Source of the DNA: a virus | Reading direction: 5' to 3' (one strand) | Length of the DNA stretch: 43,742 bases | IMG/VR virus record: IMGVR_UViG_3300035681_000041 | Coordinates: 1-43,742 of that record | Part shown: piece after piece, positions 1 through 43,742 of the stretch | How positions within the stretch are numbered: position 1 is the stretch's first letter | How the letters are laid out: every line of letters starts with the position of its first letter | The notes under the pieces: generated by a model | Told to the model about the DNA's origin: nothing | Seen by the model: only the letters and a program-made list of their open reading frames with translations | The model's database searches: none | Translations under genes and position numbers: made by a program

Positions 1-127
1 CCGCAGGGGATCGCGTTAGCCCCGGTCAGCGTTACCGCTGTGCCGCTGGTTGTTTCGGGGCCCAGCAGGAAGATTTGGTCGCGGTAGGGCATCGGTCGAA
101 TCCTCGGGGGGTGATGGTTGAGAGGCT
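1..127. repeat. Left copy of 127-bp terminal direct repeat
   Basis: These bases are identical to the last 127 bases of the window. A perfect overlap of 127 bases is the usual mark of a circular contig closed by a k-mer assembler, so it more likely shows a circular or circularly permuted map than a physical repeat. It contains the first codons of the tail tube gene, which is complete only in the right-hand copy. Confidence 0.95.
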
Positions 128-258
128 GGCTGGTCGGTAACGGGGAGGTCTACGGCGGCCGGGGACGCAACCTCCTGCCAGTCGGACTGGCCCGGCTCCC
201 AGGTGAACTGGCCAGCCCCTTGGGGAAGCGGGGGAGGCGTGAGATCTTCAGTGCTCAT
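16..258 (-). CDS. Small proline-rich protein upstream of tail tube gene
   Basis: This is an 80-residue, Pro/Ser/Asp-rich protein with no recognised domain. Its ATG overlaps the stop of the preceding 189-aa gene (ATGA), which fits translational coupling in the tail operon. On the circular map its last 77 bases overlap the start of the tail tube gene in another frame, unusually long for this genome. It could be a small tail-completion or assembly factor, or an open frame kept by chance. No function is proposed. Confidence 0.45.
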   Translation of the reverse strand: MSTEDLTPPPLPQGAGQFTWEPGQSDWQEVASPAAVDLPVTDQPASQPSPPEDSTDALPRPNLPAGPRNNQRHSGNADRG

Positions 259-824
259 CTGATCACGGTCACATCAGACTCTGCGGTCTTGTACGTGACA
301 TTGTAAAGCAGCCGTAGCCAACATGCCTGCAAATTGGGATCAGGAAACGCCCGCCCGTCTGACTGGATGCTTTGGCATAGCCCCCCCAAGTTGCGAGGGG
401 AGGCCATGATCCTGCTATGGGCCGCCACGTAGAACGGGTCGAGCAGCTGCCAGTTAGGGGGGTCTCCCGGTTGCCGTGGCATGGAAATCGTGAGCACTAC
501 GGGCATGGTTGACTGCACTCGGCAGGTATCTGCAATTTCGTCCCGTGATCGGCCCTCATTCACATCGCCCTGATCCAACCCAATGACCACCCCATCACCA
601 GGCCCGGCCACGCGGGAGGCATCCAAAAACAACTGCGGGCGGCGGTTGCTGGGGTTCCCGACCAGCCACGGAATATCAGACTCCCCTTCGGGGGCCGCGC
701 CCTGCAGCAGATCGGCCAGGGCAAACATGATGCGAGAGGAAATTGAGAGAGACGCCAGCCACTGCGCTTCGGTCCCTGGGAACCCGCCGGCAGCGGCAAT
801 TTGATAGGCGTTGGCGATGGTCAT
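255..824 (-). CDS. Putative tail terminator/tail completion protein with fibre-like N-terminal motif
   Basis: This 189-aa protein lies between head-tail and tail tube genes, where lambda-like phages encode tail terminator (U-like) proteins. The C-terminal half ends in alternating hydrophobic strands (LYNVTYKTAESDVTV, residues about 173-187), a common ending for terminator folds. Residues about 5-25 contain GGFPGTEAQWLASL, a motif otherwise common in collagen-like or fibre proteins of phages. It overlaps both neighbours by four bases. The terminator role is inferred from position and strand pattern only. Confidence 0.5.
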   Translation of the reverse strand: MTIANAYQIAAAGGFPGTEAQWLASLSISSRIMFALADLLQGAAPEGESDIPWLVGNPSNRRPQLFLDASRVAGPGDGVVIGLDQGDVNEGRSRDEIADTCRVQSTMPVVLTISMPRQPGDPPNWQLLDPFYVAAHSRIMASPRNLGGLCQSIQSDGRAFPDPNLQACWLRLLYNVTYKTAESDVTVIR

Positions 825-1072
825 GGGTTGGGGGTGCGGTCCTGTTGGGGTTCCACGGGCCGCAAGGTTTTAGCCTGCGGATCGTCCAGCTTCGCCAGCA
901 GGGTGGCGCCTAAACCGGCCGCTGCCAATGCTCCAGAACCAGCCGCCGTCCACCCGTTCAGACAATCGGCAGAGTGCCGCTGGCAGACGTGGTAGGCCCC
1001 TCCGATGCCGATGACGGGAGATGATCCCAGGCAAAAGCAAATGGTTACGGTAACGCTATCTCTAGCGTTCAT
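821..1072 (-). CDS. Small hypothetical protein, hydrophobic centre
   Basis: The product has 83 residues. The middle (about 38-60) is Ala/Gly/Leu-rich and could be a short membrane segment, and there are four Cys in the first 37 residues. It is joined by 4-base overlaps to the coiled-coil membrane gene before it and the putative tail terminator after it. I do not recognise the family. Its place beside a membrane protein allows a lysis role, but nothing specific supports this. Confidence 0.5.
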   Translation of the reverse strand: MNARDSVTVTICFCLGSSPVIGIGGAYHVCQRHSADCLNGWTAAGSGALAAAGLGATLLAKLDDPQAKTLRPVEPQQDRTPNP

Positions 1073-1527
1073 CCCTTCCCCCTCGGCGTGGTCATAGGTG
1101 GCAGGCTGGCGGTTTTGGGGTTTGACTTAAACAGGTTCCACCAGGCAGGGCCGTTGGCAACGATGGCAAGGAGGGCGACCACCAGCACCCCGGTAACCGC
1201 TGAGTTTATCTGTAAAGTTTTTTGAGTGTCGTAAACCAACTTTACTATAGTGTTGTAATTTTTTAGCGTTAGATGAATGGCTTGGATCTCTAGTTCGTGT
1301 TTGTGAGATTGGTCTAAGTATTGAGATTGCAGGGCTGCGTGCGCGTCTGCTGATTTGTCTATTTTTTTCTCAAGCGCGGTTAGCCATTCTTTTAGGTTGT
1401 CTAGCTTATCTGGCAGCCCTGCAACTTTTTCCAGCTTGCTTTGAACACCGTGCATTTCGGTGCAGGCATTTTTCAAGATACCTAGAACTTCTGCTAATTC
1501 ACTAGATGAAGACTGATTTTCGTTCAC
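1069..1527 (-). CDS. Coiled-coil protein with C-terminal membrane segment (XhlA/holin-like candidate)
   Basis: I chose the GTG at 1527, which overlaps the stop of the upstream small gene (GTGA); the longer frame would run through that gene. The 152-aa product has a long charged helical region (about residues 5-115, heptad-like), then one hydrophobic segment, INSAVTGVLVVALLAIVANG, and a short basic tail. This layout matches XhlA-type phage membrane proteins that work with holins. The AT-rich coding differs from its GC-rich neighbours. A role in lysis or membrane anchoring is inferred; a structural coiled coil is the alternative. Confidence 0.55.
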   Translation of the reverse strand: MNENQSSSSELAEVLGILKNACTEMHGVQSKLEKVAGLPDKLDNLKEWLTALEKKIDKSADAHAALQSQYLDQSHKHELEIQAIHLTLKNYNTIVKLVYDTQKTLQINSAVTGVLVVALLAIVANGPAWWNLFKSNPKTASLPPMTTPRGKG

Positions 1528-1652
1528 GGCTCCAACCTCCCGCGCAGCCAGCGGCGCACGGTTGGTATTGCGGTCACGATGCCCCAGGCAGCAGGGAACA
1601 GCACCAGATGCCACAACGTCATAGACAGAAAATCCTGGGGAATTAGCATCAT
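1524..1652 (-). CDS. 42-aa membrane protein
   Basis: This very short gene lies between two genes. Its first ATG overlaps the stop of the 239-aa gene and its TGA overlaps the GTG start of the coiled-coil/membrane gene. The product starts MMLIPQDFL, has a hydrophobic Trp-rich stretch (WHLVLFPAAWGIVTAI) and ends in a basic tail (RRWLRGRLEP), the form of a small single-pass membrane protein. The coupled pair may be a holin/accessory-holin set. Function is inferred from shape and position only. Confidence 0.6.
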   Translation of the reverse strand: MMLIPQDFLSMTLWHLVLFPAAWGIVTAIPTVRRWLRGRLEP

Positions 1653-2368
1653 TCCGGTGGCGGCGCTGGGGGGATTATAGCCTCTTGGAAGGCAGTTATG
1701 AATGGCTGGGGTAAGTGACAGCGTTGGGCTAGCGCAAGAAACTCCTGCGCCAAGTTTGCTTGCTGCAACGGTTCCAGCGCTGACATGGTTAATAGCAGTC
1801 CCTGTAAATACTCACTCCAAGTACCTTGAGTTTCAAAGGCGGTAAACCTGTCAGCTAGATACATTGTTGCCACTCTTACGATATCGTTTGGCGAATTTAG
1901 GGCAATAGCTGTTGCTGCTACATAACCGTTTTCGGTTAAAATTGCTTGGCGGAAAGCGGCCCAATCCGGATCCGGCTCAGGCCCTGTCGCCGGGGGCGGT
2001 AATAATGCAGGTGTATTGCTAATTGCTAAATTATATATTCGCTCTAGAGCTAACGTCGCTTCCTGTTCTGAAATACCAAACGCGGCCTGCTGTAGAATTT
2101 GCAGCCCAGGCTCCAGTACGGTGGTTGGTATGACTGGCGTGTATTTCCCAACTTTGAAAGCCTGGCAATAGCCATCAACGATTTGTTTTATTACAAAACT
2201 TAGGTACGCTGCGTCAGTAGCGCAGATTGCAGGGTTTGGAATTTGCGGTGTTTCACCGTTATTTTGGTCAGGGTCGGGGATAAACTCAGGCAGTCCCGCG
2301 TTATAGCTTTCTCGTGAAGCGGTAACGCCAGGTGCTAGGTTGTCAGGGATTGAGATGGAAAAGTTCAT
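1649..2368 (-). CDS. Hypothetical protein downstream of tail fibre
   Basis: The ATG at 2368 gives 239 residues; a TTG four codons upstream is possible. The N-terminal third is Pro/Asn-rich with small residues, and the rest is mainly helical, with a Pro-rich linker (PALLPPPATGPEPDPD) near the middle and a Pro-rich end. It directly follows the fibre gene, so a fibre chaperone or fibre-associated protein is possible. I do not recognise a family. The coding is more AT-rich than the capsid genes. Confidence 0.6.
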   Translation of the reverse strand: MNFSISIPDNLAPGVTASRESYNAGLPEFIPDPDQNNGETPQIPNPAICATDAAYLSFVIKQIVDGYCQAFKVGKYTPVIPTTVLEPGLQILQQAAFGISEQEATLALERIYNLAISNTPALLPPPATGPEPDPDWAAFRQAILTENGYVAATAIALNSPNDIVRVATMYLADRFTAFETQGTWSEYLQGLLLTMSALEPLQQANLAQEFLALAQRCHLPQPFITAFQEAIIPPAPPPE

Positions 2369-2398
2369 TTTAAGAACCAAAAAGTAGAGGTGTCAAAG

Positions 2399-3889
2399 CT
2401 ATGCCGGCAATGTGGTGAGGGGCACAAATGTCCATCCTCTTGTGGCCGTGTAGATATAAAGATAGTTGTCATCGTTACGAATCTCACCAGCAGTTCCAGG
2501 CGAAGTGGCGCTAGACGGAGCTGCGCCCTGTAGCCTGTGTCGCCCATCAAAGGTTGCAAAACCGCTATCATCCGCAAGCCTGGCCTGCAACGAGGTCCCA
2601 AACACCTTGAGCGCAGGATATCCCGCTGAAGACCCTGCAAATTTAAGCATATTTCCAGTAAATGAATACGCAATGTTTGGCGATGTTGCGCCGGGTTCTG
2701 TCACAAGAATTCGAACAGATGTTTCTCTTGATGTATCTGTCCATGCTGAGCCAGAGATGGCCGATATATACGCATTTACGAACATTCCGGTATTAGTAGA
2801 CCCAGCAAAAGCATAGTAGCCCATCGTGTCAGAAGCGGACAATGCTGTGAAACTGCCTATAATCCCTCGGTTTTTCCCTACTATTGAATATGCGCCACGG
2901 AAGGTCCCACCATTATTGTGTAAAATTACAGATTTGCTTGCGCTCTGATCAATGGCTCCTAGGGTTTGCTCCCTTGTAACCCCTGTAAATGTCGGAGTCG
3001 CAATGGATACGCCTGTGTTTGCGCCAATCAGTGTTCCGCCCGTGTAATCCACGCGAAAGGCGCTGGTCCCATTAACGCCTAGCCACGCTAGATCGCCTAG
3101 GAATCCAGCTGGTGCGTTAGACCCAAACCCAGTCCCAGCCGTGGGCCAACTGGCTGAAGCTGTCCCCGCAGATTCGATGAGGAACTGCGGCTTTGTGGTT
3201 GTGCTAGTGCCACCTGTGAACCATGTGCCGGTCAGGGATGCAGGTGGTGCGCTGGCAGCGCCGTTGACGCTGCAAACGAATCGAGCGGAGAGCGTCAGGT
3301 TGCCGCTGCCATCAGGAGTTAGGGCACCAATTCCTAGGTTTGCTCGCGCCGTTGCAGCATTAAGTCCCGTGCTGCCGCCGTCCCACCGCAGCCTCTCGGT
3401 GTGGGCTATGTTCCAGTTGGCCTGATTGGCGTCGCTCGGCAGGCTGAACCCTGATGGCAAGCCCAGGGTCAGGGTGACGCTGCCGCCCGTGTTGGCGCTG
3501 TTGGCGCTCCAGCCGCTGGGGGCGGAGAGAGAGACGGACTGCACTGGGGCCGCCGCTGCCGCCTCCTGGGGGGTGGTGTAGGGGTGTGCATCTGCTGCTG
3601 CTGCGTGGGCCGCTATCGCTGCCGCTGCGGTTCCTGCTGCGTCTGCACCAACCTGTGCAGCCGTGGGTAAGGGGTCAAACGGGAGGCTGTTGAACGGCGT
3701 GCCGGTGATCGAGTCATTAGGCTGGAGAACTCCGTCCAGGCCCGTTTTGCTGCGACCCGTGAATGCGCCGGTGGTTGCGTGCCGTTCGAGCCATATTTCT
3801 CCCGACAGCAAAACAGGGTTAGCCGCTTCGATTACTGCCAGGGTGGAATTGAGCAGCTTGATCCTGGTTTCGATTATTTGCGTGGTCAT
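2399..3889 (-). CDS. Tail fibre / receptor-binding-type protein
   Basis: The 496-aa protein is rich in Gly, Ser, Thr and Ala. After a structured N-terminus (about 1-75) comes an Ala-rich helical stretch (about 76-110), then long low-complexity beta-type sequence with segments such as ARANLGIGAL that are typical of phage fibres. The end (GEIRNDDNYLYIYTATRGW) resembles the C-terminal tip of many siphovirus and cyanophage fibres. It starts at an ATG overlapping the previous stop. It probably contacts the host surface. Its position among head-tail genes rather than after the tail tip genes is unusual. Confidence 0.75.
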   Translation of the reverse strand: MTTQIIETRIKLLNSTLAVIEAANPVLLSGEIWLERHATTGAFTGRSKTGLDGVLQPNDSITGTPFNSLPFDPLPTAAQVGADAAGTAAAAIAAHAAAADAHPYTTPQEAAAAAPVQSVSLSAPSGWSANSANTGGSVTLTLGLPSGFSLPSDANQANWNIAHTERLRWDGGSTGLNAATARANLGIGALTPDGSGNLTLSARFVCSVNGAASAPPASLTGTWFTGGTSTTTKPQFLIESAGTASASWPTAGTGFGSNAPAGFLGDLAWLGVNGTSAFRVDYTGGTLIGANTGVSIATPTFTGVTREQTLGAIDQSASKSVILHNNGGTFRGAYSIVGKNRGIIGSFTALSASDTMGYYAFAGSTNTGMFVNAYISAISGSAWTDTSRETSVRILVTEPGATSPNIAYSFTGNMLKFAGSSAGYPALKVFGTSLQARLADDSGFATFDGRHRLQGAAPSSATSPGTAGEIRNDDNYLYIYTATRGWTFVPLTTLPA

Positions 3890-4245
3890 GGCAGCCAGTC
3901 TCCGTTGTAAACCACTCGCGCTGGGCCGGGGGAGTCAATTTTGGCTAGCTCCACCATGCTCCACCCCAGTTCCCTGGCCTCACTCCCTGGGACCGGTTCG
4001 GGCCTGCGCACCGCCTTAAATGCAATGCCATCAGCAACGACAGAAGCATTGTAATCTAAATGGCCAAATTCTGCAGTTTTAATTTTTAACAACCAAGGCA
4101 CAATATTTACTTGACCATCAAAAACTAATTCGTAGTTTTCTTCTAAAAAACCACGGCCAGAAACGGCGCCAGCAATTACGCTGACGCCGCCCATGAAATC
4201 CAGGGCCGCCCGATCTGCATCAGCTGATAGGCGGGCCCAGCTCAT
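3886..4245 (-). CDS. Head-tail joining protein (lambda FII-like candidate)
   Basis: This 119-aa protein is encoded just after the decoration protein, where lambda-like phages place head-tail connectors. A short helical start is followed by beta-rich sequence (residues about 20-95), with the pattern of FII-type adaptors: an opening about a removed or replaced segment, then strands ending in a hydrophobic pair. Start and stop overlap neighbouring genes by 1 and 4 bases. Assignment rests mainly on position, length and strand pattern. Confidence 0.5.
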   Translation of the reverse strand: MSWARLSADADRAALDFMGGVSVIAGAVSGRGFLEENYELVFDGQVNIVPWLLKIKTAEFGHLDYNASVVADGIAFKAVRRPEPVPGSEARELGWSMVELAKIDSPGPARVVYNGDWLP

Positions 4246-4592
4246 CAGAAGTGGCCGTTGAGACGGACGTGAGCCAACGTAGCGCCAGAAGCGTAAGCGG
4301 TAGACTGAGATCCAATTGGCACAAACACACCGATATGGGTGTTGCCGCTGGCAGATGCCGTCACGTTCTTGTTGGTGTCATTCCAGTACGCCTTGGCGTA
4401 AAGGCTGGCAGTGGCGCCACTGGCCTTGGGGAGTTCGTGGACTCCTACAAGCATGAAGCTGCCTACCTCCCCACTGGCTAAAGCGGTTACGGCAACACCA
4501 AACAAAGAGCCGACCAACGCGCCGCCGCCAGATGCGACAACGTAAGGAGCGGCAATAGCTAGGGTTTCTCCTTTTTGAATAGGTCCTTGCAT
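4245..4592 (-). CDS. Capsid decoration protein, DUF2190-like
   Basis: The 115-aa product begins with the hydrophobic, Gly-rich pattern of DUF2190 proteins (GETLAIAAPYVVASGGGALV, then GSLFGVAVTALASGE) and continues with the typical segment about altering content to behave as a filled barrel (VGVHELPKASG, AYWND). DUF2190 proteins sit directly downstream of major capsid genes and decorate the capsid surface. The gene lies 58 bases downstream of the capsid fusion gene, consistent with this role. Confidence 0.75.
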   Translation of the reverse strand: MQGPIQKGETLAIAAPYVVASGGGALVGSLFGVAVTALASGEVGSFMLVGVHELPKASGATASLYAKAYWNDTNKNVTASASGNTHIGVFVPIGSQSTAYASGATLAHVRLNGHF

Positions 4593-4650
4593 TGTTTTTA
4601 GTGGAATTGGGGAAAGTTAAAAACTGAAGCTAAATGCGCAATGGTTAAAA

Positions 4651-6744
4651 TCATGCGCCAGAGCTGCGATAAATAAAACGGAAATCCTCAATGGCGCAAC
4701 CAAAATCAGAACGAGCCAGCAGCTTCAGGCCATCAGGATCCCTTTCAGGCTCTGATGTAATGGTAGGACCAGGCTCATCTGCCAGGTAACCCCACACCAT
4801 GCCAGGCGTTCTAGTTGGGCCAGCGGCTGTATACCATTGCGTTGCGGAACCGTCAAGCCGTGGCTCAACTATTAAATTCATCCCCCTTGCGTAGGGATTG
4901 GGCCCAGAGTTTCCAGTCAACGCAGTAGGAGCGTAACCATCAGGATAAAGGAATTGCAAAGCAGTTCCTTCCAGATCTGTTGGAACAATCATAAATTCAG
5001 GGGTCAAATTAACCGTAACGTTGCTAATATCTTTTTGCTTTCGCATTGCCTTTCGGGCTGCGTTGACACCGGCAATACCAATGACACCCGTGCCGGTGTT
5101 ATTGTGAGCTGCATTAAACAACGCAAGACCGTCCACCGATACAGTGGCATCGCCAGTGATCATTGCCCATACAAGATTGGATTCCAAGCGACGGAACCCA
5201 CGGCCTAAAAATTCAGGAGTTCGTTCTAGGGCAGACAGATCATCATTAATAATTGCTTGCCGAGAAATTACAATTTTTTTGGTATATGTAAACAGCCTCC
5301 AAGTGCCTTGCGCTTCTTTAAGGGTGCCTGTCTTGTACTCGCCGCCTTCGGGCGTAAGCTCTGGCGTAAGATCGGCAGCAATAGTTAAGTCGCTGGAATT
5401 CTTAAAATCTGGTAAATTTCGTTGGCGTGCAAGTCCCTTCCAGGTATGAGGCTCTTCTTCGTAGAATTGAGTTAAAGATTTTCCCGCTAGATTAGAAAAC
5501 AGCAATGGAAAATCGCTAGTGCTGTGCATAGCCATGGCCACTAGCTCATTTTTAGACCTACCCACAGTGCTTATGCCTCGCGAGTTGGCATAAGCCCTCA
5601 CGCATTCCATCAAGGAATAACCTCGATACTCTTGGCCAACGTCAGAGATCTGGGCCAGAGGATTGATCCGGGCGTACAGCATGTCCCCAATGCCGGCCAT
5701 CACAGTATCCCCCGCGTCGCGGGTTACCTGGATGCGGGCAGGGTGGCCCGCTCTGCTGGCGACAGTTTCAAGCGGGCCGGCGTGGGCTTTCACAATTTCC
5801 AGGGCAACATCAGCAAACGGCTTGCCGCTGTCAACCATGGCTTGCACCGCGATGGGAGCGATATTGGCCTCGGCCGCGCAACGGCGAATTTCAATTTCGC
5901 GCTGTGCATTGGCAAGGGCCTCCGCAACAGCGGTCGAGGTAACGGGGCTGACGGCGGCCTGCACTACTGCAGGGACAACAGGGGCAGCTTCGGCAGAAGC
6001 AACCACAGGAGGCGCTTCGATGACGGCGGCCGGTGCGCTCCCGGCCTGATCTTGCGTGGGCATGTGTTCAGCTCGGGAGTGTTCAGGGTGATCTCCTGAT
6101 TCTATTCTAACCATTGACGCCAGTGCCTTAGACACCCATTCTGGAGGGTCTGGCCAGCGTCCCGCAGGCAACGGCGGGACGCTGGCCCGCACATCTACAG
6201 GATCGATCACTGCATCGATCAGACCAGCCGCCAGGGCCGCTTCGGCAGTGAACCAGGTACCACCCCCCTGGGCCGCGCCCATCCATTCCAAAATCTGTTC
6301 GACCGATTGGCCTGATGCCTTGGCATAGGTTGTGGAGTAAACCTGGGAGTGAACGCGCAGCATGGCCGCTGCGGCATCCATCGATTCGGCGTCTCCAACC
6401 GATCCGCCCCAGCAGTTATGGATCATCAGCAGGGCGTTGCTTGGCATCAAGCGGCGATCACCCTTGGCCTTGCTGATGGCCATCGGGACAATCGAGCCGG
6501 CAGATGCCACCAAGCCATCTACCACAAAATCCTTTCTGCCCTTGTAAGCCGCCAACACGTTATGGATTGCAATCCCTTCGGCCGCCGCGCCGCCAGGCGA
6601 AAACAGGTGAATCTCCACATCACGCCCCCCTGCAGCGTCCAGCGCTCGGGCAACGTCGTCAACCAACACGTCAACCCCGACTTCGCCATAGAGCCGCAAC
6701 ACTGGGGCAGTGGCGGCGGCTTTAACGGTTACTCCTGGGGCCAT
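4651..6744 (-). CDS. ClpP-like prohead protease / major capsid protein fusion
   Basis: The 697-aa protein has two parts. Residues about 15-195 are a ClpP/S49-like prohead protease, with likely nucleophile Ser81 (GLVASAGS), His109 (MIHNCWGG) and Asp177 (GLIDAV). A Pro/Ala/Val-rich linker with helical, scaffold-like sequence (about 200-330) leads to a major capsid domain (about 335-697). Many phages encode protease, scaffold and capsid separately; this one-chain form is known as a ClpP-like protease/capsid fusion. Cleavage in the linker would free the mature capsid protein. It follows the portal gene, as expected for head assembly. Confidence 0.88.
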   Translation of the reverse strand: MAPGVTVKAAATAPVLRLYGEVGVDVLVDDVARALDAAGGRDVEIHLFSPGGAAAEGIAIHNVLAAYKGRKDFVVDGLVASAGSIVPMAISKAKGDRRLMPSNALLMIHNCWGGSVGDAESMDAAAAMLRVHSQVYSTTYAKASGQSVEQILEWMGAAQGGGTWFTAEAALAAGLIDAVIDPVDVRASVPPLPAGRWPDPPEWVSKALASMVRIESGDHPEHSRAEHMPTQDQAGSAPAAVIEAPPVVASAEAAPVVPAVVQAAVSPVTSTAVAEALANAQREIEIRRCAAEANIAPIAVQAMVDSGKPFADVALEIVKAHAGPLETVASRAGHPARIQVTRDAGDTVMAGIGDMLYARINPLAQISDVGQEYRGYSLMECVRAYANSRGISTVGRSKNELVAMAMHSTSDFPLLFSNLAGKSLTQFYEEEPHTWKGLARQRNLPDFKNSSDLTIAADLTPELTPEGGEYKTGTLKEAQGTWRLFTYTKKIVISRQAIINDDLSALERTPEFLGRGFRRLESNLVWAMITGDATVSVDGLALFNAAHNNTGTGVIGIAGVNAARKAMRKQKDISNVTVNLTPEFMIVPTDLEGTALQFLYPDGYAPTALTGNSGPNPYARGMNLIVEPRLDGSATQWYTAAGPTRTPGMVWGYLADEPGPTITSEPERDPDGLKLLARSDFGCAIEDFRFIYRSSGA

Positions 6745-6785
6745 TGATGCTCAGATGCTCGGGGTAGTTTAAGCGGTCAGCGCAA

Positions 6786-8276
6786 TCAGTCCAGCGGGTC
6801 GCTACTGCCCTCTTCTGCGCCAGGGTCAGGCGCCGAGCTGGTGAATGCAGATCCTGCCGGGCGAGCCTGGGTTACGCCAGCGTTGGAAACCAATGCGGCG
6901 TCTGTGCTCAGGATCAAGCTGGCATCCCTGGCTCTTTGTAGGTCTCTGCTCAGCTCTTGAATTACTTCTTCAGGCACATAGCCAAATGATAGCTGTACTT
7001 CTGACAAGCTCATAAACCCAGCCCTTACCGCCAAAATCAGCGCTGGAATTTCCTTGGTTGGGTCAATCATCTCCCGACGCGGCGGGGTATGGGTCCAGCT
7101 CATTGGCCCTCTGAGCAAGCCGACCATTCGAGCTAATTCGTCATGCCACTCACACACCGGCGCCAGCATTCCGGGGATGCAAACCTTCCCTCGCAGATAA
7201 GCAATCCGCCTACTAAACTCAAGCCATCCGCCCCTAAAGCTCGAATAATTAACGTTTGACAAATCACCCGTCATTGATTCGTAAGTAATCTCGTAGGCTG
7301 CTGCTACGGCGTGAGCGTACTCACGATGGGTGCTAACAAAATCACCGGAACTTGGGGGGGTGAATGCCTGAAAGTTTCTACCTGGGGGCATGTGCTCAAC
7401 TGCGCCAGGCTCGATCGTGTCAAACTCCAGCCCATCTTTTTCGGGATCCGTGGACGCCTGCGTATCCGAGTCGTAAGTAACGCCAAAAAAGCAAGCTGAA
7501 ATTTTATCTTTCATTTGCTGGGCCGCCCTGATGTCGCCCATATCCCGCAGGGTCAAAATCGCTGCCGTGCCAAACGGAAGCCCCATTCGCTGGCCAGCTC
7601 GCCTGCAATCAAAATGTAAACTTATTTCTTCTTTTGGCACAAAGGTACTTTGCACCCTGACGCCAATGCCTAGCGACGTTTCGCCAGGGTGGCTGTCTCT
7701 AATCCAGTAACCCATCAAACGGCCTGCGCTATCAAACTGCTGGCCAAATAAAATATCTTGAGAATTGTCTTTATTAAAATCTAACCAATCAGGCTCAAGC
7801 ATTTGTACTTGTAACGGCACTATTCCGTGACGCTCAAATAGTTCAGGATATATTCGCTTCCGCACCAGTACGGCGCCGCGCACCGCTGTAGTTCTGGCCC
7901 CAACGGATTGATTGCCGTACCAATCATGGGTGCCGTAAAAATCGCTATGTCGTGATTCTGCCCAGGTTTTCCAGCTTAATTTATATTTGCTTGTTGCGCC
8001 TATGGGAGTGCTCATAATCCCATCGCCAATCCAATTATTTATAATCACGCCAATCGCTCTGGAGGCATAAGAATCGTTATCGACAAGATCCTGGTGCCGC
8101 TTGACCAGCCAGTAGTACGCCTGTCGCAGATCGCTGTTTGGGCCGCTGTTGTTTGTCCACCAGCCAGAGGTTCGCCGGGTGTCCTCTGCGGCCTCAAACC
8201 GGGCCATGGTGCGGCGGGCAAATTCCCGGTCGTCCCTTAGCCGCTTGCCTTTGCCCTTGCTCTTACCCTTGCCCAT
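6786..8276 (-). CDS. Portal protein (lambda gpB family)
   Basis: The 496-aa product has the features of lambda-type portals: a basic start (KGKSKGKGKRLRDD), the early segment DNDSYASRAIGVIINNWIGDGI, a beta-rich wing (VPKEEISLHF, then RAGQRMGLPFG) and the late helical region ending FVSTHREYAHAVAAAYEITYESMTGDLSNVNYSS (positions about 315-350). Portals form the dodecameric gate of the prohead used for DNA entry and tail attachment. Its ATG shares one base with the gpW-like stop (TGATG), and it precedes the capsid fusion gene. Confidence 0.9.
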   Translation of the reverse strand: MGKGKSKGKGKRLRDDREFARRTMARFEAAEDTRRTSGWWTNNSGPNSDLRQAYYWLVKRHQDLVDNDSYASRAIGVIINNWIGDGIMSTPIGATSKYKLSWKTWAESRHSDFYGTHDWYGNQSVGARTTAVRGAVLVRKRIYPELFERHGIVPLQVQMLEPDWLDFNKDNSQDILFGQQFDSAGRLMGYWIRDSHPGETSLGIGVRVQSTFVPKEEISLHFDCRRAGQRMGLPFGTAAILTLRDMGDIRAAQQMKDKISACFFGVTYDSDTQASTDPEKDGLEFDTIEPGAVEHMPPGRNFQAFTPPSSGDFVSTHREYAHAVAAAYEITYESMTGDLSNVNYSSFRGGWLEFSRRIAYLRGKVCIPGMLAPVCEWHDELARMVGLLRGPMSWTHTPPRREMIDPTKEIPALILAVRAGFMSLSEVQLSFGYVPEEVIQELSRDLQRARDASLILSTDAALVSNAGVTQARPAGSAFTSSAPDPGAEEGSSDPLD

Positions 8277-8494
8277 CAGGTTGGCCGAGACATGCTGAAG
8301 TAGCTGCGGCGAACCCGACGCGAGGTGGTCGGCTCCGCTTCTGCGGCCATGGATTGTTCGATCCGGCGCATTTCGTCCAGGCTTCGATAGGTGATCTCCC
8401 GGCCGTCGCTGAATCGAGCTTTCAGGACGCCCTGATTGATCTTGCTGCGCAGCTCAGCAAGGTCCGCAGCAACATCCTCAGAGGTATAGGCCAT
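8276..8494 (-). CDS. gpW-like head-tail connector
   Basis: This 72-aa protein sits between TerL and portal, exactly where lambda places gpW. It shows the gpW pattern: a helix (about 5-25), a short hairpin around FSDGREITYRSLDEM, a second helix (about 38-52) and a basic tail. gpW plugs the portal after packaging and builds the site for the next connector. Size, position and the hairpin motif all agree. Confidence 0.85.
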   Translation of the reverse strand: MAYTSEDVAADLAELRSKINQGVLKARFSDGREITYRSLDEMRRIEQSMAAEAEPTTSRRVRRSYFSMSRPT

Positions 8495-8503
8495 GGCCCC
8501 ATC

Positions 8504-10501
8504 TTACCTCTTTAGCCAGCCTTTGCGCTTGGCCGGGCCGCCTGTGCTGGAGCCCTTCAGCCAGCCCGATCGCTGGAGGTCTCGGGCTGGGGGTGCCACC
8601 CCTCCACCTCCCGTCCCCGGCGCCTGGGTGCCCAGGGTGCGGGCGAGCTGGGCCCACATGGTGCCTGGGGTGTAGCGACGGGTCACCAGCTGCAGCACCG
8701 CATAGGCGTAGCGGGTGCAGTCGCCACCCTCATCTCGCGCCCCGGTTGGTGCCTCCCAGTGATAGCTGATCTGGCCCCTGCTGCGTCGCGGCATCCGCCT
8801 CCAGGGGAACAGCTCCGCCAAGAATTGATCGGTTGAGCACAGGCCAAAGTGCAGGTAGCCAGGGCCCACGGTCTCGACCCCCAACCGATACTGCAGTGAC
8901 TTGACGCTTTCGTCATAACCCACAAAGTACAGGTTGACCCCGTTCTTTACGATCGGCTTGTTTTTGCGGTTGATACTCACCGGCACGCCCCTGCCTAACA
9001 GCGGTTTGCCCTTTTGCGGAGCCCCTCGAACTGGCACCCAAACATCCTTGCGAGTTGAGCAAAACTCGCGGACCGCTTGGCAACTGGTTGCATCGCCACC
9101 TTCATCGATGCCGCCTCGCGCCAACCTGAGTACGGTCCCATCTTCTCGAATCCATTTGGTTTCAGCGATCCGGTCCAGTTGCGCAAGGGTGTTTTTGTCC
9201 TGGGGGTCGCCATCAATGTCCCAATGGCCCAGGTGCCAGCCCTCCTCCCCAACGCCCCAGCCCCAGACGGTGGCCACCAGTCGCTCGTTTGCTGTGCCGC
9301 CACCGCCCTGGGTGTCCACTCCAGCGGTGATCAACAGCACACCATCGGGCACGCCGGTCAGGGTGAAGTCTTCGCCAAGGATTGAATAGCCGTTGCCCAG
9401 ATCCGTAGACTGCCGGCGCTTGGCCAGGTTGTCGGCCGACACCTTGCCGGCTTGCGAGTCCTCCCAACCTTCGCCGAGCACCGTATTTTTGAAGGTCTGC
9501 ATTGGCTCTGGGTCGCCTTTGCGCAGCGACTCCAAGGCCTCGTCGTATTCACGAACCAGAATTGACCAGTCCGCCGCAGGTGAATAGCTGTAGGCCGCCC
9601 ACACATGGAACCCAATCAAGCCAGGGACCTGGGCAACAGCGGTCGGGCGATCCTCGCAGCGCTCCACCATCCAGCGTTTTTTGCTGTGCGGGATTGGCGT
9701 TTTGCAATTTTCGCATTCGTAATGGGCGGTGAATTCGCCCTTTTTTATCATTTGATCCCATCGCAAAATTTGATAGTGATTGCAAAATGGGCAAGGAACA
9801 AAGAATTTTCTTTGATCTGATTTTTTATATAATTCTTCTGTTCGTCCATCCTTAAATATCGGTGTGCTGCCTACGCCTATCTTGCGGTCCCAGTAATAGT
9901 CGGCACGGTTGCGACCTAGCTTGTAAACATCACCTTCGTCAATTCTGCGATAAGCGTCAAACTCATCAAAGAGAACAATCTTTCTAGACTTGCGCCGAAA
10001 GGCCCGCCCACTGGCAGCATTTACTATATCTATTAAACCGCCATTTCTAAGCTGCTTCAGTAGGATCGTATTACTGCTGGTGTTGCGTGCTTTGGACTCA
10101 GTTATCAGTCCCTGCAGCGCTGGCGTATCCTCAAATAATGGTTTAATTTCTTCTTTGCTATACCCTTCAGCGTCTTCCTTTACTGGCTGCACAATCATGA
10201 TCGGGCATGGATCATGGTGCGAGTAATACTGAACAACAACGCCCAACATTTTTGTCCAGCCAACGCGAGCCGACTTCAGGCAAACCACCGTTTCAACATT
10301 GGGGTTAGTGAACGCATCCAAGATCGGCCGCTGGTATGGCAGCGTCCGCCATTGGCCTTTCTCTGCCGCGTTGCCGGTCATCACCGCGCCGCCATCGACC
10401 GTGGCCGGTTGGTCCGCATATTCCGAAAGCCGCAGCTTCGGCGGTGGCTTGAAACCGCTCAGGATGCGCCGCGTCAAATCCTGCACCGCCGGCAGCATCA
10501 C
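8504..10501 (-). CDS. terL: Terminase large subunit (lambda gpA family)
   Basis: The 665-aa protein is the packaging ATPase and nuclease. A Walker A-like site lies at residues 76-84 (KSARVGWTK) and a Walker B with catalytic acid at about 174-182 (KIVLFDEFD), followed by the coupling region. A Cys-pair zinc-binding element (CPFC, then CENC) is near 230-265, and the C-terminal half carries the RNase H-like nuclease. gpA-type terminases usually cut at cos sites. It follows TerS with a short overlap and precedes the gpW and portal genes. Confidence 0.93.
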   Translation of the reverse strand: MMLPAVQDLTRRILSGFKPPPKLRLSEYADQPATVDGGAVMTGNAAEKGQWRTLPYQRPILDAFTNPNVETVVCLKSARVGWTKMLGVVVQYYSHHDPCPIMIVQPVKEDAEGYSKEEIKPLFEDTPALQGLITESKARNTSSNTILLKQLRNGGLIDIVNAASGRAFRRKSRKIVLFDEFDAYRRIDEGDVYKLGRNRADYYWDRKIGVGSTPIFKDGRTEELYKKSDQRKFFVPCPFCNHYQILRWDQMIKKGEFTAHYECENCKTPIPHSKKRWMVERCEDRPTAVAQVPGLIGFHVWAAYSYSPAADWSILVREYDEALESLRKGDPEPMQTFKNTVLGEGWEDSQAGKVSADNLAKRRQSTDLGNGYSILGEDFTLTGVPDGVLLITAGVDTQGGGGTANERLVATVWGWGVGEEGWHLGHWDIDGDPQDKNTLAQLDRIAETKWIREDGTVLRLARGGIDEGGDATSCQAVREFCSTRKDVWVPVRGAPQKGKPLLGRGVPVSINRKNKPIVKNGVNLYFVGYDESVKSLQYRLGVETVGPGYLHFGLCSTDQFLAELFPWRRMPRRSRGQISYHWEAPTGARDEGGDCTRYAYAVLQLVTRRYTPGTMWAQLARTLGTQAPGTGGGGVAPPARDLQRSGWLKGSSTGGPAKRKGWLKR

Positions 10502-11130
10502 AGATCCTTCAGTGGGTATTGCGTTGCCACGTCAAAGGAAGCCAGGCCCTGCAGCGCTTCACGGATCAGATCAAGCAGCACCGCCACCTCGTCAGGGGTC
10601 AGGTGAGGAATCCGCTGTTTGGCCTTGCTAGGCACGCCCAGCATTACGGTGCGGGTGATGTTGATTGCAGCGTCCTGGGCCTGCAATAACTCCTCCCTGG
10701 GGAGAAGCGCGTTCGCTTTTTCTTTGCGCTCCATCCTGGCAATCAACCGCTTCTCCCGTTCGTGCAGCGCTCGCTCGTCGTTGAAGTTTGGGACTTTCTC
10801 GTCATCGATGTTTGGCTCTGTGTCTAGGTCGTCGTCGGTAAGGTCTGGGGCGGAGGGGCGCGAGAGCTTGGGGGGTGCCTGGCTTGCTGGCGTGGCGGCC
10901 TTCGGCCTGGTCTTCTGTTCTTGGTTGGCATTGGTCCCACGCGGCGCCGGGTCGGTGGCCTGGGCCCACTGCTCATCAGCAAGAGCCGGGTCAATCTCCC
11001 AGCCCTTCCCTTGACGCTCAACTGCTGGAGATTGCAGCCGACCATTCTTAATCGCCCTGAGCACCGATACATGAGTGGCCCCTCGCAGACCCAGGGCCTT
11101 GCGGTGATCGGCGTACTGCTGGAGGTTCAC
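10498..11130 (-). CDS. terS: Terminase small subunit (Nu1-like)
   Basis: The 210-aa product starts at a GTG. The first 60 residues look like a winged helix-turn-helix (MNLQQYADHRKALGLRGATH, then SVLRAIKNGRLQ), the DNA-binding part of Nu1-type subunits. A disordered Pro/Ala/Asp-rich linker (about 60-110) is followed by a helical C-terminus with the family motif RTVMLGVPSKAKQRI (about 160-175), used for assembly and TerL contact. It lies directly left of a non-coding region with five regularly spaced repeats, a natural candidate for its binding site. Confidence 0.85.
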   Translation of the reverse strand: MNLQQYADHRKALGLRGATHVSVLRAIKNGRLQSPAVERQGKGWEIDPALADEQWAQATDPAPRGTNANQEQKTRPKAATPASQAPPKLSRPSAPDLTDDDLDTEPNIDDEKVPNFNDERALHEREKRLIARMERKEKANALLPREELLQAQDAAINITRTVMLGVPSKAKQRIPHLTPDEVAVLLDLIREALQGLASFDVATQYPLKDL

Positions 11131-11195
11131 TCTGTCTGCTTCACCAGCATTGGATCTGTACCCATAGACATATTGTAACCAGCTGCGTACAAAAT

Positions 11196-11262
11196 AGGTT
11201 ACAACCCTGTGATGCCAAGCGATTACACCGGTTACAGGCTGGCCATAGCAAGGGTTGTACCT
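11196..11262. repeat. Imperfect inverted repeat with GGTTACA arms
   Basis: The left arm aggttacaaccct (11196-11208) is matched in inverse by agggttgtacct (11251-11262), with one base missing. Two further GGTTACA-type copies are at 11174-11180 (inverted) and 11230-11236 (direct). Such partial two-fold symmetry would suit a cosN-like nick site or a regulator site. Nothing here decides between them. Confidence 0.5.
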
Positions 11263-11306
11263 TTATTGAGAAGCGTTATCAACAGATAAATCGCGGCTTC
11301 GTGGTT

Positions 11307-11458
11307 CCCTCGGTATGTGTCGCTCGGGAGGACCCAAGCCGAAACCCCTTGGCATGACTGGGTTCTTGGCAGATCCCTTGGTATGACTGGGATTTGGGGC
11401 AAGATTCCGAAACCCCTTGGTATAACTGAGATTTGCTGAGATCCCTTGGTATGACTGG
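11307..11458. repeat. Five 16-bp direct repeats spaced 39/29/39/29
   Basis: The core cccttggtatgactgg occurs at 11346 (one change), 11375 (exact), 11414 (two changes) and 11443 (exact), with a weaker copy at 11307 (three or four changes). Start-to-start distances are 39, 29, 39 and 29 bases, a strict alternation. Evenly phased direct repeats next to a Nu1-like gene recall lambda cosB R sites, bound by the small terminase subunit. Iterons for replication are the alternative. Confidence 0.75.
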
Positions 11459-11466
11459 GCCGTGCA

Positions 11467-12117
11467 TCATCGCCCCCCATAGCCCCTGGCTGCGGAGTCC
11501 AGAGCCCGCTTGTAGCCCGCTATGAAGCTCCTGTTGATCTCGATGTTGATCTCGGTCTGGATTAGCTGGCTGTGCTCGCCCTTGTCAAACATCCGTGCCA
11601 CCGACGGCCCATAGACGACCTGCAACCGCCTTTTGCCATCAGGCTTGCGCTTGTTTCCGACCCTGAAGGGCAGCATGACGCCGCCTTTGCCCATGGCCAT
11701 GAAGGTTGTTGGGTAGTCCTGGCGCTGGCCGCGCAGGATGCTCGCTCGACCAGGCTTCCCCCTTTTGGTGGCTTTACCCCAACCACGGCCACGGCCTAGC
11801 CCTGGGAGCCCTGTGGCGCGAGTACCGGGCCTGAATCCGAACTGGCTTAGCGTTGGTGCGCGTGCTGCAAACGTGAGAGTTGCTTCCCCTCGGCTAGCAT
11901 ATCCCGTAAACAGACTTACATCCTGTTTAATACGCCTTGATCCAATGTTATATCTTTGGCTGATGCTTTTGCCTGCCTGCTTATTGGCAGACGTGGCAGC
12001 GGCCAAGATGCCTGCCCTTGTTGCCTTCTGAAACAATTTAGGATCAAGGAAAGCCCGCATCTTCTCCAGCTGGCTAATGCCTTCGACCTTAACCCTGATG
12101 AATTCGTTGGTGCCCAT
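11467..12117 (-). CDS. Minor tail protein Z-like (gpZ family)
   Basis: The 216-aa, very basic product matches the form of prophage minor tail protein Z: an opening helical part (EFIRVKVEGISQLEKMRAFL), the ALA-rich segment RAGILAAATSANKQAGKSI, a central Gly/Arg-rich loop region (about 90-150) and a C-terminal helix. gpZ acts in tail completion and head-tail joining. In lambda it lies between FII and U; here it lies upstream of the terminase genes, a displaced position. Its ATG directly abuts the stop of the nuclease-like gene. Confidence 0.65.
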   Translation of the reverse strand: MGTNEFIRVKVEGISQLEKMRAFLDPKLFQKATRAGILAAATSANKQAGKSISQRYNIGSRRIKQDVSLFTGYASRGEATLTFAARAPTLSQFGFRPGTRATGLPGLGRGRGWGKATKRGKPGRASILRGQRQDYPTTFMAMGKGGVMLPFRVGNKRKPDGKRRLQVVYGPSVARMFDKGEHSQLIQTEINIEINRSFIAGYKRALDSAARGYGGR

Positions 12118-12462
12118 CTATCCCCCCGTAAGCCCCATGGCCTGCAGGTAGCGAGCCCACTGCTCCAGGGTGAGCACCATGCGCCACTCCCCGCCACGCA
12201 GCCTGATAAGGGTGGCAGCGTGCTCTACCTGAGCATTGATGCGTTGTTGCTCAGCCTCTTTGGGCTTAATTCTCAGTGCTGCGGCAATGTCCTTCCAGTT
12301 CGCCACTTGCACCACATGCCCCGGCAGCCCTTCCAAGTCTCCGGTGTCATCCTGACGCCCAGCCCCGAGCTTTCTGCGCACGGGGATGCTAAGGGCTTCG
12401 GTGAGGACTGCAGCAGCCTCCAGCTCGCCTCGATCCCCTTTGCGTTTTGGTCGATTTGCCAT
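12118..12462 (-). CDS. Holliday-junction-resolvase-like PDDEXK protein, unusual active site
   Basis: The 114-aa product has the plan of phage archaeal-type resolvases and related PDDEXK nucleases: GDRGELEAAAVL (Glu13), VRRKLGAGRQDD, then GDLEGLPGHVVQVANW. Asp42 fits the metal-binding acid, but the usual E/Q-x-K is Q52-V-A54, so the catalytic Lys is absent or moved to Lys57. It may be an altered nuclease or a DNA-binding relic. Its setting between a DNA-binding gene and late genes allows a role in resolving branched DNA before packaging. Confidence 0.55.
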   Translation of the reverse strand: MANRPKRKGDRGELEAAAVLTEALSIPVRRKLGAGRQDDTGDLEGLPGHVVQVANWKDIAAALRIKPKEAEQQRINAQVEHAATLIRLRGGEWRMVLTLEQWARYLQAMGLTGG

Positions 12463-12477
12463 GCCCCCAACCCTACC

Positions 12478-13101
12478 TCAAACCCGTTTTGCCGGTTCAA
12501 CCACGCGCCGGTAGTGCAAACCATTGGCAGCCCAGCCCTTGTCAAGGGCAGCTGAAATGCCAGACTTATTGACAAATGCAGCAACAGATGCCTCTTTTAT
12601 TGATTTATAGCGTTGGCCTGTTTCAATACATTCAACCTCAACAGTTTGTTTTAATCTTGGCAAATTCATGGCAACGATTTTGGAGGCCCGTGTTTCCGAG
12701 TCAAAAAGCTGGGTCAGCTCTGAATGATCAATACCGCCAAACTGTTGGGGATGCTTTCTAGCAAAGGCCCAAAGCTCGTCACGCGACACAAAGCGATGAC
12801 CCTTACTAGGCTTATATGACTGAACGTATTTAAGTTGTTTTGAATCTAACCAATACTTAATGCGATCATAACTATGGCCTGTAAGTTTTTGGATTGCACC
12901 GGTTGAAATATATTCACCCTCTGATCTGGTCGATAGCCCCATGGACCAGGCCTTGCAGCGGAGGGAATTCCAGGATCTGGGGGGCCTGAGGCGGTTGAAT
13001 TCGGCAACCAGCAGCCGCATGGGCAGCTCGCCTGCCAGCTCGGTAAGCAGGTGGATGTCTTCGGGGGTGTACGGCTTGCGCTTGGGTGCTGATTGGGGCA
13101 T
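12478..13101 (-). CDS. DNA-binding protein with NUMOD/HTH-like domain
   Basis: The 207-aa protein begins with a basic helical part (about 8-55). The middle segment TGAIQKLTGHSYDRIKYWLD (about 67-87) looks like a MerR/excisionase-type helix-turn-helix. The C-terminus (about 150-200, ETGQRYKSIKEASVAA, NKSGISAALDKGWAANGLHYRRV) has the NUMOD1-like DNA-recognition pattern seen in homing endonucleases, but no nuclease domain is visible. It lies just downstream of a dense GTTCAC/GTGAAC site array and may bind there to regulate rightward or leftward genes. Confidence 0.6.
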   Translation of the reverse strand: MPQSAPKRKPYTPEDIHLLTELAGELPMRLLVAEFNRLRPPRSWNSLRCKAWSMGLSTRSEGEYISTGAIQKLTGHSYDRIKYWLDSKQLKYVQSYKPSKGHRFVSRDELWAFARKHPQQFGGIDHSELTQLFDSETRASKIVAMNLPRLKQTVEVECIETGQRYKSIKEASVAAFVNKSGISAALDKGWAANGLHYRRVVEPAKRV

Positions 13102-13177
13102 GGCTGCTGCTGGGGAAGGTGGTGGTCAAGCGTGAAATTCTGAGCCGCCAATGGCACCAGCAGACCGCTGATCCCTA

Positions 13178-13206
13178 TTTATGGCAGTCCATCCCTTGTG
13201 AGTGAA
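13178..13206 (-). promoter_or_regulatory. Weak candidate promoter upstream of the NUMOD/HTH-like gene
   Basis: Read on the minus strand, TTCACT and CATAAA are separated by 17 bases and lie about 80 bases before the ATG at 13101. The match to the consensus is modest. The -35-like hexamer overlaps a GTGAAC half-site (13202-13207), so a factor bound there could block or recruit polymerase. Confidence 0.3.
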
Positions 13207-13345
13207 CAACCGAAAACGCAGGCTATGACTGGTCGCTTCCTTGTTCACATGAAGTTCACACGCCCTCTGGATGTGAACTTGCTAGGCCACTTTTGAAATT
13301 GTCCTAGTAAGTTCACATGTGAACTTCAAGTGAACAACCGAAAAC
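13201..13345. repeat. GTTCAC/GTGAAC site array with 18-bp perfect palindrome
   Basis: A 17-bp direct repeat agtgaacaaccgaaaac occurs at 13201 and 13329. Between and around these lie GTTCAC at 13243, 13254 and 13311 and GTGAAC at 13202, 13273, 13319 and 13330. The sites at 13311 and 13319 form a perfect palindrome, aagttcacatgtgaactt (13309-13326). The region is 296 bases without a gene, between the primase-helicase and a DNA-binding gene. It fits an operator cluster or replication origin iterons. Confidence 0.75.
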
Positions 13346-13397
13346 CCTGTCTCTGTCTGTCTTTTTAAAAGTTCATTCACACCGCTTAGGGAGCCAT

Positions 13398-15602
13398 TTA
13401 AGGGGGATCAGAATTTGTGGAGAGAAGTTCGGCGAGTCTTGGGGCCAGTCGGTAGTGCCCTCTCACGCTGGGAACCCTGATCACTTCAGGCCATTTGCCG
13501 CCGCTGACCCTGGTCAGGCCATTGCGGATCGTGCCCTGGCTGTACCTAAAGCGGCTCTGAAGCTCCTCGACGATCGCCCTGCTGCTCAGAGACGCCCTGC
13601 CGTTGTTCATGGCTTCAGTGAGCACCTCGACGATTGCAGCGCGGCAATCCCTGATGACCTCAACGGTGTGGCAAACCGCGAGGCAGCCTGTTTCTTCGTC
13701 AATCCGGTACATGAATTCCCGCGCAGTCCCCTGGCGGCACTTGCGAACTTTCCAACTGCGGAGCCTTGTGTTGAACCTGACGGCCTTGCCTTTCGGTCCG
13801 CCTTCCCCGTTTTCGTCCATTCCCTCGGGGACCATTTCGATTGAATGGACCACAGACGGGACCTCCTTCCAGGCCTTGGCCCCTGCAGCCTCACCGCCTG
13901 CGGTCCCATCATGGTTGACCCAAACCACGGCGCAATGGCGACAGATGACTTCCTTGAAAAACGTAAGGAGTGCAGTGATCTGGCCGTTGTCGCAATAGTT
14001 CAGATCGGCTTTGGACGTAACGGCTTTGCAGGAATCGATGAGCACCAGTGAAATTTGCTCCTGCCGGACAAATTCCAGAAGCCGCAGGCAACCCCTTAGG
14101 GACGCCTCCCAGGCGATTGCCGCCTGTTCTGTGTCATGGGCCCACACATGCAGCCTGGGGCCACCTGCAGCGTCATTGATGGCCGGATCGGCGTCGCGGC
14201 CCATCTCCTGAATTGACCGAATGAGAGGGGCAGTGCCGGAATCGGATGCAATCAACAAGACGTTGCCTTGTGGGGCATGGGTGGCACGATCTAAAAACCC
14301 AGCGCCATCGGTAACGGCAAACGCCATGGCGAGCGCTGCTGTGGTCTTGCCGGCCCCTGCTGGGGCGTACAGAAGTGCCTGATCCTTGTCAGGGATGAAA
14401 CCCTCTAAGAGCCAATCAATCCCGGTAACACGCGACAGGTCAATCGATCGGTAGTCGGGCTTCTGCTGCTGGCTTTTGCTTTCCTGTTCTTGGCGACTGA
14501 GAAGGCGAAATAGTGCGGCGGTAATTCGCCCATCGGTCTGGCGAAAGCGGGCCATGATTTCAGCCCTTATTGCCATTTCTGCATCCTCATCACCAGCCCG
14601 AACGGCATCAAGGACCAGGGCCAAAAGCTCGCCAAAGGTTGGTGGTTTTTCTGCCTTCTGCTGCTCCTGCTCCTGTTGCTGAACCTCAACCAGCGTCCAG
14701 TAAGCCTCGATCGCTGCCTCTGCAATGTCGAGGATCGCGCTGCCAGGGTCACCAGGGGCATCGTCTATAGATCCCCCGTCAGGAATCGAGGGCCATAGGT
14801 CAATGGCCGGGATCACCAGCATCGGCAGCCCTGCTTGCGCTGCGGCCTCGGCTGCGTTCTGGGCGCGGCGTCGGCCCTCTTGCTGGTGCACCTGCCGGTC
14901 GGGGCCGTCATGGTCGGCCAAATAGACCACCCCTGGACACCCCGCATCCCGCAGCGCCAGATAACGCGGCACGATCTGCTCAATGGTGTGGGCATGGCCC
15001 GGCTGGGAAATGCTGACCACCCCCTCAGCGGCGCAGAGTTCTGCGCATTTTTCGCCCTCGGGTTCGAGAATCCAGCCGTCGGCGCCGATCGTGTCGGCCA
15101 AGTTGAAAACGGGCCAAGGGTCAGGGCCGGCCCCCCTTTCCCATTTTTCATTCAGCAGATGAAACCCGTAGAAAGCCTTGTCACCGTCAGGAAGCGCCAC
15201 CCGTTTAACCAACTGGGTAGGCCCATAGCGGTATGGGCTGCCAGCAGGCTCCCTGGGGGTCATCCTGGCCAAGGCCGGGGGCCGGTCAGGCAAAGGCGCC
15301 GGCTGTGTCCGCGTTGGTTCGGTTGGCCTGTGTTGGATTGATCGCCTGGGGAGGCGCTGGGCCCCGTCACGGGGTTTGTCGAGGGTGTAATGGCCTGCCC
15401 TGCCGTCGCAGGTATTGCCCGTAAATGCCCAGGCCTGCTCATCAGCACCGGTGACCACCTCGCCGACCCGGTGGTCTTTGGGGTGATGGCAGATCACTTC
15501 AAGGCCATCGGACGAAATTCGGCAGTCGCTGTCTTTCGTTCGTCCGCAGACAGGGCAGGGGTTGCGCCTGCTGCTGGGAATCAATTTTTGTTTGTCGCCC
15601 AT
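13398..15602 (-). CDS. DNA primase-helicase (zinc finger, TOPRIM, RepA-type helicase)
   Basis: This 734-aa protein combines an N-terminal zinc-binding element (Cys16, Cys19, Cys27, Cys38 with adjacent His), a TOPRIM-type primase core (about 175-265; ILEPEGEKC with Glu180 and Glu183, YLADHD near 228-232) and a RecA-fold helicase of the RepA/AAA_25 type (Walker A at 413-421, APAGAGKTT; Walker B at about 518-524, SLVLIDS). The C-terminal about 90 residues look like a winged helix. It would prime and unwind DNA at the fork. No phage DNA polymerase is seen, so a host polymerase is probably recruited. Its ATG overlaps the stop of the RHH gene (TAATG). Confidence 0.85.
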   Translation of the reverse strand: MGDKQKLIPSSRRNPCPVCGRTKDSDCRISSDGLEVICHHPKDHRVGEVVTGADEQAWAFTGNTCDGRAGHYTLDKPRDGAQRLPRRSIQHRPTEPTRTQPAPLPDRPPALARMTPREPAGSPYRYGPTQLVKRVALPDGDKAFYGFHLLNEKWERGAGPDPWPVFNLADTIGADGWILEPEGEKCAELCAAEGVVSISQPGHAHTIEQIVPRYLALRDAGCPGVVYLADHDGPDRQVHQQEGRRRAQNAAEAAAQAGLPMLVIPAIDLWPSIPDGGSIDDAPGDPGSAILDIAEAAIEAYWTLVEVQQQEQEQQKAEKPPTFGELLALVLDAVRAGDEDAEMAIRAEIMARFRQTDGRITAALFRLLSRQEQESKSQQQKPDYRSIDLSRVTGIDWLLEGFIPDKDQALLYAPAGAGKTTAALAMAFAVTDGAGFLDRATHAPQGNVLLIASDSGTAPLIRSIQEMGRDADPAINDAAGGPRLHVWAHDTEQAAIAWEASLRGCLRLLEFVRQEQISLVLIDSCKAVTSKADLNYCDNGQITALLTFFKEVICRHCAVVWVNHDGTAGGEAAGAKAWKEVPSVVHSIEMVPEGMDENGEGGPKGKAVRFNTRLRSWKVRKCRQGTAREFMYRIDEETGCLAVCHTVEVIRDCRAAIVEVLTEAMNNGRASLSSRAIVEELQSRFRYSQGTIRNGLTRVSGGKWPEVIRVPSVRGHYRLAPRLAELLSTNSDPP

Positions 15603-15763
15603 TAAGGCTTGCCCTTGTGGCTGGTGGCGGCCTCAGCCTTCATCGCGTCAATAACCAGCAGCTGCATCAGGGTCGTCTTTGGGATGCCCAGGGCCTTCGC
15701 CTTGGCATCTAGCCAGTGGCGCTGGTCTTCAGACGGTCGAAAGGTCAGGGTTGAGCGGGGCAT
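15602..15763 (-). CDS. 53-aa ribbon-helix-helix DNA-binding protein
   Basis: The product starts MPRSTLTFRPSEDQRHWLD and continues KALGIPKTTLMQLLVIDAM before a basic tail. This is the CopG/Arc ribbon-helix-helix pattern: an N-terminal beta strand (STLTFRP) and two helices. Its TAA shares a base with the ATG of the primase-helicase (TAATG), so the two are co-translated. An 11-bp tandem repeat lies 27-57 bases upstream of its ATG, in the right place for autoregulation. It lies on the strand opposite a long open frame whose first part I regard as false. Confidence 0.75.
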   Translation of the reverse strand: MPRSTLTFRPSEDQRHWLDAKAKALGIPKTTLMQLLVIDAMKAEAATSHKGKP

Positions 15764-15789
15764 CTGCGGCAGCGGGTTTGAACAATCTA

Positions 15790-15820
15790 CATCAGATCCG
15801 CATCAGATCCGCGTCAGGGG
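15790..15820. promoter_or_regulatory. 11-bp tandem repeat: candidate RHH operator
   Basis: The 11-mer catcagatccg occurs twice head-to-tail (15790-15800, 15801-15811), followed by a partial third unit, cgtcagggg. One-helical-turn tandem sites are typical targets of Arc/CopG-type dimers, and the RHH gene begins 27 bases away. The region also separates the leftward replication genes from the rightward early genes, so it may control both. Regulatory role is inference. Confidence 0.6.
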
Positions 15821-15953
15821 TGCTATGGTCCACCCATGGCCGCCGCACCATGACCTGGCGGCCTGCCACCGATCCCTGAGGTCCCGCCATGCTCTAGCTC
15901 TTGTGCCCCGCCTGGGGCTGTTTGACAGCTTTGAAAATCATTCCTGCTTTCCC

Positions 15954-16310
15954 ATGACAGCCAAACACGAAGAATTTCCGCCGCTGACGCAACGGGCCGA
16001 GTGCGTTTTGAATAGCATTCCGATGAATATTAATGTTTCCGAGTATTATTGGGAACGTTGCATTGCTGCTGCCGTGATCCGTGAGGCAATGGTGCAGTCT
16101 GGCACTTGGAATATTAACAGCGACTTTCCGAGAGTTATAGACGCTAAAGATCTTGAAGCCATCGCCGACAACCTGCACGCCCTACCCCCAGAACTCCCTT
16201 TGAAAAAGCAGGCCCTAGACATTTGGAGTCAAGTCGAGGGAGAGGTCAGTGACCGTCAAGCCCAGATTATGCGCAATGCCTTGGCCTTGATCCCAGACCC
16301 CACCCCTTAG
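15954..16310 (+). CDS. Hypothetical early protein
   Basis: I chose the ATG at 15954 (MTAKHEEFPPLTQ), because upstream codons of the same frame overlap the opposite-strand RHH gene and its operator. The 118-aa product is mostly helical and acidic, with no known motif. No Shine-Dalgarno sequence precedes the start; TTGACA is at 15922 but no good -10 follows at a workable distance. It is the first gene of the rightward early set. The 218 bases after it hold no clear gene. Confidence 0.6.
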   Translation: MTAKHEEFPPLTQRAECVLNSIPMNINVSEYYWERCIAAAVIREAMVQSGTWNINSDFPRVIDAKDLEAIADNLHALPPELPLKKQALDIWSQVEGEVSDRQAQIMRNALALIPDPTP

Positions 16311-16528
16311 CCCACGGGGCATGGCGGGCAGTTCATGGCCCGGATATGCGCTCCCTGGCGATGCCGTCTACTGCCCGGCCCTGGCGTAGCAACCACGGCC
16401 TCTCGCCTAGAACGGGACCCATCGAGGTTTACCGCTGGTGCCAGCCGTAACTGGAGGTGGGCGGTAACAAGCGCAGACCAGTAAGTCCCTTTTTTCTCTT
16501 TACTCAATCACCACCCCTGTTTTTTCTC

Positions 16529-16945
16529 ATGTTTGCTTTAATCGAAACCAACCAAGCAACCCACATTGCCATTCACATTCCACACGATGGCGCTGATAAG
16601 TCATTGCCTGCCCTGGCTGCAATGTTGGAGCAAAATGCTGTTTTTATAAGATCCAATTATTTGGAAACAATTAAAGTAAAGCCTAATATGACAATACATC
16701 TTAAAGATACAGTAGAAATTTGTGGCAAAGAAATTGAAGTCGCCATTGTCGTGCCGGCAAGCAGGCAAACTTTAGGTGACGACTTTGTTTTAGCCACCTC
16801 AGAGGCTTACATCAGCAACAAAAAAACTCTTGAGCAGCGCGACGAAAAAATATCTAAACTAACTAGCGAAGTTGCTTTTTTGAAAGCTTCGCTAGAAAGG
16901 CTGCAAGCGACGCTAGACGAATCGAAGGAAGAGGCTGCCCAATGA
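16529..16945 (+). CDS. Hypothetical protein with C-terminal coiled coil
   Basis: The ATG at 16529 gives 138 residues beginning MFALIETNQATHIAIHIPHD. The first about 90 residues look like a mixed alpha/beta domain; the last about 45 (QRDEKISKLTSEVAFLKASL onward) form a strong coiled coil. A longer frame is possible but its extra part is Pro/Phe-rich and lacks support. The gene is AT-rich beside its neighbours. The last codons overlap the next gene (ATGA). No function is assigned. Confidence 0.65.
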   Translation: MFALIETNQATHIAIHIPHDGADKSLPALAAMLEQNAVFIRSNYLETIKVKPNMTIHLKDTVEICGKEIEVAIVVPASRQTLGDDFVLATSEAYISNKKTLEQRDEKISKLTSEVAFLKASLERLQATLDESKEEAAQ

Positions 16946-17229
16946 CCCACACCATCTGCAAAAACCTAGGAGTCATTTTTGAAGACGACCTCGTCTGGAA
17001 GGTGACCCTGACGGCCACCCCAGGGGTTGGCACCTGGAACATAAAGGCCACCATGACCCGCTACAGCATGGTCAAAGAGCGGCATGGTCGCTGGTCGGCC
17101 CGGACTGGCTGGGATCCGACAATGTGGCGCTCGCTGCCTGGCTCCTTGGCTCGGCTCTCAGAAAAGTGGATGCGGGCCCACCCCGTCCCGATTTCTGATG
17201 GCGTGGCGGTTAGCCGGGGGAGGCCATGA
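16942..17229 (+). CDS. Hypothetical protein upstream of PolX-like gene
   Basis: The 95-aa protein has a compact beta-rich first half (GVIFEDDLVWKVTLTATPG) and a basic, Trp-containing second half. It is linked by 4-base overlaps to the coiled-coil gene before it and the nucleotidyltransferase after it, so the three are probably co-translated. I do not recognise the family. Confidence 0.55.
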   Translation: MTHTICKNLGVIFEDDLVWKVTLTATPGVGTWNIKATMTRYSMVKERHGRWSARTGWDPTMWRSLPGSLARLSEKWMRAHPVPISDGVAVSRGRP

Positions 17230-17747
17230 GCACCGGTCCCCGCATCCCCCTGGCAGAGGCGCTCGATATTGGCGCCAACACGCTGGCCAGCCTGCGGCCC
17301 CACTGCCACAAGGCCGACATCGCCGGCAGCGTCCGTCGGGGGAGCCCAACAATCGGCGATCTGGAGATCGTCTGCTTGCCCAACCGCGACCCCCTTGAAT
17401 CGACGCCGCTGTTTGGCGGTGGCTTTGCGCAGGCTGTTGAGCAGTGGCCTGGGCTCAAGGGCCGCCCTGATGGCCGCTACACCCAGCGGCTGCTTCCCTG
17501 CGGGCTGACGCTTGATCTGTTCATGCCTCACCCAGACGGCTACGGCCTGATTCTGGCCATCAGGACGGGCTCTGCCGACTGGGCGCACAAGGTTCTGGCT
17601 ACCGGCTGGAAGCGTGCCGGCTTCCACTCCAAAGGCGGTTTGCTGCGCCGCGAGGATGAGTCGGTCATCCCCTGCCGCACCGAACGGGAGCTGTTCGACG
17701 TTATCGGCTTCAAGTGGGTTGAGCCGGCGCACCGGGAGGTTCGGTGA
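17226..17747 (+). CDS. Minimal family X DNA polymerase-like nucleotidyltransferase
   Basis: The 173-aa product has the DNA polymerase beta-type catalytic pattern: GSVRRG (34-39) with GDLEIV (44-49) giving Asp45 and Glu47, and LDLF with Asp97. The thumb-like end also matches PolX: TGS (114-116), HKVLATGWKRAGF, then ELFDVIGFKWVEPAHR. The lyase and fingers domains of full PolX enzymes are missing, and the second metal-binding Asp is Glu. It probably transfers nucleotides to an unknown substrate, in repair or in modification. Fold assignment is strong, function open. Confidence 0.75.
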   Translation: MSTGPRIPLAEALDIGANTLASLRPHCHKADIAGSVRRGSPTIGDLEIVCLPNRDPLESTPLFGGGFAQAVEQWPGLKGRPDGRYTQRLLPCGLTLDLFMPHPDGYGLILAIRTGSADWAHKVLATGWKRAGFHSKGGLLRREDESVIPCRTERELFDVIGFKWVEPAHREVR

Positions 17748-18043
17748 TAACTGTTCCCACTCCCCGCGAGGCCCTGGCCCGGCTACCACACTCATTTCAC
17801 CCCGCTGCCGCCCGTCCCGGTGGCGCCGATCCCATCGCCCAACGAAGCCCCATGATTGAATCCGCTGACAATGTTGAATTCCACGAACAAGCCAATGAAG
17901 AGCGCTGCCTTGATGCTGCCATCGCCCATGGCCTGTTAGATCGCGGGATTGACCCAATTAGAGACGGCTGCGACGATGCTGAGTACGGTTGCCCGTTGTG
18001 TCCGTGGGCAGCGCCGACCCAATCACCCAACGAGGCACCATGA
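17744..18043 (+). CDS. Small hypothetical Cys-containing protein
   Basis: The GTG at 17744 overlaps the PolX-like stop (GTGA) and gives 99 residues; an ATG at 17851 (MIESADNVEF) is the alternative and is preceded by a leader also found before the next gene. The C-terminal half is acidic and has a CPLC pair. The stop overlaps the next ATG. No family is recognised. Confidence 0.5.
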   Translation: MITVPTPREALARLPHSFHPAAARPGGADPIAQRSPMIESADNVEFHEQANEERCLDAAIAHGLLDRGIDPIRDGCDDAEYGCPLCPWAAPTQSPNEAP

Positions 18044-18273
18044 CCACACGCAAGCCACTAAGTGACGCCGCGCAGGCGGTGTTGGATGCTTACGAAACCA
18101 CCCTTGGGGTATCGCCAGGCCTTGCCGCTGCATTCCGCGCCGCTGCAGCGCAAATGATCAAAACCGACGACCTGGCAGACACCATGGAGGACGTGATTCG
18201 AGGGGCAGAGCGGCATCATCAAGCTGGGTGGCTGCACACCATCGCCACCGAGCTGGAGGGGGCCAATGGCTGA
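18040..18273 (+). CDS. Small helical hypothetical protein
   Basis: The 77-aa product (MTTRKPLSDAAQAVLDAYET) is Ala-rich and helical. The same segment of start context, cccaaycrcccaacgargcncc before ATG, precedes 17851 and this ATG, a repeated non-SD leader. The stop lies within the ATG of the next gene in an 8-base overlap (ATGGCTGA). Function unknown. Confidence 0.6.
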   Translation: MTTRKPLSDAAQAVLDAYETTLGVSPGLAAAFRAAAAQMIKTDDLADTMEDVIRGAERHHQAGWLHTIATELEGANG

Positions 18274-18610
18274 TCCCATCCTCTCGGATCGGATTGCCCT
18301 GGCGGTGTGCCGCTCTACTGGCAACCCCGACGGATTGTGCCTTTCGATCTGCCGCGACTGCCGGCGTGACTCTGCCGCCGTCGCCCACGAAATCGCCAAC
18401 TGGCTGCGTGAGCGGGACGGGGGAGCCAGCACTAATGCCGACCTGCTCGATAGGGTCGGGTGTCACCAGCCCGACGCCGAGCCGTCTATCCAGGACGGAT
18501 GGAAAGCTCTGGAGTGTGAGCAAGACCAGCGAATGTGGCCACCGATGGATCCAAAGAAGGTGGCAGCCGCGCTTGCTATTGCCCGTGAGCCAAGAGGGCC
18601 CGATGGCTGA
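18266..18610 (+). CDS. Hypothetical protein starting MADPI
   Basis: The 114-aa product has two Cys pairs early (VCRSTG, CLSICRDC, residues about 14-33), suggesting metal binding or a small structured domain. It starts with ATGGCTGATCCCATC, a 15-base sequence repeated at the start of the next gene, and overlaps the previous stop by eight bases. No known family recognised. Confidence 0.6.
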   Translation: MADPILSDRIALAVCRSTGNPDGLCLSICRDCRRDSAAVAHEIANWLRERDGGASTNADLLDRVGCHQPDAEPSIQDGWKALECEQDQRMWPPMDPKKVAAALAIAREPRGPDG

Positions 18611-18866
18611 TCCCATCACAATTACCCCCGAAGAAGCGGCGGCCATCCGGTCGCTAAAACGCCTTGCCAGGAAGTGGCCACGGTCCTTGCGCTTGTTTTC
18701 GTGGTCAGGCACCCTGATAGTTGTAAAACGCAACAGCGACGACAATGACGCCGAAATTGACACAATTGAAGGCATACCAAATGACGGTGGGGATCCTAAC
18801 GCTTCTCCAGAAGTGCCGGGAGACACTTTTTGGATAGATACAGAGCCAGAGATTGTATGGCCATGA
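18603..18866 (+). CDS. Hypothetical protein starting MADPI (second copy of start)
   Basis: The 87-aa product reads MADPITITPEEAAAIRSLKR, then a basic patch (KWPRSLRLFSW) and an acidic end. It shares the first five residues and the 15-base start sequence with the preceding gene, though the rest is unrelated, as if start regions were exchanged. It overlaps the previous stop by eight bases. Function unknown. Confidence 0.6.
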   Translation: MADPITITPEEAAAIRSLKRLARKWPRSLRLFSWSGTLIVVKRNSDDNDAEIDTIEGIPNDGGDPNASPEVPGDTFWIDTEPEIVWP

Positions 18867-19276
18867 ACCAAAGAGGCGCCATATCTGAGCCCGTTTCAAA
18901 CGATGAGCTGGACTGGCTGACCTGGAGGCTGCTGCAACTCAGTGACAAGCACCCAGCCACTGTTCGCTCTCTGATTGCAGAGGCCGGTGGTCAATCGCAT
19001 CGAATCACCGCCAGGATGCAGGCCATGCGCAAAGCGGGCCGCATCCGGTGGCACCACCCGGCCCGCATTCGCCAGCGCCCCGCCCACGTCCGCGCCCACG
19101 GCTGGGAGGTCCTCGGCTGCCCCGGCTACGGCGGTCGCGAGGATGGCCAATGGCATTGGCGCGAGGGCTGCGAGGATTGCGCCCGCAGGACCCGGCCAGA
19201 TCCCGCCGATGGGGTGGTCGAGCCGCCGCCGATTGTTGCTTTTGAATGTGAATTGAAGATTGAGCCCAGTCCCTAA
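18857..19276 (+). CDS. Hypothetical protein with winged-helix-like N-terminus
   Basis: The start is ATG at 18857 (MAMNQRG) or 18863, the latter overlapping the previous stop as ATGA. The first about 65 residues (WRLLQLSDKHPATVRSLIAE, then RITARMQAMRKAGRIRW) have the rhythm of a winged helix-turn-helix, followed by a basic His/Arg-rich stretch and a Cys pair (CEDC). It could bind DNA as an early regulator. This is inference from sequence pattern. Confidence 0.55.
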   Translation: MAMNQRGAISEPVSNDELDWLTWRLLQLSDKHPATVRSLIAEAGGQSHRITARMQAMRKAGRIRWHHPARIRQRPAHVRAHGWEVLGCPGYGGREDGQWHWREGCEDCARRTRPDPADGVVEPPPIVAFECELKIEPSP

Positions 19277-19793
19277 TCCGAAACGCCCCGGCCGCCCCCG
19301 CAAGCCCGCCACCCCTAGGGTCACACCAGACCCACCAGACACCACCCCGCAGAGCCCGCCACCCCCTAGCGGGGATGCAGTGGCAGCCGCCCTGCTCGCC
19401 GTGGCATCTGGCGCCGTGCCGGTCGAGGCGTGGGCGGTGCGAGCTGACGAGCTCCTCGACCGGCAGCAGGTCTGGGCCGGCGACGGCTGGCGTTTTGCAT
19501 TCTGGTGGCGACTGGGGGAACTGCACCGCCTGGCAGTGGCCCTGGCCCCTGGCGGTGGCCGGTGGGAATACGGCTGCGGCCGGTGGCCTGATTGGCTGGC
19601 CGGGCCTGATGCCGTGGTGCTCGATCCGATCGCCCACCTGCTGTCCCCGGAGCAGCGGGCCCTGCTGCAAGCCCGGCTGCTGAGATGCACGCCACGGCTG
19701 CGCCCCCCGGTGCCTGAGTATTTCACGCGCCCCTGGCCGTCGCTCGAGCAGACGTTTCCGGCCGATGAGGACTGGCTAGAGCGGGCGGGCTGA
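19260..19793 (+). CDS. Hypothetical protein with N-terminal AT-hook-like motif
   Basis: A TTG at 19260 gives 177 residues and includes KRPGRPRKP at about 8-16, an AT-hook-like minor-groove binding motif; that motif supports the TTG start although no ATG or GTG is available before it. A Pro-rich linker follows, then a Trp-rich helical domain (about 40-175). It is the last gene of this rightward run; a palindromic hairpin (tccgga arms, 19813-19827) follows, without a T-run. Confidence 0.55.
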   Translation: MSPVPNPKRPGRPRKPATPRVTPDPPDTTPQSPPPPSGDAVAAALLAVASGAVPVEAWAVRADELLDRQQVWAGDGWRFAFWWRLGELHRLAVALAPGGGRWEYGCGRWPDWLAGPDAVVLDPIAHLLSPEQRALLQARLLRCTPRLRPPVPEYFTRPWPSLEQTFPADEDWLERAG

Positions 19794-19850
19794 GTGCCCA
19801 GCAGTTCAGTTGTCCGGAAATTCCGGATGACTGGATTTGCTGCGGCCATG

Positions 19851-19871
19851 AAAAAGCCCCCGGATGGGGGC
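19851..19871 (-). terminator. Intrinsic terminator of the leftward accessory operon
   Basis: On the minus strand, GCCCCC-ATCC-GGGGGC is a perfect 6-bp stem with a 4-base loop, followed directly by five T. It lies 19 bases past the last leftward gene (stop at 19890). It also stands between converging operons, so it likely ends the leftward transcript. Confidence 0.8.
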
Positions 19872-19889
19872 GGTGTGGTCAGGTTCAGG

Positions 19890-20180
19890 TCAAGCGTTGC
19901 CCCGTCGTCGCCCCCTGTCCCGGCGTGCTCGGCGTTTCCGTCCGATGGTGGGGCCGCGTTCCGCGTCAAGGGCCCGGCGAGCACACAGCGCCATGGCCTC
20001 CTGTGCGCGCCGTGCAGCTTGCCCAATGGGGACAAAAGCCGCTGCCGCCGTCACAATGGCTTCAATTGACTCGGCAAGCCTGCTGCCGTCCTCAAGGGCA
20101 GCCAGGAACCTTTCTTGATACGGCTGAGGGGTGCAAGGGGTCGAGAACGTGATGAGAGGTGGCAGGTTGGGGTCAGGCAT
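19890..20180 (-). CDS. Small basic hypothetical protein starting MPD
   Basis: I chose the ATG at 20180 (MPDPNLPPLITFSTP), in the 8-base ATGCCTGA overlap with the previous gene. The 96-aa product has an Ala-rich helical centre and a very basic end (GRKRRARRDRGRRRGNA), suggesting nucleic acid binding. Two other genes in the array use the same start arrangement. It is the last gene before the terminator. Confidence 0.6.
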   Translation of the reverse strand: MPDPNLPPLITFSTPCTPQPYQERFLAALEDGSRLAESIEAIVTAAAAFVPIGQAARRAQEAMALCARRALDAERGPTIGRKRRARRDRGRRRGNA

Positions 20181-20373
20181 CGACCGGCACCTTCTTGACG
20201 CGCAGGGTCCCTCCGCAAAGCCTGATGGCCCGATCACGCAGTTGCCGCGCACCGGTGATGCTGAGCTGATCGGCCCTGGCAATGCTGCAAAATTCAGGCA
20301 CTCGGCTGTTTTCGTTGAACCTGATGCCATTGGCCCATGCTTGGCCGTTGTGGACTTCGACGCGGTATGTCAT
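20173..20373 (-). CDS. 66-aa hypothetical protein
   Basis: The product (MTYRVEVHNGQAWANGIRFN) is a small alpha/beta protein with many charged residues and one likely helix (TGARQLRDRAIRL). It ends in the ATGCCTGA overlap with the next gene. Its leader, ending CCCCCAATCCC directly before ATG, is shared with the start at 21907, and the same hairpin spacer lies about 30 bases upstream. Function unknown. Confidence 0.6.
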   Translation of the reverse strand: MTYRVEVHNGQAWANGIRFNENSRVPEFCSIARADQLSITGARQLRDRAIRLCGGTLRVKKVPVDA

Positions 20374-20403
20374 GGGATTGGGGGTGACGGGATTGGATTA
20401 ATT

Positions 20404-20419
20404 GCCAGGAAGCCCCGGC
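20404..20419. repeat. Intergenic GC hairpin (spacer type, copy 1)
   Basis: gccagg-aagc-cccggc folds with one mismatch and lies between a leftward stop (20469) and the next start (20373). Matching spacers are at 21932-21947 and 23094-23113. Lacking a T-run, it may be a processing or mRNA-stability signal, or a recombination border. Confidence 0.55.
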
Positions 20420-20468
20420 GGGCTGAGGGGGGCAGGGTTTGGGGGTCAAGGTACTGGGGGCGGTGTGG

Positions 20469-20891
20469 TCAGGGTTTGCTGCGGTCATAGGCGTCAGGGT
20501 CTGCATTGGGATGAAAGCCATAAGGCCCGTAGTTGTTCCACCCGCTCATTTTTTGCATCCACCATTGGAATGCAGTTCTCCTGGTCGGATCGGCGCTTGG
20601 GGCGTGAATAATCCGTAGACCCTCTTCTTCGTTTTCGTTAGTTTCAAGGCGCTCTCTAGCGCAAAAGCCTGCGTAAGTTTGCCATCCGTCGTAAGGGATG
20701 CCAGCGTTTTCGCAAACAGCCAGCTGCCATTGCAGTTCCAATTGCGCCATTGCATCCCGGTAACAGTAATCATCCATAGCCGCAAACCGAGCAAACTCGG
20801 CGTGGGCGGATTCAGAAGATCCGAAGCGCTCGGCAAGCCAATCTTCAAAAACATGAATATTTCGAAGACTGACGACTGAGGTTGTTGTCAT
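20469..20891 (-). CDS. Hypothetical accessory protein, first gene behind element A
   Basis: The ATG at 20891 (MTTTSVVSLRNIHVFEDWL) gives 140 residues; the upstream part of this frame runs through the conserved element A and is unlikely to be coding. The product is acidic, Trp/Tyr-rich and Cys-containing, ending in a Gly/Tyr-rich segment (WNNYGPYGFHPNADPDAYD). Its leader (CCGCCACC..CCAGCCAGCC before ATG) is shared with the genes starting at 22483 and 23533. A 17-codon upstream frame ends on this ATG. Function unknown. Confidence 0.65.
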   Translation of the reverse strand: MTTTSVVSLRNIHVFEDWLAERFGSSESAHAEFARFAAMDDYCYRDAMAQLELQWQLAVCENAGIPYDGWQTYAGFCARERLETNENEEEGLRIIHAPSADPTRRTAFQWWMQKMSGWNNYGPYGFHPNADPDAYDRSKP

Positions 20892-20938
20892 GGCTGGCTG
20901 GCGAGGAGGTGGCGGCTCGGGATCCCCCTCGCCTGTCC

Positions 20939-21000
20939 CATAATGTAATCGGTAGATAACGCCCCAGCATGACAACCCTGTGACACTTTACGGATTGTCA
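20939..21000 (-). promoter_or_regulatory. Bipartite upstream element, copy A
   Basis: Forward-strand block 1, cataatgtaatcgg + tagataacgcc, is followed after exactly 16 bases by block 2, gtgacactttacggattgtc. Copies B and C have the same blocks and the same 16-base gap, each upstream of a leftward gene. It ends within the last codons of the upstream 67-aa gene, so it is an internal control point. Candidate promoter/operator; no strong -35 is visible. Confidence 0.65.
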
Positions 21001-21191
21001 CCTTTGTTTTCCGCCTTTCGTCGCTGGCGATGCTCCCACACCAGTTGGGCCACCTTTACTCGGCCCTCTGGGGTTTTGCGGGCGCACTCCCAGCACAGCC
21101 GGCCATGGGTGCCGGTGTGGCGCCGTCCGCAGCTCTCGCACGGGATTCGGCGGTAGAGGCGCTGGCGTTGGGCTGCGGTGGGGTCAGGCAT
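20988..21191 (-). CDS. Small zinc-binding-type protein starting MPD
   Basis: The ATG at 21191 lies in an ATGCCTGA overlap. The 67-aa product contains CESCGRRHTGTHGRLCWEC (about 19-37), two CxxC pairs that likely bind zinc, followed by a basic helical end. It may be a small DNA- or protein-binding zinc ribbon. Its stop region overlaps block 2 of element A. Confidence 0.65.
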   Translation of the reverse strand: MPDPTAAQRQRLYRRIPCESCGRRHTGTHGRLCWECARKTPEGRVKVAQLVWEHRQRRKAENKGDNP

Positions 21192-21387
21192 TGGAGCGCA
21201 TAAGTTTGGGATAAAGCCCATCGGTCCTGACCAGCCACCCGGCACGTACCAGGTCTTCGGCCGCCTCAAGGACAGATGCGACACGGAAATAGCCGAGCAG
21301 GTCAACCGAGTCAACACGGATGCCGGGTCGGACCACGAAATAGAGCTTGAGGGCTTCGCGGATCCATTCTGGGGATTGATCAGGCAT
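21184..21387 (-). CDS. Small winged-helix-like protein starting MPD
   Basis: The 67-aa frame (MPDQSPEWIREALKLYFVV) starts in an ATGCCTGA overlap and ends in another. The helices and the segment VASVLEAAEDLVRAGWLVRTDG (about 35-57) resemble a short winged helix, so DNA binding is possible. No family is recognised with certainty. Confidence 0.6.
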   Translation of the reverse strand: MPDQSPEWIREALKLYFVVRPGIRVDSVDLLGYFRVASVLEAAEDLVRAGWLVRTDGLYPKLMRSNA

Positions 21388-21907
21388 TGAGGCGCCTTCT
21401 ATCTACGCGAACCACGGCCTGAAACCGCACGGGTTCAATTGCGCTGGCCGCATTGGAACTGCGATACCTGATAGGTGACAGCAGTTCTTCGCCCGGTTCG
21501 ATTGGTTCCATTGCAAAGACCATGGGCAGATCGCCCAACTCCGCGATCCAAGCGCTGGCAATGTCCGCCAGCCGGGCCCGCCGTGCCCGCTCTGCTCGTG
21601 CCATGGTGAGCCGATTCACCAGCCCCCAGGCCGCTGCCAGGGTGGCGGTGATCGGCGCCACCGCCGCAACTGGTTGAGCGGGTAGCCGCCGCGCCGAGTC
21701 GGCAGCAAGGGCCTCGACCTGCAGCCGGCACCATGCCGAGGCTGAGTAGGTGGCAGCGGCTGTGGCCACCAGCGCCGCGCCGATCTGCCGGCGATGCCGC
21801 CAGAGCCACTGGCCCCCGGCTGCAATGGCCAGGCCGGCCAGGGTGATCAGCAGGGGGGCGATGCGTGCCGCCGCTGCAGTGGGGTGAAGGGTTCGAGATT
21901 TGGTCAT
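21380..21907 (-). CDS. Membrane protein of unknown function
   Basis: The 175-aa product has two hydrophobic segments near the N-terminus (about 14-35, IAPLLITLAGLAIAAGGQWL, and about 40-58) and possibly a third near 75-95, with basic turns. The C-terminal part is soluble (ELGDLPMVFAMEPIEPGEEL). It is the only clear membrane protein in the accessory array. Its leader repeats the AATCCC-ATG arrangement of the gene at 20373. Function unknown. Confidence 0.6.
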   Translation of the reverse strand: MTKSRTLHPTAAAARIAPLLITLAGLAIAAGGQWLWRHRRQIGAALVATAAATYSASAWCRLQVEALAADSARRLPAQPVAAVAPITATLAAAWGLVNRLTMARAERARRARLADIASAWIAELGDLPMVFAMEPIEPGEELLSPIRYRSSNAASAIEPVRFQAVVRVDRRRLNA

Positions 21908-21931
21908 GGGATTGGGGGGGGTGGATTGGTT

Positions 21932-21947
21932 GCCGGGAAGCCCCGGT
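21932..21947. repeat. Intergenic GC hairpin (spacer type, copy 2)
   Basis: ccggg-aagc-cccgg forms a perfect 5-bp stem with the same loop as copy 1. It lies between the stop at 21971 and the start at 21907. The flanking bases (ggattgg on one side, gtggggg-type on the other) also match copy 1, so the whole spacer is repeated. Confidence 0.55.
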
Positions 21948-21970
21948 GGGGGGGGGTCGGATAGTTGGGG

Positions 21971-22483
21971 TCAAAAGCTTCCAGGTAAATAATTCTCGCC
22001 AGTCATAAATTGCTGCAGCAAGTGGGCCGGACTAAGCAAGAACCGCTTGCACTCTCTCTTGTCTTCGTAGATTTTGCGCCATTCATTGCGCAAGGCTTTG
22101 CCTTTGTACAAAAATAACGGCCTTCTGTTTGACAGTATTCCCGCTTTTTTTGCTTCTATTGCTTTGTTGAGTGTTGCCATCAGTTCTGCGACGGTTTTTC
22201 CGCGTTGCGTCCACATAGCTATAGCGTCATTAACGGTAGCGTTAGCTGGAATATAATTTTTAGCCCAACGCCTATAGTAATCGGCGTCTGTTTCGCTAAT
22301 TGGATTTATATCGGTAGAAAAACGAACTTGCCTTATGATTTGGCCGTCTAGGCCAATTATTTGGGCGAGGCAAGAACTGGAATAAGGATACTTTCCTACC
22401 CAAAACTCTTTATAAACACAATAATCAAAATTAAATTGATGGGTTGGGAAATCAGTGGCGGTGGTCATAGTGGCGGTTGTCAT
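21971..22483 (-). CDS. Hypothetical accessory protein, AT-rich
   Basis: The ATG at 22483 (MTTATMTTATDFPTHQFNF) gives 170 residues; a second ATG five codons later is possible. The N-terminus is Tyr/Phe-rich and probably beta; the rest is helical and basic (NEWRKIYEDKRECKRFLLSP). Coding is more AT-rich than the neighbours, suggesting a separate origin, while its leader matches those of the genes at 20891 and 23533. No function is assigned. Confidence 0.6.
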   Translation of the reverse strand: MTTATMTTATDFPTHQFNFDYCVYKEFWVGKYPYSSSCLAQIIGLDGQIIRQVRFSTDINPISETDADYYRRWAKNYIPANATVNDAIAMWTQRGKTVAELMATLNKAIEAKKAGILSNRRPLFLYKGKALRNEWRKIYEDKRECKRFLLSPAHLLQQFMTGENYLPGSF

Positions 22484-22589
22484 GGCTGGCTGGAGGTTGG
22501 GTGGCGGAGGTGGTTGGTTGCCCCCGGACTGCTGGGGGTGGTTCGGCTCGGTTTAACGCCTATAGCCGGCTGGCGATGGTGGGGAGCAA

Positions 22590-22763
22590 TCAGACCAGGC
22601 TGGCGGCCTCCATGGCGCCGGTCAGTCCGACCAAGATTCCGTGCGCCTTGGAAAGCGCAATCTGCGCATCGGCCGGCAGCTCCAGCCAAAAATCAGTGGC
22701 CTGCAGAGCCTTTAGCTCGTCGGCTGCGTTGGAAGCGTGTGCGTGGGGGAGTTCGTAGTCCAT
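22590..22763 (-). CDS. 57-aa acidic protein behind element B
   Basis: The product is MDYELPHAHASNAADELKAL followed by QATDFWLELPADAQIALSK and a hydrophobic end (GILVGLTGAMEAASLV). It is compact, helical and acidic. It starts about 50 bases below element B. The 106 bases after it hold a weak GC hairpin and the leader of the next gene. Function unknown. Confidence 0.6.
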   Translation of the reverse strand: MDYELPHAHASNAADELKALQATDFWLELPADAQIALSKAHGILVGLTGAMEAASLV

Positions 22764-22808
22764 GCTGCGAAGTGAGATTAGGTCCGGGGATCTCCGCCCC
22801 GGTGATCA

Positions 22809-22867
22809 GAATGTAATCGGCAGATAACGCCACGGGGCACTAGTGGTGTGACGGTTCGTAGATTGTC
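22809..22867 (-). promoter_or_regulatory. Bipartite upstream element, copy B
   Basis: Block 1 is gaatgtaatcggcagataacgcc; block 2, gtgacggttcgtagattgtc, follows after 16 bases as in copies A and C. It lies directly upstream of the 57-aa gene. The ATG-like triplet of the other two copies is changed here, so the conserved function is not a start codon. Confidence 0.65.
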
Positions 22868-22875
22868 GTAATCGG

Positions 22876-23055
22876 TCAGATGCGGAACTTGACTCGCGTC
22901 TCGGCATTCAGCTGCCAGCGCCCCAGATCGTGGCCGCGTCGCATTGCAGCATCCCTCTCCCAAGCGTCATGCAACGCCTCCGTGTCGTCGTCGGTGGTGA
23001 CGCCGTGAGCGAGGCTGGTTACCTCGTGGGCGGGAATGGTGATTAGGCGATTCAT
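22876..23055 (-). CDS. 59-aa hypothetical protein
   Basis: The product reads MNRLITIPAHEVTSLAHGVT then an acidic patch (TDDDTEALHDAWERDAAM) and a basic end. Its stop lies just above element B, so it fills the gap between two regulatory copies. It starts with a short beta strand and continues as helix. Function unknown. A rival 61-aa frame in the same region reads through element B and is rejected. Confidence 0.6.
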   Translation of the reverse strand: MNRLITIPAHEVTSLAHGVTTDDDTEALHDAWERDAAMRRGHDLGRWQLNAETRVKFRI

Positions 23056-23093
23056 TGCCAGGTTGGCGGGTAGTGGTGGGAAGATGATGGGTT

Positions 23094-30583: not shown

Positions 30584-30981
30584 GCTGCGATTGCGACTGC
30601 GACCACCCTGCCGTTTACCGGCCAAACATTCAACGCGCCAGGAAGGCTCACTTTTGTTACGAGTGCTCCGGCCCGATTGCTCCTGGCGATTCTCACGAGT
30701 ACGTCTTCGGTGTTTGGAAGGGCGACGCCGCATCGTTCAGAACATGCAGCCATTGCCTGGATCTGCGTGCGTGGGTCACTGAAGTGGCTGACTGCCGGCC
30801 CTGCCACAGCGAGCTAGTCGAAAATGCCAGGGAAGAACTGCGCAACATGAGCGGTCCCAGGACTCCCGAAGTGCGTCAACAATGGTGGCAAGGCGCGCGG
30901 CTTTTCATCCAGGCCAGGCGACGGCGCAAGGCTGCCTGGGAAGCCCGGCAGCTGCAAAAGGCTGGGGAGGCAAAGGCGTGA
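30580..30981 (+). CDS. Cys-rich zinc-binding protein
   Basis: The 133-aa product has several metal-binding pairs: CDCDCDH (3-9), CYECSGPIAPGDSHEYVFG (about 26-44) and TCSHCLDLR (about 55-63), then a CRPCH. The centre matches a small phage domain with two CxxC pairs around a GVW motif. It may be a nucleic acid or protein-binding zinc domain. The C-terminus is a basic helix. It overlaps both neighbours. Confidence 0.6.
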   Translation: MSCDCDCDHPAVYRPNIQRARKAHFCYECSGPIAPGDSHEYVFGVWKGDAASFRTCSHCLDLRAWVTEVADCRPCHSELVENAREELRNMSGPRTPEVRQQWWQGARLFIQARRRRKAAWEARQLQKAGEAKA

Positions 30982-31166
30982 ACACCAAGGAACAAAAACT
31001 CAGGGCCGCAATGAAAGCAGCCCGTGAATTTATCAACCGGAGCGAGCTTTTGCTGGCCTATTGGGAAGCAGGCGGCTCAACCTTGACCGGCACGGCCCCG
31101 TCTGGTGCTGTTCGACGTGCATCCATGGAGCTGACCAGATCGCTCTCTGAATACAGGAAACCATGA
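30978..31166 (+). CDS. 62-aa basic helical protein
   Basis: A GTG overlapping the previous stop (GTGA) starts a 62-aa product, MNTKEQKLRAAMKAAREFIN, which is basic and helical throughout. The stop overlaps the following ATG. Function unknown. Confidence 0.6.
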   Translation: MNTKEQKLRAAMKAAREFINRSELLLAYWEAGGSTLTGTAPSGAVRRASMELTRSLSEYRKP

Positions 31167-31333
31167 GCACCACTAAGAGCCCCGACACCCTGGCGATCCT
31201 GGCCGCGTTCAAGGACAGCCCAACCCTGAACGAGGCCGTTGCCCAGGGCTTCAGGGCCCTGGCGCTGCTCAAGTCGCCCGAACCCCTCGCGCCGGATCGG
31301 CTGTTCCGCATCGCTGACGAGCTGGACCCATGA
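31163..31333 (+). CDS. 56-aa helical protein upstream of dcd
   Basis: The product reads MSTTKSPDTLAILAAFKDSP followed by TLNEAVAQGFRALALLKSPE and ends ELDP. It is Ala/Leu-rich and helical. The start overlaps the preceding stop and the end is 40 bases before dcd. It fits the operon's pattern of small coupled genes. Function unknown. Confidence 0.65.
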   Translation: MSTTKSPDTLAILAAFKDSPTLNEAVAQGFRALALLKSPEPLAPDRLFRIADELDP

Positions 31334-31373
31334 ACCGCGCCCCATCCCCATCCACCCTCACCCCTGACCCCCA

Positions 31374-31976
31374 ATGCTGAAAAACGACACATGGATCAAA
31401 GACCAGGCCGCCGCCGGCATGATCGAACCCTTCCAGGCGGAGCTGGTGAGCTTCGTCCAGGACGGCCATATCAGCCGGCTGCCGCGACCAGTCCTCAGCT
31501 ACGGCACCAGCAGCTACGGCTGCGACATTCGCCTCTCCGCCGCTGAGTTCCTGACCTTCCGCCATGTGCCCGGCACGGTGATGAACCCCAAGCGGCGCAA
31601 CCCCGACAACCTGGAGCCGGCGCCCCTGCACCAGGACGAAGACGGCCGATTTTTCATCCTGCCGGCCCACACCTACGGGCTGGGGGTGGCGCTCGAAAGG
31701 ATCCGGGTGCCGCCCAATATCACCGTGATCTGTCTGGGCAAAAGCACCTATGCCCGACTTGGGATCATTGCCAACATGACACCAGCAGAGGCCGCCTGGG
31801 AGGGGCACCTCACCCTGGAATTCAGTAATTCTTCCGGGGCCGACTGCCGCATTTATGCGGAGGAGGGGGTCTGCCAGTTGCTGTTCTTTGAGGGGGATCC
31901 CTGTGAAACCACCTATGCCGATCGAGCAGGGAAATATCAGAACCAGCCTGAGCGGGTGGTGGGGGCACGGGTATGA
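31374..31976 (+). CDS. dcd: dCTP deaminase
   Basis: The 200-aa enzyme turns dCTP into dUTP, the first step towards dTTP. It shows the family motifs SSYGCDIRLSA (46-56), GKSTYARLG (122-130) and the catalytic-region WEGHLTLEFSN, with likely catalytic Glu149. The trimeric dUTPase-like fold is implied. It is immediately followed by thymidylate kinase, which completes later steps; no thymidylate synthase is seen, so the host enzyme is presumably used. Confidence 0.9.
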   Translation: MLKNDTWIKDQAAAGMIEPFQAELVSFVQDGHISRLPRPVLSYGTSSYGCDIRLSAAEFLTFRHVPGTVMNPKRRNPDNLEPAPLHQDEDGRFFILPAHTYGLGVALERIRVPPNITVICLGKSTYARLGIIANMTPAEAAWEGHLTLEFSNSSGADCRIYAEEGVCQLLFFEGDPCETTYADRAGKYQNQPERVVGARV

Positions 31977-32635
31977 GCGACACCACCCCAGCCTCACCCC
32001 GTGGCCGCTTCATAGTTCTGGAGGGGATCGACGGCTGCGGCAAGACCACGCAGCTGGAGGCCCTGCGCCAATGGCTACCCACCAGCGGCCTGCTGCCCCC
32101 TGGCGCCCGCGTGGTTGTGAGCCGAGAGCCTGGGGGGACGGCCCTGGGCCAGGCGTTGCGGGAGCTGCTGCTGCACCCTCCTGGCGACGCGGCCCCCGTG
32201 CCCCGTGCAGAGCTGCTGCTGTATGCGGCCGACCGGGCCCAGCATGTCGAAACCGTTTTGCGGCCGGCGCTTGACGCCGGGGATTGGGTGCTGTGCGATC
32301 GGTTCACCGGATCGACCGCCGCTTATCAGGGCTATGGCAGGGGCTGGGTCAAGCCTTTATTGCGCACGCTGGAAAACCTGACTACAGGCGGTCTGCAGGC
32401 CGATCTCACCATCTGGCTGGACGTGCCTCTTATTGAGTCCTGCTACCGGCGACGTGAGCAACTGGCTGATCGCCTTGAAGAGGAGGGGGTAGCGTTCCTG
32501 GCCCGTGTAGCTCATGGATTTGAACGCCTGGCCGGCCAATGGGACTGGACCCGCATCAATGCAAACCAGCCCATAGCTGCCGTGACGGCGGACTGTTGCC
32601 GCGCCATGGTCCGTAGGTTTGGGGGGCAAGCATGA
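31973..32635 (+). CDS. tmk: Thymidylate kinase
   Basis: The 220-aa product phosphorylates dTMP to dTDP. The P-loop GIDGCGKTT (18-26), the REPGGT substrate motif (50-55), DRAQH (86-90) and DRF (108-110) with STAAYQGYGRG all match bacterial Tmk, and its length is normal. It reads like a host-derived enzyme. Together with dcd it raises dTTP for phage DNA. It overlaps both neighbours by four bases. Confidence 0.92.
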   Translation: MSDTTPASPRGRFIVLEGIDGCGKTTQLEALRQWLPTSGLLPPGARVVVSREPGGTALGQALRELLLHPPGDAAPVPRAELLLYAADRAQHVETVLRPALDAGDWVLCDRFTGSTAAYQGYGRGWVKPLLRTLENLTTGGLQADLTIWLDVPLIESCYRRREQLADRLEEEGVAFLARVAHGFERLAGQWDWTRINANQPIAAVTADCCRAMVRRFGGQA

Positions 32636-32943
32636 AAAACCCAATCCCAGCAGCGCTGATCTCAGCCACCCTCGCCCACCGCGGCACGGTCACCCCTGAC
32701 GCCCTGCTCGATTGCCTGTCTCTGGTGGCGGTCCTGGATGCACGCTGCCCCGGCTCGTATCTCAGGCTCCCGCTAACCGATCGGCTGATCACCCTGAAAG
32801 AGCTGCGCCGTGCCTGGTGCTGCTCCAGCTGGGAGGCGATCCGCCGCATGGATACGCTTCAGTTTGAGCAGCTGGTTGACTGCACTTACCACCCCAGACA
32901 GCATGTCTTCTGGCAGGTGCATCACGTGGGGCCGGTGGCGTGA
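32632..32943 (+). CDS. Hypothetical protein after tmk
   Basis: The 103-aa product (MKNPIPAALISATLAHRGTV) has a helical first half and a middle segment (DRLITLKELRRAWCCSSWEAIRRMD) that resembles a helix-turn-helix. It may bind DNA. It is coupled to tmk by overlap and ends the main rightward operon. The family is unknown. Confidence 0.55.
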   Translation: MKNPIPAALISATLAHRGTVTPDALLDCLSLVAVLDARCPGSYLRLPLTDRLITLKELRRAWCCSSWEAIRRMDTLQFEQLVDCTYHPRQHVFWQVHHVGPVA

Positions 32944-33165
32944 TCACCCCTCTTGAACCGCTGCACAAGCCTCCAGTTCGCAGATGCGCCGGGCGGCCTG
33001 GCGGATGATCACGCCATTCGTTACCGCCTGCTCGAGCAGCACGTGAGCCTGGGCCAACACCTGCTCTGGGGTCATCTGTTGCAGCATCATGCGGCCCCGT
33101 TCCAGGTCAGATTCAGCCTCTAGCGTGAGGTTCGGCACCATCCAACTATTCGAGGTCGAGGCCAT
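32944..33165 (-). CDS. Small helical protein on opposite strand
   Basis: The 73-aa product (MASTSNSWMVPNLTLEAES, then LERGRMMLQQMTPEQVLAQA and a second helix) is an amphipathic helical protein. Its ATG (33165) and the ATG of the next rightward gene share the same CCATGG, so each would have to carry the other's leader; an internal ATG at 33141 would avoid this. The stop abuts the end of the rightward operon. Confidence 0.5.
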   Translation of the reverse strand: MASTSNSWMVPNLTLEAESDLERGRMMLQQMTPEQVLAQAHVLLEQAVTNGVIIRQAARRICELEACAAVQEG

Positions 33166-33424
33166 GGCAGATCAGGTTTTTCAAACGAGGGTAGGAACAA
33201 ACGCGAGAGATGGCGGCTACTGCCTAGAGGTTTTCATTGATGGGGTTTTGCACCAGGACCGATCACCCGCCCAGCTCCGCGCCTGGATCGAGCAGCGCCG
33301 CGCCCAGCAACCGGCACGGTGGGCCCAGCTGGAACCGATCGAGGGGCTAGACGAGGATGCCGACGCGGGGCGGCCTGGGTGGGCCGGCATGGTGCAGGAC
33401 GGGGCAGGCTGGCGGGAGGGCTAG
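33164..33424 (+). CDS. Small hypothetical protein at the end of the rightward operon
   Basis: The 86-aa product (MADQVFQTRVGTNARDGGYC) begins with a beta-hairpin-like segment and continues as a Gln/Arg-rich helix (RAWIEQRRAQQPARW) with an acidic end. It converges on the candidate lysin gene, overlapping its last codons by four bases. No function is assigned. Confidence 0.5.
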   Translation: MADQVFQTRVGTNARDGGYCLEVFIDGVLHQDRSPAQLRAWIEQRRAQQPARWAQLEPIEGLDEDADAGRPGWAGMVQDGAGWREG

Positions 33425-34008
33425 CGAACCCGGTCCGCAACGATCGCCCACCCCCGGCCCGGCTCAAACCGGTAGGCCCCATTTCCGATCGAGCGAACCA
33501 TCCACCGCCGGCCAAACCTCTCCCGACTGAAATGAAGCCCCTGGCCGTTGGGGCTGAGCGTTGCACCGGTGATCAGATCAGGATCCCCCCACGGGTCGTT
33601 CACGATCACGCTGTTGCGAGTGTGGCCGTAGACGATCATCCAGTGCCCCCCGCCGGTCGGGCGATGGACGGGGCCCCGATGCAGGTAGCCGCAGGGGACG
33701 GGGATGCCGCGATCAATCTGCCGCTCGATCGTCAAAAAATCGGCAGTCTGCTCAAACCGCGCAATGATGCCGTAGTGGCCCAGGGCCTTGAGCTGGGCGG
33801 CGACATCGGTCGTGTCGCCAAACCGCTGCACCGTTGCCAGATACTGGTCATCCCCGTTGGGCCCATGGAGAGTGCCGGGTTTCAGGGCCTCCAGCAGCAT
33901 CGCGCAGCTAGACGAGAAGCAGGTGCGATCGCGCTGGCTGCGTTGCGCCGAGTCGCGCTGCGAAAAATAGGGCACGCCGGTCAAGGGGTTTGAGGGTGCG
34001 GCAGCCAC
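33421..34008 (-). CDS. C39-peptidase-like protein, candidate endolysin
   Basis: The GTG at 34008 is chosen because a longer frame runs through the start of the opposite-strand tail gene; other starts are possible. The 195-aa product has a papain-like C39 pattern: RTCFSSSCAMLLEAL with the likely catalytic Cys, GGGHWMIVYGH with the His, and VNDPWGD with the Asp/Asn. Such enzymes serve as phage lysins or tail-associated peptidases. It lies next to tail genes, and no other lysin is evident, so cell wall cleavage is the likely role. Confidence 0.6.
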   Translation of the reverse strand: MAAAPSNPLTGVPYFSQRDSAQRSQRDRTCFSSSCAMLLEALKPGTLHGPNGDDQYLATVQRFGDTTDVAAQLKALGHYGIIARFEQTADFLTIERQIDRGIPVPCGYLHRGPVHRPTGGGHWMIVYGHTRNSVIVNDPWGDPDLITGATLSPNGQGLHFSRERFGRRWMVRSIGNGAYRFEPGRGWAIVADRVR

Positions 34009-34048
34009 AGGATCGGTAGCATGGTGCCAACAATCTAGCTCCCCTCTA

Positions 34049-34906
34049 ATGCCCCAATTCGTGCTGAGCAACAGGGCCTTGCACGCCCTGGCGACCCCGG
34101 CGATGCCACTGACCGGCATTTTCTACGGTCAATTGATGACATCTGGCTTTATTTTTAATCGTGACACCCATGACACGATGGCCGCAATAACCAGCGGCGA
34201 GATTAGCCCTATCACTGGCTACAGTGCTGGCGGCAAAGCGGTAACACTGGCAAATTCAATGAATAATACAACCGGTGTCAATACACTGACGATTGCACCT
34301 GTTACATGGGTTGCCAATGTGACGGGAGTCCGGGGGATTTTATATTATTATCGACCATCGTCAACCCCATCCGATCAGATTGTACTAGGCTATAACGATA
34401 TTGGCAGCAATCAAGATCATAACGGGGGCCAGTTTAGAATTACAGAAGCAAAAATAAACACTGCCCAGCCGTCAGGCTCGCTTATTACACTGCCGTACGC
34501 TACGATCAATGCAATCATCAACGAAACATTTAACCTAAGTGCGGGCAATTTTTGGGCAATGCTACTGGGCAGCGGCTACACTCCGAACCCATTGCATTCG
34601 TTTCGGTCAGACCTTACCTCAGAAGTTACCGGCACTGGCTACACTGCAGGGGGAATAGCTGCTCCGTTGACGATCACCCGCAATGACGCCACTGATATAA
34701 TTACGGTACGAGCTGAGCAGATTATCCACCCTGCCTGGACCTCTACGATTCATCCTAGGCATGTAGCCTATTATCAAAACCTTGGCGGCGCGGCTAGTGC
34801 CGATCGGCTTGTGATGCTGGCAAACTATGGCGCAAATTACCCCGCCACTGGGGGTGTTTATCCTATCAATGCCAACGAATTTCAGATCACTGGATATTAC
34901 CCCTGA
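34049..34906 (+). CDS. Tail-associated protein with duplicated domain
   Basis: The 285-aa product has two related halves. About 25-131 and about 169-281 both show a hydrophobic opening (FYGQLMTSGFIFN / FWAMLLGSGYTPN), TGYSAGGKAVTL / TGYTAGGIAAPL, a YY-type strand and a final QFRIT / EFQIT. The repeat unit resembles proteins of phage tails that carry beta-sandwich domains. It is coupled to the following minor tail gene. Receptor binding is possible; orientation opposite to the main tail operon is notable. Confidence 0.6.
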   Translation: MPQFVLSNRALHALATPAMPLTGIFYGQLMTSGFIFNRDTHDTMAAITSGEISPITGYSAGGKAVTLANSMNNTTGVNTLTIAPVTWVANVTGVRGILYYYRPSSTPSDQIVLGYNDIGSNQDHNGGQFRITEAKINTAQPSGSLITLPYATINAIINETFNLSAGNFWAMLLGSGYTPNPLHSFRSDLTSEVTGTGYTAGGIAAPLTITRNDATDIITVRAEQIIHPAWTSTIHPRHVAYYQNLGGAASADRLVMLANYGANYPATGGVYPINANEFQITGYYP

Positions 34907-35250
34907 TGGATTTTCCTGCAAACTGCCTGCCGATTGGTCGCCCGCAGACGTTGGGCAATTTTAATATCGCATCTGAACTGGACCGTCGGTTTCGTTTGAG
35001 CGACACCATGAAGGGCCAGACCGTCAGCCTGCCATTGCCGATTTTTACCGCTGCACAGTGCCATGATTTCAAAAATCACTTTAGGACCGTGGGGCTGCTG
35101 TCATCCTGGAAATTGCCGGCAGCGGTCTGGGTTGGCCGCGCAGTATTGCCGACGACTGTTCGATGGCGGTACGCATCGGCGCCATCCTGGGAGCTGCTGC
35201 CTGGGGGGTTGTGGCAGGTTACCGGCGTTGAGCTGGTGGCGATGGATTGA
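34906..35250 (+). CDS. Minor tail protein with a domain shared with the convergent gene
   Basis: The 114-aa product begins MDFPANCLPIGRPQTLGNFN and ends WELLPGGLWQVTGVELVAMD. Its ordering of motifs (FP...RP near the start, SSWKLPAAVW, RWRYASAPSW, then a final hydrophobic VEL) matches the first about 120 residues of the convergent 392-aa gene. It is probably a small tail tip or adaptor. It stops ten bases before that gene's end. Confidence 0.55.
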   Translation: MDFPANCLPIGRPQTLGNFNIASELDRRFRLSDTMKGQTVSLPLPIFTAAQCHDFKNHFRTVGLLSSWKLPAAVWVGRAVLPTTVRWRYASAPSWELLPGGLWQVTGVELVAMD

Positions 35251-35260
35251 AAGGATAAGT

Positions 35261-36439
35261 CTAGTTATCAATTGTTAGCGTAATTATCCCACCGCTTACG
35301 CTTGAGAGCGGGGATGTTTCAACATTTGTGTATGCAGTGAATTGAAGCGTGCCAGTTCTGCCAGATGCGCCAAAAACAATGCCGTAGGTGCTACTTGTTA
35401 AGCTGTTTTGGTTTCCTGCAATTACGTTTCCTGGGGTAGATGCAGAACCTTCACTGATGAAAGTTGCCTCGGCTGTGCTGGTCGGGCTCAGCAATGCTAC
35501 AGCATTAGCCGAACCACAGAAGGGGGCGGTTCCGTCAAGATAGAAAGAGCCAAATTTAAGGTCAAACCTATTGCTCCAGTTATGCACTGTTGCAGTGCCA
35601 GACCCCCCGCCTGTTGAGCTGGAAGTAGCTGTATTAAAGTAATAATCAAACCGTTGCTCATTTGCCGTGCTTGTGCTTTGGCTGACAGGTCGCCAGTTGC
35701 CTGCGCTGGCATTACTACATGTCAATCCTGTATAAATAAAGTTTCGCTCATTTGGCGTTACTCCTGTATTCATAGCACCGCCAGCAGGGTTTAACTGCAT
35801 TGGCCGTGGATTAGCCGTAGAGTCTGGCACCGGGACATTTGTTGCCGAGGTTGCCGTAAATACCAGGACCGTTGGGGGCGGGACTGCTACAGCATTTGCG
35901 GCGGTAGTCATCAGAATCAGCAGCGCCCGTTGAGACGGGGTGCCGGTGTCCATCCCCGCCGGGGTGGTCGACAGCAGCAGGGTCGCAGACGCGGAGGGGG
36001 TGCCTTCGGGCAAGGCCAGGGCTGCTGTGGTGGTCAGTACGAGTCGGGCCGAGGCAGATGGCGTCGAGGCCCGACGGATCCAAACACCGATGAATTCCAC
36101 GGCGATGCCGTAGAACTCGCTCCCTGCGACGGCGTAAATATCGCGCTGGCTGACGGCCCGCGCATAGGTCCATCGGAAGCCTGGCGGCGTTTCGGCTGTC
36201 GTCAGGGTGGCTGAGTCGAAAAGGAACGACCGGCCCTGCTGCGCCAGTTGGTGGTCGGGCACGCTGCGGGCCTCCGTCTCGGTAAGGCCCTCGAAGGTCA
36301 TTGTCAGGATGTCGCCGCCGGCCACCAGGTCAGCGGTGCTGGTGACTGTGCTGCCGTCGTAGCCAACTTGCACCGTGGTGGGCACAACGCCGGGGGTGAT
36401 TTTGACGGTTGCAGGGCGGAGGGTTGGGAAGTTAGCCAT
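35261..36439 (-). CDS. Minor tail protein with fibre-like C-terminus
   Basis: The 392-aa product has an N-terminal domain (about 1-120: MANFPTLRPATVKITPG, SFLFDSATL, GFRWTYARAVS, IAVEFIGVW) related to the plus-strand 114-aa protein. A middle Ser/Thr/Ala-rich segment with two similar repeats (ASTPSASARLVLTTTAAL and EGTPSASATLLLSTTPAG) follows, and the C-terminal part is beta-rich and Ser/Gly/Thr-rich as in fibres. It lies after the tail hub gene in the leftward tail operon, suggesting a tail tip or fibre role. Confidence 0.65.
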   Translation of the reverse strand: MANFPTLRPATVKITPGVVPTTVQVGYDGSTVTSTADLVAGGDILTMTFEGLTETEARSVPDHQLAQQGRSFLFDSATLTTAETPPGFRWTYARAVSQRDIYAVAGSEFYGIAVEFIGVWIRRASTPSASARLVLTTTAALALPEGTPSASATLLLSTTPAGMDTGTPSQRALLILMTTAANAVAVPPPTVLVFTATSATNVPVPDSTANPRPMQLNPAGGAMNTGVTPNERNFIYTGLTCSNASAGNWRPVSQSTSTANEQRFDYYFNTATSSSTGGGSGTATVHNWSNRFDLKFGSFYLDGTAPFCGSANAVALLSPTSTAEATFISEGSASTPGNVIAGNQNSLTSSTYGIVFGASGRTGTLQFTAYTNVETSPLSSVSGGIITLTIDN

Positions 36440-36443
36440 AGTT

Positions 36444-38573
36444 TTATGATGTCATTCCGGTAAGAGTAGCGTGATCAAAACTTAAGCCCCACATATTTGT
36501 AATGCCAACACTGTAACGGGGATCATGGTCTTGTGCTCCAACAGTGCCATTTGGCAATTGACACTTCACTATGGTGTATGAATCGTTTATTTCTTCCATC
36601 CAGCACCTAGTACCAAGTGGCACGTGAAAATCTTGTTGATGAATAAAAGCGTCTTCCCTAGGAGCAACTGGTTTATAATAGCGTAACGATACATATCTAA
36701 CAAAGTCCGTCAATGGCTTCGGTGGCACCGGTGGGTCTGCGGGGCCCGTTGGCGTGCCTGGTCGGGAGGGGATCCCAGGGGGATCAACCGGGCCAGTAGG
36801 TGGCAGCGGGGCAGGGGGGGCTCCACCGCCGCCACCGCCGCCACCATCGCCGGGCGGTGCGGCTGGAGACCCAGGACCGCTGCGGACACGAAAACCGCCG
36901 CCGCTGTATTCGCCGCTAACCGGCCGCCGACCGTTTCGCCCGTAAAACCAAACCTCGTTAGGGGTCCAACTTTCCTCATCGGGCGCAGGGATGGTGCAAT
37001 CGGTGGCGCGGCTGGAGTCGGCATCGCAGGAGGGGGCGGTATCGCCCGTCAGCAGGATGGCCCCCTCGACCGTCACCGCTGCCACGTCCAGCGCCACCAG
37101 TGATCGCCGCTGGCTATCAACCGGGCATTGTTCCAACTGCAGGGACAGGATGCCCTCGCGGCCGGTGTCGGCAGAGACGATCCAATACCAGAACACCAGG
37201 GGGCTGCTCACCCCATCCACATCCTCGCGCTGCAGCTGCAAAGCGATCAGCTCGCCCTCTCCCAAGGTCGAGTTCCAGTAGCCAGATTTGATCGCCACCG
37301 CAGCGGTGTGCGTGACATGCCGGCGCTTTGCCTGGCCAAACCGGATCGCCCTGGCTGCATGAATCTCGGTTGTGCAAAACTGGCTCAGGTCGTGTTCCTC
37401 TGTTCGCGCCGTTTCTGGGGTGTCGCCGTAAGCCACCTCTGTGGTCCGGATCATCCTGGACAATCCGTCGGGGCCCTGCTGGCGCCAGGCCACCACGGCC
37501 CGGTAGGGGCGCCTCGCCTCAGGGCTGACGAGCTGCCAGGTGTAACTTCCATCGACGATCGCTTCGCCATCAAACACCCACGCGGGTCTCAGTGGCTCGG
37601 TGTCGATAGCCCCAGATGGCGTAACGGGCAGGAGTGGCCGCAGGCCGTAACGCCCAGCGATCTTTGTTTCCCGCACCATGAAATAAGGGCCAATTTTGCT
37701 CATCCAATCGCTGATGCTGGTCGGCTCTGATAGCACTCCATTCCAATAGAGCCCGTTGGCGTCCATGAACCGGGCCGCTGCAGTCAGCGATTCCTGGTCG
37801 ATCCGAACCGGTGCAGTGCAACCATCATTGTTCAGTAAGTATAAATAAAGCTCGCCTAAATTGTTGGAGCTGCCGTAGACATTATCCAGCAGCCTGGTTG
37901 ATTCGACTCCATTGCGAATAAATAGATGAATCTGCCGCTTCCAGTGGCCACGGTCTGGCAGTCCGACGCCATCACCATCAAAACCGTTGAAGTTTATAGC
38001 GCTAAACGATACAGTTGTTAGGTCTTTATGTGTACCAACCGTGCCGCATTGCGTAGGGGCTTGCACTTTGTTAGCGACTAACTGCGCTCCTGAATAAACA
38101 TCAACAAGGAAGTTACCAGGGGTCCAAGTGCCGGCAGTTTTCGGGCCATAGGACTGGCTGAAGTTGCCGACCCGGCAGCGGCCTTGAAACACACCGTTGA
38201 CCGAGATGCCGCCTAATTTGCCCTGGCTGACAACCAGCCGCCACTTCACCGCCACGGCATTGGCCACGGGCTCGCCCTCCAGCAGCGGAGTCTCAAACCG
38301 GCAGGCCGTGGCCTTCGGGCTGACAATCACCCCGCCGATGCCTGCATCTGATGGGCTGCCGCAGGTGTCGCCGATGCGCCGGCACCAGACGATGGGCGCC
38401 CGCTCCAGCAGCGTCATTGCCTGCTGGTTGGCGTTCCAGTCCGACCGGGACTCGGCAGCAGTCACGGCCGTGGGCCGAGCAGCTCCCCCCAGTGCTGCGG
38501 ATGACCTGCCCAGCGAAACTGTCGTCTTGCCGTATTTGCTGCTGCCTGGGCTGCTGGATTTGAATCCAATCAT
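36444..38573 (-). CDS. Tail tip / hub protein
   Basis: The 709-aa product follows the tape measure and one small tail gene, where siphoviruses place hub and host-specificity proteins. It is beta-rich, with a helical-beta centre (RWSARFMDANGLYWNGVL-type segment about 270-300, ARAIRFGQAKRRHV about 425-440) typical of baseplate hub domains, then a Gly/Pro-rich flexible linker (about 570-640) and a C-terminal aromatic domain (about 645-709). The linker may display the terminal domain for host contact. Hub role is inferred. Confidence 0.7.
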   Translation of the reverse strand: MIGFKSSSPGSSKYGKTTVSLGRSSAALGGAARPTAVTAAESRSDWNANQQAMTLLERAPIVWCRRIGDTCGSPSDAGIGGVIVSPKATACRFETPLLEGEPVANAVAVKWRLVVSQGKLGGISVNGVFQGRCRVGNFSQSYGPKTAGTWTPGNFLVDVYSGAQLVANKVQAPTQCGTVGTHKDLTTVSFSAINFNGFDGDGVGLPDRGHWKRQIHLFIRNGVESTRLLDNVYGSSNNLGELYLYLLNNDGCTAPVRIDQESLTAAARFMDANGLYWNGVLSEPTSISDWMSKIGPYFMVRETKIAGRYGLRPLLPVTPSGAIDTEPLRPAWVFDGEAIVDGSYTWQLVSPEARRPYRAVVAWRQQGPDGLSRMIRTTEVAYGDTPETARTEEHDLSQFCTTEIHAARAIRFGQAKRRHVTHTAAVAIKSGYWNSTLGEGELIALQLQREDVDGVSSPLVFWYWIVSADTGREGILSLQLEQCPVDSQRRSLVALDVAAVTVEGAILLTGDTAPSCDADSSRATDCTIPAPDEESWTPNEVWFYGRNGRRPVSGEYSGGGFRVRSGPGSPAAPPGDGGGGGGGGAPPAPLPPTGPVDPPGIPSRPGTPTGPADPPVPPKPLTDFVRYVSLRYYKPVAPREDAFIHQQDFHVPLGTRCWMEEINDSYTIVKCQLPNGTVGAQDHDPRYSVGITNMWGLSFDHATLTGMTS

Positions 38574-39055
38574 GTTGAAAAATCCAACACGCAGGGCGCG
38601 CCTATCAGCTCCTGCGTGAGCACGATTGGCGGGACCGTCACTGCAACCGGAGGCGGTGAGATAGTGCCGTTGATCGTGATCCCGGTCAGGGTGCCGCTGG
38701 CGGTGATGCTGCCGACCAGAACCGAATCAACCCGGCTGAGGCCGCCCAGGACAACCTCAAACTGAGTCACCTCGATCAGCCATTGGTTGGCGTTCGCCTG
38801 GAGCGCCAGGGCCATGACTGCAGGGGAATAGGCGCAGGTGATCGCAACCGATCCCGACACCAGGCCAGAGTCAAACCCTGGGCAGTTGAACTCCTGAAAC
38901 TCCCAGGACTGCAGCCCGTCGCCGTCGCCAGCATCAAAGGCATTGAATGGTTGATTGTTGATCCCGTCGAGCCGGTGCCAGCGGGCCTTGGCGTTGCCGC
39001 TGGTGTCCACCCACTTCAGCGTCTGGGTGTAGCTGTGGGGGCCGTAGTCGGGCAT
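38570..39055 (-). CDS. Minor tail protein
   Basis: The 161-aa product (MPDYGPHSYTQTLKWVDTSG) is beta-rich with Gly/Thr strands and ends hydrophobic (IGAPCVLDFST). It lies between tape measure and hub genes, in the place of distal tail proteins. Overlaps of 1 and 4 bases with its neighbours support coupling. Family not recognised. Confidence 0.6.
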   Translation of the reverse strand: MPDYGPHSYTQTLKWVDTSGNAKARWHRLDGINNQPFNAFDAGDGDGLQSWEFQEFNCPGFDSGLVSGSVAITCAYSPAVMALALQANANQWLIEVTQFEVVLGGLSRVDSVLVGSITASGTLTGITINGTISPPPVAVTVPPIVLTQELIGAPCVLDFST

Positions 39056-41898
39056 CAGCGAAAAATCCCCAGGTCACTGCGGCCGTCAGGGGTCTGGGCA
39101 TAGGTCCACATCCGATTGGCAGCATCCTCGGCAATCGCCACGGCGTCGGCCATGGATACCGCGTCAGTGCCATCAGGCAGCCGGTAGACCGGGCCGGTGT
39201 GGTTGAGGTTGAAGGTTGGGGCGAAGGTGCCGCCGCCTCTGGAGCCCCCTGCCCCGCTGCTGCTTGGACGAATCCCAAGGCCCTGGTCCCCCATCTGCGC
39301 CTGAATGAACTGGGGCACCTTCTTTTGGGGCACGATGTACTCGGTACCCGCCTCGCCGGCCATGATCAACGTTGGCCGATCTACCCGGCCGCCTACGGCA
39401 AACTGGGGCACCTGCACAGGTTGGATCATCCCCAACTGCGGACCCTGCACGGCGGCGCTCACCGAATTGGCCGCGGCGATCAGGCGGTTGATCTGCTCAA
39501 TGAAGCCGTTGACGGCCCGCCCTGCCAGCGACAACGCCGAATTGATCACCCCCCGCACCGTACCCACGATCGATTCCCAGGCATCGGTGACGGGCCGCAC
39601 CAGGCCCACGGCGTAATCCCGCATCGAATCCATAGCCTGGTTCCAGGTTTGCCCCAGGCGGGCAATTAGGCCGTTCTCTGGGCCGATGATCGTGTCGATG
39701 AAAGCGGTCCAGTTCTCGCCCAGGTTGGTGAGGATGTTGCCGGCATAGCTGCTGATGCCGTCCATCATCAGGTTCCAGCCGCCGCCGATCATTGCAACGA
39801 ACCCGGTGGTGGGGTTGGCGATCAGATCCCAGAGCCCCCGGAAGGCATCGGCGATCTGGTCGCGGAATGAAAACAGCACCACCGCCGTGGCCACGGCTGC
39901 CGCGCCGATCAGTACCGGGGCGGTCACAACGCCGGCGACCAGGGCGGCCAGGCCGGTGGCTACTGACGCGATGGTGCTAGCGATGCCCGTCAGGCCTGCT
40001 ACTACCACTGGAAAAGCCCCAGCCCAGCCGGCGAGGGTGGCGCCTAGGCCAAAGCCGGCAATGGTCTTGAGAGCCATCCCAAGGCCCACCACAACGGGCA
40101 GGGCGATGATGGCTGCCGCTCCAATGGCGCCAACGCCAATAGCTATTTGTGTGAGCAGGGGATTGGCTTGGGCAAGGCCCGAAAGCGCTTGAACTACTGC
40201 AATGACACCAGGTACTAGCTGGTTAATTATAGGTACTATCAAATTGCCTATTTCAATCTGCAGCGCTTCTACGTTGTTTTTCGCTAGCTGCATTTGCGCT
40301 GCAGTGGTGCCCATTTGCACGCCAAGCTCTTTAGCCATTGAGCCAGCATAATTACCTGGACCGCCAACAGCGTCTAAAGACTTTGCAAGGTTATCTACGT
40401 TCTGAATTAACGCAGGCAAAGCTCTTGTCTCGTCACCAAAGAATTCAGAAATTATAGATGCCTGCATTTCTTTAGGCATTGCTTTGATGCGGCTAATAAA
40501 GTCCCTAATCGTAGGCTCGGCGCTCTCTTGCATTGCCCTGGCTAAATTTAGGCCTGCATCTTTGCCGACAAAGCCTAAAGTCTGCAACGCGGCAACCTGC
40601 CGTTCAGTCATTGAATTGCCCCGCGTCAGCGCCTTGACCATGTTGTTGAACGAGGTCGCGGCTACCTCCGTATCAGCGCCAGCTGAGATCATGGCCGCGC
40701 CAAATGCCACGGTTTTTTCTGCTGCCAGTCCCGCCTGCTGTCCAACGGCACCAGAACGCAAGGCAAACTCGACCAACTGGGAGGCCCTGGCTGCTGTTTG
40801 TTGGTCGAGGTAATTCATGGCATCGGCCAACTTCATAACCTCGGGCTGGGTCATGCCAAGGCTATTCCGGAGCTTTGCTATTGACGTGCCAGCCTGATCA
40901 GCCGTCATCTCAAAGGCAACACTGAGGCCCGCCACGTCCTTGGCAAATGCCTTGACCTCTTCCCTGGCGATACCTGAAGCCCCTGCAGCGGCGTAAATCT
41001 CTGCAAACCCCTTGGCGGAAACGGGCAGTTGCTTGGATAGGCCAATGATCTCGGTTGATATTTCCTTAATTGCTTTGGGCGTCTCCAAGCCATCCATGAC
41101 TTTGCGCACGCGGGAAACACTGGTCTCAAAATCAATGGCCGCTTTGGTGCTGATCGCAAGGGCAGCGCCAAAGCCTGCAGCGCCAGCAGCAGCAGCCTGC
41201 CAGGATCGGCTGTTGAGCACAGCATCGAATCCCCGGCTGAAAGATGCGTCGATCCTGTTCAGGCCAGACAGAACCGATTGCAGGCGGGTGGCCTCGGCCT
41301 GCACTACGCGCAGCGATTCGGCCTGAGCCTGAGCCGCCCTGAGTTGCGCATCTGCTACTTCTCTTTTTTTGGCGACAATGTTTGTAGTTATTACTAGCTC
41401 TTCCTGTGCAATTCGGTTAGCGGTCCTGGCGGCCTCGGTCTGCCGCAACATTTCGGGCGTGATCTTGCCGTAGGCGCCAGCAGTAGAAACCACCGATTGG
41501 GCCCGCTGCAGCTCCAGTTGGGTGGCCTGTTTTTTGGCCTGGGCTGTCTTCAGTTCGCCGGCCAACTGCTCGTCTGTCTGCTTGCGCCGCAACTCCGCGC
41601 CCTTCACCTCCAGGGCCGCCATTTGGTTCTGGGCCGCTGCACGGTCCCTGTCGTTGTCCAACAGCTTCATCCGTGACGCCAGCACCTGCTTGTCGGCATC
41701 CAGGATCTGGATTGATGCTGCCGTGGCCGCGGCCATCTGACGCTCTATCCCGTCGGTGCTGAAGACCCGGGCATTTTCCTGGGCCGCCAGCTTGGCCGAT
41801 TTCGACACATTGATCAGCGTGTCGCCCAGCTTTGTGACACTGCCCATTCCCGCGACTTCGGCCCCAATCTTCAAAATCGCGTCAAAATTGACGGCCAT
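39055..41898 (-). CDS. Tail tape measure protein (TP901 type)
   Basis: The 947-aa product has an N-terminal long coiled coil (about 20-230), a TP901/PhageMin_Tail core (about 255-500: FETSVSRVRKVMDGLETP, AEIYAAAGASGIAREEVK, GAAMISAGADTEVAATSFNN, TLGFVGKDAGLNLARAMQ, IISEFFGDETRALPALI), hydrophobic segments (about 555-680) and a C-terminal tail with GGRVDRPTLIMAGEAGTEYI. It sets tail length and may help DNA entry through the membrane. Its size suggests a long tail. It follows the chaperone genes as expected. Confidence 0.92.
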   Translation of the reverse strand: MAVNFDAILKIGAEVAGMGSVTKLGDTLINVSKSAKLAAQENARVFSTDGIERQMAAATAASIQILDADKQVLASRMKLLDNDRDRAAAQNQMAALEVKGAELRRKQTDEQLAGELKTAQAKKQATQLELQRAQSVVSTAGAYGKITPEMLRQTEAARTANRIAQEELVITTNIVAKKREVADAQLRAAQAQAESLRVVQAEATRLQSVLSGLNRIDASFSRGFDAVLNSRSWQAAAAGAAGFGAALAISTKAAIDFETSVSRVRKVMDGLETPKAIKEISTEIIGLSKQLPVSAKGFAEIYAAAGASGIAREEVKAFAKDVAGLSVAFEMTADQAGTSIAKLRNSLGMTQPEVMKLADAMNYLDQQTAARASQLVEFALRSGAVGQQAGLAAEKTVAFGAAMISAGADTEVAATSFNNMVKALTRGNSMTERQVAALQTLGFVGKDAGLNLARAMQESAEPTIRDFISRIKAMPKEMQASIISEFFGDETRALPALIQNVDNLAKSLDAVGGPGNYAGSMAKELGVQMGTTAAQMQLAKNNVEALQIEIGNLIVPIINQLVPGVIAVVQALSGLAQANPLLTQIAIGVGAIGAAAIIALPVVVGLGMALKTIAGFGLGATLAGWAGAFPVVVAGLTGIASTIASVATGLAALVAGVVTAPVLIGAAAVATAVVLFSFRDQIADAFRGLWDLIANPTTGFVAMIGGGWNLMMDGISSYAGNILTNLGENWTAFIDTIIGPENGLIARLGQTWNQAMDSMRDYAVGLVRPVTDAWESIVGTVRGVINSALSLAGRAVNGFIEQINRLIAAANSVSAAVQGPQLGMIQPVQVPQFAVGGRVDRPTLIMAGEAGTEYIVPQKKVPQFIQAQMGDQGLGIRPSSSGAGGSRGGGTFAPTFNLNHTGPVYRLPDGTDAVSMADAVAIAEDAANRMWTYAQTPDGRSDLGIFR

Positions 41899-42263
41899 CA
41901 GGAACCCCTCAGCAGCGTCAGCAGTTCCAATTCGATGACGCGTAGATCATCCATCAACGCAGCAACCGCACCACGACCACGCCGCAGGCCCGCCAGGGCG
42001 ATCACCGCCGGATAGTTAAGCCCGGTCTGCACCCGGTAGGGACGCCCCTCTGGGGTGTACTCGGTGGCCCACTGCCATTGGGTCTGGACCTGGCACCAGA
42101 GCAGGAAGGCCTCCCAGTTCTCGGGCCATATCCAGCAGATGGGCTCGGCGGCATTGGGCCGATCCTCGCGGGGCTGAGGCACGTAGGCGATGCCCATGGC
42201 CTCGGCCGCTCGGCGCTGGCCCGCATCCTCCTGCTCCCTGGTCTTGACCGGCGTCAAGGTCAT
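41898..42263 (-). CDS. Tail assembly chaperone, downstream partner (DUF1799-like)
   Basis: The 121-aa product has the DUF1799 pattern: ICWIWPENWEAFLLWCQVQTQW (about 43-64), then GLNYPAVIALAGLRR (about 81-95). Such proteins are the second product of tail chaperone pairs, usually made by frameshift from the upstream gene. It overlaps the upstream gene by four bases and is directly followed by the tape measure gene. A possible -1 slip site lies near the end of the upstream gene. Confidence 0.75.
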   Translation of the reverse strand: MTLTPVKTREQEDAGQRRAAEAMGIAYVPQPREDRPNAAEPICWIWPENWEAFLLWCQVQTQWQWATEYTPEGRPYRVQTGLNYPAVIALAGLRRGRGAVAALMDDLRVIELELLTLLRGS

Positions 42264-42721
42264 TTGCCGATGCCATTCCCCCGCGATTTGCCGGAGGTTG
42301 GCGGCTTTCCCTCGCTGTCACCGTCGAGGCCCTTGACCTTTAGCCATGCCGCAACAATGGCACTGGCCATGCCCTCGATCCGAAGCACTTTGTTTTTTTC
42401 TTCTTCGGTGTACTCAAGGGGGTCACCACCTGAGTCGCGCACATCCTCCCCCCAGCCGCCCAGGATGCGATCAGCCCAATCAATGTCGCTGACACTTGTG
42501 GCGCCCTTGGCGGCTTCGGGCAAAAGGCGGCCCTCGGTAATAGCCTTTCGAGTTTGGTCCCAATGCCAAATTGCTTGAGTTAAGCTATTAACTTCCTCTT
42601 GGTCCATTCGATTAAACTTAGCCGTAAAGGCCAAGTCTTCAATGTTTCCATTTTTTAAGACAGCACCTTTTAGCACTACTTGGCAGGGATAGGTACCGTC
42701 TACATTAAGCTTGTCAAACAT
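42260..42721 (-). CDS. Tail assembly chaperone
   Basis: The 153-aa product (MFDKLNVDGTYPCQVVLKGA) lies between tail tube and tape measure genes. A beta-rich start is followed by an acidic helical part (RKAITEGRLLPEAAK, about 54-68) and a basic, Gly-rich end. It would help fold or load the tape measure. A run of five G (minus strand; 42278-42282) near the end could allow a -1 shift into the DUF1799-like frame. Confidence 0.7.
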   Translation of the reverse strand: MFDKLNVDGTYPCQVVLKGAVLKNGNIEDLAFTAKFNRMDQEEVNSLTQAIWHWDQTRKAITEGRLLPEAAKGATSVSDIDWADRILGGWGEDVRDSGGDPLEYTEEEKNKVLRIEGMASAIVAAWLKVKGLDGDSEGKPPTSGKSRGNGIGK

Positions 42722-42762
42722 GAGAATTAGGGCAAAGGATTGGAAGCAACAGGCTCAGCGAA

Positions 42763-43707
42763 TCAGGTCTGAACAATGGTCAGCTCTTGGTTAGCCGCTT
42801 CGGCAACCATCCGGCCTTGAAGCTGAATGTAATTGCTATCCTTGACATTGACAAGGCTAGGCATTACCTGAACTTGCGGCAGGTTGAAAGTGTTGATGTT
42901 GCCAGCCACCGTACCGACTGGAAGCACCAACGCGCCTAGCTGAGAGTTAGAAGCATTGGTAAACACGTCCAATGTTTCAATTGGAGGGCGAGCGATTGTA
43001 AGAGTAAATGTTACAGTTCGATCGGTAAAATCAATGTGAGGCACGCACCCGGCATTATCGTAATACTGGGTGATATTTTCAATGGTCAGCTCAAACGCCT
43101 CTACGCAAACCCCAACGCCGGCAAACGTCAGCGAACCCGGTGTAGTGCTGGACGAATCGAACGGCACCGAATTGGCCAGTGGCGCCGGATAGCTTGGGGT
43201 CGGGTTGGCAACGGTTGCAGGGGGGCGGTAGAGGCCCATGTAGCTGGCAACGCCGCTCAATACTTGGCTGGCGTTGCCGCTGATTACCAGCTTGCTGACT
43301 CGCCCGCCAGCAGCGGAATACACCACGCCATCGCGGTGAAACCGTGCGGTGTGGGTGATTGCCGGCGGCGGCCAGGCCAGGGCATAGCTCACGCTGCCGC
43401 TGGCCCCGGCAACCACGCTGGAATTGAAGCCTGCGGCCAGCATCACCGGATTGAGGGCCGAGATCGCGCCACGGGTGCCCGAACCCGCAAACTCAAACGG
43501 GATGTCAGCGGAAACCTTGCGCTCGGTGATCGCCGCCGCCCGCTGCGTGCCAGGGCGAGCGCCTAGCTGCGTTCGCTCAACCTCCCCCCAGTCGGCCACA
43601 TTGGGGTCAAACGATCCGCAGGGGATCGCGTTAGCCCCGGTCAGCGTTACCGCTGTGCCGCTGGTTGTTTCGGGGCCCAGCAGGAAGATTTGGTCGCGGT
43701 AGGGCAT
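42763..43707 (-). CDS. Major tail tube protein
   Basis: The 314-aa product (MPYRDQIFLLGPETTSGTAV) is a beta-rich protein with the overall order of siphovirus tail tube subunits: a short N-terminal arm, strands with Gly/Ser-rich loops (about 70-160), a possible inserted domain, and a C-terminal strand pair (YIQLQGRMVAEAANQELTIVQ). It is the first gene after the terminator-like genes and before the chaperones, the normal tail tube position. The gene spans the repeated end of the window; its first 92 bases also appear at 1-92. Confidence 0.85.
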   Translation of the reverse strand: MPYRDQIFLLGPETTSGTAVTLTGANAIPCGSFDPNVADWGEVERTQLGARPGTQRAAAITERKVSADIPFEFAGSGTRGAISALNPVMLAAGFNSSVVAGASGSVSYALAWPPPAITHTARFHRDGVVYSAAGGRVSKLVISGNASQVLSGVASYMGLYRPPATVANPTPSYPAPLANSVPFDSSSTTPGSLTFAGVGVCVEAFELTIENITQYYDNAGCVPHIDFTDRTVTFTLTIARPPIETLDVFTNASNSQLGALVLPVGTVAGNINTFNLPQVQVMPSLVNVKDSNYIQLQGRMVAEAANQELTIVQT

Positions 43708-43742
43708 CGGTCGAATCCTCGGGGGGTGATGGTTGAGAGGCT
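43616..43742. repeat. Right copy of 127-bp terminal direct repeat
   Basis: Every base equals the left copy at 1-127. It contains the start of the tail tube gene and its leader. Removing one copy closes the map with no other change, and genes read smoothly through the junction (80-aa gene into tail tube gene). Confidence 0.95.

Follow-up and report, generated by a model that had tools for sequence, protein, structure and literature searches.

What is a strictly spaced array of 16-bp repeats doing next to the small terminase gene of a cyanophage, and is it the site at which the packaging enzyme binds? The question is raised by a virus record in IMG/VR that is 43,742 bases long and is referred to here, in full, as the window. 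An earlier note on this DNA had described five 16-bp repeats in a 39/29/39/29 rhythm and interpreted them as a probable cosB-like site, that is, as R sites bound in pairs by the small terminase, TerS. The positions of all features discussed are collected in Table 1.

The array and its surroundings

The repeats themselves are real, with four good copies and a weak fifth one (12/16) at the places where they had been reported and with start-to-start spacings of exactly 39/29/39/29. Matches to the 16-mer with three or fewer mismatches occur five times in the window, four of them within 113 bp, as compared to a mean of 0.44 and a maximum of 2 in shuffled sequences. The alternating rhythm arises because a unit with two copies has been duplicated over 68 bp; self-comparison of the window reveals a 53-nt repeat at +68 (83%). 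The earlier note had proposed to search related phages for the same spacing, and the rhythm is kept without indels in all eight full arrays compared; the distance of 27 bp from copy 1 to the heptamer GGGTCCT is likewise kept across the array phages. The weak copy straddles the cosN cut described below, and at its position the array-less relatives carry unrelated sequence; we are unsure whether it is a true copy.

As previously stated, the repeats stand in a region without genes: no gene is predicted in the interval from a gpZ-like tail completion gene to terS, which the array occupies. The description of the array as directly upstream of terS is inexact, as it starts ~215 bp from the terS start codon, with cosQ and cosN in between.

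Table 1. Features of the terminase region in the window, ordered by position.
Feature	Position	Strand	Remarks
terL, lambda gpA type	8504..10501	-
terS, small terminase, phrog_57	10498..11130	-	phrog_57 E 1.1e-19; N-terminal helix-helix-hairpin-helix
Direct R1-like site GGTTACAA	11173..11180	-
Inverted R2-like site TTGTAACC	11197..11204	-
Degenerate element copy in candidate cosB	11203..11223	-	19/21 consensus positions; between R3-like and inverted R2-like sites
R3-like site GGTACAACC, predicted TerS site	11253..11261	-	bp 48-56 from left end; follows TerS class
Conserved TTGATAACG	11274..11282	-	position of lambda I2, between cosN and cosB, by analogy (PMC4669245)
Predicted cosN	11297..11308	-	from contig edges of relatives and right-end contigs L185, L144
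Weak fifth copy	11307..11322	+	12/16 match; overlaps right half of cosN
cosQ, GGGTCCT	11329..11335	-	identical to lambda heptamer
Element copy 1, CCCTTGGCATGACTGG	11346..11361	+	1 mismatch to CCCTTGGTATGACTGG; copy nearest cosQ
Element copy 2, CCCTTGGTATGACTGG	11375..11390	+	0 mismatches
Element copy 3, CCCTTGGTATAACTGA	11414..11429	+	2 mismatches to CCCTTGGTATGACTGG
Element copy 4, CCCTTGGTATGACTGG	11443..11458	+	0 mismatches; 9 nt past gpZ-like stop codon
gpZ-like tail completion gene, allele c1	11467..12117	-	array travels with allele c1

TerS is of the Nu1-like kind, a member of the small terminase family with an N-terminal winged helix-turn-helix. Its predicted structure runs H3-13, H20-28, E37-40, E43-46 and H48-58, with a pLDDT of 74-86 over the block, and Foldseek comparison of this structure with the PDB gave no significant match. 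According to the alignment, TerS proteins are modular, one DNA-binding N-terminus being combined with two unlike C-termini that accompany the two TerL types (97%, ~43%). Two genes upstream of the gpZ-like gene, at 12478-13101, lies the gene of a protein with a weak match to a helix-turn-helix, which is found in relatives with and without the array. At positions 1-258 and 42763-43707 of the window, minus-strand ORFs seem to cross the contig ends, as in a permuted circle.

The probable cut site

Relatives of the phage were gathered by TerL, TerS and DNA patterns, and many of their contigs share an edge ~178 bp upstream of terS. Among 33 contig edges that fall within -60..+400, 21 lie on bp 1 +-1 (uniform null, p ~4e-38). 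The sequences at this edge are unlike each other, nearly all starting with GG (GGAACCACG, GGTCATCTC, GGAATACC, GGTGTATTC and others), and because they differ, an assembly break at a shared k-mer is a poor explanation. The edge is imperfect: two contigs (L005 and L094) begin 7 bp inside it, and a few more begin close to it. By homology to these edges, the left end of the virion DNA is placed at 11308 on the minus strand, reading 5'-GGAACCACGAAG.

The heptamer GGGTCCT lies 27 nt from this end in the window and 30 nt from the left end in lambda (NC_001416). It is perfectly kept in relatives with a TerS of class A1, A2, B or C, even though the DNA around it is otherwise dissimilar. Among lambda-like phages, conservation of the 7-bp cosQ is high, and termination requires it (PMC4669245). 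Because the contigs of relatives share one edge and GGGTCCT stands 27 bp away, 11308 is read as cosN, which would put the repeats on the cosQ, or right-end, side. With DNA ends fixed at one site, as judged from the contig edges, and a cosQ ~30 bp from the left end, a lambda-type cos almost certainly lies here beside the Nu1-like terS.

Evidence on the right end comes from L185 and L144, contigs of other phages outside the array family, which end 39 nt beyond the first base of GGGTCCT and hence ~12-13 nt past bp 1. A right end with a filled-in 5' extension of 12-13 nt would look like this. L185 is of the same phage type as L157, whose contig crosses the site. Two scans for right-end contigs of the array family returned none.

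The same GG edge is also the start of L080, a contig with an S-LBS1-like TerS. For S-LBS1, a relative by TerL, headful packaging was predicted by its authors (PMC6157547). A cosQ was not found in the parts of the S-LBS1 sequence searched, and a long direct repeat of TTAGGCAG-like units is present just before the end of the record (MG271909.1 34230-34641, L239).

A candidate cosB between the cut and terS

A cut at 11308 leaves 11131-11307, the stretch up to terS, as the place where cosB has to be. In this interval candidate sites follow each other in the order R3-R2-R1 with R2 inverted, an assignment made by sequence only. Counted from bp 1, the terS start is at 179 in the window, 191 in lambda and 89 in N15, and R3 occupies bp 50-65 in lambda and bp 48-60 in N15. 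The R3-like site differs by TerS class: GGTACA in A1, GGTTACAAG in A2, GGTTGC in B, and mostly GGCGACC, or TGCGAC, in C. It changes together with the DNA-binding domain of TerS, and is predicted to be bound by it. The link between site and class holds even in A2 phages, in which terS is mostly >1.4 kb away.

In six phages, A2-type and some others (L113, L156, L116, L240, L057 and L077), 0.7-1.7 kb of DNA, including methyltransferase-like genes, is located between cos and terS, and the R3-like site still fits the TerS class. At the contig starts of L073 and L075, ~42-bp tandem repeats (CCTCGGGAATGCGGGGCAGGGCGTCAACCGCGAGCTGCCGCA) reach into the terS region.

In addition, the candidate cosB contains a degenerate copy of the repeat element, at bp 86-106 from the left end in the window. 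Similar copies match 16 to 19 of 21 positions in A1 relatives, are flipped in four class B relatives, are weaker in A2 and are absent from classes C and D; they account for no more than three independent events, and some of them were already in view when the consensus was settled.

The array probably stands apart from TerS recognition

The cos half of the earlier interpretation is borne out by the edges at 11308 and by GGGTCCT, and the cosB half fails, since the repeats lie beyond cosQ. Being located there, and not between cosN and terS, the 16-bp repeats are, in our judgement with good confidence, not TerS R sites. Their sequence does not follow the TerS DNA-binding domain either: arrays with at least three copies are combined with a TerS of class A1, A2 or B and with two kinds of TerL, and the array-less phages likewise include classes A1, A2 and B. 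The earlier note had named relatives that keep terS and lack the repeats as the case that would speak against it, and L009, whose TerS and TerL are 90% and 96% identical to those of the window, has no repeat. The presence of the array, of a single flipped copy or of no copy corresponds to three different gpZ-like alleles, the array going with allele c1, and phages with the second allele have one copy in the opposite direction at an equal distance from cosQ. While the repeats do adjoin cos and a Nu1-like terS, come as 16-bp units and keep a fixed spacing, their place on the wrong side of cosN, their absence beside a 90% identical TerS, their constancy when the TerS DNA-binding domain changes, and the occurrence of the motif in plasmids and in phages with other packaging systems make paired TerS binding a very improbable role for them.

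Constraint on the repeat core

The core AGTCATRSCAAGG is ~34-fold less divergent than the spacers (mean difference 0.006 vs 0.19), as measured at 44 positions (AGTCAT..CAAGG) in the eight full arrays, a small sample in that L240 and L243 are nearly identical. No shifted mask separates conserved from variable positions as well. Each core has two variable positions (R and S), which are also the variable ones in unrelated phages (TTGG/TTGC, TAT/CAT). By this comparison, the repeat core is shown to behave as a sequence under strong constraint. The array could also be thought of as a neutral tandem duplication carried along with a gpZ allele, given that its copy number is variable (1, 2, 2 plus a half, 4) and that a 45-bp deletion form is common; with cores so much less divergent than spacers, tolerated positions that match those of unrelated phages, and spacers free of indels in the full arrays, this is scarcely credible.

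An element of many phages and plasmids

The repeat unit very likely represents a widely distributed 21-bp element, ANCCCTTGGTATGACTGGGNT, to judge from sequence matches. The exact 16-mer is found in at least 119 stretches of IMG/VR, in unrelated phages; 15 of 54 such stretches fall in ORFs of 100 aa or more, compared with 77% of random positions, and an A at -2 and a T at +18 are also preferred. A 34-nt consensus matches 28 phage records, 26 of them cyanophages, nearly all at intergenic places, and the reversed consensus, used as a control, matches 17 unrelated records with lower coverage. More inverted repeats surround the phage copies than other intergenic places of the same contigs.

In the Prochlorococcus phage P-SSP7, a variant of the element is present near both genome ends (81-95 and 45051-45065), inside the terminal repeats, which are 206 bp long in a genome whose ends have been determined (PMC3350473). 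S-SBP1 likewise has the degenerate pattern in its terminal repeats, and in S-CBP3 and S-CBP4 it lies close to where the record begins; it is absent from T7, T4 and lambda. With up to 1 mismatch allowed, the cyanophages Syn5, S-CBS1, S-CBS2, S-CBS3, S-PM2 and S-LBS1 gave no match. The element is carried as well by T4-like cyanophages, phages that have no fixed ends, and by unrelated lambda-like phages beside cosQ, with three copies in L136 and one each in L157 and L185. In L137, about thirteen tandem decamers, ATCCCTTGGT, equal to the left half of the element, are located ~410-530 bp from it.

Among plasmids, the consensus matches 30 records and the reversed control none; the independence of these records is low, as 8 of them share a single coding match and many more come from one plasmid family. 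In an E. coli plasmid, the element has a DnaA box with AT-rich repeats on one side and, on the other, the iterons that lie upstream of repB; in Desulfosporosinus, it adjoins a replication-relaxation gene; and in an E. coli chromosomal element, the motif lies amid iteron-like TTCGCATAAT inverted repeats. No paper describing the motif was found in the open-licence literature by sequence or topic, and the element has apparently been undescribed so far. Primers for a rolling-circle origin (PMC7072734) contain a 13-mer match to the motif, too short to weigh.

Possible roles of the element

As a whole, the locus is probably best explained as a lambda-type cos accompanied by an array of a separate, widespread and putatively architectural element. 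In this explanation, terminase would cut at 11308 and leave a left end starting 5'-GG; cosQ would be 27 bp away on one side, the interval up to terS would contain a cosB made up of TerS sites, and the array would consist of element copies at the extreme right end of the chromosome, outside TerS recognition. The element may be bound by a protein that recognises its sequence, encoded by the host or shared by many replicons, and that bends or organises DNA beside the site clusters of other proteins, namely terminase at phage ends and Rep at plasmid origins. The architectural accessory role taken for itself is tentative. It is suggested by the copies between R3 and R2 in cosB and by the plasmid copy between the DnaA box and the iterons, and the dispensability of the array in close relatives counts against the explanation. 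IHF organises DNA at lambda cos; its consensus is WATCAANNNNTTR, and the 16-mer is plainly without WATCAA. IHF-alpha scored over the cut-off in 1 of 14 control genomes, taken to be that of E. coli, and Synechococcus elongatus gave only a signal in that search, presumably through HU. Because of the cosB copies and this distribution of IHF-alpha, an architectural site is favoured, with a replication signal as the main rival.

According to this rival, the element would load helicase or primase or form part of an origin, and the array would be a phage origin beside cos. The plasmid copy between DnaA box and iterons argues for it, as do the adjacent replication-relaxation gene, the iteron-like repeats around the E. 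coli chromosomal copy, the enrichment of inverted repeats around phage copies and a primase/helicase-like gene 2 kb upstream in the window. Yet the last copy of cos phages is fixed 26-27 bp from cosQ, T7-like cyanophages carry the element in terminal repeats and not at an internal origin, and array-less relatives retain their replication genes, so that a replication signal is rather unlikely. A role of the array in transcription of the gpZ-like operon, as a terminator, an operator or an RNA site, is improbable: the array does follow closely behind the gpZ stop codon and travels with one gpZ allele, but a terminator search found none, the RNA fold is ordinary (z -0.43), the flanks are without covariation, there is no Rfam match, and the element occurs in either orientation beside many other genes. 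A broader view, plausible if not quite probable, is that this short, highly conserved element, which unrelated cyanophages have in common with other phages and with plasmids from several phyla, sits at nucleoprotein hubs, such as phage ends, cos, and plasmid origins amid repeats specific to the replicon, and that a putative conserved protein, either IHF-like or replication-loading, recognises it.

Several other candidates were tried and rejected. For an RNA hairpin with an 11-nt loop (flanks such as GCTGAGA...TCTCAGC), flank pairs equal the shuffled null, folding energies are ordinary (z -0.6 and -1.5) and stem runs reach p 0.11. A coding explanation (a PWYDW motif) does not fit matches that are mostly outside ORFs; searches for a terminator, an Rfam family and a sigma-70 promoter yielded nothing above chance; and an Erwinia match to the two-copy pattern is an unrelated tandem repeat.

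These observations matter in several respects. Contig edges alone place the probable cut site for a large group of freshwater cyanophages that are uncultured, and the lambda cosQ heptamer is shown to be kept in phages of cyanobacteria. The predicted TerS recognition sites are set apart from a second element, which is preserved nearly unchanged in many unrelated replicons. If one protein reads this element, it would be an overlooked factor, of the host or of mobile elements, acting at phage ends and plasmid origins.

Comparison with known systems

The site resembles lambda cos in the GGGTCCT heptamer and its similar distance from the left end (27 vs 30 nt), in a left end that starts with GG, in an R3-like site at bp 48 followed by inverted and direct R-like sites, and in the adjoining gpA-type TerL and Nu1-like TerS. 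A 5' extension of 12-13 nt is predicted for the window, beside the 12 nt of lambda-type cohesive ends. The site differs in that the R sequences of the window group are unlike those of lambda and vary with TerS class, that a degenerate element copy occupies the place of the lambda IHF site between R3 and R2, and that the array on the cosQ side has no lambda counterpart. With N15 cos, a site at the R3 position seems to be the common denominator, its sequence being set by TerS class, whereas the window has further inverted and direct sites and the extra array beyond cosQ. P-SSP7, which has T7-like packaging, no cos and one copy per direct terminal repeat, is similar in that a variant of the element lies close to each end of its genome. 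An IHF site is present in the iteron origin of pSC101, as it is in lambda cosB; the element differs from the IHF consensus in sequence but takes comparable positions, between R3 and R2 in the one setting and between DnaA box and iterons in the other.
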